A model generated the notes under the pieces. That model did no database searches and was not told the origin of the DNA. It saw only the letters and a list, made by a program, of their open reading frames with translations. A DNA stretch of 37,216 bases from Alphaproteobacteria bacterium PA4 (GTDB taxonomy: Bacteria; Pseudomonadota; Alphaproteobacteria; Sphingomonadales; Sphingomonadaceae), in the NCBI GenBank assembly GCA_002256005.1, contig NKIQ01000028.1, positions 1 through 37,216 of the forward strand, given 5' to 3'. Positions 1-37,216 of the stretch are shown here, in pieces. Every line of letters begins with the position of its first letter. The first letter of the stretch is position 1. The translations under genes and the position numbers were made by a program.

Positions 1-102
1 TTACGCACCCGTGCGCCACTAGACCCGAAGGTCTCGTTCGACTTGCATGTGTTAGGCATGCCGCCAGCGTTCGTTCTGAGCCAGGATCAAACTCTCAAGT
101 TC
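1..102 (-). rRNA. rrs: 16S ribosomal RNA, 5' end only (partial)
   Basis: Read on the minus strand, the first hundred bases contain the universal 16S start (GAGTTTGATCCTGGCTCAG at about 79-97), then the AACGCTGGCGGCATGCCTAA segment and the first variable helix. The gene runs off the left edge, so only the 5' 100 nt are present. The mature 5' end is placed near 102 by aligning the AACTTGAGAGTTTGATC start with the E. coli form; the exact base is uncertain. The variable-region sequence is of the kind seen in Sphingomonadales. Confidence 0.97.
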
Positions 103-269
103 ATGATCGAACAATGGTCACAGCCGGTTTCTACACCGACCACAACCAAGGCTCGTTTTAGGAGCTTATCTGTCTGCACAACGTTTCAACTTGGCATTTT
201 GGCCCCAGATTGCTCTGGAGCGATGTGCTTTGTGGTAACGTTTAGAGGACATATAAGCAGCGTGTTTAA

Positions 270-305
270 CCACGGCACCCGGACCCTAAATTGCCCGGAC
301 CGTGG
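270..305 (-). promoter_or_regulatory. Hairpin in the rRNA leader
   Basis: Within the transcribed leader of the 16S gene, CCACGG (270-275) and CCGTGG (300-305) are perfect complements around a 24-nt loop that itself holds a direct repeat (cccgga at 278-283 and 294-299). It may be a processing or folding element of the pre-rRNA leader. The trailer needed to test for an RNase III stem is outside the window. Confidence 0.4.
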
Positions 306-340
306 ACCGCCGCCCACATGTCCCTTCATTCAACCTACAA

Positions 341-352
341 TGAGAAAGAGCG
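341..352 (-). promoter_or_regulatory. Putative boxA antitermination element in rRNA leader
   Basis: On the minus strand the sequence reads CGCTCTTTCTCA, close to the bacterial boxA core TGCTCTTTAACA, and sits between the rrn promoter and the 16S gene as expected for NusB/NusE-dependent antitermination. The identification is by motif and position only. Confidence 0.5.
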
Positions 353-453
353 ACACTGCTCATTCCCCTGTTTTACCAGGTTCCTGACCAGTGCGTTTTT
401 TTCGAGGTCGGCGGCGAGTCTCTCAGAGACTTCGTCGTCGGCGACGGGGGCGG

Positions 454-503
454 CTTATGGGCCGTTCGAAAAACCCCGTCAACAACTTTTTTTCAATTTT
501 TTT
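454..503 (-). promoter_or_regulatory. rrn operon promoter with A/T-rich UP-like element
   Basis: On the minus strand a -35 TTGACG (477-482) is separated by exactly 17 bp from a -10 CATAAG (454-459). Upstream (483-503) lies a run of A and T tracts typical of an UP element that binds the RNA polymerase alpha subunit. Directly after the -10 comes a G/C-only stretch (445-453), the kind of discriminator linked to stringent (ppGpp) control of rRNA promoters. This predicts a start near 447 and a leader of about 345 nt. Confidence 0.75.
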
Positions 504-818
504 CGGCAGAACCGAAGGCCATCGAAAATTCCCGGCACCGCAACGTCTGACTAACCCCTTGAAGTAAGGGGCAAAATCTTCCGCCGCTGTTGGTCTGGCT
601 GGCGAAGCACCGAAGTGCCCGTCGGCCGGGAGTGGTCATCTATGCGGCGCGCCTTTCGGGCGCAACCCCTTTTTTCACAAAAGTGCATTTTTATGCGCCG
701 CCCCTAGGGAAACACCTCCAATTCACTGGGGATTACAGCGCCCCAAGCGGCAGCCCTGCCCGCACAATCACGACAGATTCAGGCGAATCCGCCAGAATCA
801 GCCGTGGAATCGGCCGAT
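504..818. other. Non-coding stretch upstream of the rrn promoter
   Basis: About 315 bases lie between the rrn promoter region and the end of the CBS-domain gene. I see no convincing gene, tRNA, repeat or terminator. The short open frames crossing it have no recognisable product. Confidence 0.5.
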
Positions 819-1238
819 TCAGCTGGCGATATAGGCCTTCATCGCCTGGGCTTCCGATTCGGCGGCCTCGATCCGGGCCTTCACAAGGTCGCCGATCGAA
901 ACGAGCCCCAGGATACGGCCATTGTCGACAACGGGCAGATGGCGGAAGCGCCGATCGGTCATTGTCTCCATCGCTTCGGCGACCGACGCCGTCGACGGTG
1001 CGGTGACCACCGGCGTTGACATGATGTCGGCGGCACTTGCCTCCAATATCGCGCCGCCATGGGTATGCAGGCCGGCACAGATATCCCGTTCACTGACCAG
1101 GCCGACGATCTCGCCGGCTTCGATGACCAGCACGGCGCCGATCCGATTCTGATAGAGCAGCGCCGCGATGGCGCTGATGCGCGTCGCGCGCGCGACCGAG
1201 ATTATCGGCTTCTTGCCGGTAAGAATGGCTCCGATCAT
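819..1238 (-). CDS. CBS-domain pair protein
   Basis: A 139-residue stand-alone protein made of two CBS domains (about residues 8-63 and 70-130), the Bateman module that binds adenine nucleotides or SAM. Typical features are the VARATRISAIAALL start of the first repeat, GLVSERDIC closing its core, and the second repeat with the RHLPVVDNGRILGLVSIGDL pattern. Proteins of this type are cytoplasmic energy or nucleotide sensors, but a lone CBS pair gives no specific partner. The ATG start is supported by a GGGGAG ribosome site six bases upstream. It is separated from the rrn promoter by over 300 bp and is divergent from the small membrane protein at 1325. Confidence 0.9.
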   Translation of the reverse strand: MIGAILTGKKPIISVARATRISAIAALLYQNRIGAVLVIEAGEIVGLVSERDICAGLHTHGGAILEASAADIMSTPVVTAPSTASVAEAMETMTDRRFRHLPVVDNGRILGLVSIGDLVKARIEAAESEAQAMKAYIAS

Positions 1239-1324
1239 TGCGATCTCCCCAATCAGACACGATATGGAGCGTCTGCCGCGCCCTTGATCGTCATCATTGC
1301 GCGATTCGCAGCTGAAGGCAAAGC

Positions 1325-1609
1325 ATGAGCAGCGATTCCCCCCTACCCGCCTCCCCGCAGCGCAGCGGCAGCACCCATTGGCGGCATTTTCGCCGGCTGA
1401 TGGCGTTCATGACCGTTCTGGCGCTCGTCACCATCGGCCTGGCGGTGGCCTCGCTGCGCGCCGATGGCGTACCCTTCCATCTGCACTTCATGATCGCCAT
1501 GGGCGGCGGCATCTTTGTGGCGCTGTTGCTGGCCGGGGCGCTGATGGGCCTGGCCTTTGTGTCGAATCGATCCGGCCATGACGATAAGGTGAATGATATC
1601 GACGACTAG
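1325..1609 (+). CDS. Small two-helix membrane protein, function unknown
   Basis: A 94-residue protein that I do not recognise by family. A polar, basic N-terminus (residues 1-24) is followed by two hydrophobic helices (about 25-45 and 53-78) and a short acidic tail ending in NDIDD, which predicts an inner-membrane hairpin. A GAAGG ribosome site lies six bases before the ATG. An overlapping frame from 1297 covers the same DNA but lacks the coherent membrane pattern. It is convergent with the DUF4167 gene, with a shared hairpin terminator between them. Confidence 0.65.
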   Translation: MSSDSPLPASPQRSGSTHWRHFRRLMAFMTVLALVTIGLAVASLRADGVPFHLHFMIAMGGGIFVALLLAGALMGLAFVSNRSGHDDKVNDIDD

Positions 1610-1676
1610 GGTCGATTGCGTTCAAGGCGAGTCGGCGCCGGCCCGCTCCCCCGCCGATTCGCCGCGCGCAATGAAA

Positions 1677-1704
1677 AGGGGCGGCACCTTGCGGCGCCGC
1701 CCCT
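1677..1704. terminator. Hairpin terminator between convergent genes
   Basis: A perfect 9-bp stem (AGGGGCGGC at 1677-1685, GCCGCCCCT at 1696-1704) with a 10-nt loop sits between the stops of the small membrane protein and the DUF4167 gene. On the minus strand it runs into TTTC, so it fits best as the terminator of the DUF4167 gene, though it may act both ways. Confidence 0.6.
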
Positions 1705-1743
1705 GTTTGATTCGCGTTCGATTCGCCTGGCCGCCGGCGGTGC

Positions 1744-2763
1744 CTATTCGGCGGCGGCTTCCACGACCTTGCGCGGCCGCCCCCGGCGCTTGGGTGCCAC
1801 GGCGTCAGCACCGGCATCGCCAGCCGGCGCCTCGACCGCCGGCGCTTCAGAGCGCGCCGCGGCCATGGCCTCGACGGCCGCAGCCTCGGCCGCAGCCGCC
1901 GCTTCCCGGCGCGGTGCGCGCAGCGTGCGGGGGCCGGCCGCCACAGGAGCGACCTCGCGCACCGTGGCAGGGCCTGGCAGGCCGGGAATCGGGCCTTCGT
2001 CGTTCAGCATCGGCTCTGGCGCCGGGGCGCGCACCATGTCCGGCCGCCGTTCGTTGCGATCGCGCCGATCATTGCCGCGATCGTTGCCGCGCTCAGCATT
2101 GCGGCCATTGCCGTTCCAGCCCTGGCGGTCGCGGTCGCGGTTGCCGTCGTCACGCCGCGCTTCACGGGGGGCATTGTCGCGGTTGCCATCGCGGCCACCA
2201 TCGCGATTCGCCTCGCGATAGGGTTCGCGATTGCCTTCCCGCGGCGCACCGCCGCGTTCATTGCCGCGTTCATTGCCGCGCTCGCCGCCGCGTTCCTGCC
2301 GCTCGCGCCCGCCACGGTCATCGCGCCATGTGTTGCGGCGTGGCTCACCGCGGCCGTCGCCGGCATCATCGCCGGCGCGATCATCGCGACCATCGTCGCG
2401 CTGTTCGCTGCGTTCGTCCTCGCCCTCGTCGTCACCGGCGTCGGCTTCGTCATTGCCGCCATAGCCGCTGTCATCATCATAAAAATCGCGGCCGCGCTGG
2501 CGACCTTGCTCCGGCTGCTTGTCGCGATAATCGCCGAGCACGCGGAAATAATGGTCGGCGTATTGCAAATAATATTCCGCCGTCACGCGATCGCCGGCCT
2601 GCTGGGCGTCGCGCGCCAGGGTGCGGTATTTTTCCAGCAGCTGGCTGGCATTGCCGCGCTGGCGATTGTCCAGCCGGTTGCCGTAATTGTTGCCGCCGCC
2701 CATTTGCTGCGGGCGCGGGCCATTGTTGCCGCGGCGCCGCCGGTTCTGGTTGTTTCTGATCAA
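1744..2763 (-). CDS. DUF4167 domain protein with long disordered Arg/Asp/Asn/Gly tail
   Basis: A 339-residue protein from a TTG start at 2763, chosen because the family begins with a basic Asn/Arg-rich stretch (here IRNNQNRRRRG) and a GGGGA ribosome site lies just upstream; the frame stays open to 2910 but that part is not family-like. The DUF4167 domain (about residues 1-85) contains the conserved NASQLLEKYRTLARDAQQAGD...AEYYLQYADHYFRVL segment. Residues about 90-250 are nearly all R, D, N, E and G in imperfect repeats such as NERG and DDGRDD. The tail turns Ala/Pro-rich and ends in KRRGRPRK, which matches an AT-hook core. The known alphaproteobacterial family has no firm function; nucleic-acid binding is an inference from composition and the GRP motif. 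Confidence 0.85.
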   Translation of the reverse strand: MIRNNQNRRRRGNNGPRPQQMGGGNNYGNRLDNRQRGNASQLLEKYRTLARDAQQAGDRVTAEYYLQYADHYFRVLGDYRDKQPEQGRQRGRDFYDDDSGYGGNDEADAGDDEGEDERSEQRDDGRDDRAGDDAGDGRGEPRRNTWRDDRGGRERQERGGERGNERGNERGGAPREGNREPYREANRDGGRDGNRDNAPREARRDDGNRDRDRQGWNGNGRNAERGNDRGNDRRDRNERRPDMVRAPAPEPMLNDEGPIPGLPGPATVREVAPVAAGPRTLRAPRREAAAAAEAAAVEAMAAARSEAPAVEAPAGDAGADAVAPKRRGRPRKVVEAAAE

Positions 2764-2997
2764 CTTCGCGTCCCCGTTTGAACGGACGGCATCGGCCGTG
2801 CTTTGCGATAATGTTCGACGCTGTTTCCGGCCTCTTGCCACTGGCGCCTCCCCTGGAGCGCGCCGCCGGTGCTGCAATGTCGAAGGGCGAGGGACTTCAA
2901 TCCACCTCACCTGCTTGCGCGTGTAGCGGCGAACGCCAGCCTCGCCAAGCGAAAAAGCACTTGCCCCGTGCTTGTCATGTCGGCGTGCCGATACGCC

Positions 2998-3726
2998 TCA
3001 ACGATCGAGCGTCACCAGCTCGTACCAGGTCTGCATATAGCCACCGACTCCGCCGCACACGAAGATGGCATCGTCATCGGCAGTCACCCACATGTCATAG
3101 GGCGGGTGCTGGGTGCCGCCCATCGCCGCCTCGTCGACGAAGCGATAGTGCCGACAGGCAAAGGTGCCGGCGGCGACGGTGCGCTCCGCCTCCCCGACAT
3201 ATTCGAGATGGATATCGACGCGCGCCAGCATCGGCGGGGTAGCGCCGCGATGATCGGGCGACGGCAGCAGCACGGTGATCTCGCGCCGGTGCGGCCCCTT
3301 CGCCACGTCCATGCAGCGGGTCAGGAACCCGTCGCCGACGATGGGGTGGGTGCCGAAACCGACCAGCCCCTGCGGGATCGCCATGCGCTGCGAGACACGG
3401 CCGATGGTGGGGCCATGGCTTTCGCACTCGGCAATGCCGGCGTCATGATCGAACCGCACCCAGCCGCTGCCCAGATAGGCGTCATCGAGGCTGAGGCGGA
3501 CATGACAGTCCATGGGCCGCCGCGCCGAATCGAGCGAATAGAGAATGTCGCGCATCACCGTCGGCGCCGGCTCCTCGATCTCGCAATGCGCCCGGATCGT
3601 CACCGCACCATTGGCGTGATGGGTGAAGGCGAAATCCTCGCGCCCACGCTCCTGGTCCAGCCGTTCCGGCTTCTTGGAGGTATAGCGGATGGCGCCGGTG
3701 ATGCGGCGGTGGAGCATGATGCTCAT
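2998..3726 (-). CDS. Unrecognised protein, last gene of the transporter/SDR operon
   Basis: A 242-residue soluble protein that I cannot place firmly. It has no signal peptide or membrane segment and looks beta-rich, with many short alternating strands; the C-terminal part (GTFACRHYRFVD...YDMWVTADDDAIFV) recalls DUF3108-like proteins, but this is only an impression. Its ATG overlaps the stop of the preceding SDR gene by four bases (ATGA), so the two are translationally coupled and probably act in the same process. A later Met (fourth residue) is an equally possible start. About 230 bp without a recognisable gene follow before the DUF4167 gene. Confidence 0.7.
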   Translation of the reverse strand: MSIMLHRRITGAIRYTSKKPERLDQERGREDFAFTHHANGAVTIRAHCEIEEPAPTVMRDILYSLDSARRPMDCHVRLSLDDAYLGSGWVRFDHDAGIAECESHGPTIGRVSQRMAIPQGLVGFGTHPIVGDGFLTRCMDVAKGPHRREITVLLPSPDHRGATPPMLARVDIHLEYVGEAERTVAAGTFACRHYRFVDEAAMGGTQHPPYDMWVTADDDAIFVCGGVGGYMQTWYELVTLDR

Positions 3727-4526
3727 CGGGCCACCTTTGGCGCCATATTGGCCATCACCTCGAACAGCTGGCGCGGATCGGCGCGCATCAGGTCGAGCAG
3801 CTGCATCTCCGGCGCGCCGGGGCGGCCGACCGGGATTTCCGGCGTGTCGCTGGCCAGCGCATCGAGGATCTGCATCGCCGCCTCATCGATGCCGATGCCG
3901 GCATTCACCGGATCATCACTGGGGCCATTGACGCTGCCATCACCCTTCAGCGCATTGGCGGCGATGCCGGTGGCGACAAAGCCCGGCGTGACGACATGGA
4001 CGCTGACACCATATTGCCGGATCTCCGACCGCAGCGAATCGGACCAGCCGACCATCGCATGCTTGGCGGCGCAATAGGCTGTGCGCAGCGGCGAGCCGAC
4101 CTTGCCGGCGACCGAGGCATTGTTGACGATGGCGCCCGAGCCGCGCCGCACCATGGCCGGCAGGGCCAGTTGGGTCAGCCGCAGCGGCGCGAAGAAATCC
4201 ACCTCCATGATGCGACGATAGACGTCGAAATCGGTATCGAGCGCCAGGCTGCGCTGCGAGATGCCGGCATTGTTGACCAGGATGTCGATGCCGCCGGTCT
4301 TTGCCTCGGCTTCCGCCACCACCTCCGGCAGGATGGCGAGGTCGGTGGCTTCGAACGGCAGCAGCAGCGTCTGCGCCTGGCAACGGCCAGCGACTTCGGC
4401 CAGCGCCTCGGCGCGGCGGCCCGACAGCACCAGCCGTGCCCCGGCGCGGGCAAAGGCCAATGCCAGCCCTTCGCCGATGCCCGATGACGCCCCGGTGATC
4501 CAGATGGTCTTGCCGGTGAAGTCCAT
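3723..4526 (-). CDS. SDR family oxidoreductase (first of tandem pair)
   Basis: A 267-residue classical short-chain dehydrogenase/reductase using NAD(P)H. TGASSGIG (11-18) binds the nucleotide, NNAG (85-88) stabilises the sheet, and Ser138, Tyr151 and Lys155 (YCAAK) form the active site. A basic pair after the second strand (SGRR) hints at NADP preference. The position usually held by the catalytic-tetrad Asn is Asp110 (MEVDFF). It is clearly paralogous to the SDR at 4536-5336, nine bases upstream, sharing long identical stretches such as APLRLTQL. The substrate is unknown; the fold family includes DHRS7-like lipid or alcohol dehydrogenases. Confidence 0.9.
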   Translation of the reverse strand: MDFTGKTIWITGASSGIGEGLALAFARAGARLVLSGRRAEALAEVAGRCQAQTLLLPFEATDLAILPEVVAEAEAKTGGIDILVNNAGISQRSLALDTDFDVYRRIMEVDFFAPLRLTQLALPAMVRRGSGAIVNNASVAGKVGSPLRTAYCAAKHAMVGWSDSLRSEIRQYGVSVHVVTPGFVATGIAANALKGDGSVNGPSDDPVNAGIGIDEAAMQILDALASDTPEIPVGRPGAPEMQLLDLMRADPRQLFEVMANMAPKVAR

Positions 4527-4535
4527 GCCCTGTCC

Positions 4536-5336
4536 TTACATCTTGCCGGTGGCGATGGCTTCGCCCAGGCTGGCCATCATGTCGAACACCTGATCGGGAT
4601 TGCTGCGGTTGAGATCGAGCAGCGCCATTTCGGGGCCGCGGCCGACAGCGATCTCGCGCTTGCCGGCGGCGAGGCCGGCAAGGATGTCGACGGCGCATTC
4701 CTCGGGGCTGATGCCGCGCTCGCCGATCGTCCCCGGCGCGATCGGCTTGCCATTGCCATCGAGCGCGCGGCCGGCAATCTCGGTCCTGATGAAGCCGGGG
4801 GTGATCACCGTCACCTTCAGCCCTTCATGCGCCACCTCGCTGCGCAAGGCTTCGAAAAAGCCGATGAGTGCAAATTTGGCACCACAATAGGCACTGGCGC
4901 TGGGGTTGCCGAAGCGGCCCGACAGGCTGGCCACCGCCACGATATGGCCATCGCCACGCGCCCGCATGGCCGGCAGCACCAGCTGGGTCAGCCGCAGCGG
5001 CGCGAAATAATCGACCTCCATGAAGGTGCGATAAACCTGAAAATCGGTGTCGCGGACCAGGCTGCGCTGGGCGATGCCGGCATTGTTGACCAGCATGTCG
5101 ATTCGCCCGCTGACCGCTTCGGCCGCCGCCACGATCCCCGGCAGGGCATCGAGGTCGGTGACATCGAAGGGCAGCACATGCGATCCTGGACAGGCCGCAG
5201 CCACGTCCGCCAGCGCCGATTCGTTGCGGCCCGACAGGATCAGCCGCGCGCCCGCGGCCGCCATGGCAATGGCCAGCGCCCGGCCAATGCCCGACGAGGC
5301 GCCGGTCATCCAGATCGTCTTGCCGTCGAGATTCAT
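4536..5336 (-). CDS. SDR family oxidoreductase (second of tandem pair)
   Basis: A 266-residue classical SDR with TGASSGIG (11-18), NNAG (84-87), Ser137, Tyr150 and Lys154 (YCGAK). As in its downstream paralogue, the usual tetrad Asn is replaced by Asp109 (MEVDYF). Both proteins end in a similar C-terminal region with an acidic (PEM.LLDL) motif and a NPDQ or DPRQ.FEVM-like segment, so they arose by duplication and keep a shared C-terminal element beyond the catalytic core. It begins three bases after the NnrU-like gene ends, within the same operon. The substrate cannot be read from sequence. Confidence 0.9.
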   Translation of the reverse strand: MNLDGKTIWMTGASSGIGRALAIAMAAAGARLILSGRNESALADVAAACPGSHVLPFDVTDLDALPGIVAAAEAVSGRIDMLVNNAGIAQRSLVRDTDFQVYRTFMEVDYFAPLRLTQLVLPAMRARGDGHIVAVASLSGRFGNPSASAYCGAKFALIGFFEALRSEVAHEGLKVTVITPGFIRTEIAGRALDGNGKPIAPGTIGERGISPEECAVDILAGLAAGKREIAVGRGPEMALLDLNRSNPDQVFDMMASLGEAIATGKM

Positions 5337-5339
5337 GGT

Positions 5340-6017
5340 CTAGCCTTGTGGCAGGGGTGACAGGCCGATCAGCCAGGGATGGCCTACGAGCAGGATGGCG
5401 AACAGCGCGATGCCGCCCAGCCCGGCGACCAAGCCGGGGTTGGCGGCGCTCCACGGCTGGCGGCCGCGCACCTGCGCGCCGAACGGAATGAAGCCCGTGG
5501 CCGCCATGTGATCGCGATAGGCGGGTACGGCGGCGCGCTTCTTGCCGTCCTGCATCGCCGCACCGAACAGCGCCAGAGTCAGGATGCCACCGGCCAGCAC
5601 CAGCGTGCGCGGATCGGCGGACAGCAGGATGTGGACGACCGCCCAGATCGCGAAGCTCCACATCATCGGGTGGCGGGTGATGCGCTGCACACCGCGCGGC
5701 GAACCGCCGGCCGGCATGCCCATCAGCGCCGGATTGGGCGCGGTCACCGAACCGACGAACAGGATGGCGGCGAACAGCATCAGCACGACACAGGCCCAAT
5801 GCACCGGCGCCGGCACCGACCATAGCCGATCCGGCGGAATCGCCTTCCACAGCTGCCCGGCCCAGCCGAGCGTGCCGAGCGCGACGACACTGTATAATAT
5901 GGTGAAGCCGCCGGCGCCGAGCCGCGCCACCAGCGGCGCGCGCAGCGGATGCGACAGCAGCTCATGCCCGGCGACAAAGGCCGAGATGGCGATGATGAGG
6001 AGGGTGATGTCGCTCAT
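5340..6017 (-). CDS. NnrU-like integral membrane protein
   Basis: A 225-residue inner-membrane protein with about six hydrophobic helices and the features of the NnrU / zeta-carotene isomerase family: HELLSHPLR near the N-terminus and ITRHPMMWSFAIW in the middle, whose histidines are candidate heme ligands in the plant isomerase relatives. NnrU was named from denitrification clusters, but no such genes occur here, so the role is open. The ATG overlaps the stop of the upstream amidohydrolase by four bases and the stop lies three bases before the next SDR, placing it firmly in the operon. Confidence 0.8.
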   Translation of the reverse strand: MSDITLLIIAISAFVAGHELLSHPLRAPLVARLGAGGFTILYSVVALGTLGWAGQLWKAIPPDRLWSVPAPVHWACVVLMLFAAILFVGSVTAPNPALMGMPAGGSPRGVQRITRHPMMWSFAIWAVVHILLSADPRTLVLAGGILTLALFGAAMQDGKKRAAVPAYRDHMAATGFIPFGAQVRGRQPWSAANPGLVAGLGGIALFAILLVGHPWLIGLSPLPQG

Positions 6018-7315
6018 TTGTTGTACTGCAACGGCAGGGCGCCCGGCGTCAGGTCGCGATAGCGGTCGCGCAGCAGCGTCTGTCGCGATGTCATCGGCTG
6101 CGGCACGCCATCGATGAGCACGGCGGTCGGTGCCGAGGTCAGCTCCAGCGGGTCGCCATCCCAGACCACGACATCGCCGCGCTTGCCTGGCTCCAGCGTG
6201 CCGAGATCGGTGAGACTGAAGATTTGCGCCGGCGCACGGGTGATCGTCGCCAATGCCTGCGCCCTGGTCAGGCCGACGCCGCCGGGCACACTGGCCTGAG
6301 CGACGCTGTTGCCGGCGAAATAGGGCAGGTTGCGCGGCTGCGCCCCCGAATCGCCGGCGAAGATGCCAAGACCGACGGTAACGCCCGCCGCCACCAGCCG
6401 CCCGACGTTGGAGCGGGTGGAGGCCAGCGTTTCGAACGAATCGGGCAGATCGTGCAGCGACAGGGTGATGACCGGCACCTTGGCGGCGGCGATCTTGTCC
6501 GCCACCAGCCAGCCCTCGCGCGCGCCGATCAGGATGATGCGCAGCTTGGGAAATTCCTGCTTCAGCCCGAGCACGCCGATGATGTCGCTGGCCCGTTCGG
6601 CATGGATCACCGCCGGCACCCGGCCTTCGACGACCGCCACCAGCGCGGCGGCATCCAGCCGCTTGATCAGCGAATCCTTGTCGCGGCCCGAATCGAACGC
6701 CGCCGGGTTGCGGGCATAGCGCTGCGCCTCGGCAAAGCCGTTTCTGAGGTTGAGCCAGGCCGCCGGCCGCGAGCCACCGGCGCTGCGCGCGCCATCCTCG
6801 CCCATTTCGATGAGCTGGAAGGCGCGACCCTGCATCAGGATATCGCCGCTGGCCGCCAGGCTGATGATCGCCCCCTGCCCGCCGAAAATCTCCGTCGACG
6901 CCTCCGGCCCGACGATGGCACGGGTGACACCGCCCAGCCGGTTGACGGCGATCGGCGGCGACATCGGATTGATCGCCGGGGTCACATCGATGGCCGCAGA
7001 GAACGGCGTGTTGCGGGCGCTGGCATCATTGGTCTGGCGCACGCCCTCGACCTCGACAATGCCGAGTGTCGACATGGCGGTGATCAGGCCCGGCGTCACG
7101 AACTTGCCGGTCGCATCGATGACCGTGGCCCCCGCCGGTACCGGCAGATTGGCGCCGACCGCGGCGATGCGGCCGTCGCGGATGATGACCGTGCCATTGG
7201 CGATGACCGCGTCCCCGACCGCGGTCGCCACGGTGCCGCCGGTGATGGCGACGGTGGCGGCGAGCGTCGGTGCCGAGGCCAGCAGGCCGGCGATCAGAAA
7301 GGCAAGGCGCTTCAT
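6014..7315 (-). CDS. Secreted amidohydrolase-fold protein lacking the HxH metal motif
   Basis: A 433-residue protein with a clear signal peptide (residues 1-19, cleavage after TLA). It has the amidohydrolase superfamily layout: N-terminal beta-sandwich with DGRIAAVG and a core beginning GKFVTPGLI, and a C-terminal GTLEPGKRGDVVVWDGDPLE return to the sandwich. Where active relatives have IDxHxH, this protein reads ITAMSTLG, so the first metal-binding histidines are missing; a possible remaining histidine is in VIHAERA. It follows a related gene that keeps the motif and overlaps it by four bases. It may be a non-catalytic partner or use different metal ligands. Confidence 0.88.
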   Translation of the reverse strand: MKRLAFLIAGLLASAPTLAATVAITGGTVATAVGDAVIANGTVIIRDGRIAAVGANLPVPAGATVIDATGKFVTPGLITAMSTLGIVEVEGVRQTNDASARNTPFSAAIDVTPAINPMSPPIAVNRLGGVTRAIVGPEASTEIFGGQGAIISLAASGDILMQGRAFQLIEMGEDGARSAGGSRPAAWLNLRNGFAEAQRYARNPAAFDSGRDKDSLIKRLDAAALVAVVEGRVPAVIHAERASDIIGVLGLKQEFPKLRIILIGAREGWLVADKIAAAKVPVITLSLHDLPDSFETLASTRSNVGRLVAAGVTVGLGIFAGDSGAQPRNLPYFAGNSVAQASVPGGVGLTRAQALATITRAPAQIFSLTDLGTLEPGKRGDVVVWDGDPLELTSAPTAVLIDGVPQPMTSRQTLLRDRYRDLTPGALPLQYNK

Positions 7316-8733
7316 TTCGGGTCTCCCGCGCCGGGCTGGCCCAGCTCGAAATCGGCCATCGGCCGGCGTTTCGGATCGGCCCAGTCATAGATGAGGGCAC
7401 CATCGACCCAGACCCGTTCGGGCCGCGCATAGACCGACAGCGGGTTGGCGTTCCACAGCACCACATCCGCCGCCTTGCCGGGCTCCAGACTGCCGGTCTG
7501 CTTGTCGATGCCGAGCGCCCGCGCCGGGTTCAGCGACAGCCAGGTCCAGACATGTTCGGGCGTGATGCCAAAGCCCATGCGATTGCCGGCGGCCATCGCC
7601 TTGGCGGCTTCCTGGTTCAGGCGCTGGATACCATTGGCGTCATCCGAATGGACGATGGCGCAGGCGCCCGCATGATCGACCAGCGCGATATTCTCGCGGA
7701 TGCCGTCATAGCTTTCCATCTTGAAGCCGTACCAATCCGCCCACATCGCCGAGCAGATACCTTCCTTGGCCAGCAGATCGGCGATCTTGTAGCTTTCGAC
7801 GGCGTGGTGGAACGTCGTCACCTTGTAGCCGAACTCATGGCTCATCGCGATGACATTGGCCATTTCATCGGCGCGATAGCAGTGGTTCTGCACCAGGATC
7901 TCGCCATTCAGCACGCCCATCAGCGTGTCCTTCGCGATATCGCGACGCGGCGCATCGGTCGGCTTGGCCGTGCCGGCCTTGGCGCGCCGGGTGTAATCGT
8001 CCCATCGGCGCTTGTATTCGACAGCATCTGACCAGGTCTGGCGATCATAGGCGATGTTGCCCATGCGGGTCTGCGGCATCTGCCCCCGATTGCCATAGAC
8101 CCGCTTGGGATTTTCGCCGCAGGCCATCTTCAAACTATAGGGTGCGCCCGGGAACTTCATGTCCTGGGCGGTGCGGCCATAGACGGGCTTCAGCGTCACG
8201 CCGCGGCCGCCGAACAGATTGGCGGAGCCGGGCAGCACGTGAAAGGCGGTGATGCCGCCGGCCAGCGCCCGGGCAAAGCCGGCATCCTGCGGCCAGACCG
8301 AATGTTCGGCCCACACCTCGGGCCGCGCCGGGCTGGTGGCTTCATTGCCATCGCTCAGCGCCTCGACGCCGGGGCTGGGATAGTCCCCCAGATGGCTGTG
8401 CGCGTCGATGACGCCCGCGGTTACATATTTGCCGGCGGCGTCGATGACGGTGGCGCCGGCCGGAACGGCGACGGTCGCGCCGATTTCGGCGACCTTGCCA
8501 TTTTCGATCCGCACGGCGCCGGGCGCATATTTCCGGCCGGCGCCATCATAGATGGTGGCGTTCTGGATGACGGTGACGACACCCGGATAGACGCGATAGG
8601 TGGAGGGATAGGGATCGAGCGGGATGCTGACCACATCGGGCTTCGGCCCGGCGGCAGCGGTGGTGGCCGGTGGCGGCGTCTTGCCCGCGCAGCCGGCGAG
8701 CAGGACCAGTCCGAACAGCGCGATTTTCCGCAT
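7312..8733 (-). CDS. Lipoprotein amidohydrolase, imidazolonepropionase-like
   Basis: A 473-residue metal-dependent amidohydrolase. The signal peptide ends in a lipobox (LAGC, Cys15), so the mature enzyme is a lipoprotein facing the periplasm or outer membrane. Metal-site motifs are intact: IDAHSHLG (HxH), NHCYRADE, TFHHAVES and IVHSDDAN, with GSLEPGKAADVVLWNANPL closing the domain. The ATG at 8733 is preferred over a TTG one codon earlier; its A is shared with the TGA stop of the transporter gene (TGATG). With the peptide transporter upstream and the degenerate paralogue downstream it suggests hydrolysis of peptide-like or cyclic amide substrates before or after uptake; the exact substrate is unknown. 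Confidence 0.9.
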   Translation of the reverse strand: MRKIALFGLVLLAGCAGKTPPPATTAAAGPKPDVVSIPLDPYPSTYRVYPGVVTVIQNATIYDGAGRKYAPGAVRIENGKVAEIGATVAVPAGATVIDAAGKYVTAGVIDAHSHLGDYPSPGVEALSDGNEATSPARPEVWAEHSVWPQDAGFARALAGGITAFHVLPGSANLFGGRGVTLKPVYGRTAQDMKFPGAPYSLKMACGENPKRVYGNRGQMPQTRMGNIAYDRQTWSDAVEYKRRWDDYTRRAKAGTAKPTDAPRRDIAKDTLMGVLNGEILVQNHCYRADEMANVIAMSHEFGYKVTTFHHAVESYKIADLLAKEGICSAMWADWYGFKMESYDGIRENIALVDHAGACAIVHSDDANGIQRLNQEAAKAMAAGNRMGFGITPEHVWTWLSLNPARALGIDKQTGSLEPGKAADVVLWNANPLSVYARPERVWVDGALIYDWADPKRRPMADFELGQPGAGDPK

Positions 8734-10493
8734 CAATTGACCCCGTGCATCCAGCGCTTGAGGAAGGGTGAAAGCAACAGCAGGAACAGGCCGATCCCGG
8801 CGGAGATCAGACCGATAGTCTGGAACACGCCGGCATAGGTATCAAGGCTGAGCTTCAGATTGGTGACCTGGCCGCCGACCGTATCGACGCTGGCGACCTG
8901 GGCGACGACGCCCGCCACATATTGCGCGCAGCTGATCGACAGGAACCAGACGCCCATCATCATGCCCACGATGCGGGCGATCGACAGTTTGGTGATCATG
9001 CTGAGCCCGACCGGCGAGATGCACAGTTCCGCCATCGAATGGATGAGATAGAGGCCGGCCAGCCACCAGATGCCGACCTTGAAATCCGGGCCGGCGAATG
9101 AAGTACCCCAGACCAGCAGCAGGAAGCCGAAGCCGACCCCCATCAGCGCGATGCCGAACTTCACCGGAATGCCCGGCTCCAGCCCGCGCTTGCCGAGCGT
9201 CGTCCACAGCTTGCCGAACACCGGCGCCAGCGCGACGATGAAGAAGGCATTGAAGAATTGCGTCTGCCCGGCCGAGATCGGCAGGCCGAAAATTTCCAGC
9301 TCGGTATTGCGATCGGCGAACAGCGTCAGCGAGGAGCCGGCCTGTTCGAACAGCGTCCAGAACACCACGTTGAAAACGATCAGCACGATGGCCGCCAGCA
9401 TCATTTCGAATTCGGCGCGGTTGCCGACGCGGAACGACCAGATCGGGATGCCGATGACCGAGGCGAGGAAGGTGCCGAACAGCACCTTGCCCAGAATGGG
9501 CAGGCCCATGATGTAGCCGAGGATGCCCTGGCCTTCGACCGGCGGCGGCGCATCGAGCAGATTGGTGAACAGGAACCAGACCAGCGGGATGGCGAGGATG
9601 GCGCCCGTATAGATCAGCAGCGACCGGTCCTTGTCCTGTGCCGGCGGCTCGCCATAGCCGGCGAGTTTCGGCCCGGCGAACTGGATCAGCGCCCAGCTGA
9701 TCGTCATGCCGATGGCCGCGAGCAAGAAGCCTGCCCACCAGCCATATTTGTCGGCCAGGAACGGACAGGCGAGCTGCGAGCCGAGCGAGCCCAGGTTGAT
9801 ACCCATGTAGAAGATGGTGAAGCCGGCATCGCGGCGACGATCACCCGGGGCGTAGAGCGAGCCGACCATCGTCGAGATGTTCGGCTTGAAAAAGCCATTG
9901 CCGATGGTGACGGCGCTGAGGCCGATCAGCATGATCATGGTGAACAGCGGGTTGCGGTCGGCATTGGCCTCGAATCCACCGTCGGCAACCGTGCGCGCCA
10001 CGCTGCCGTCGCTGCGCTTCAGGCTGACGCTGCCATCCTCATTGCCCTTGATGGCGAGCTTTTCGCCATTGGCGATGACATATTGCTGTTCGGTGCCGCT
10101 GCTCTTGTCGATGGTCACCTCGTAACGGCTGCCCTCGATCATCGCATAGGGCTTGGCGGTTTCGCCACCGAAGCAGAGGATGAAATAGCCGCAGGCCATA
10201 ACGATGGCGCCGAATTTCACCGAGCGTTTCGAGCCGAGATAGCGATCGGCGAGCAGGCCGCCGACCAGCGGCGTCAGATAGACCAGCGCGGTGAAGCCGC
10301 CGTAGAGGCTGGTCGTCGTCGTGTCGTTGAACAGGAAATGATCGGCGAGATAGAGCGTCAGCAGCGCCCGCATGCCGTAATAGCCGAACCGTTCCATGGC
10401 TTCGGTGGTGAACAGGCGCGCCAGTTGCGCGGGATGCCCGAACCATTGCGGGCGGGTATCGACCAGCCCGGCGGCGGCGGCGGTATCAGTCAA
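8733..10493 (-). CDS. POT/PTR2 family proton-dependent oligopeptide transporter
   Basis: A 586-residue inner-membrane symporter, first gene of the operon. TEAMERFGYYG (residues 30-40) is the ExxER proton-coupling motif, and FYMGINLGSLG is the PTR2 signature. About 12-14 hydrophobic helices are visible. Between the third and fourth helices (about 109-183) there is a polar 75-residue insertion (SRYEVTIDKSSG...EDGSVSLKRSDG) predicted to face the periplasm. The start is TTG at 10493, giving MTDTAAAAGLVD, preceded by GGGAG nine bases upstream; the open frame to 10742 has no family-like sequence. It overlaps the next gene by one base. Likely function is import of di- and tripeptides. Confidence 0.92.
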   Translation of the reverse strand: MTDTAAAAGLVDTRPQWFGHPAQLARLFTTEAMERFGYYGMRALLTLYLADHFLFNDTTTTSLYGGFTALVYLTPLVGGLLADRYLGSKRSVKFGAIVMACGYFILCFGGETAKPYAMIEGSRYEVTIDKSSGTEQQYVIANGEKLAIKGNEDGSVSLKRSDGSVARTVADGGFEANADRNPLFTMIMLIGLSAVTIGNGFFKPNISTMVGSLYAPGDRRRDAGFTIFYMGINLGSLGSQLACPFLADKYGWWAGFLLAAIGMTISWALIQFAGPKLAGYGEPPAQDKDRSLLIYTGAILAIPLVWFLFTNLLDAPPPVEGQGILGYIMGLPILGKVLFGTFLASVIGIPIWSFRVGNRAEFEMMLAAIVLIVFNVVFWTLFEQAGSSLTLFADRNTELEIFGLPISAGQTQFFNAFFIVALAPVFGKLWTTLGKRGLEPGIPVKFGIALMGVGFGFLLLVWGTSFAGPDFKVGIWWLAGLYLIHSMAELCISPVGLSMITKLSIARIVGMMMGVWFLSISCAQYVAGVVAQVASVDTVGGQVTNLKLSLDTYAGVFQTIGLISAGIGLFLLLLSPFLKRWMHGVN

Positions 10494-10598
10494 AACGGAA
10501 AACTCCCAAACCCCAAGACGGGCCGCGCCCGCCCCTGCTTTGCGCCACGATAGCGAGCGGAGTGGCGCCGACGCAAGCGGCGCGATAAGAGCCGGGGC

Positions 10599-11183
10599 AT
10601 GGACAGCTTCAATGATCTGACATCGGCCGCGACGCTGCTTGCCACCCGCCGCTCTGGCAAGGCCCGCGACATGGTGGCGCCGGGGCCGACGCCCGCGCAA
10701 TTGCAGGCGATTCTGGGGACGGCGATGCGCGTGCCGGATCATGGCAAGCTGGCGCCCTGGCGCTTCGTGATTGTCGATGACGCTGAGCGCGAGGCCTTTG
10801 GCGCCGGGTTGCTGGCGGCCTATCTCGCCGAAAAGCCGGGGGCCGGCCGGCTGGAACAGGATGCGGTGCGGGCCTTTGCCCGCCAGGCACCGACCCTGGT
10901 CATCGTGCTGTCACGCCCCGATCCCGCCAGCCATATTCCGGTCTGGGAACAGGAACTGTCCGCCGGGGCCGCCACCACCATGCTGTGCGTCGCCGCCCAT
11001 GCGCATGGCTTTGTCGCCAACTGGCTGACCGGCTGGGCGACCTATTCGCCGGCCGTGCAGGCGCTGGTCGGCGAAGCCGGCGAACGCATCGCCGGCTTCG
11101 GCTTCATCGGCACCCAGGACAAACCATTGGAAGAACGCCCGCGGCCGGCGTTCGACAGCGTCGTCCGCCACTGGCGCGGCTGA
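10599..11183 (+). CDS. Nitroreductase family protein, YdjA-like
   Basis: A 194-residue FMN-dependent oxidoreductase of the small YdjA type. RRSGKA near residue 17 and PDHGKLAPWRF (about 46-56) are the flavin-contact motifs of this group, and the tail has GFGFIGTQDKPLEERPRPAFDSVV. YdjA-type enzymes act as homodimers in the cytoplasm and reduce nitro compounds in vitro; the physiological substrate is unknown. The gene is divergent from the peptide transporter with a 105-bp gap holding the promoters, and ends three bases before the convergent lipoprotein gene, with no terminator visible between them. Confidence 0.88.
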   Translation: MDSFNDLTSAATLLATRRSGKARDMVAPGPTPAQLQAILGTAMRVPDHGKLAPWRFVIVDDAEREAFGAGLLAAYLAEKPGAGRLEQDAVRAFARQAPTLVIVLSRPDPASHIPVWEQELSAGAATTMLCVAAHAHGFVANWLTGWATYSPAVQALVGEAGERIAGFGFIGTQDKPLEERPRPAFDSVVRHWRG

Positions 11184-11186
11184 GAA

Positions 11187-11870
11187 TCAGCCGCAGCTGA
11201 CCGTGCCGCTACCGGACGTGCGCGACGTGCAGCGCGCGCCGCCGCTGACCTTCACATCGCCCGACCCGGAAATGCGGACGTTCGCGGTCTGCGTCGCATA
11301 GGCGCTGACATCGCCCGAGCCGGCGATGCCGATATCGACGGTCTTGCACTGCAGCCCGGCGAGCATGATGTCGCCGCTGCCCGAAATCGACACCTTGGCG
11401 GCATCGCAGCGGCCGGCGGCCATGATGTCTCCCGATCCCGAGGTCGAAATGGTCACCGACGGGCTGTCGATCTGGGCGATCTTCAGATCCCCGGAGCCGG
11501 CAAGGCCCGCCGCAAAGGCCGGGCCGCTGCCCTTGTCCGCTGTCACATCGCCGGAGCCGGCGAGGTTCAGCCCGTGCAGCGCCGGCATGGCGATCCGAAT
11601 CACCGTCTTGTCGTTGCTCCAGCCCCAGCTGTTGCCCTTGCGGCGGATCTTCAGCGTCGTGCCCTCGACGGTCACCTCGAGCTTGTCGAGCACATCGGCC
11701 GGGCCGCTGGCCGTCACGGATGCCGCCTTGCCGGTGGTGATGACGACATCTTCGGAGCCGGCGGCCGACACCTTGTCAAAGCCGGTGACCGGAAAACTGC
11801 GCTCCGCAGCCGATGCGGCGCAGGCCGAAAGCGTGGCGAGCAGGACCAGAGATGCAGAGCGCCGCAGCAT
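11187..11870 (-). CDS. Lipoprotein with head-GIN (DUF2807) beta-helix repeats
   Basis: A 227-residue exported protein starting at ATG 11870, eight bases after a GGAAGG ribosome site. The signal peptide ends in a lipobox-like LSAC (Cys17), so it is probably a lipoprotein. The rest is a DUF2807 / putative auto-transporter adhesin head domain: GFDKVSAAGSEDVVIT at the front followed by a ladder of GSGDV, GSGDL or GSGDI turns (six, plus GSGTV at the end), which predicts a right-handed beta-helix. A paired Cys near the C-terminus may form a disulfide. Function unknown. A strong palindrome lies at its promoter (11888-11917). Confidence 0.88.
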   Translation of the reverse strand: MLRRSASLVLLATLSACAASAAERSFPVTGFDKVSAAGSEDVVITTGKAASVTASGPADVLDKLEVTVEGTTLKIRRKGNSWGWSNDKTVIRIAMPALHGLNLAGSGDVTADKGSGPAFAAGLAGSGDLKIAQIDSPSVTISTSGSGDIMAAGRCDAAKVSISGSGDIMLAGLQCKTVDIGIAGSGDVSAYATQTANVRISGSGDVKVSGGARCTSRTSGSGTVSCG

Positions 11871-11887
11871 GGAACAAACCTTCCTGT

Positions 11888-11917
11888 GATTGTGTACTAG
11901 ATATATAATACACAATC
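11888..11917. promoter_or_regulatory. 30-bp near-perfect palindrome, probable operator of the GIN lipoprotein
   Basis: The arms GATTGTGTA (11888-11896) and TACACAATC (11909-11917) are perfect complements, and over the whole 30 bp, 26 positions match the reverse complement. The AT-rich centre contains -10-like sequences on the minus strand (TATTAT, with TTGCGT 16 bp upstream as a possible -35), so a repressor bound here would block the lipoprotein promoter. The palindrome begins 17 bp upstream of the start codon and overlaps the stop codon of the preceding gene. Confidence 0.65.
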
Positions 11918-12461
11918 AGGGGGTCGACGCAAGCCGGCGGGCGGGCCCCGTTTCAATCCGGAAGATATTGATTTCGATGATGAAGAAGCACAGGACCCAA
12001 AGCAGCGCATCCCAGAAATCCAGCCAGATGCCGGTGATGCCCCAGGCCAGGGCAAAGCCCAGCGTGGCAAGATAGAGCGGCAGTTTCCAGCGCAGCCGGC
12101 GCCGGAATGCTGCCGAGCCCGCTGGCACCGGCCGCACCACATCAAGGACAATCAGCGCCGAAAGGGCCAGCCAGACCGTCGAATTGCCGAGATCGAGCCA
12201 TTCGGCGGTAAGGGCGTATTGCGCCCAGGCATAAAGCGCCAGGGCATAGCCGCCCAGTTCCACTGCCAGCGCGGCGCGCGGCACCGGCCGGCCCGCCTGG
12301 CCGGCGCGGGTTTCCCATTCGAACACCGCCAGCAGCAACAGCCAGCCGATTTCATCAATGGCCTTGGTCGGGCTGGCTTCGCGGATGAACAGGAAGACGT
12401 TGGCGACCAGCAGCGTGTAGAGCAGCGGTTTGAACACCGCCATCACGCGCTGCTGCACCAT
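11916..12461 (-). CDS. Multi-pass membrane protein, function unknown
   Basis: A 181-residue protein with about five hydrophobic segments (roughly residues 10-26, 38-50, 65-83, 92-107 and 125-165) separated by short polar loops; the first Met is followed by VQQRVM, so residue 7 is an alternative start. I recognise no family. It lies 20 bp downstream of carD on the same strand and its TGA stop overlaps the palindrome before the GIN lipoprotein gene, so the lipoprotein is probably transcribed separately. Confidence 0.6.
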   Translation of the reverse strand: MVQQRVMAVFKPLLYTLLVANVFLFIREASPTKAIDEIGWLLLLAVFEWETRAGQAGRPVPRAALAVELGGYALALYAWAQYALTAEWLDLGNSTVWLALSALIVLDVVRPVPAGSAAFRRRLRWKLPLYLATLGFALAWGITGIWLDFWDALLWVLCFFIIEINIFRIETGPARRLASTP

Positions 12462-12481
12462 GCCGGTGCCCTGCCTCAGGC

Positions 12482-12985
12482 TCAGGCGGCCTTCAGCACC
12501 TGTTCGATCTTCAACTGGGCGGCCGGCTCGTCGATGTTTTCCATCGCGGCCAGTTCGCGCGCCAGGCGCCCGATGGCGGCCTCATAGATCTGCCGCTCGG
12601 AATAGCTCTGTTCCGGCTGGTCTTCGGCGCGATGCAGATCGCGCACCACTTCGGCGATCGAGACGAGGTCGCCCGAATTGATCTTGGCTTCATATTCCTG
12701 GGCGCGGCGCGACCACATGGTGCGCTTGATGCGCGGCTTGCCCTTCAGTGTCGTCAGGGCTTCGGTCAGCGTCGCCTGGCTGGAAAGCTTGCGCATGCCG
12801 ACGGCTTCCGCCTTGTTGGTCGGCACCCTCAGCGTCATGCGTTCCTTTTCGAAACGCAGCACGAACAGTTCGAGCACGGAGCCGGCGATTTCGGAGCGCT
12901 GCAGCTCGACGACGCGGCCAACGCCGTGCTTGGGGTACACAACATAGTCACCGACTTCAAAGCCGAGCGGCTTGGCGATTGCCAT
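12482..12985 (-). CDS. carD: CarD family transcription regulator
   Basis: A 167-residue protein starting at ATG 12985 (MAIAKPLGF), with a GGAAGGA ribosome site ten bases upstream; the frame open to 13066 adds nothing family-like. The N-terminal RNA polymerase interaction domain (about residues 6-60) has FEVGDYVVYPKHGVGRVVELQ, and the helical C-terminal domain has the basic KPRIKRTMWSRRAQEYEAKI stretch with the conserved Trp. CarD binds the polymerase beta subunit and the upstream edge of the -10 region to stabilise open complexes, mostly at rRNA and housekeeping promoters. In alphaproteobacteria it is usually near the ferredoxin gene, as here. Confidence 0.95.
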   Translation of the reverse strand: MAIAKPLGFEVGDYVVYPKHGVGRVVELQRSEIAGSVLELFVLRFEKERMTLRVPTNKAEAVGMRKLSSQATLTEALTTLKGKPRIKRTMWSRRAQEYEAKINSGDLVSIAEVVRDLHRAEDQPEQSYSERQIYEAAIGRLARELAAMENIDEPAAQLKIEQVLKAA

Positions 12986-13282
12986 GGGTATTGCATCCTT
13001 CCCTTGCGCCGGGCCGAAAAGCGAATGCACCGCCGACCATAGCAGCACTATGGGCGCGGGAAGCATCAGCGATTGGTTCGGGCGTCCTGCCAGTTAGACC
13101 ATCTGGTTCGCCGCCGACCCGGCAGGGGGCAGTTGGCGGCAGAACCGGCGACCGCGACGGTGGATTTTGCCACCGACACGCAGCGGTCTTAACATAAAAA
13201 CTGTCGGAATTCTAGCGCTCCATCAACGCCGGAGCGCCGCAGACCGGGAAATTGGCACAATATCTGCGCAAAACGCAAGAAA

Positions 13283-13313
13283 GGCCCGGCCGGTTGTCGG
13301 AACCGGCCGGGCC
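13283..13313 (-). terminator. Strong intrinsic terminator of fdxA
   Basis: A perfect 13-bp G/C-rich stem (13283-13295 with 13301-13313) and a 5-nt loop lie 29 bp after the fdxA stop. On the minus strand it is followed by TTTCTTGCGTTTT. This is the clearest rho-independent terminator in the window. Confidence 0.9.
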
Positions 13314-13342
13314 ATTGCAACGCACCCGCCGGTGCAGCGAGA

Positions 13343-13678
13343 TCAGCCGTTGCCGGGCTTGTCCGAGAAATATTTGTCGAACTTGCCGTCTTCGCCCTTG
13401 TGCGAATCGGCGTCAGCCGGCGTTTGGCCCTTGACGGTGACATTGGGCCATTGCGCCGAGAAGGTCGCGTTCAGCTCCATCCACTTTTCCAGGCCGCCTT
13501 CGGTGTCGGGCAGGATGGCTTCCGCCGGGCATTCCGGTTCGCACACACCACAGTCGATGCACTCGCTGGGGTTGATGACGACCATATTCTCGCCTTCGTA
13601 GAAGCAATCGACCGGGCACACCTCCACGCAGTCCATATACTTGCACTTGATGCAGGCTTCGGTGACCACGTACGCCAT
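13343..13678 (-). CDS. fdxA: 7Fe-8S ferredoxin (ferredoxin II)
   Basis: A 111-residue ferredoxin of the FdxA type that carries one [3Fe-4S] and one [4Fe-4S] cluster. Cysteines lie at 9, 12, 17, 21 and 25 in the first half and 40, 43, 46 and 50 in the second ([12 protein letters not shown]). The length and the C-terminal extension with WPNVTVKG match family members. It is a soluble electron carrier; the redox partner is not indicated locally. It is placed between the S4 protein gene upstream and carD downstream, with its own strong terminator. Confidence 0.95.
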
Positions 13679-13716
13679 TGTCTCTCCCCCGCGGGATCAC
13701 ACCCGCAAAATGCTGC

Positions 13717-13732
13717 GGCGGGCGAGCCCGCC
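13717..13732 (-). terminator. Short GC hairpin after the S4 protein gene
   Basis: GGCGGG (717-722 of the 13-kb block) pairs with CCCGCC (727-732) around a 4-nt loop, 22 bp after the S4 gene stop. On the minus strand it is followed by GCAGCATTTTGC, so the T-tract is poor and displaced. It may end the helicase-S4 transcript before fdxA, but could be incidental in DNA this GC-rich. Confidence 0.3.
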
Positions 13733-13753
13733 AAGGTTTCAGTCGCCTTGCTG

Positions 13754-14068
13754 CTAGAACGAGGCCGAGGCGCTCGTCAATCCCGGTGTTGGTCGCAGCG
13801 GGCGGCTGAGGTCGGTATAAAGGTGGCGCGCTTCTTCATAGGGGCCGCGTCGGTCGGCCAGGCCTTCGACCCGCACCACGACAATTTCATCATTGCGGGG
13901 AAAGCTGAGCACCGATCCGGCCCTGACCAGCGCCGAGGCCCGGTCGATGACGCGCCCGTCGATGCGCAATCGTCGGCTTTCACACAGGTCCTGGGCGGCG
14001 GATCGTGATTTGGCGAGACGCGCAAACCACAGCCATTTGTCGAGCCTGAGCCCTGCCCCGTAGACCAA
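13754..14068 (-). CDS. S4-domain RNA-binding protein, Hsp15-like
   Basis: A 104-residue basic protein. LRLDKWLWFARLAKSRSAAQDLCESRRLRIDGRVIDRASALVRAGSVLS spans the S4 fold (about residues 7-60), the module shared with Hsp15/HslR, which in E. coli rescues dissociated 50S subunits carrying nascent chains. The start is a TTG at 14068, four bases after the helicase stop, with an AGGT ribosome site; no ATG is available before the S4 motif. Co-transcription with the helicase fits a role in RNA metabolism, but the target is inferred from family only. Confidence 0.85.
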   Translation of the reverse strand: MVYGAGLRLDKWLWFARLAKSRSAAQDLCESRRLRIDGRVIDRASALVRAGSVLSFPRNDEIVVVRVEGLADRRGPYEEARHLYTDLSRPLRPTPGLTSASASF

Positions 14069-14071
14069 ATG

Positions 14072-16636
14072 CTACCTGCCTTTCATGCTCGCGAGGATGG
14101 CGAAGGGCGAATCCGGCGACGTCCTCGCGTCGCTGCCGGGTTCGGGTGAAGGTGGCGCCCGGCGCTGGCCGCGCCAAGCATAATGCGGTGCGCCATCGAC
14201 CAGCTGCAGGCGATAGCCGAGCGCGCGCAACAGCCGGGCCAGCCCATCGCGGGTCAGGCCGGCGGACGCCGCCCAATTTGGATCGGGCATGAACGGCGAC
14301 CGGCCTTCGCGGCGGTTGTGAATGGCACGCGCCAGCCGATCGACCATGTCGATGCGCACCGCCTCGCTGCCGATCCGCCAGAAGCCGGCGGCATCGAGAA
14401 AGGCCTCCGGCAGCGCATCGGCGCCCGGAATGCTGACCCGGCCCGGCGGTGGCAGCTCGGGCAGGCTGGCGATGTCGTTCCACACCGCCCACAGCGCCAG
14501 CCGCCAGCGCGTCGGCTCCGGCCGCAAGGCCTGCGCCACAAACACATGCAGGGCACCGAGGCGGACACCGGCGCGGATCAGCGCCTGGCGATCGGCGCGC
14601 GGCAAGGCTTCGACCTGCACGTTCGCCTCGCTGCGTTTCAGCGCGCCCAGCGTTTCGACGAGCCGCACGATCAGCCCGCGCGCCACCGGCGACACCGTGT
14701 CGCGCAGCGTGGCGAGCTGCACCAGCGGTCCCAGCTCCCGCACCATGGCCGCAGCGAACCAGCTGTCCAGCCGGGCCTGCACGCGGCGGCGATCATCGAT
14801 GGCCCGCGCCGCAAGGGCGCGATCCAGCTCGATACGCGGGCTCATCGCCTCGCGGCCCTTGCGCAGTGCAGCGACGCGGGCACCGTTCCACAGGACGCGC
14901 GGCGGCATCCGCCCGGCGAAATCCAGCGCGAACGCCGCATCCGGCGCCGCCACCAATTGTCCGGCGCGGCGCGCCATTTCCTTGACGAGATAGCGTTCCG
15001 CTGCCGCCAGCAGCAGCCGCTGTTCACCGGCGCGGGCCTGGGCATCGACCGTGAAGCGGAAGCCATCCAATTGGCCGATGACCTCGCCCTCCACCGCCAC
15101 CGCGCCATCGGGATCGATCTCGACCCGTTGTTCGCCGCCGCGCGCCTTCAGATCACGCAGCAGCACCGCCGTGCGGCGATCGACGAAGCGCTGGGTGAGC
15201 GCCGTATGCAGCGCGTCCGACAGCCGGTCCTCGACGGCGCGGGTGCGTTCCGCCCAATGCGGGGCATCGGCCAGCCAGTCCGGCCGGTTGGCGATATAGG
15301 TCCAGGTGCGCGCCCCGGCGATGCGATCGGCGAGCGTGTCGACATCGCCGCTCAGCCGATCGAGATGGGCGAGCTCGCTGGCGATCCAGGCTTCCGGCAG
15401 CCGGCCATCGCCTTCGGAGATGTGGCGGAACACCCGCCCGACGAGGCGGGCATGCTGTTCGGCTCCGGTCTTGCGATAATCGGGCAGGCCGCACGCCGCC
15501 CACAGCCGGGCGACGGCACGGGCGCCGAGCTTGGGATGCGTGCGCTCCATCACCCAGGGCTCGCCGGCCAGCCGTTTCAGCACGGCATGGTCGATGGCAT
15601 CGTCGCTGCGCTGCAATTCGATGCGCGGCGGGCGGGCATCGAGCGCCGCGATCAGCCGCGACACGCTGCCGAAATCGAGATCGGTGTTGCGCCACACCAA
15701 TTGCGTCAGCGGCTCGAAGCGATGCTGCTCCAGCCCCTCGATCTCCTCGGGCGTGAAGCTTGCCGCCTCGGCCGTGCCCAGTTGCACGGTGCCGAAGGTG
15801 CCGTCCTTCTGATAGCGGCCGGCGCGGCCGGCGATCTGCGCCATTTCCGACAGCAGCAGCCGGCGCTGGCGGCGGCCATCGAACTTGCCCAGCGAGGCAA
15901 AGGCGACATGGGCGATATCCATGTTCAGCCCCATGCCGATGGCATCGGTGGCGACGAGATAATCGACCTCGCCCGACTGGTACATCGCCACCTGGGCGTT
16001 GCGGGTGCGGGGGCTGAGGCTGCCCATCACCACCGCCGCGCCGCCCTTCTGCCGGCGCAGCATTTCGGCGAGCGCATAGACTTCGGCGGCGGTGAAGGCG
16101 ACGATGGCGCAGCGGCGGGGCAGGCGGCTGAGCTTTTTCGAGCCGGCGTAGGTCAGCGTCGAAAAGCGCGGGCGGTTGATGATCTCCGCCTCCGGCAACA
16201 GCTTGCGGATCAGCGGGCGCAGCGTTTCGCTGCCGAGAATCATGGTTTCGGCATAGCCGCGGGCATTGAGTAGGCGATCGGTGAAGACATGGCCGCGTTC
16301 CGGATCGGCGGCGACCTGGCCTTCGTCGATGGCGACAAACGCCACCTCCCGATCCATGGGCATCGCCTCGACGGTGCACAGGAACCAGCGCGCGCCGGGC
16401 GGCACGATCTTTTCCTCGCCGGTGATCAGCGCGACGTTCGCCGCGCCCTTCAGCGCCACCACCTTGTCATAGACTTCGCGCGCCAGCAGCCGCAGCGGAA
16501 AGCCGATCATGCCACTGGCATGGCCGCAGAGTCGTTCGACGGCGAGATGCGTCTTGCCGGTGTTGGTCGGGCCGAGCACGGCGACGACCGGCCCGGAAGG
16601 GGTCCTGGCGCGAGGCGGAAGAACGCGGGGCGTCAC
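14072..16636 (-). CDS. Suv3-like ATP-dependent RNA helicase
   Basis: An 854-residue superfamily 2 helicase related to the mitochondrial degradosome helicase Suv3. Motif I is GPTNTGKT (residues 22-29), motif II is IDEGQ, and motif VI is QIAGRAGRYQKDGTFG; the second RecA domain has LVATDAIGMGLNMD. A long C-terminal half (about residues 350-854) has no recognised motif, is rich in Arg and Ala, and is typical of the alphaproteobacterial form. The chosen start is GTG at 16636 (VTPRVLPPRARTP), since earlier sequence to a TTG at 16786 is not family-like and would push the Walker motif to residue 72; no strong ribosome site supports either. It is translationally close to the S4 gene. Confidence 0.88.
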   Translation of the reverse strand: MTPRVLPPRARTPSGPVVAVLGPTNTGKTHLAVERLCGHASGMIGFPLRLLAREVYDKVVALKGAANVALITGEEKIVPPGARWFLCTVEAMPMDREVAFVAIDEGQVAADPERGHVFTDRLLNARGYAETMILGSETLRPLIRKLLPEAEIINRPRFSTLTYAGSKKLSRLPRRCAIVAFTAAEVYALAEMLRRQKGGAAVVMGSLSPRTRNAQVAMYQSGEVDYLVATDAIGMGLNMDIAHVAFASLGKFDGRRQRRLLLSEMAQIAGRAGRYQKDGTFGTVQLGTAEAASFTPEEIEGLEQHRFEPLTQLVWRNTDLDFGSVSRLIAALDARPPRIELQRSDDAIDHAVLKRLAGEPWVMERTHPKLGARAVARLWAACGLPDYRKTGAEQHARLVGRVFRHISEGDGRLPEAWIASELAHLDRLSGDVDTLADRIAGARTWTYIANRPDWLADAPHWAERTRAVEDRLSDALHTALTQRFVDRRTAVLLRDLKARGGEQRVEIDPDGAVAVEGEVIGQLDGFRFTVDAQARAGEQRLLLAAAERYLVKEMARRAGQLVAAPDAAFALDFAGRMPPRVLWNGARVAALRKGREAMSPRIELDRALAARAIDDRRRVQARLDSWFAAAMVRELGPLVQLATLRDTVSPVARGLIVRLVETLGALKRSEANVQVEALPRADRQALIRAGVRLGALHVFVAQALRPEPTRWRLALWAVWNDIASLPELPPPGRVSIPGADALPEAFLDAAGFWRIGSEAVRIDMVDRLARAIHNRREGRSPFMPDPNWAASAGLTRDGLARLLRALGYRLQLVDGAPHYAWRGQRRAPPSPEPGSDARTSPDSPFAILASMKGR

Positions 16637-16920
16637 CACTGCAATCTGGCGACGATGGACGAGAAGGGCAATTGCACCGGCGATATGCCGCACGGCGGTG
16701 GGACCAACGCGGTCCGCAGCAACAGAGGCGACCAATGCTGGTCCATAGTGCCCTTTGCCAAAACGACTACCACATATAGTGCACAACCGGAATCGTCGCG
16801 CAAGTGACCGTTTAAAGACAGCGTTTCATCGCAGATCGGAGTCGGTCGACCGTGACGCGATTGACACACTCTGCCAAAACACCCCAGAAAACACCGCGTT
16901 GAACACGCCGGGGGGTCAGT

Positions 16921-18471
16921 TTGTTCCAACCAGAATTGTTTGCGGCCAATGCCGCCGCCGCGCCGATGGCGCGCGACAGCGTGGCGACCGCTTGGCAACG
17001 CCGCTTCGGCCGTGACGGTCTGGGCATCGGCTTTGGCAGTGACCTCGCCAGTGATTTCGACATCAGCTTCGATCTGGGCGATGCCATCGGCACGCGCAGC
17101 TGGTGGCTGGGCCTGGCCAGCTGCACGGCGCTGGTCGGCACTGCCTTTGCTCTGGCCTTTGCCGTTCCCGCCCTGCCCGGCCGCCAGCAACCGGCGCTGA
17201 CGCCGGCGCAGCAGGAAGTGGCGGCGCTGCAAGCCATCGCGCCGCTGGCCCGCGGCGGTGCCACCGGCACCACCGCCCTGCCTAATGCCCGCCTGCTCGA
17301 ACCGCTCGCCGAAGCGCCGGAGCGACCGCGCATCGAACTGACCGCCAAACTCAGCGGCCGCGCCAGCTTTGAATCCGCCCTGCGCCGCGCCGGCGTCGGC
17401 AAGTCCGACATCGCCGATGTCAGCCGCCTGCTGCGCCCGGTCGCCAATCTCGGCGCGCTGCCGCGCGGCACCAGCCTCGATATCGTGCTGGGCCGCCGCG
17501 AAAGCCGCAGCCAGCCCCGCCCGCTCGATTCGATCGCATTTCGCGCGGCCTTTGATCTGCGCGTGGCCGTCAGCCGCGTCGATGGCACGCTGCGGCTGAA
17601 GCGCATCCCCATCGCGGTCGATTCAACGCCGTTGCGCGTGCAGGGCGTGGTCGGCAGCAGCCTGCAGCGCGGCCTGAAGCAATCGGGCCTGCCGGCGCGG
17701 CTGGTCAGCCAGGCCATCGCCACCCTGGGCTATGCCGTCGATTTCCAGCGCGGTGTCGGCAAGCGCGACCGCTTCGACATCGTTGTCGAGCAGGACCGCG
17801 CCGAAACCGGCGAAGTCCGCTTCGGCGATGTGCTCTATCTGGCGCTGAAGCGCGACGGCAAGGATGCCGTGGAACTCGGCCGCTTCGGCGCCGGTGGCCA
17901 TCCGGAATATTTCCGCGCCAATGGCGAAAGCGCCAGAAAAGGCCTGATGAAGACCCCGGTCGATGGCGCCCGCCTCACCTCCGGCTTCGGCATGCGTTTC
18001 CACCCGCTGCTGTCCTATTCGCGCATGCACCAGGGCGTCGATTTCGGCGCCGCCTCGGGCAGCCCGATCATGGCCGCGGCCAGCGGCACCATCAGTTTCG
18101 CCGGGCCGCATGGCGGCCATGGCAATTATGTGATGGTCAAGCACACCAAGGATCTGACCACCGCCTATGCCCATATGTCGCGCTTCGCGGTCCGGTCCGG
18201 ACAGCGCGTCACCCAGGGCCAGGTCATCGGCTATGTCGGCTCGACCGGCCTCTCCACCGGCCCGCACCTGCATTACGAAATCTGGCTGAAAGGCCGCGCC
18301 GTCAATCCGGTGCAGCTGAAGTTCGTCGGCGGCACGCAATTGGGCGGCCGCGACATGGCCCGCTTCCGCGAACAGATGGCGAAATGGCGCCGCGTCGCCG
18401 TGACCGGCAGCGCCCCCGCCGAAACCGCCATGAGTCCGCTGGAAAAGAAGCGCCGCGCGGCGCGCGGATAG
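16921..18471 (+). CDS. M23 family metallopeptidase, membrane-anchored
   Basis: A 516-residue cell-wall endopeptidase. A cytoplasmic N-terminus (1-60) and one transmembrane helix (about 61-84) place the rest in the periplasm. The lysostaphin-type M23 domain (about 350-470) is complete: His370 and Asp374 (HQGVD) and His449/His451 (HLHYE) form the zinc site, with YAHMS in between. The region between helix and catalytic domain resembles the helical and OapA-like segments of such enzymes, which cut peptidoglycan cross-links. The start is TTG at 16921, five bases after a GGGGGG ribosome site. It is divergent from the helicase, and a repeat pair follows its stop. Confidence 0.92.
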   Translation: MFQPELFAANAAAAPMARDSVATAWQRRFGRDGLGIGFGSDLASDFDISFDLGDAIGTRSWWLGLASCTALVGTAFALAFAVPALPGRQQPALTPAQQEVAALQAIAPLARGGATGTTALPNARLLEPLAEAPERPRIELTAKLSGRASFESALRRAGVGKSDIADVSRLLRPVANLGALPRGTSLDIVLGRRESRSQPRPLDSIAFRAAFDLRVAVSRVDGTLRLKRIPIAVDSTPLRVQGVVGSSLQRGLKQSGLPARLVSQAIATLGYAVDFQRGVGKRDRFDIVVEQDRAETGEVRFGDVLYLALKRDGKDAVELGRFGAGGHPEYFRANGESARKGLMKTPVDGARLTSGFGMRFHPLLSYSRMHQGVDFGAASGSPIMAAASGTISFAGPHGGHGNYVMVKHTKDLTTAYAHMSRFAVRSGQRVTQGQVIGYVGSTGLSTGPHLHYEIWLKGRAVNPVQLKFVGGTQLGGRDMARFREQMAKWRRVAVTGSAPAETAMSPLEKKRRAARG

Positions 18472-18481
18472 GGACAAGGAA

Positions 18482-18519
18482 GGGGCCTCCGGCGACTGGG
18501 GCCGTAGGCCCCAGACCCC
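18482..18519 (+). repeat. Palindromic repeat, family 1, copy 1
   Basis: A 38-bp element (cctccggcgactggggcc...ggccccagacccc) ending 195 bp before the secreted methyltransferase gene. It contains its own hairpin (CTGGGGCC/GGCCCCAG, 3-5 nt loop). It is the same orientation as the copy at 19392 and inverted relative to 18574 and 19487. Confidence 0.8.
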
Positions 18520-18573
18520 TTTCGTTTCATTCTCCCGCGATTGCGTTCGGCGCTTGAGCCCCGCCAGACAATT

Positions 18574-18610
18574 GGCGGCTGGGGCCCACGGCCCCAGCCG
18601 CCGGAGGCTC
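18574..18610 (-). repeat. Palindromic repeat, family 1, copy 2 (inverted)
   Basis: Inverted partner of the copy at 18482, separated by about 55 bp. The core GGGGCC...GGCCCCAGCCGCCGGAGGC is conserved but the distal end has diverged (ggcggctggggcc in place of ggggtctggggcc), so this pair is imperfect. Confidence 0.75.
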
Positions 18611-18713
18611 TTCTTCCACCATTCTCAAATCGAATCAGCGCCCGCACCGCCGCGGATTTGCCGTATTGTCGGAGCAGAACAGCGCCATCCTGTCACCTGT
18701 CCTCGAGTGATCC

Positions 18714-19373
18714 ATGCGTTTGCGTTTGTTGCCCCTTTTGCTCCTGCTGGCCGCGCCGGCGCTGGCATTTCCGCTGCCACAGCGGCAGGTGGCGCGTGTC
18801 GTCAGCCCGGTGTGGGCGGATGAGGACAGCCGGGACAAGGCCGGCGAGGCGGCGAGTGTCATCAGGCAGCTGGGCATCAAGCCGGGGCAGACGGTGGCCG
18901 ATATCGGCGCCGGCAGCGGTTACTACACGATGCGCGTCGCGCCGATCGTCGGGCCGAAGGGCCAGGTCATCGCCCAGGACATCGTCCAGCGCTATCTCGA
19001 CGATCTGAAGGCGCGGACGCAGAAGGCCGGGCTGACCAATGTGCGCTTCGTCAAGGGCAGCACGTCCGATCCGCGGCTGCCGCGCGCCAGCGTCGATGTC
19101 GCACTGCTGATCCACATGTATCACGAGATCGCCCAGCCCTATGCGCTGCTCTACAATCTGCGCGCCAGCCTGAAACCCGACGCCCGCATCGCCATCGTCG
19201 ATCTGGAGCGCGCCGCCGAATATCATGGCATGCCCAAGGAATTGCTGGTCTGCGAGGTCAAGGCCGTCGGCTATGACCTGGTATCGATCGCCGATCTGAA
19301 GCCGGGCTATCTGGCGGTGTTCAAGCCCGGCACTCCGGTCAATCCCGCGACCGTGAAGGCCTGCCGGGGCTGA
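18714..19373 (+). CDS. Secreted class I SAM-methyltransferase-fold protein
   Basis: A 219-residue protein with an evident signal peptide (MRLRLLPLLLLLAAPALA, cleavage after ALA), followed by a Rossmann methyltransferase domain. VADIGAGSGYYTMRVAP (about 61-77) is motif I for SAM binding, IAQDIVQRYLDD carries the acidic ribose-binding position, and VDVALLIHMYHEI is motif IV. Methyltransferase-like proteins with predicted signal peptides recur in proteobacteria, yet SAM is not known to be abundant in the periplasm, so the activity is uncertain. The gene stands alone, enclosed by two inverted repeat pairs, with no co-directional neighbour. Confidence 0.85.
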   Translation: MRLRLLPLLLLLAAPALAFPLPQRQVARVVSPVWADEDSRDKAGEAASVIRQLGIKPGQTVADIGAGSGYYTMRVAPIVGPKGQVIAQDIVQRYLDDLKARTQKAGLTNVRFVKGSTSDPRLPRASVDVALLIHMYHEIAQPYALLYNLRASLKPDARIAIVDLERAAEYHGMPKELLVCEVKAVGYDLVSIADLKPGYLAVFKPGTPVNPATVKACRG

Positions 19374-19391
19374 ACCGAGCGGCGCAGGGAA

Positions 19392-19430
19392 AGGGCCTCC
19401 GGCGGCTGGGGCCGCAGGCCCCAGACCCCA
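19392..19430 (+). repeat. Palindromic repeat, family 1, copy 3
   Basis: Left arm of a perfect 39-bp inverted repeat (with 19487-19525) separated by 56 bp, located just after the secreted methyltransferase gene. Each arm also folds on itself through CTGGGGCC GCA GGCCCCAG. Confidence 0.9.
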
Positions 19431-19486
19431 ATTATTGGCTGCCGCATGGCACCACAGGCGGCTTTTCAGGCCAGATCAAAGCGAAA

Positions 19487-19525
19487 TGGGGTCTGGGGCC
19501 TGCGGCCCCAGCCGCCGGAGGCCCT
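19487..19525 (-). repeat. Palindromic repeat, family 1, copy 4 (inverted)
   Basis: Right arm of the perfect 39-bp inverted repeat. It ends 12 bp before the stop of the last gene of the cox-thrC run, so as RNA the 134-nt structure could act as a terminator or 3'-end stabiliser for both converging transcripts. Confidence 0.9.
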
Positions 19526-19537
19526 GTCACGCCAAGC

Positions 19538-20437
19538 CTAACGCGTGGCGCCCACCGACCAGCGGCTGAAGATCGCCGTCGGCAGCAGCAGCCCGCGGGC
19601 TTCCTCGCGAATCGCCATGTCGCCCGATTCGATCGTGCCGCCGGCGCCGGCCATGACTTCGGCCATCAGCGCAGCGATGGCGAGCGCCGACATGCGGATG
19701 GCATAGACAGTGAGGACGAGGAAGGCCGCATCGTCCGACAGCAATTGCCGCGCCAGCTGCATCAGTTCCGGCAGGTCGCGCTCCAGCGTCCAGATCTCGC
19801 CATCGGGGCCACGGCCATATTTCGGCGGATCGAGCAGGATGCCGTCATATTTGCTGCCGCGACGGACCTCGCGGCGCATGAATTTCAGCGCGTCGTCGAC
19901 CAGCCAGCGCACCGGCGCATCGGCAAGACCGGACAGCGCGGCGTTCTCGCGCGCCGATGCCACCGCCTTTTTGCTGGCATCGACATGGGTCACCTGCGCG
20001 CCGGCCTCCGCCGCGATCAGCGAGCCGACGCCGGTGTAGCCGAACATGTTGAGCACCCGCGAACCCGGCCCCAGGGCAGAGCCCGATCTTTCGCTGATGC
20101 GGGCGCGCATCCAGTCCCATTGCGCTCCCATGTCGGGGAAGAAGCCCAGATGCCGGAATGGCGTGTTGGTGGCGTGGAAGCGGACCGGACCACGCGTCAG
20201 CGGCCAGCGTTCGGGCACGTTCGCCGCCAGATCCCAGCGGCCGCCGCCTTCATCGTCGCGGCCGCCGGTGAATTCGCCATCGGCGGCCCAATCCGGGCTG
20301 TGCGGCTGCCACAGCGCCTGCGCTTCCGGCCGGATGAAGCGGAAGCGGCCATAGCGTTCGAGTTTGCGGCCCTGCCCCGAATCGAGGAGCGCATAATCGT
20401 CCCAGCCCTGGGTGATGAGGACGTCGAGCCGGCTCAT
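19538..20437 (-). CDS. Class I SAM-dependent methyltransferase, RlmI/RlmK-like
   Basis: A 299-residue cytoplasmic methyltransferase. VLNMFGYTGVGSLIAAEAGAQVTHVDASKKAVASARENAALSG covers motifs I to III, and LDPPKYGRG is the DPPK motif typical of the RlmI/RlmK (23S rRNA m5C / m7G) family. The N-terminal PUA-like domain of RlmI is absent; instead an approximately 110-residue region with RKLERYGRFRFIRPEAQALW precedes the domain, as in the alphaproteobacterial members. An RNA target is likely but unproven. The ATG overlaps the M16 peptidase stop by four bases. Confidence 0.85.
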   Translation of the reverse strand: MSRLDVLITQGWDDYALLDSGQGRKLERYGRFRFIRPEAQALWQPHSPDWAADGEFTGGRDDEGGGRWDLAANVPERWPLTRGPVRFHATNTPFRHLGFFPDMGAQWDWMRARISERSGSALGPGSRVLNMFGYTGVGSLIAAEAGAQVTHVDASKKAVASARENAALSGLADAPVRWLVDDALKFMRREVRRGSKYDGILLDPPKYGRGPDGEIWTLERDLPELMQLARQLLSDDAAFLVLTVYAIRMSALAIAALMAEVMAGAGGTIESGDMAIREEARGLLLPTAIFSRWSVGATR

Positions 20438-21675
20438 GCCGCCTTTTTCCGGCCTGTCGTCACCGCGCCGATCTCGGCCCGCGCCGGGGCGTGCGCCAGC
20501 ATCGCGGCACCGGCGGCGCGCGCCGCCTCCACCGTCACCGCTTCGATGCGCGCCACCACTTCGGCGGCCGGCACCCAGCGGCGATGCACCAGCAATTGCC
20601 GGGCGAGATAATCGCCCTGCCCCTGCGGGCCTTCCAGCGCCATCAGCAGCGATGCCACCGCCTGCGCCTTGGCGCGCGCCAGTTCCGCCGGCTCCAGCGT
20701 CGCCGCGGTTTCGGCGAGCACGCGCTCGATGAGGTCGCGCGCCCGTGCCGCGTCCTTGCGCGCCGTCGCGGCATGCACGCTCATCAGCCCGGCATCGGCA
20801 TAGGGGGTGGTGGCAGCGCTGATCGAATAGGCGAGACCGCGCGATTCGCGGACCTCCTGGAACAGGCGGGACGACATGCCGCCGCCGGCCGCCAGTGTGA
20901 ACAGCGCCGCGGCGTCATGGCCGGGGTCGTAATGGCCGGGCGCCGGATAGCCGCTGGTCAGCTGCGCCTGTTCGAAACGGCGCGGATCGCTAAACTGGCC
21001 GGCGGCAAAGCGCCCCGGCTCCGGCACCGGCGCCGGGCCACCGCCGGCATTGGGGAAGGCGCGCTCGGCCATCCGCATGACCTTGTCATGATCGAGCTTG
21101 CCGGCGACGACCAGCGTCAGCCGGTCATTGCCGTAATGGCTCGCCAGCCAGCCGCGCAGATCGTCGCTGGTCAGCCGGTCGAGACTGTCCTCATGGCCCA
21201 GGATCGAGCGGCCGAGGCCCTGGCCGGGAAAGGCCGCCTCCTGCAGATGATCGAAAACGATATCGTCGGGGGTGTCGCGGGCTTCGCCCAATTCCTGCAG
21301 CACGACCTGCTTTTCGCGGGCCAGATCCTCGTCATCGAAGCGCGGTGCCGTCACCAGATCGGCGATGATGTCGATCCCCAGCGGCAGGTCGCGCGCCAGC
21401 AGCCGGGCGTGGAACACCGTGGTATCGCGCGAGGTCCAGGCGTTGAGATTGCCGCCGACATCTTCCATCTGCTCGGCAATGGCGCGCGCCGACCGCGTCG
21501 CCGTGCCCTTGAACACCATATGCTCGAACAGATGGGCGAGGCCATTGTCCTCAGGCCGTTCGAAGCGCGCCCCGGTTTCGGCATGCAGCGCGACCGCGAC
21601 GGTTTCGACGCCGGGCGTCTGCACCGTCGCGACACGCAGGCCATGCGCCGTATGGGCGATGATCGGATCGTTCAT
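20434..21675 (-). CDS. M16 family zinc metallopeptidase (processing-peptidase-like)
   Basis: A 413-residue peptidase of the mitochondrial processing peptidase / PqqL family. The inverted zinc motif HLFEH (His48, Glu51, His52) is intact, and the C-terminal half contains the glycine-rich GGGMSSRLFQEVRESRGLAYS loop, so this is a one-chain active form with two domains. No signal peptide is seen, so it should be cytoplasmic. Start is ATG 21675, overlapping the thrC stop by four bases; the frame extends to 21939 only inside thrC. The neighbourhood thrC-M16 downstream of cox genes is common in alphaproteobacteria. Its substrate is not known. Confidence 0.92.
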   Translation of the reverse strand: MNDPIIAHTAHGLRVATVQTPGVETVAVALHAETGARFERPEDNGLAHLFEHMVFKGTATRSARAIAEQMEDVGGNLNAWTSRDTTVFHARLLARDLPLGIDIIADLVTAPRFDDEDLAREKQVVLQELGEARDTPDDIVFDHLQEAAFPGQGLGRSILGHEDSLDRLTSDDLRGWLASHYGNDRLTLVVAGKLDHDKVMRMAERAFPNAGGGPAPVPEPGRFAAGQFSDPRRFEQAQLTSGYPAPGHYDPGHDAAALFTLAAGGGMSSRLFQEVRESRGLAYSISAATTPYADAGLMSVHAATARKDAARARDLIERVLAETAATLEPAELARAKAQAVASLLMALEGPQGQGDYLARQLLVHRRWVPAAEVVARIEAVTVEAARAAGAAMLAHAPARAEIGAVTTGRKKAA

Positions 21676-23072
21676 GCGGCGGCCCGCGGGCGGGCGATGC
21701 TGGCGATATGCGCCTCGACCGCCGCCAGCGTCGCCGGCAGCGTCACATAGCGTTCCTCGCGATCGAACAGGCCTTGCGCGCGCGGCGGCAGCGTCGGACG
21801 GATGCCGCTGGCGCGCTCCACCGCATCGCCGAACTTGCCGGGATGCGCAGTGGCGAGCGTGACGATCGGCGAGGTGGCGGTGCTGGCGCGCGCGGCGGCG
21901 AGGCCGATGGCGGTGTGCGGATCGAGCAATTGCCCGCATTTGTCCTGCGCCCAGCGCATGGCCCGCGCCATGCCATCACTGTCGATACGCGCCGAATCGA
22001 AGATGGCGGCAGCGGCGGCGCGCTGTTCGGCGGGAATCGCCAGCGCCTTCGCCGATTCAAAGCCGGCCATCATCGCGGCGGTGGTGGCACCATCCTGCCC
22101 GGCGAGATCGAACAGCAGCCGTTCGAAATTGCTGCTGACCTGAATGTCCATCGATGGCGAAGCGGTCGGCGTGACGCTGCCAGCGGAATAATCGCCGGCG
22201 CTGAGCGCGCGGTGCAGAATGTCGTTCTCGTTGGTGGCGACGATCAGCCGGTCGATGGGCAGGCCCATGTGGCGGGCGACATAGCCGGCAAAGACATCGC
22301 CGAAATTGCCGGTGGGCACCGCAAAGCTGATGGCGCGATCGGGCGCGCCGAGGCGGACAGCGGCATAGAAATAATAGACGATTTGCAGCATCAGCCGCGC
22401 CCAGTTGATCGAATTGACCGCGGACAGCGCGAAGCGGCCGGCGAAGTCGGCATCGTTGAACATCGCCTTCACCAGCGCCTGGGCATCGTCGAAATTGCCC
22501 TCCACGGCGATGTTGTGGATGTTGGGGGCGAGCACCGTCGTCATCTGGCGGCGCTGCACATCCGATACCCGGCCCCTGGGGTGGAGCATGAACACCTCGA
22601 CGCCGTCGCGTCCGGCCAGGGCATGGATGGCGGCGGAGCCGGTGTCGCCCGAGGTGGCGCCGATGATGGTGACATGGCGGCCGCTGCGCCCCAGAAACGT
22701 CTCGAACAACAGGCCGAGCGCCTGCATGGCGACATCCTTGAAGGCCAGAGTCGGCCCGTGGAACAGTTCGAGCAGCCAATGCTGGTCATCGAGCTGGACC
22801 AGCGGCGTGACGGCGGCATGGCTGAAACCGGCATAGGCGCGGGTCAGCAGATCGCGCAGCTGCGCTTCGGTCAGCGCGTCGCCGACAAAGGGCGCACAGA
22901 CGCGCACGGCGGTTTCGACATAGGACAGACCGGCCATGGCGGCGATCTGGTCATGGCTGAAGCGCGGCCATGAGTCCGGCACATAGAGCCCGCCATCGCT
23001 GGCGAGGCCGGCGAGCGTCACCGCTTCGAAATCGAGAATCGGCGCAGCGCCGCGCGTGGAACGATAGTGCAT
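21672..23072 (-). CDS. thrC: Threonine synthase
   Basis: A 466-residue PLP enzyme that converts O-phospho-L-homoserine to threonine, the last step of threonine biosynthesis in the cytoplasm. The start MHYRSTRGAAP is typical, FKDVAMQ carries the PLP lysine (Lys112), GATSGDTGSAA is the phosphate-binding loop, and VPTGNFGD is a PLP contact. Length and motifs fit the long bacterial/fungal subtype. The ATG at 23072 is 10 bases after the SURF1 stop, and the ORF continues upstream only inside SURF1. It overlaps the M16 peptidase by four bases. Confidence 0.97.
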   Translation of the reverse strand: MHYRSTRGAAPILDFEAVTLAGLASDGGLYVPDSWPRFSHDQIAAMAGLSYVETAVRVCAPFVGDALTEAQLRDLLTRAYAGFSHAAVTPLVQLDDQHWLLELFHGPTLAFKDVAMQALGLLFETFLGRSGRHVTIIGATSGDTGSAAIHALAGRDGVEVFMLHPRGRVSDVQRRQMTTVLAPNIHNIAVEGNFDDAQALVKAMFNDADFAGRFALSAVNSINWARLMLQIVYYFYAAVRLGAPDRAISFAVPTGNFGDVFAGYVARHMGLPIDRLIVATNENDILHRALSAGDYSAGSVTPTASPSMDIQVSSNFERLLFDLAGQDGATTAAMMAGFESAKALAIPAEQRAAAAAIFDSARIDSDGMARAMRWAQDKCGQLLDPHTAIGLAAARASTATSPIVTLATAHPGKFGDAVERASGIRPTLPPRAQGLFDREERYVTLPATLAAVEAHIASIARPRAAA

Positions 23073-23082
23073 GCGCAGGCGA

Positions 23083-23730
23083 TTAGGGCTGTTGCCCGCC
23101 TGCGGCAAGGCCGGGCGCCTGCCACCGCCGCCGCAGCCACAGGCCATAGATGGCGGCCAGCGCGGCGGCCAGACCGAACCATTGGCCCGCATAGGACAGG
23201 TGATTGTCGGGCAGGTCTGCCGGCGTCGGCATGAGCGGCCGCTGCAACGGCGCCACCGCCGTATCGGGGATCAGCATGAACTGCGGGCGATTCGGTGCCT
23301 TGCCATAGGGAAATTCGATGATGGTGCCGCGAAACACCGTGTCGACCCGGATCGGCACGGCGGCGGCATCGGGCCGGATCGTCCAGCCGGCAGCGACGAC
23401 GATATCGGGCGGCTTGCGGTCGCCACGGCAGGACACCAGCACCAGAAAGCCCGATTCGCCGCTGATGCTGCTGCCACCGCGCAGATCATAGGGCAGCACC
23501 GTGCCCGGCGAGCAGGCCAGTTCGGCGCGGCGATACTGGACGCTCTTCTTGCGGATCATCGCCTCATAGAAATCGCGCGGCTCCAGCAGCGGCTGGCTGG
23601 GCGCCGCCGCCAGCTGCGCGATCAGCGCGTGTTTCCATTCGCGGCGCTGCAATTGCCAGATGCCGAGGCTGATCAGCACCGTCAGCATCACGAACACCAG
23701 CAGCGTCGCGAGAATCGGCACCCGCCTCAC
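23083..23730 (-). CDS. SURF1 family cytochrome oxidase assembly protein
   Basis: A 215-residue inner-membrane protein with an N-terminal helix (about 4-25), a large periplasmic domain and a C-terminal helix (about 184-204). LGIWQLQRREWKHALI near residues 22-37 and the terminal YAGQWFGLAAALAAIYG are SURF1 hallmarks; the usual PGY or TWF pattern is partly altered (AAGWTIRP). SURF1 helps insert heme a into subunit I of the aa3 oxidase. The start is GTG at 23730, overlapping the DUF983 stop by four bases (GTGA). Confidence 0.9.
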   Translation of the reverse strand: MRRVPILATLLVFVMLTVLISLGIWQLQRREWKHALIAQLAAAPSQPLLEPRDFYEAMIRKKSVQYRRAELACSPGTVLPYDLRGGSSISGESGFLVLVSCRGDRKPPDIVVAAGWTIRPDAAAVPIRVDTVFRGTIIEFPYGKAPNRPQFMLIPDTAVAPLQRPLMPTPADLPDNHLSYAGQWFGLAAALAAIYGLWLRRRWQAPGLAAGGQQP

Positions 23731-24101
23731 AGCCGGCCCTCGCGCGCGCTGTTGCGAAATTCCAGCGCCAGCAGCAGCCCCTTGGCAAAGCGCATCAGCA
23801 CGAGGGTCAGCACCAACGTCAGCGGCACCCAGAGCAGGACGTGGACATACCAGGGCGGCTGGCGCGACAGTTCCAGCGAGACGGCGCCCACCGTCACGAT
23901 GGCGCCGACGATGAGGATGAGGAAGGTCGCTGCGCCATCGCCGACATTGAAGGCGGCGAGATCGAGGCCGCAGACCCGGCACTGCGCGGCGAAGGCGATC
24001 ATGCCGCCAAAGGCCTTGCCCTTGCCGCAGCGCGGGCAGCAGCCGGTCAGCGCCACCTGCAGCGGCGTCGGCGCCGCTGCCGGAGGCGGCGCGTCAGGCA
24101 A
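23727..24101 (-). CDS. DUF983 zinc-ribbon membrane protein
   Basis: A 124-residue protein with a zinc ribbon at the front (CPRCGKG...CRVCGLD, about residues 21-48) followed by two transmembrane helices (about 58-76 and 85-105). DUF983 proteins are found in alphaproteobacterial oxidase clusters between ctaE and SURF1, which suggests a role in oxidase biogenesis, but no activity is established. The best start is TTG at 24101, eight bases inside ctaE; no ATG lies upstream of the zinc ribbon, so the start is uncertain. Confidence 0.8.
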   Translation of the reverse strand: MPDAPPPAAAPTPLQVALTGCCPRCGKGKAFGGMIAFAAQCRVCGLDLAAFNVGDGAATFLILIVGAIVTVGAVSLELSRQPPWYVHVLLWVPLTLVLTLVLMRFAKGLLLALEFRNSAREGRL

Positions 24102-24927
24102 AGGCGTTGTGGACCACCGCCGCGCCGAACTGCGATCCCCACACATAGATGGCGATGAACAGGAACAGCCAGACGACATCGACGAAATGCCAGTACCAGG
24201 CGGCGGCTTCGAAACCGAAATGGTGCGTGGGGGTGAAGTCCCCCTTGTAGACACGCGCCAGGCAGACGGCGAGGAAGATGGTGCCGATGATGACGTGGAA
24301 ACCGTGGAAGCCGGTCGCCATGAAGAAGGTGGCGCCATAGATGTTGCCGGCGATGCCGAATTCGGCGTGATGATATTCGAACGCCTGCACGCAGCTGAAG
24401 ATGACGCCGAGGATGATGGTCAGCCACAGGCCCTGCTTCAGGCCCTTGCGATCGCCATGGATCAGCGCGTGGTGCGCCCAGGTGACGGCGGTGCCCGACA
24501 GCAGCAGGATCAGCGTGTTGATCAGCGGGAAGACGAAGGGATCCAGCACTTCGATGCCCTTGGGCGGCCAGGCGGCATCCACGCCGGCTTCCGCCTTGGG
24601 ATAGAGCGCGGCGCTGAAATAAGCCCAGAACCAGGCGACGAAGAACATCACTTCGGAGGCGATGAACAGGATCATGCCATAGCGGTGGTGCAACTGGACG
24701 ACCGGGGTGTGATCGCCGGTATTGGCTTCGTTCACCACGCTCGACCACCAGCCGAAGAACATGGCGATGACCGCGGCGAGGCCGAGGAAGAAGGTCGGCA
24801 TGCCCCAGGCGAACTTGTGCATGTAACCGATGCCGCCGGCGGCGAGCACCAGCGAGGCCGCGGCCATGGCGATCGGCCAGGGCGACGGGTTCAGAATGTG
24901 GAAGTCATGGGTTTTGCCGGCGGCCAT
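24094..24927 (-). CDS. ctaE: Cytochrome c oxidase subunit III
   Basis: A 277-residue membrane subunit of the aa3 oxidase with seven helices. FHILNPSPWPI at the N-terminus, the WAYFSAALYP segment, FEYHHAEFGI and the closing HFGFEAAAWYWHFVDVVWLFLFIAIYVW are canonical. It stabilises subunit I and supports proton uptake at the D pathway. It is six bases downstream of ctaG and overlaps the DUF983 gene by a few bases, all in one transcript. Confidence 0.97.
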   Translation of the reverse strand: MAAGKTHDFHILNPSPWPIAMAAASLVLAAGGIGYMHKFAWGMPTFFLGLAAVIAMFFGWWSSVVNEANTGDHTPVVQLHHRYGMILFIASEVMFFVAWFWAYFSAALYPKAEAGVDAAWPPKGIEVLDPFVFPLINTLILLLSGTAVTWAHHALIHGDRKGLKQGLWLTIILGVIFSCVQAFEYHHAEFGIAGNIYGATFFMATGFHGFHVIIGTIFLAVCLARVYKGDFTPTHHFGFEAAAWYWHFVDVVWLFLFIAIYVWGSQFGAAVVHNAFA

Positions 24928-24933
24928 GGTCGT

Positions 24934-25551
24934 TCAGCCCTGCTTGGATGTGGTATTGTTTGTCGCAGTGGCGCTTACCGGCTTTGCAACCGGATTGTCC
25001 ACCGGGAAGAAGGTGTAGCTCAGCGTGATTTCGTCGATCTTCTTCGCATCCGGATCGTTCAGGATGGCGGGATCGATGAAGAAGGTCACCGGCATGTCGA
25101 CGGTTTCGCCCGGCTTCAGCGTCTGCTCGGTGAAGCAGAAGCATTCGATCTTGCGGAAATACAGCCCGGCGACATCGGGGGACACGTTGAAACCGGCGCG
25201 GCCCGTGGTCGTGCTGCCCGACAGCGAGGTGGCGGTGAAATAGGCCAGCTTCTTCTCGCCGATCCTGACCGTGATGTCGTGGGCCTTGGGCCCGAACCGC
25301 CAGGCGACATCGGGGGCGACATTGCCATCGAAACGCACCTTGATGGTGCGGCCGCCCAGTGCCTTCAGCGTCAGCGCATCGGGCAGCGCCGCTGCATCGG
25401 CACGGTTGGTGGTGCCGGCAAAGCCCGTTGCCTCGCAGAACATGCGGTAGAGCGGCACGCTGGCATAGGCGAGGCCGATCATCGCCAGCGCCAGCAGTGC
25501 CGTCAGCACGCCGGTGCGGCGCTTGGCGCGGGCAAGGGCCAGTTCGCTCAT
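24934..25551 (-). CDS. ctaG: Cytochrome c oxidase assembly protein CtaG/Cox11
   Basis: A 205-residue protein with one N-terminal transmembrane helix (about 13-31) and a periplasmic immunoglobulin-like domain. The copper motif IECFCFTEQ is intact, and PVTFFIDPAI closes the family signature. Cox11 delivers copper to the CuB site of subunit I. Start is ATG 25551, overlapping the small upstream gene by four bases. Upstream sequence in the same frame (to 25944) is read-through of the ctaB region. Confidence 0.95.
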   Translation of the reverse strand: MSELALARAKRRTGVLTALLALAMIGLAYASVPLYRMFCEATGFAGTTNRADAAALPDALTLKALGGRTIKVRFDGNVAPDVAWRFGPKAHDITVRIGEKKLAYFTATSLSGSTTTGRAGFNVSPDVAGLYFRKIECFCFTEQTLKPGETVDMPVTFFIDPAILNDPDAKKIDEITLSYTFFPVDNPVAKPVSATATNNTTSKQG

Positions 25552-25769
25552 GGCTGCGCCGGGGCCATAGGCTTGCCGGCATCGGCGGCGGCGGCGGCGC
25601 GCGCCTGGTTGCGGGCGATGCCGGGGCCCATCTTGACCATGGAAATGCCGAAGAACAGCACGACCAGCGCCCCCAGCACCAGCCCGATGGCCAGGTTCCG
25701 CGATTGCCGCCGCCTGGCAAAGGCGGCGCGTTCGGCGGGCGTCCAGCTGGCGGTCGTATCGGGGATCAT
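25548..25769 (-). CDS. Small single-helix protein between ctaB and ctaG (CoxF-like)
   Basis: A 73-residue protein: a charged N-terminus (WTPAERAAFARRRQSRN), one transmembrane helix (about 27-44) and an Ala-rich polar tail. Its ATG overlaps the ctaB stop by four bases (ATGA) and its stop overlaps the ctaG start in the same way, so all three are translationally coupled. A small gene at this point (coxF in some Rhodobacter clusters) is usual in alphaproteobacterial oxidase operons, where it is thought to help assembly; no activity is evident from sequence. Confidence 0.8.
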   Translation of the reverse strand: MIPDTTASWTPAERAAFARRRQSRNLAIGLVLGALVVLFFGISMVKMGPGIARNQARAAAAADAGKPMAPAQP

Positions 25770-26677
25770 GGCAGCAACAGGCGATCGGCGACCAGCGCGC
25801 CGAACAGGCAGGCGAGATAGAGCAGGCTGAACTTGAACAGCTGCTTTTCGGGCGCCATGTCGGCGGCCAGCGTTGCCGTGTTGCGCCACACCTTGATGGC
25901 CAGTGCGATGAAGATGATGCCAAGCGTGACGGCGGTGCCGCCATAGGCCCAGCCGGTCAGCCCCAGCACGGCCGGCGCGATGGTGACCGGCACCAGCAGC
26001 AACGAATAGAGCAGGATCTGGATGCGGGTGTGGCGCAGGCCATGCGTGACCGGCAGCATCGGCACGCCGGCCTTGGAATAATCCGCCTCCATGAACAGTG
26101 CCAGCGCCCAGAAGTGCGGCGGCGTCCACAGGAAGATGATGCCGAACAGGATCCAGGCGAGCAACGGCGTGTCGCCGGTGACCGCGGCCCAGCCGCAGAT
26201 GACCGGAAAGGCCCCGGCAGCGCCGCCGATGACGATGTTCTGCGGCGTCCGCCGCTTCAGCCAGACGGTGTAGACCAGCACATAGAACAGCACCGAAACG
26301 GCAAGCCAGAACGCCGCCACCCAGTTCAGCGCGACGCCCATGATGGCAACGGAGCCGACCGACAGCGCGATGCCAAAGGCCAGCGCCTCGCCGGCAGCCA
26401 TCTTGCCGGCCGGCAACGGCCGCTTGGCGGTGCGCTTCATCAGCGCGTCGATATCCGCCTCATACCATTGGTTGAGCGCGCCCGAAGCGCCGGCGGCCAC
26501 CGCGATGCACAGGATGCCGGTGAAGGCGATGAACGGATGCAGCGTGCCCGGCGCCGCGATCATCGCGCAGAACGCCGTGAACACCACCAGCGTCATCACC
26601 CGCGGCTTCAGCAGGGCGAAATAGTCGCGCCATTCCGCAAAGGCGGTGACGGGAGGGGAGGCAGTGGACTGGCGCAT
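25766..26677 (-). CDS. ctaB: Protoheme IX farnesyltransferase (heme O synthase)
   Basis: A 303-residue membrane enzyme of the UbiA family with about nine helices. It has the Asp-rich motif NQWYEADIDALMKRTAKRPLP and the second loop around FMEADYSKAGVPMLPV. It farnesylates heme B to heme O, the precursor of heme A for the oxidase encoded around it. A SD-like GGAGG precedes the ATG by nine bases, and a stable hairpin overlaps that site (26690-26715). Confidence 0.97.
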   Translation of the reverse strand: MRQSTASPPVTAFAEWRDYFALLKPRVMTLVVFTAFCAMIAAPGTLHPFIAFTGILCIAVAAGASGALNQWYEADIDALMKRTAKRPLPAGKMAAGEALAFGIALSVGSVAIMGVALNWVAAFWLAVSVLFYVLVYTVWLKRRTPQNIVIGGAAGAFPVICGWAAVTGDTPLLAWILFGIIFLWTPPHFWALALFMEADYSKAGVPMLPVTHGLRHTRIQILLYSLLLVPVTIAPAVLGLTGWAYGGTAVTLGIIFIALAIKVWRNTATLAADMAPEKQLFKFSLLYLACLFGALVADRLLLP

Positions 26678-26689
26678 TCAATAAATCCT

Positions 26690-26715
26690 CCCCCTGCCAT
26701 TGGCATGGCCGGGGG
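26690..26715 (-). promoter_or_regulatory. Hairpin overlapping the ctaB ribosome binding region
   Basis: CCCCC (690-694) pairs with GGGGG (711-715 of the 26-kb block), and GCCAT (696-700) with ATGGC (705-709), with one mismatch and a 4-nt loop. In the mRNA the G-run adjoining the GGAGG site is in the stem, about 12 nt from the ctaB start codon, so the structure could limit ctaB translation relative to ctaD. Confidence 0.4.
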
Positions 26716-26763
26716 TTGGCTGAAAACCGGGTGGGGCGCGCCGCGTGCGCGCCCCGGCAGGGT

Positions 26764-28425
26764 TCACTTGATGATCGGCAGCGTTTCGAACTGGTGGAAC
26801 GGCGGCGGCGAGGACAGGGTCCATTCCAGCGTCGTTGCGCCTTCGCCCCAATAATTGCCGGCAACGCGCTTGCGGCTGGCAAGGCTGATGGCGATGTTGA
26901 GGAAGAAGATCAGCATGCCCACCGCCATGATGGCGTAACCATAGCTGGCCATCTTGTTGTAATAGGTCAGCGCCGCCGGATAGTCCGGCACGCGGCGCGG
27001 CATGCCCTGCTGGCCCAGGAAGTGCATCGGGAAGAACATCACGTTCACGCCCGCGAAGAACACCCAGAAGTGCAGCTTGCCGAGGAACTCGTTGTACGGC
27101 TTGCCGCTCATCTTGCCGAACCAGTAATAGAAGCCGGCAAAGATGGCGAACACGGCGCCGAGCGAGAGCACATAGTGGAAGTGCGCCACGACATAATAGG
27201 TGTTATGGAAATAGGTATCGAGACCGGCGTTCGACAGCATGACGCCGGTGACGCCGCCCACGGTGAACATGAAGATGAAGCCGATCGCCCACAGCATCGG
27301 GGTTTCGAAGCTGATCGAGCCGCCCCACATCGTCGCGATCCACGAGAAGATCTTGATGCCGGTCGGCACCGCGATGATCATCGTTGCGGCGGTGAAGTAC
27401 ATCTTGGTGTTCACATCCAGCCCTGAGGTGAACATGTGGTGTGCCCAGACCAGGAAGCCGATGAAGCCGATGGCGACCATGGCATAGGCCATGCCGAGAT
27501 AGCCAAAGACCGGCTTTTTCGAGAAGGTCGAGATGATCTGCGAGACCATGCCGAATCCGGGCAGGATGAGGATGTAGACTTCCGGGTGGCCGAAGAACCA
27601 GAACAGGTGCTGGTAGAGCAGCGGATCACCCCCGCCATCGGCGGTAAAGAAGTGCGTGCCGAAGTTGCGATCGGTCAGCAGCATGGTGATGGCGCCGGCC
27701 AGAACCGGCAGCGACAGCAGCAGCAGGAAGGCGGTGACCAGCACCGACCAGACGAACAGCGGCATCTTGTGCAGGGTCATGCCCGGCGCGCGCATGTTGA
27801 GAATGGTGGTGATGAAGTTGATGGCGCCCAGGATCGACGAGGCACCGGCCAGGTGCAGCGACAGGATCGCCATGTCGACGGCGGGGCCGGGATGGCCGCT
27901 GGTCGACAGCGGCGCATAAAGTGTCCAGCCGGTGCCGACGCCGTTGAAACCGGCCGGGCCTTCGACGAACATCGAGCCGACGAGCAGCAGGAAGGACGGC
28001 ACCAGCAGCCAGAACGACACATTGTTCATGCGCGGGAAGGCCATGTCGGGTGCGCCGATCATGATCGGCACGAACCAGTTGCCAAAGCCGCCGATCATCG
28101 CCGGCATGACGGTGAAGAACACCATGATCAGGCCATGGGCGGTGATGAAGACGTTCCAGAGATGGTAGGACGCGTCGAGATTGCCCTGGGTGAAGAAGGT
28201 CAGATACTGGATGCCGGGCGCTGCCAGCTCCAGCCGCATGATCCCCGAAATCGCGCCGCCGATGGTGCCGGCGATGATCGCGAAGATCAGATAGAGCGTG
28301 CCGATGTCCTTGTGGTTGGTCGAAAACAGCCAACGCTGGACAAAGCCGAGCTTGTGATCGGCGTGATCGTCATGCGCGGCCATGTCGCCGGTGCCGGCGA
28401 GCGCGCTGGAATTCGGGTTTGCCAT
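26764..28425 (-). CDS. ctaD: Cytochrome c oxidase subunit I (aa3 type)
   Basis: A 553-residue catalytic subunit with 12 helices. His97 is a heme a ligand (TAHGL), Asp127 ([11 protein letters not shown]) opens the D proton pathway, and His280-Pro-Glu282-Val-Tyr284 ([12 protein letters not shown]) gives the CuB ligand, the gating Glu and the cross-linked Tyr of an A1-type heme-copper oxidase. The K-pathway helix ([20 protein letters not shown]) is present. Start is ATG 28425, 17 bases after the ctaC stop, with an AGAGAGAG ribosome site; sequence upstream in this frame lies in ctaC. It reduces O2 to water and pumps protons. Confidence 0.98.
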
Positions 28426-28441
28426 GAGTTTGTCTCTCTCT

Positions 28442-29431
28442 TCAGGCGGCAATTTTGGCGGTGGCGGGCGCAGCGGCGGCGACCGGAACGGCGGCGGGCG
28501 CCGCAGCCGGTGCGGCAGCAGCCGGTGCGGCAGCGGCGGGCGGCGTGATGCCGTTTTCCTTCTGCTTGGCGGCAACCCATGCGGCGAAACGTTCCTTCGA
28601 CACCACTTCGATGGCGATCGGCATGAAGCCATGCTTGGTGCCGCACAGCTGGAAGCACTGGCCGTAATAGACGCCGGGCTTTTCCACCTTGAACCAGGTT
28701 TCGTTGATCCGGCCCGGCACCGCGTCCATCTGCACCCAGAAGCTGGGGATGGCGAAGGCGTGGATGACATCGGCGGCCGTCGTCAGCACGCGGACGGTGG
28801 TGCCGGCCGGCAGCACGATGCGATTGTCGACATCGAGCAGGTTGGGCGAGCCGCGCTTGGCGGCTTCAGCCTCGGTCAGCATCACGGAATCGAACGAGAA
28901 ATCGCCCTGGTCCGGATAGCTGTATTCCCAATACCATTGATGGCCGGTCGCCTTGATGGTGATGTCGGCCTTGGGCGGGGTGTACTGGTTGGCCAGCAGG
29001 CGGAACGACGGCACCGCGATCCAGACCAGAATCAGCACCGGCACCGCCGTCCAGATGACCTCGATGGTGGTGTTGTGGCTGGTCTTCGACGCCACCGGGT
29101 TGGCGCGGGCGCGGAAGCGGATCACCGTCCAGGCGAGCAGCAGCAGCACGAAGATCGACACGCCGAACATCACCGGATTGACGACACCGTCGACGAGGGC
29201 ATGCGCCTCGCGGCCGATTTCGGTGACCGGTGCCTGCAGGCGGATACCGTCTATATCCGGCACGCCGACGCCGGGCGTGGTCGGCACATATTGCGGCGTG
29301 GCGGTCGGCACATCGGCGGTGGTGACCGCAGGGACCGGCGCCGCCGCCGGCGCATCGCCTTGCGCCAGGGCCGGCAACGGTGCCAGCGCAATCAGAAATG
29401 ACAAAATCAGGCGCTCAATCCTGCGCATCAT
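28442..29431 (-). CDS. ctaC: Cytochrome c oxidase subunit II
   Basis: A 329-residue subunit with a signal peptide (about 1-23), a Pro/Ala/Thr-rich linker, two transmembrane helices (about 83-104 and 125-143) and a periplasmic cupredoxin domain carrying CuA. Ligands seen are His224 (VIHAF), Cys259, Cys263, His267 and Met270. The motif reads CFQLC, so residue 261, usually Glu (CSELC), is Gln; that Glu also binds the Mg/Mn ion next to subunit [11 protein letters not shown], the cytochrome c electron entry, is normal. The C-terminal 40 residues are a low-complexity Ala/Pro tail. Start is ATG 29431; a second ATG follows directly. Confidence 0.97.
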
Positions 29432-29442
29432 GGCCCCATGGC

Positions 29443-29467
29443 AAAAAGGCCGGGAACGAGACCCGGC
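29443..29467 (-). terminator. Terminator-like hairpin ending 11 nt before the ctaC start
   Basis: GCCGGG (449-454) pairs with CCCGGC (462-467 of the 29-kb block) around a 7-nt loop, followed on the minus strand by CTTTTTG. It has the form of an intrinsic terminator. It may end the upstream dienoyl-CoA isomerase transcript, but it lies so close to ctaC that any ctaC promoter must be upstream of it. A -35/-10-like pair (TTGCCC, 17 bp, CATAGG) lies at about 29481-29509. Confidence 0.5.
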
Positions 29468-29520
29468 AAGGAATGGCGCCCCTATGACGCGATGCAGCGT
29501 AAGGGGCAAGACATTGCAGC

Positions 29521-29545
29521 GTCGCAGGTGCGAAAATCCTGCGAC
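29521..29545 (-). promoter_or_regulatory. Perfect 8-bp inverted repeat after the isomerase gene
   Basis: GTCGCAGG (521-528) and CCTGCGAC (538-545 of the 29-kb block) flank a 9-nt loop directly after the stop of the isomerase gene. There is no T-tract, so it is more likely an RNA 3' structure or a protein-binding site near the ctaC promoter than a classical terminator. Confidence 0.35.
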
Positions 29546-29547
29546 AA

Positions 29548-30369
29548 TCAGGCCTTCAGATCGGCGAAAACCGCCTGCTGGCGCGCCATCTGCGCCTTGA
29601 CGGCGTTGGGCACATCCTCGCCCTGCAACATGCCGGCGTTCCACACCGCCACATATTCCAGCCCCTGTTCGATGGTCTGGCTGCGGCCTTCGTTCAGCAC
29701 CTGCTTGATGCCGGCGATGACCAGCGGTGATTTGGCGGCGATCTCCGCCGCCATGGCGCCCGCCGCGGCCAGCGCGGCCGCCTGATCGGCATGGACAGCG
29801 TTGACAAAGCCATGGCCCCTGGCCTCCGCCGCCGGAAAACGCCGCCCGGTGAAGGCCAGCTCGCGGATCAGGCCCTGGGGCAGCAGATAGGGGATGCGCT
29901 GCAGCGTGCCGACATCGGCGACAATGGCGATATTGACCTCCTGGATGGTGAAGAACGCGTCTTCGGTGCAGATGCGGATATCGCAGGCGGTGACGAAATC
30001 GACGCCGCCGCCGATGCAGCCGCCCTGCACCACCGCGATCACCGGCACCCGGCAGCGATCGACGACGTTGAAGGTCTCCTGCATCTGCTTGACGTGGCGG
30101 CGGAAGGATTCGCGCGCCCGGCCCGGATCGACCGGCGCCCCGCCGCCAAGGCTGGCGGCCGCCATGCCGAGATCGAGCCCGGCGGTGAAATGCCGGCCGG
30201 TGGAGGCGATGATGACGGCGCGCACGCTCATGTCGGCATCGATGGCGGCGAACACCTCGATCAATTCGGTCCAGAACGCCCGGTTCATGGTGTTGAGCTC
30301 GGCCGGGCGGTTCATCGTCACATGGGCGATGCCGTCCTTGACCTGATAGTCGAGTGTCGTCAGTTCCAT
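29548..30369 (-). CDS. Crotonase-fold dienoyl-CoA isomerase-like protein (ECH1 type)
   Basis: A 273-residue crotonase. [11 protein letters not shown] provides one half of the CoA-binding oxyanion hole and [17 protein letters not shown] the other. Asp124, Glu144 and Asp152 match the spacing of the catalytic residues of the mitochondrial delta3,5-delta2,4-dienoyl-CoA isomerase ECH1 (Asp176, Glu196, Asp204), and [10 protein letters not shown] is a hallmark of that group. This points to isomerisation during beta-oxidation of unsaturated fatty acids rather than simple hydration. Start is ATG 30369, seven bases after an AAAGGA ribosome site; sequence further upstream overlaps the divergent ferredoxin-like gene. 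Confidence 0.9.
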
Positions 30370-30400
30370 CGCAGCATCCTTTCGGTTAACAGGATCAGCG

Positions 30401-30925
30401 ATGACCAAATTCACCGTCAACGGCAATCCTGTGCATTTCAAGATGGCGCCCGAAACGCCCTTGCTCTGGGCGCTGCGCGATGCCGCCAACCTGACCGGCA
30501 CCAAGTTCGGCTGCGGCGCCGGCCTGTGCGGCGCCTGCACCGTGCATGTCGATGGCAAAGCCGTGCGCAGCTGCCAGGTGCCGATCGGATCGCTGGAAGG
30601 CACGCTGGTGACGACGATCGAGGGCCTGTCCGACGATCGCAGCCATGCGGTGCAACAGGCCTGGATCGCCGAGCAGGTGCCGCAATGCGGCTATTGCCAA
30701 TCCGGCATGATCATGGCGGTGGCGGCGCTGCTGAAGACCAATCCCCGCCCCAGCGACGCCGAGATCGACGCGAACATCACCAACCTCTGCCGCTGCGGCA
30801 CCTATCCGCGCATCCGCAAGGCCATCCACCGCGCCGCCCGCGGCGACGATGCCGCCACCCTGCCCGGCCCCGACACCACCGCCGCCGAAGCCGCCCGGCT
30901 CGCCCCCAGCCTGAAGGCCGGCTGA
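30401..30925 (+). CDS. 2Fe-2S subunit of a molybdenum hydroxylase (IorA-like), orphan
   Basis: A 174-residue protein of the xanthine dehydrogenase/isoquinoline 1-oxidoreductase small-subunit family. The plant-ferredoxin-type cluster uses Cys38, Cys43, Cys46 and Cys58 (CGAGLCGAC), and the helical second cluster uses Cys96, Cys99, Cys130 and Cys132 (CGYCQSG, CRCG). Such subunits pass electrons from the molybdopterin subunit. Neither the molybdopterin large subunit nor a FAD subunit is adjacent; the next gene is MAPEG. It is divergent from the isomerase with a 31-bp gap, so promoters must be short or overlap the coding starts. Confidence 0.92.
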
Positions 30926-30996
30926 AGCCAGCGCTTGCCAGCGCCAGGGTTCCGGCCTAGATTTGCGTGCTACTCAAATCACACGGGGGACTCATC

Positions 30997-31386
30997 ATGA
31001 CCGAATTTCCGCTGACGACGCTCGCCATCCTGCTGGCGCTGATCGTCTATTTCGCGCTGGGCAGCGTCGTCGGCATGGCGCGCGCCAAGTATAATGTGCC
31101 GGCGCCGGCGCCGTCGGGCCATCCGGAATTCGACAAGCGCAACCGCGTCCACATGAACACGCTGGAACAGATCGTCATCTTCGTGCCCGCCATGATGCTC
31201 GCCGCCCCGGTGCTGGGTGACATGATCGCCGCCGGTCTCGGCCTGCTCTGGTCGGTCGGCCGCATCGTCTATGCCCGCGGCTATTATGCCGATCCGGCCA
31301 AGCGCGGCCCGGGTTTCGGCCTGACCATGCTGCCGTCGCTGATCCTGGTCGTCGCCGCCGCCTGGGGCGCCATCGGCCAATTGTGA
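30997..31386 (+). CDS. MAPEG family membrane protein
   Basis: A 129-residue protein with about four helices. NRVHMNTLEQIVIFVPAMMLAAPVLGDMIAAGLGLLWSVGRIVYARGYY is the core of the MAPEG family (membrane-associated proteins of eicosanoid and glutathione metabolism), including the conserved HMNTLEQ and RIVYARGYY motifs. Bacterial members often have glutathione transferase-like activity. Start is ATG 30997 with GGGGGA six bases upstream; a GTG 30 bp earlier is less likely. It overlaps the DUF427 gene by four bases. Confidence 0.9.
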   Translation: MTEFPLTTLAILLALIVYFALGSVVGMARAKYNVPAPAPSGHPEFDKRNRVHMNTLEQIVIFVPAMMLAAPVLGDMIAAGLGLLWSVGRIVYARGYYADPAKRGPGFGLTMLPSLILVVAAAWGAIGQL

Positions 31387-31877
31387 TCCCGACGCCCGAC
31401 CCCATCGGCCCCGGCCAGGAGAGCGTCTGGGATTACCCGCGCCCACCCCGGCTGGAGCCGATCGGGCGGCGCATCCGCATCGTCCATGCGGGGCTTGTGT
31501 TGGTCGATACGGTGCGCGCGCTGCGCCTGCTCGAAACCAGCCATCCGCCGAGTTACTATCTGCCGCCCGCCGACATCGCCATGGCGCTGCTGCGGCCCAA
31601 TAACGCGAGCTCCTTCTGCGAATGGAAGGGCCGCGCTGTTTACTGGGACGTGCTGGCCGGCCCCCGCCCCCTGCTCGCCATCGGCTGGAGCTATCCGCGG
31701 CCCAGCCCGGACTTTGCCGCACTGAAGGACCATATTGCCTTCTACGCCGCGCCCTTCGACGTTTGCACCGTCGCCGACGAGCCGGTGACGCCGCAGCCCG
31801 GTGGCTTCTACGGCGGCTGGATCACGCAGGATGTCGTGGGGCCGTTCAAGGGCGGGCCGGGCAGCCAGTTCTGGTAG
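31383..31877 (+). CDS. DUF427 domain protein
   Basis: A 164-residue cytoplasmic protein. RIRIVHAGLVLVDTVRALRLLETSHPPSYYLPPADIAMALL and CEWKGRAVYWDV are DUF427 motifs. The family is small and beta-rich and has no proven activity. The GTG start at 31383 overlaps the MAPEG stop (GTGA), so the two are translationally coupled. It ends nine bases before the convergent DsrE-like gene. Confidence 0.85.
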   Translation: MIPTPDPIGPGQESVWDYPRPPRLEPIGRRIRIVHAGLVLVDTVRALRLLETSHPPSYYLPPADIAMALLRPNNASSFCEWKGRAVYWDVLAGPRPLLAIGWSYPRPSPDFAALKDHIAFYAAPFDVCTVADEPVTPQPGGFYGGWITQDVVGPFKGGPGSQFW

Positions 31878-31886
31878 GCGAGCCCC

Positions 31887-32414
31887 TCAGAACGGATTGA
31901 GCGTATACCCTTCCGCCTGCAGCACTGCATGGGCGCTGCTGGCGGAAATCGCCATTTCGACGCCGGGCAGCAGATCGGCCTTGGCGATGCCCTGCGCGTC
32001 GGCGGACTGGCCGCAGACGATGATGCGGACATTGTGCTTCAGCAGCGCCGCCACCGCGTCGGCGCTGGCATTGGCGGCACCGGCCTTGCGGGCGGCAAAG
32101 GGCGCCGGCCGCAGCAGGTCCTGGATGGCCGGGCCATGGACGACGAGCGCCAGCGCGATATCGGCTTCCGGCACACCGGCGGCGACATGGCTGTTGATGA
32201 AGCGGGCGGCGGTTTCCAGCGCGTCATTGCGCTCACCCCGCTTTGCCGCCGCGGTCACGTCATAGATGTGCCTGAGTTTCAGCCCCTTGGGGATGACGAG
32301 ATCGCTGGCGATGGGGACGAAGGCGCCGAAATCGGCGAACACCGGTCCCAGCTGCTTCGGCGCCGCCAGCGCCGGCATGGCGAGCAGCAGCGCGGCGATG
32401 GCGAGCCCCCGCAT
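31887..32414 (-). CDS. Secreted DsrE/F-like protein
   Basis: A 175-residue protein with a signal peptide (MRGLAIAALLLAMPALA) and a DsrE-like fold: IYDVTAAAKRGERNDALETAARFINSH, IALALVVHGPAIQDLL and VRIIVCGQSADAQGI, with the single conserved Cys in VCGQS that in DsrE relatives handles sulfane sulfur. Exported members are found in proteobacteria but their role is unclear. It starts at ATG 32414. The frame is also open into the upstream nitronate monooxygenase gene, which otherwise would end two bases before this ATG in a different frame. Confidence 0.85.
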   Translation of the reverse strand: MRGLAIAALLLAMPALAAPKQLGPVFADFGAFVPIASDLVIPKGLKLRHIYDVTAAAKRGERNDALETAARFINSHVAAGVPEADIALALVVHGPAIQDLLRPAPFAARKAGAANASADAVAALLKHNVRIIVCGQSADAQGIAKADLLPGVEMAISASSAHAVLQAEGYTLNPF

Positions 32415-32416
32415 CG

Positions 32417-33299
32417 TCAGGCCGCCCGGCCCATGGCAGCGAGCACCCGCACGGCACAGGGGCCGCCATTCGTGTGTCACATCATCGACGACGCCGGCGA
32501 TCGGCCCCAACCGGTTCAATTGCACCGATTCGGCCACCTGCATGACGAAGGGCTTGGCGGTGCTGTTGTCGAAATCGCGGTTGCTGTCGTTGACGATGGC
32601 GCGCAGCGTCTTGCCGGTGAACACCTTGCTGATGACGGTGTCGCTCTCGCTCATGCCCACGATGGCATCCTTGTAGGGCTGGCCGGCATGCGCCTCCAGC
32701 GAGGCGATGAAGCGCGTGCCCATCCAGACCCCGGCGCAGCCAAAGGCCAACGCGGCGGCGAGGCCGCGGCCATCGAACAGCCCGCCGGCGGCGATGACCG
32801 GGATATCGACGGCATCGACGCATTGCGGCCACAGCGCCACCGACGCGACCGATCCGGTATGGCCGCCGCCTTCCGTCCCTTGCGCGATGATGACGTCGCA
32901 GCCGGCCTCGGCGGCCTTGACGGCGTGGCGGACGTTGCCGGCCATGCACATGACGACGACGCCGGCCTGTTTCAGTTCCGAAATGATCGCCACCGGCACA
33001 CCCAGCCCGGCGATGAACGCCTTGGCGCCGCCCTTGATGATGACCTCGACACTGGCGGTCAGCGTTTCCGGCTGGGCGGTGAGCAGATCGACGCCGAACG
33101 GCTTGTCGGTCAGGTCCTTCACCCGCGCCATCTGGTCGGCGATGAAGCGCGGGCTGAGCCCGGCCATGCCGAGCGAGCCGAAGCCGCCGGCGGCACTGAC
33201 GGCGGCGCAGACCTCGGCATAGGAGACGCCGCCCATGCCGGCGAGAAGGACAGGATGCTCGACACCGAGCAGATCGCAGATTTTGGTGTGAATGGTCAT
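32417..33299 (-). CDS. Nitronate monooxygenase-like FMN enzyme, probably frameshifted near its end
   Basis: An FMN-dependent TIM-barrel enzyme of the nitronate monooxygenase / 2-nitropropane dioxygenase family, about 294 residues. PVLLAGMGGVSYAEVCAAVSAAGGFGSLG is the N-terminal flavin motif, CDVIIAQGTEGGGHTG the central one, PVIAAGGLFDGRGLAAALAFGCAGVWMGTRF binds the phosphate, and TGKTLRAIVND is typical. Up to VVDDVTH the frame is normal. Staying in that frame runs without a stop into the DsrE gene; shifting by one base at an ACACAC run (32472-32477) gives a plausible ending, NGGPCAVRVLAAMGRAA, with a stop at 32417-32419. Start is ATG 33299, overlapping the DUF559 stop. Confidence 0.75.
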
Positions 33300-33718
33300 T
33301 GTGCTTCCTTCAATTCTCCCCTCTCCCCTTGAGGGAGAGGGGTGGCGCGCAGCGCCGGGGTGAGGGTACGGAGCGCCGTCAAGATGGCGACATAAACGTC
33401 CTGAGGCTTCTCCATCACCTCTGCATTTGCGAAGCGCAGCACCGTCAGGCCGCGCGCCGCCAGCCATGCGGTGCGCCGACTGTCGTAATCCGTTTGCGCC
33501 GCATGTCCGGCGCCGTCGAGTTCAACGACGAGGCCGACTGCGGCGCAATAGAAGTCGACGATGAACGGCCCGACCGGCTGCTGACGCCGGAAGCGCGCAC
33601 CAAGCTTGCCGCGGCGCAGCATCGCCCAAAGCTCACGCTCGGCGGGCGTGGCGTCGGCACGCAGGATTCGCGCGCGCGGGACGAGCGTTGCGGCGTCATA
33701 ATCTGGTCGATGCGGCAC
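33296..33718 (-). CDS. DUF559 endonuclease-like protein in a repeat-bounded cassette
   Basis: A 140-residue protein of the DUF559 family, related to Vsr/PD-(D/E)xK nucleases. TPAERELWAMLRRGKLGARFRRQQPVGPFIVDFYC leads to Asp55, and VVELDGAGH provides Glu67, Asp69 and His72, followed by a closing VLRFANAEV strand. The fold suggests DNA cleavage; activity is not shown for most members. Start is GTG at 33718; the inner end of the right repeat (GGGTGAGGGT) acts as its ribosome site. The last 20 or so residues (from TLTPALR) are encoded by the left repeat, and its TGA overlaps the next ATG. It sits between the aldehyde dehydrogenase and nitronate monooxygenase genes on the same strand. Confidence 0.85.
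   Translation of the reverse strand: MPHRPDYDAATLVPRARILRADATPAERELWAMLRRGKLGARFRRQQPVGPFIVDFYCAAVGLVVELDGAGHAAQTDYDSRRTAWLAARGLTVLRFANAEVMEKPQDVYVAILTALRTLTPALRATPLPQGERGELKEAQ
33317..33367 (+). repeat. Left arm of perfect 51-bp inverted repeat around DUF559 gene (family 2)
   Basis: The arm is composite: CCTCTCCC/GGGAGAGG with loop cttga, then GGCGC GCA GCGCC, then GGGGTGAGGGT. It is the exact reverse complement of 33721-33771. It forms the coding sequence for DUF559 residues 118-134. Confidence 0.95.
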
Positions 33719-33720
33719 TG

Positions 33721-33771
33721 ACCCTCACCCCGGCGCTGCGCGCCACCCCTCTCCCTCAAGGGGAGAGGGGA
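33721..33771 (-). repeat. Right arm of perfect 51-bp inverted repeat around DUF559 gene (family 2)
   Basis: Exact reverse complement of 33317-33367. It begins two bases upstream of the DUF559 start codon and ends seven bases before the stop of the aldehyde dehydrogenase gene. Confidence 0.95.
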
Positions 33772-33778
33772 AAAACAT

Positions 33779-35215
33779 TCATTCCGCCGCTTCCGCCGCG
33801 CCCCAGCCGATGATCGCCTTGGTTTCCAGGAAATCGGTGAAGGCATGGTCGCCCCATTCGCGGCCATTGCCCGATTGCTTGTAGCCGCCGAACGGCGCCA
33901 TCATGTCGCCGGCCGCCTGATTGATGTTGACCTGGCCGGTGCGCAACTGGCGTGCCACCTGGCGGGCATGTTCCGGCTCGCCCGAGATATAGCCGGCGAG
34001 GCCATAGACGGTGTCATTGGCGATGGCGACGGCCTGTTCCTCGCTCTGGTAGGGCAGCATGGCCAGCACCGGCCCGAAGATTTCTTCCCGCGCGATGGTC
34101 ATGTCGTTCGACACATCGGCAAAGATCGTCGGCTTGACATAATAGCCCTTGTCGAGCCCTTCCGGCCGCCCGGTGCCGCCGGTGACGAGCGTCGCGCCTT
34201 CGTCGATGCCCTTTTGAATCAGGCCCTGGATCTTCGTCCATTGCGTTTCGGAAACCACCGGGCCCATCGCGGCATTGCCATCCGGCGAGCCCACCGTCGT
34301 CGCTTCGGCAGCGGCCTTGGCGATGGCCTTGGCGGCTTCCATCTTCGCCGCCGGCACCAGCATGCGCGTCGGCGCATTGCACGACTGGCCGCTGTTCATC
34401 ATCACCGACTTGACGCCGCCACCGACAGCCTTTTCGAGATCGGCATCATCAAGGATGATGTTCGGCGACTTGCCGCCCAATTCCTGGTGCACGCGCTTGA
34501 CCGTCGGCGCGGCGTTCTTCGCCACTTCAACGCCGGCGCGGGTCGAGCCGGTGAAGCTGACCATATCGACTTCGGGGTGCGAGGACAGCGCGGCGCCGAC
34601 CGTCGGGCCATCGCCATTGACGAGGTTGAACACGCCGGCCGGCACGCCCGCAGCATGCATCACCTCGGCCCAGAGGATCGCCGAGAAGGGCGCGATTTCC
34701 GACGGCTTCAGCACCATCGTGCAGCCAGTGGCGATGGCCGGCACCACCTTGCAGGCGATCTGGTTGATCGGCCAGTTCCACGGCGTGATGAAGGCGCAGA
34801 CGCCGATCGGTTCATGGGTGATCAGCGTGGTGCCGCGCAGCTTTTCGAACTCGTAAGTCTTCAGCACCTCGATACCGGTCATCAGATGGCCGACGCCGAT
34901 GGCGGCCTGGGCCTGCATGGCCAGCCAGCCCGGCGCGCCCATTTCCTCGGTGATCGCCGCGGCGATCTCGGCAAAACGCTCCTGATATTTGGCGAGGATG
35001 TTCTGCAGCAGCTCGACACGATCGGCGCGGCTGGTCTGGCTATAGGCCGGAAACGCCTTGCGCGCCGCCATCACGGCGCGGTCAGCATCCTTCGCACTGC
35101 CCATCGAAATGACGCCGGCGACGGCTTCCGTGGCGGGATTGATGACATCCAGCCGCTGCGGCGTTGCCGGATCGACCCAGGCGCCATCGATGTAGAATTT
35201 CAGATATTCGCGCAT
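33779..35215 (-). CDS. NAD(P)-dependent aldehyde dehydrogenase
   Basis: A 478-residue enzyme of the ALDH superfamily. TPWNWPINQIACKVVPAIATGCTMVLKPSEIAPFSA covers the oxyanion Asn and nucleotide-binding Lys, FTGSTRAG is the coenzyme loop, ELGGKSPNIILDDAD contains the general base Glu, and SGQSCNAPTRM holds the catalytic Cys. EEIFGPVLAMLPYQ and the FGGYKQSGNGREWG ending are normal. It oxidises aldehydes to acids in the cytoplasm; the substrate is not indicated. It probably shares a transcript with the DUF559 cassette and the nitronate monooxygenase downstream. Confidence 0.95.
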   Translation of the reverse strand: MREYLKFYIDGAWVDPATPQRLDVINPATEAVAGVISMGSAKDADRAVMAARKAFPAYSQTSRADRVELLQNILAKYQERFAEIAAAITEEMGAPGWLAMQAQAAIGVGHLMTGIEVLKTYEFEKLRGTTLITHEPIGVCAFITPWNWPINQIACKVVPAIATGCTMVLKPSEIAPFSAILWAEVMHAAGVPAGVFNLVNGDGPTVGAALSSHPEVDMVSFTGSTRAGVEVAKNAAPTVKRVHQELGGKSPNIILDDADLEKAVGGGVKSVMMNSGQSCNAPTRMLVPAAKMEAAKAIAKAAAEATTVGSPDGNAAMGPVVSETQWTKIQGLIQKGIDEGATLVTGGTGRPEGLDKGYYVKPTIFADVSNDMTIAREEIFGPVLAMLPYQSEEQAVAIANDTVYGLAGYISGEPEHARQVARQLRTGQVNINQAAGDMMAPFGGYKQSGNGREWGDHAFTDFLETKAIIGWGAAEAAE

Positions 35216-35311
35216 GACGGACGACTCCCGTGGAAATGATGCGCCGTCTGTAGCACGGGCGGGAGGTGCGGCACCCTGTGCTTTTTCGGGGACCGCAAAC
35301 CGCTACGAACC

Positions 35312-35397
35312 TGTCATCCCGGGCTTGACCCGGGACCCAGTTTTTCTTGACGAGTGCGGAAGGAAAAGCTGGGTCCCGGGTCAAGCCCGGGATGACA
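35312..35397. repeat. Long hairpin repeat, family 3
   Basis: A perfect 29-bp inverted repeat (35312-35340 with 35369-35397; core CATCCCGGGCTTGACCCGGG) continues inward with further pairing (T/A run and wobbles) to about 35348/35361, leaving a loop near 12 nt. It lies in the 206-bp gap between the aldehyde dehydrogenase and M20 genes, both on the minus strand, so as RNA it could terminate or stabilise the M20 transcript. Confidence 0.9.
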
Positions 35398-35421
35398 TTG
35401 TGGTTTGTGCCCGCGTGTCGG

Positions 35422-36705
35422 TCAGTTCTTGCCCAGCAGCAGCATCGCCGCCGTCGTCATCGCGTCCACGCCGGTCGCGATCGTCGGCTCCGGGTCCGGC
35501 GCCCAGCCGCTGTTGTGCAGCGACGGGATGGCGAGGCCGCCCCTTTGCGCCGCGTCCCATTTGGCGCGCGGCACACCGCCCACCCAGAACATCACCGTCT
35601 GGATGCGCGGGTCGGCGCTGCCGAACAGGTTGAAATCCTCGCTGGCCATGCTGGGATCGAGGTCGATGACGCGATCCTTGCCGAGTTTTGCGACGAACGC
35701 CGCCTGCACGCGCGCGGCGAGCGCCGCGGTGTTCACCGTCGGCGGCGCGCCTTCGCCCAGGGTGATCTGCGGCATCAGCGTGTCGGGGATGCCGGCGGCG
35801 ATGGCCTCGCCGCGGACGATGCGGGCGATGCCGTCGAGCAGGCGCTTCTGCTGGTCGACGTCATAGGACCGGATGGTGAGCTGCAACTTCACATTGTCGG
35901 GGATGATGTTGCTCTTGGTGCCGCCATGGATGGAGCCGACCGTCACCACCGCCGGGTGGAAGGGGTCATTCTCGCGCGAAACCAGCGTCTGCAACGCCGT
36001 GACGATGCGGGCGGCGAGCACGATGGGGTCCTTCGTCGTCGCCGGATAGGCGCCATGGCCGCCGATGCCGCGGACGTTGATGTCCATGAACGAGGCAGTG
36101 GACAGCGCCCGCGTCGGCGGCACGGACACAGTGCCGGCGGGAATGCGGCTGTCGTCATGCAGGGCCAGTGCATAATCGGGCGTGCCGAAGCGGGCATAGA
36201 GCCCGTCCTTCAGCATGGCGGCGGCGCCGACCGAAATCTCCTCGGCCGGTTGCGCGACCATGATCAGTTTCCCCGACCATTGCGTCCGTGTCGCCGCCAT
36301 CTGGCGCGCAACGCCGACCCAGGCGGTCATGTGAATGTCATGGCCGCAGGCGTGCATCACCGGGGTCAGGCTGCCATCGGGCGCCTTGCCCATCGCCGTG
36401 CTGGCATAGGGCAGGCCGGTCATTTCGGTGACCGGCAGGCCATCCATGTCGGCGCGTATCAAGACCGTCGGGCCGGGGCCGTTAACCATCACGGCGACGA
36501 CGCCGGTGCCCCCCACTTTTTCGGTGACGGTGAAGCCGGCAGCGCGCGCCTCGGCGGCCAGAATGGCGGCCGAACGGGTTTCCTGAAGGGAGAGTTCGGG
36601 GTGGGCGTGCAAGTCCTTGTAGAGCGTCAGCAGATCGACCGGTGCGGCGAGCGCCGTGGTGGCGGACAGCAGCGCCAGGGCGCCGATCATGCGTGAGATC
36701 ATCAT
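35422..36705 (-). CDS. Secreted M20-family amidohydrolase/peptidase
   Basis: A 427-residue zinc hydrolase of the M20D (hippurate hydrolase/IAA-amino-acid hydrolase-like) type with a signal peptide (about 1-21, ALA cleavage). LHAHPELSLQE is the start of the domain, MHACGHDIHM and AQPAEE carry metal-binding Cys, His and Glu, and SMASEDFNLF with LHNSGWAPD close the site; the dimerisation domain includes GIGGHGAYP. It should cut N-acyl amino acids or small peptides in the periplasm. ATGs at 36705, 36702 and 36690 are possible; the first overlaps the ATG of the divergent TolC-like gene, so a later start is quite possible. Confidence 0.92.
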   Translation of the reverse strand: MMISRMIGALALLSATTALAAPVDLLTLYKDLHAHPELSLQETRSAAILAAEARAAGFTVTEKVGGTGVVAVMVNGPGPTVLIRADMDGLPVTEMTGLPYASTAMGKAPDGSLTPVMHACGHDIHMTAWVGVARQMAATRTQWSGKLIMVAQPAEEISVGAAAMLKDGLYARFGTPDYALALHDDSRIPAGTVSVPPTRALSTASFMDINVRGIGGHGAYPATTKDPIVLAARIVTALQTLVSRENDPFHPAVVTVGSIHGGTKSNIIPDNVKLQLTIRSYDVDQQKRLLDGIARIVRGEAIAAGIPDTLMPQITLGEGAPPTVNTAALAARVQAAFVAKLGKDRVIDLDPSMASEDFNLFGSADPRIQTVMFWVGGVPRAKWDAAQRGGLAIPSLHNSGWAPDPEPTIATGVDAMTTAAMLLLGKN

Positions 36706-37216
36706 GGAGCGTGCTCTTGACCGGAAGCGGCAGGAACGCAAGCGCGATTGGAAGACGCCGACGCTGTGGATGGCGCTGGGCGTTGCCGCCATGCTGCTCG
36801 CCGCCCCCGCCCCGGCGCAGCTGGTGCTGCCGGTGCCGGGCGGCGACCCGCAGCGCATCGATTTCGCCGGCGATCCGGTGCTGGCCTTTGCGGCGCCGGG
36901 CAGCGACGGCGATTTCCGGGTGCGTATCGCTGCCGCGGTGCTGGCCTGGCCGGGCAGCGGCGAGGCCGAAGCCGGACAGGCCGCCGCCGCCGCCGCGCGC
37001 CGCCAGGCGCAGGCGGCGCTGCTGCCGGTGCTCAGCGCCAGCCTGTCGGGCAGCCGCAGCCTTGATCGCGGCTTTGCCGGCAATGCCGCCATTGTCGAAG
37101 GGCTGATCCCGCGCGGCCGCACCGATGCGCAGATCGGCGTCGACCAGCTGCTGTTCGATTTCGGCGCCAGCAGCGGCCGCATCGCCGGCGCCTCGGCCCG
37201 GCTGCGCGCCGCCCGG
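36704..37216 (+). CDS. TolC-family outer-membrane protein, N-terminal part (runs off the window)
   Basis: An open frame of 171 codons continuing beyond the right edge. Reading from ATG 36704, residues 1-21 are strongly charged, followed by a signal peptide (WMALGVAAMLLAAPAPAQ). The mature part has AVLAWPGSGEAEAGQAAAAAARRQAQAALLPVLSASLSGS and DQLLFDFGASSGRIAGASARLRAA, the helical-hairpin and first-strand pattern of TolC-type channels for efflux pumps or type I secretion. The true start may be ATG 36770, directly at the signal peptide, since 36704 overlaps the divergent M20 ATG. Partners (membrane fusion or pump genes) would lie outside the window. Confidence 0.75.
   Translation, partial: MERALDRKRQERKRDWKTPTLWMALGVAAMLLAAPAPAQLVLPVPGGDPQRIDFAGDPVLAFAAPGSDGDFRVRIAAAVLAWPGSGEAEAGQAAAAAARRQAQAALLPVLSASLSGSRSLDRGFAGNAAIVEGLIPRGRTDAQIGVDQLLFDFGASSGRIAGASARLRAAR

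Follow-up and report, generated by a model that had tools for sequence, protein, structure and literature searches.

We analyzed a 37,216-nt window of DNA from Alphaproteobacteria bacterium PA4 and found a short nuclease gene of the DUF559 family enclosed between inverted copies of an intrastrand-triplex type of repeat, an arrangement recurring at most of the DUF559 loci we studied. Such cassettes form arm-to-arm units that are present or absent at the same operon junctions, and their arms are also found alone, singly or as inverted pairs; the copy number of the repeat tracks the gene, and the three-strand mirror symmetry of the repeat is conserved. We consider it likely that the system is a mobile element in which a Vsr/homing-type (EDxHD-like) nuclease acts on triplex-prone ends, the recognition of the arms being inferred without biochemical data. 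The cassette in the window is then probably a 455-bp mobile unit, its mobility being well supported, and the nuclease is, by inference, a strong candidate for the enzyme spreading the BoxC-type repeat.

The original prediction had described a DUF559 nuclease gene framed by perfect 51-bp inverted arms, each with two hairpins, and splitting an aldehyde dehydrogenase (ALDH)–nitronate monooxygenase (NMO) gene pair. All of this held. In a profile search, the reading frame matched PF04480 with an E-value of 1.9e-34 and 118.3 bits (cutoff 20.6), meeting the criterion for DUF559. The inverted repeat extends over 54 nt with 98% complementarity (33314–33367 and 33721–33774), and its sole mismatch lies outside the inner 51 nt. 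Folded as single-stranded DNA, each arm is predicted to form two hairpins (–18.4 kcal/mol; z of –4.1 and –4.8 on the two strands). The neighbors were confirmed by profile matches (Table 1), and in relatives with an empty site NMO abuts ALDH. Correct, too, were the placement of the GTG start 2 bases inward of the right arm (gene edge 33718, arm from 33721), the encoding of residues 118–134 within the left arm, as judged by coordinate, and the sharing of bases between the TGA stop and the ATG of the downstream gene (ATGA). The inner end of the right arm reads GGGTGAGGGT, and its third strand (33722–33731) is likely to be the ribosome-binding site of the nuclease gene, as had been proposed; this is inferred from sequence alone.

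Table 1. Features of the nuclease cassette and its neighbors (window coordinates)
Feature	Position	Strand	Basis or remark
DUF559 (PF04480) nuclease gene	33296..33718	–	140 aa, GTG start
Left arm, triplex-type repeat, 3' of nuclease gene	33317..33367	+	inverted repeat and fold
Left-arm pyrimidine stem CCCCTCTCCC	33318..33327	+	predicted fold
Left-arm purine stem GGGAGAGGGG	33333..33342	+	predicted fold
Left-arm spacer hairpin GGCGC-GCA-GCGCC	33344..33356	+	predicted fold
Left-arm third strand GGGGTGAGGG	33357..33366	+	mirror of purine stem, one A to T
Right arm, perfect inverted copy, 5' of nuclease gene	33721..33771	–	inverted repeat and fold
ALDH gene (PF00171), upstream neighbor, co-directional	33779..35215	–	profile match
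NMO gene (PF03060), downstream neighbor; part used as query	32421..33299	–	profile match

Two further features of the surroundings were recorded. Close relatives match the NMO protein of the window only to residues 277–282 (window about 32421–32470), and the NMO frame continues without a stop into the apparent next gene (ORF 31887–33467); this suggests a frameshift or an assembly error. Upstream of ALDH, a second, unrelated inverted repeat (35312–35397, beginning TGTCATCCCGGGCTTGACCCGGGACCCAG) has 35-nt arms of 97% complementarity around a 16-nt loop.

By their sequence architecture, the arms belong to the BoxC/PIT/TM type of class II intrastrand-triplex repeats, a classification missed by the original prediction; that they physically form a triplex is inferred. 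In Escherichia coli, knowledge of BoxC-type repeats dates back to the 1990s, and they are able to fold as triplexes in vitro. Holder et al. (2015; PMC4666352) described BoxC/PIT/TM as class II intrastrand triplexes of the form CCCTCNCCC-N3-6-GGGNGAGGG-N3-GGGNGAGGG and listed 23 copies in MG1655; they linked the repeats to instability, saw no mobility gene in the vicinity of the E. coli copies, and reported that footprinting in E. coli did not support stable triplex formation in vivo. The window arm consists of a pyrimidine stem, a purine stem, a spacer hairpin, and a third strand mirroring the purine stem (GGGAGAGGGG and GGGGTGAGGG), which satisfies the class II criterion, and it fits the consensus stems CCCTCTCCC-N5-GGGAGAGGG and GGGTGAGGG of TM_ECO. 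Shared with that family are the order of the stems, the reverse-Hoogsteen third strand, and the dispersal over many genomes. The spacer, however, is 3 nt in the E. coli family and 16 nt with a second hairpin in the window arm (counted from GGGAGAGGG), though spacers of 3 nt do occur in relatives (e.g., L091), and the repeats are here tied to a nuclease gene, whereas no mobility gene was reported for the E. coli sites (PMC4666352).

In a triplex of the purine motif, the third strand should be a mirror image of the purine stem, A–T pairs being faced by A or T. We examined all purine hairpins near 180 DUF559 loci, reading both strands and thus counting each hairpin twice; usually at most one reading per hairpin carries a tail. 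A perfect mirror third strand followed the asymmetric purine stem in 274 of 684 readings. The tail was consistent only with a mirror in 205 readings and only with a direct repeat in 21, with 29.9 expected from permuted stems; counted by distinct stem, the numbers were 47 and 12, and a previous form of the analysis had yielded 54 mirror cases against 10. The reading of the tail as a direct repeat is thus disfavored against the mirror reading. Among the clear cases are GGAGGAGAGGG followed by GGGTGAGGAGG (L092), GGGGGAAGG followed by GGAAGGGGG (L079), and GGGCGGAGGGG followed by GGGGAGGTGGG, with a T opposite an inverted C–G pair (L084). The second hairpin varies between the arms of one locus while its pairing is kept, as in CTCGGC-GCA-GCCGAG versus CTCGCC-GCA-GGCGAG (L020). 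Control windows 500–1,100 nt away contained 46 asymmetric readings, 14 of them mirror-only and 1 direct-only. Such an excess is expected from dispersed repeats, and the mirror symmetry therefore tells about the nature of the repeat and not about a need of the nuclease for it.

To quantify the association of the arms with the gene, we aligned the 300 nt preceding the DUF559 domain with the reverse-complemented 300 nt following it and considered scores of at least 16.5 positive; the window arm pair scored 51.5. Inverted arms were found at 101 of 147 DUF559 loci with full flanks (7 loci with short flanks were omitted), and only 3 of 584 shifted control positions of these loci reached the threshold. 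The positives comprise 31 of 34 loci in the genus, none at the one E. coli locus (ycjD), 44 of 65 in the class, and 26 of 47 in the phylum set; 38 of the latter 47 lie outside Alphaproteobacteria, and 22 of those 38 are positive. In a set from named genomes (79 loci, 72 with full flanks), arms were present at 57 of 72 loci and at 1 of 428 shifted controls, the positives including contigs labeled Chloroflexi, Nitrospira, Desulfobacterales, Rokuibacteriota, and Melainabacteria. DUF559 genes generally lacking the repeats would have refuted the original prediction; that is not what we see, and the generality of the association was not anticipated by it. The flank test nevertheless found no arm pair at 46 of the 147 and 15 of the 72 loci.

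The tested loci are the best-scoring family matches and not a random sample, and the two sets share at least five loci (L016 and L252 are identical; L052/L193, L053/L238, L057/L195, and L102/L205 have the same arms). L016, which comes from a congener of the window genome (G011), matches a contig of Sphingomonadales bacterium UBA6157 without a difference over 3,312 nt, which makes the genus a sphingomonadal one. Sixty of the loci were picked by hand in the order of the match lists, with contig-edge, stop-bearing, and some other entries left out. The only other gene family compared was Vsr, a related nuclease family, where none of 27 loci had inverted arms (30 loci, 27 of them long enough; the gene position was assumed fixed, which is off for L295). 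The similarity of the arms follows that of the proteins (Mantel r of 0.37 over 98 loci; the largest of 1,000 permutations gave 0.16), a correlation that will in part be due to common ancestry of entire loci. Of 157 arm-bearing loci, 133 have a start codon after the upstream arm, in 116 of them at a distance of no more than 40 nt. At one locus (L158 in genome G445), the arms around the DUF559 gene are nearly identical over about 100 nt, possibly reflecting a recent insertion.

The 3.0-Mb genome containing the window carries nine DUF559 genes at nine places with different neighbors, and six of them (L003, L005, L006, L007, L010, and L011, L007 being the window locus) are flanked on either side by long inverted arms. 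Of the remaining three, one is truncated by a contig end and has a weak arm pair (L009), one has several repeats on the upstream side only (L004), and one has no arms by the inverted-repeat test (L008). The arms of these loci have a common architecture and different sequences: a genome-wide search with the 34-nt core of the window arm, allowing up to three mismatches, recovered the window locus only. The original prediction had suggested looking for the 51-bp arm elsewhere; the exact sequence proves to be local and the architecture general. Of 13 matches to a looser triplex pattern in this genome, 7 belong to three DUF559 loci; the 6 at other places include copies like the arms of L003 (C14, C20, and C40) and L006 (C47).

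The association extends to the level of whole genomes. Of 290 alphaproteobacterial genomes, 75 had a strong DUF559 hit (E ≤ 1e-20), and 55 of these carried the triplex pattern, as did 17 of the other 215; the DUF559-strong genomes accounted for 1,952 of the 2,083 pattern copies. The phylum set of 396 genomes gave similar results: 54 of 67 versus 7 of 61 for 128 further alphaproteobacterial genomes absent from the first set (1,205 of 1,320 copies), and 34 of 40 versus 17 of 188 for 228 Pseudomonadota outside Alphaproteobacteria (2,587 of 2,913 copies). In the 27 alphaproteobacterial families with both kinds of genomes, genomes with DUF559 had the higher mean copy number in 21, the lower in 1, and an equal one in 5. 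A reversed control pattern had four or fewer matches per strand in the genomes listed, and up to ten DUF559 genes were found per genome in the sets searched.

The co-occurrence has exceptions in both directions. Strong DUF559 genomes without the pattern number 20, 13, and 6 in the first, further alphaproteobacterial, and other Pseudomonadota sets, and several of those in the first set have variant arms of similar architecture (L056, L061, L069, and L075). Conversely, 16 genomes (5, 4, and 7 per set) have at least ten copies but lack a strong DUF559 hit, and some of them have weak hits. Four genomes (G356, G446, G514, and G611) carry 37–87 pattern copies and no strong hit, for which gene loss or another mobilizer are possible explanations.

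We then compared the boundaries of cassettes at different sites, sites being counted as different if blastn detected no similarity outside the arms; in distant genomes, the flanks could still be orthologous but diverged. In all 40 such pairs, similarity ceased no farther than 15 nt beyond the outer ends of the arms. Nine of them lost similarity within 15 nt of both ends, including two cassettes of one genome (L075/L079 in G161), two pairs within the genus (L005/L023 and L011/L039), and a pair linking the window genome with Sphingobium (L003/L191); most of the rest lost it earlier, within the cassette. Apparent target duplications of 3 nt occurred in 23 of 114 cases against a shuffled mean of 22.4, those of 4–6 nt were within the shuffled range, and no other insertion scar was seen at the cassette ends. 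The cassette thus lacks, at lengths of 3–6 nt, the target-site duplication of a classical DDE insertion sequence.

The original prediction had expected empty ALDH–NMO junctions in close relatives and lone repeat pairs elsewhere; relatives indeed have empty junctions and, at the same site, gene-less arm pairs. The comparison covered 22 loci in 21 genomes, three of 24 genomes having no close NMO orthologue. Five loci in four genomes have the cassette, one has a decayed cassette, and five have arms or remnants without the gene; in four the two genes abut or are separated by no more than 17 nt, and in one the gap is 62 nt. No junction with an intact gene and without arms, the outcome that would have spoken against the prediction, was seen in the relatives. 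Six genomes have a different small gene at the junction (L116, L119, L122, L123, L124, and L129), which we take to be DUF1330-like. The gene-less arm pairs at L120, L125, and L127 lie in ALDH–NMO gaps of 145–186 bp, and their arms are unlike those of the window cassette. In a tree of the 21 NMO genes, the cassette-bearing alleles form a grade that is bordered in both directions by empty and gene-less ones, and inheritance with repeated loss therefore explains the pattern at this junction as well as repeated gain. A second junction, between lpd (a Pyr_redox_2 profile match) and an upstream gene that was named by eye and which we take to be odhB, comprised 22 loci, with allele states read from the sequence upstream of lpd: 7 with a cassette, 1 decayed, 4 empty, and 10 unclassified. 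In the empty alleles, odhB meets lpd directly or after about 37 nt. With the arm-to-arm units and the empty and gene-less alleles of relatives, the proposal of a mobile repeat–nuclease system is supported.

An AlphaFold2 model of the nuclease built from 64 sequences had a pLDDT of 85.6, and residues E27, D55, E66, D68, and H72 are invariant in these sequences, the window protein included. Foldseek and profile searches matched Neisseria gonorrhoeae ngo0050 (3hrl), which itself matches the DUF559 profile; 3r3p (E-value 5.9e-5), which we take to be I-Bth0305I, a member of the EDxHD family of homing endonucleases (PMC6083498); and, weakly, Vsr (1vsr, E-value 0.045). The criterion of an EDxHD homing endonuclease/Vsr fold is thus met, with the reservation that the likeness to I-Bth0305I and Vsr (1vsr and 1cw0) is one of related fold and the catalytic residues were not superposed. 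Unlike those enzymes, the window system has no intron or intein, has structured inverted termini, and occupies many sites per genome. In Caulobacter, loss of a cytosine methyltransferase leads to an SOS response for which the DUF559 protein VsrA is responsible; the authors of that study attribute it to misdirected mismatch repair, the activity proposed for the protein being the nicking of T:G mismatches in a methylated motif, as by Vsr (PMC12907096). Weak PADLOC matches to a DpdF model were obtained for 52 of the 64 family members, and the records matching the window protein included 3 from phages and 43 from plasmids, all below 60% identity.

The mechanism that we envisage is inferred throughout. 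The arm would become single-stranded, on the lagging strand or during repair, and its C-rich stem, G-rich stem, and third strand would fold; the nuclease would bind the folded arm and nick at or beside the structure, for which there are no binding data, and the nick would start the copying or excision of the DNA between two arms. That the nuclease recognizes the hairpins was part of the original prediction and remains an inference without biochemistry. The nuclease would act in cis on a full cassette and in trans on arm pairs that lack the gene, and the upstream arm would probably also provide its ribosome-binding site. RAYTs are thought to serve REPs in a similar cis and trans fashion.

By analogy, the nearest counterparts are the REPtrons (RAYT/TnpA-REP; PMC8266576), with an unrelated protein and repeat. 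Both systems have a small endonuclease gene bordered by palindromic repeats, so that the bordering-repeat criterion is met, together with dispersed repeats and gene-less inverted pairs. They differ in that the window system has a Vsr/PD-(D/E)xK fold instead of HUH/Y1 and in that the GTAG foot is absent from both strands of the 51-nt window arm, which has a three-strand motif instead. The parallel to RAYTs drawn in the original prediction thus holds as an analogy only, the protein being no Y1 transposase. A RAYT/IS200-type element was rejected as an identity for the cassette: the Y1 (REP) transposase (PF01797) has no match in the window genome, which is 96% complete, and is absent from 23 of 24 genomes of the genus.

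Other explanations fit parts of the data. The nuclease could be of the homing type, cutting empty targets or mismatched DNA and spreading the cassette by recombinational repair, with passive arms serving only as terminator, ribosome-binding site, or operon buffer. The nearest solved relatives of known activity, a homing endonuclease and more weakly Vsr, agree with this, as do the SOS response and proposed mismatch repair of the Caulobacter VsrA (PMC12907096) and the missing target duplication. Nine DUF559 genes at nine places are, however, unlike one-site homing, and passive arms leave unexplained both the repeat copies far in excess of two per gene and the covariation of arm and protein; we consider this explanation unlikely. 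Alternatively, the triplex repeats could have come first, spreading through recombination or slippage during replication, with the DUF559 gene as a passenger trapped between two of their copies. Support comes from the gene-less arm pairs at the same ALDH–NMO junction, the reported link to instability and lack of a mobility gene near the E. coli copies (PMC4666352), and the repeat-rich genomes without a strong DUF559 hit. Against it, flanking is rare at shifted positions (3/584 and 1/428) and absent at Vsr (0/27), with other families untested, and the arms differ among cassettes and follow the protein; this account, too, seems improbable to us.

A domesticated regulator or defense nuclease, acting on foreign DNA while the arms control operon expression, appears the least plausible and is very unlikely. 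The weak DpdF matches (52/64) and the position of the start codon after the upstream arm (133/157 loci, 116 within 40 nt) favor it, but it does not explain the dispersed repeats and their link to the gene, and the phage and plasmid records are few (3 and 43) and below 60% identity. We therefore retain the reading of a mobile element with an end-specific nuclease. A bolder form of it holds that DUF559 proteins are the enzymes of a hitherto unrecognized class of bacterial mobile elements with intrastrand-triplex ends: as structure-specific nucleases of the Vsr/homing fold they would recognize the arm in its folded three-strand form, and the BoxC/PIT/TM repeats, in Proteobacteria as in several other phyla, would have arisen in this way. 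We regard this joint claim as about equally likely to be right or wrong.

DUF559 and BoxC-type repeats were each known before, and the novelty lies in their combination. Within the open-access literature searched, no paper joins DUF559 or ycjD with inverted repeats, BoxC, PIT, or intrastrand triplexes; non-open print is not excluded. The link provides a testable enzyme for the spread of BoxC-type repeats and offers a role for a widespread, little characterized family that includes YcjD, ngo0050, and the Caulobacter VsrA, while the mirror-conserved third strand is comparative evidence that selection or an enzyme sees the three-strand fold. If true, the system would add another kind of nuclease–repeat partnership besides REP/RAYT and homing genes.

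The E. coli member of the family gives a partial counterpart of the cassette. The ycjD gene (MG1655 1351407–1351760) carries a DUF559 annotation, and at its 3' end it passes into a degenerate BoxC-like arm. An intact BoxC, no. 9 in the table of Holder et al. (1351205–1351239; PMC4666352), lies about 170 bp past the ycjD stop and forms an 80% inverted pair with the degenerate arm. YcjD thus resembles the window system in its DUF559 annotation and in the arm at the 3' end of its gene but differs in the missing 5' arm, none having been found on that side. No clean empty site was found for ycjD; in three strains without the fabI-ycjD-sapF query that were examined, efflux genes lie next to sapF. 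The region is variable within the species, with 3,333 of 5,426 genomes keeping at least 80% of the query. In E. coli ETEC6, an IS1 element is located within the matched fabI-ycjD-sapF region.
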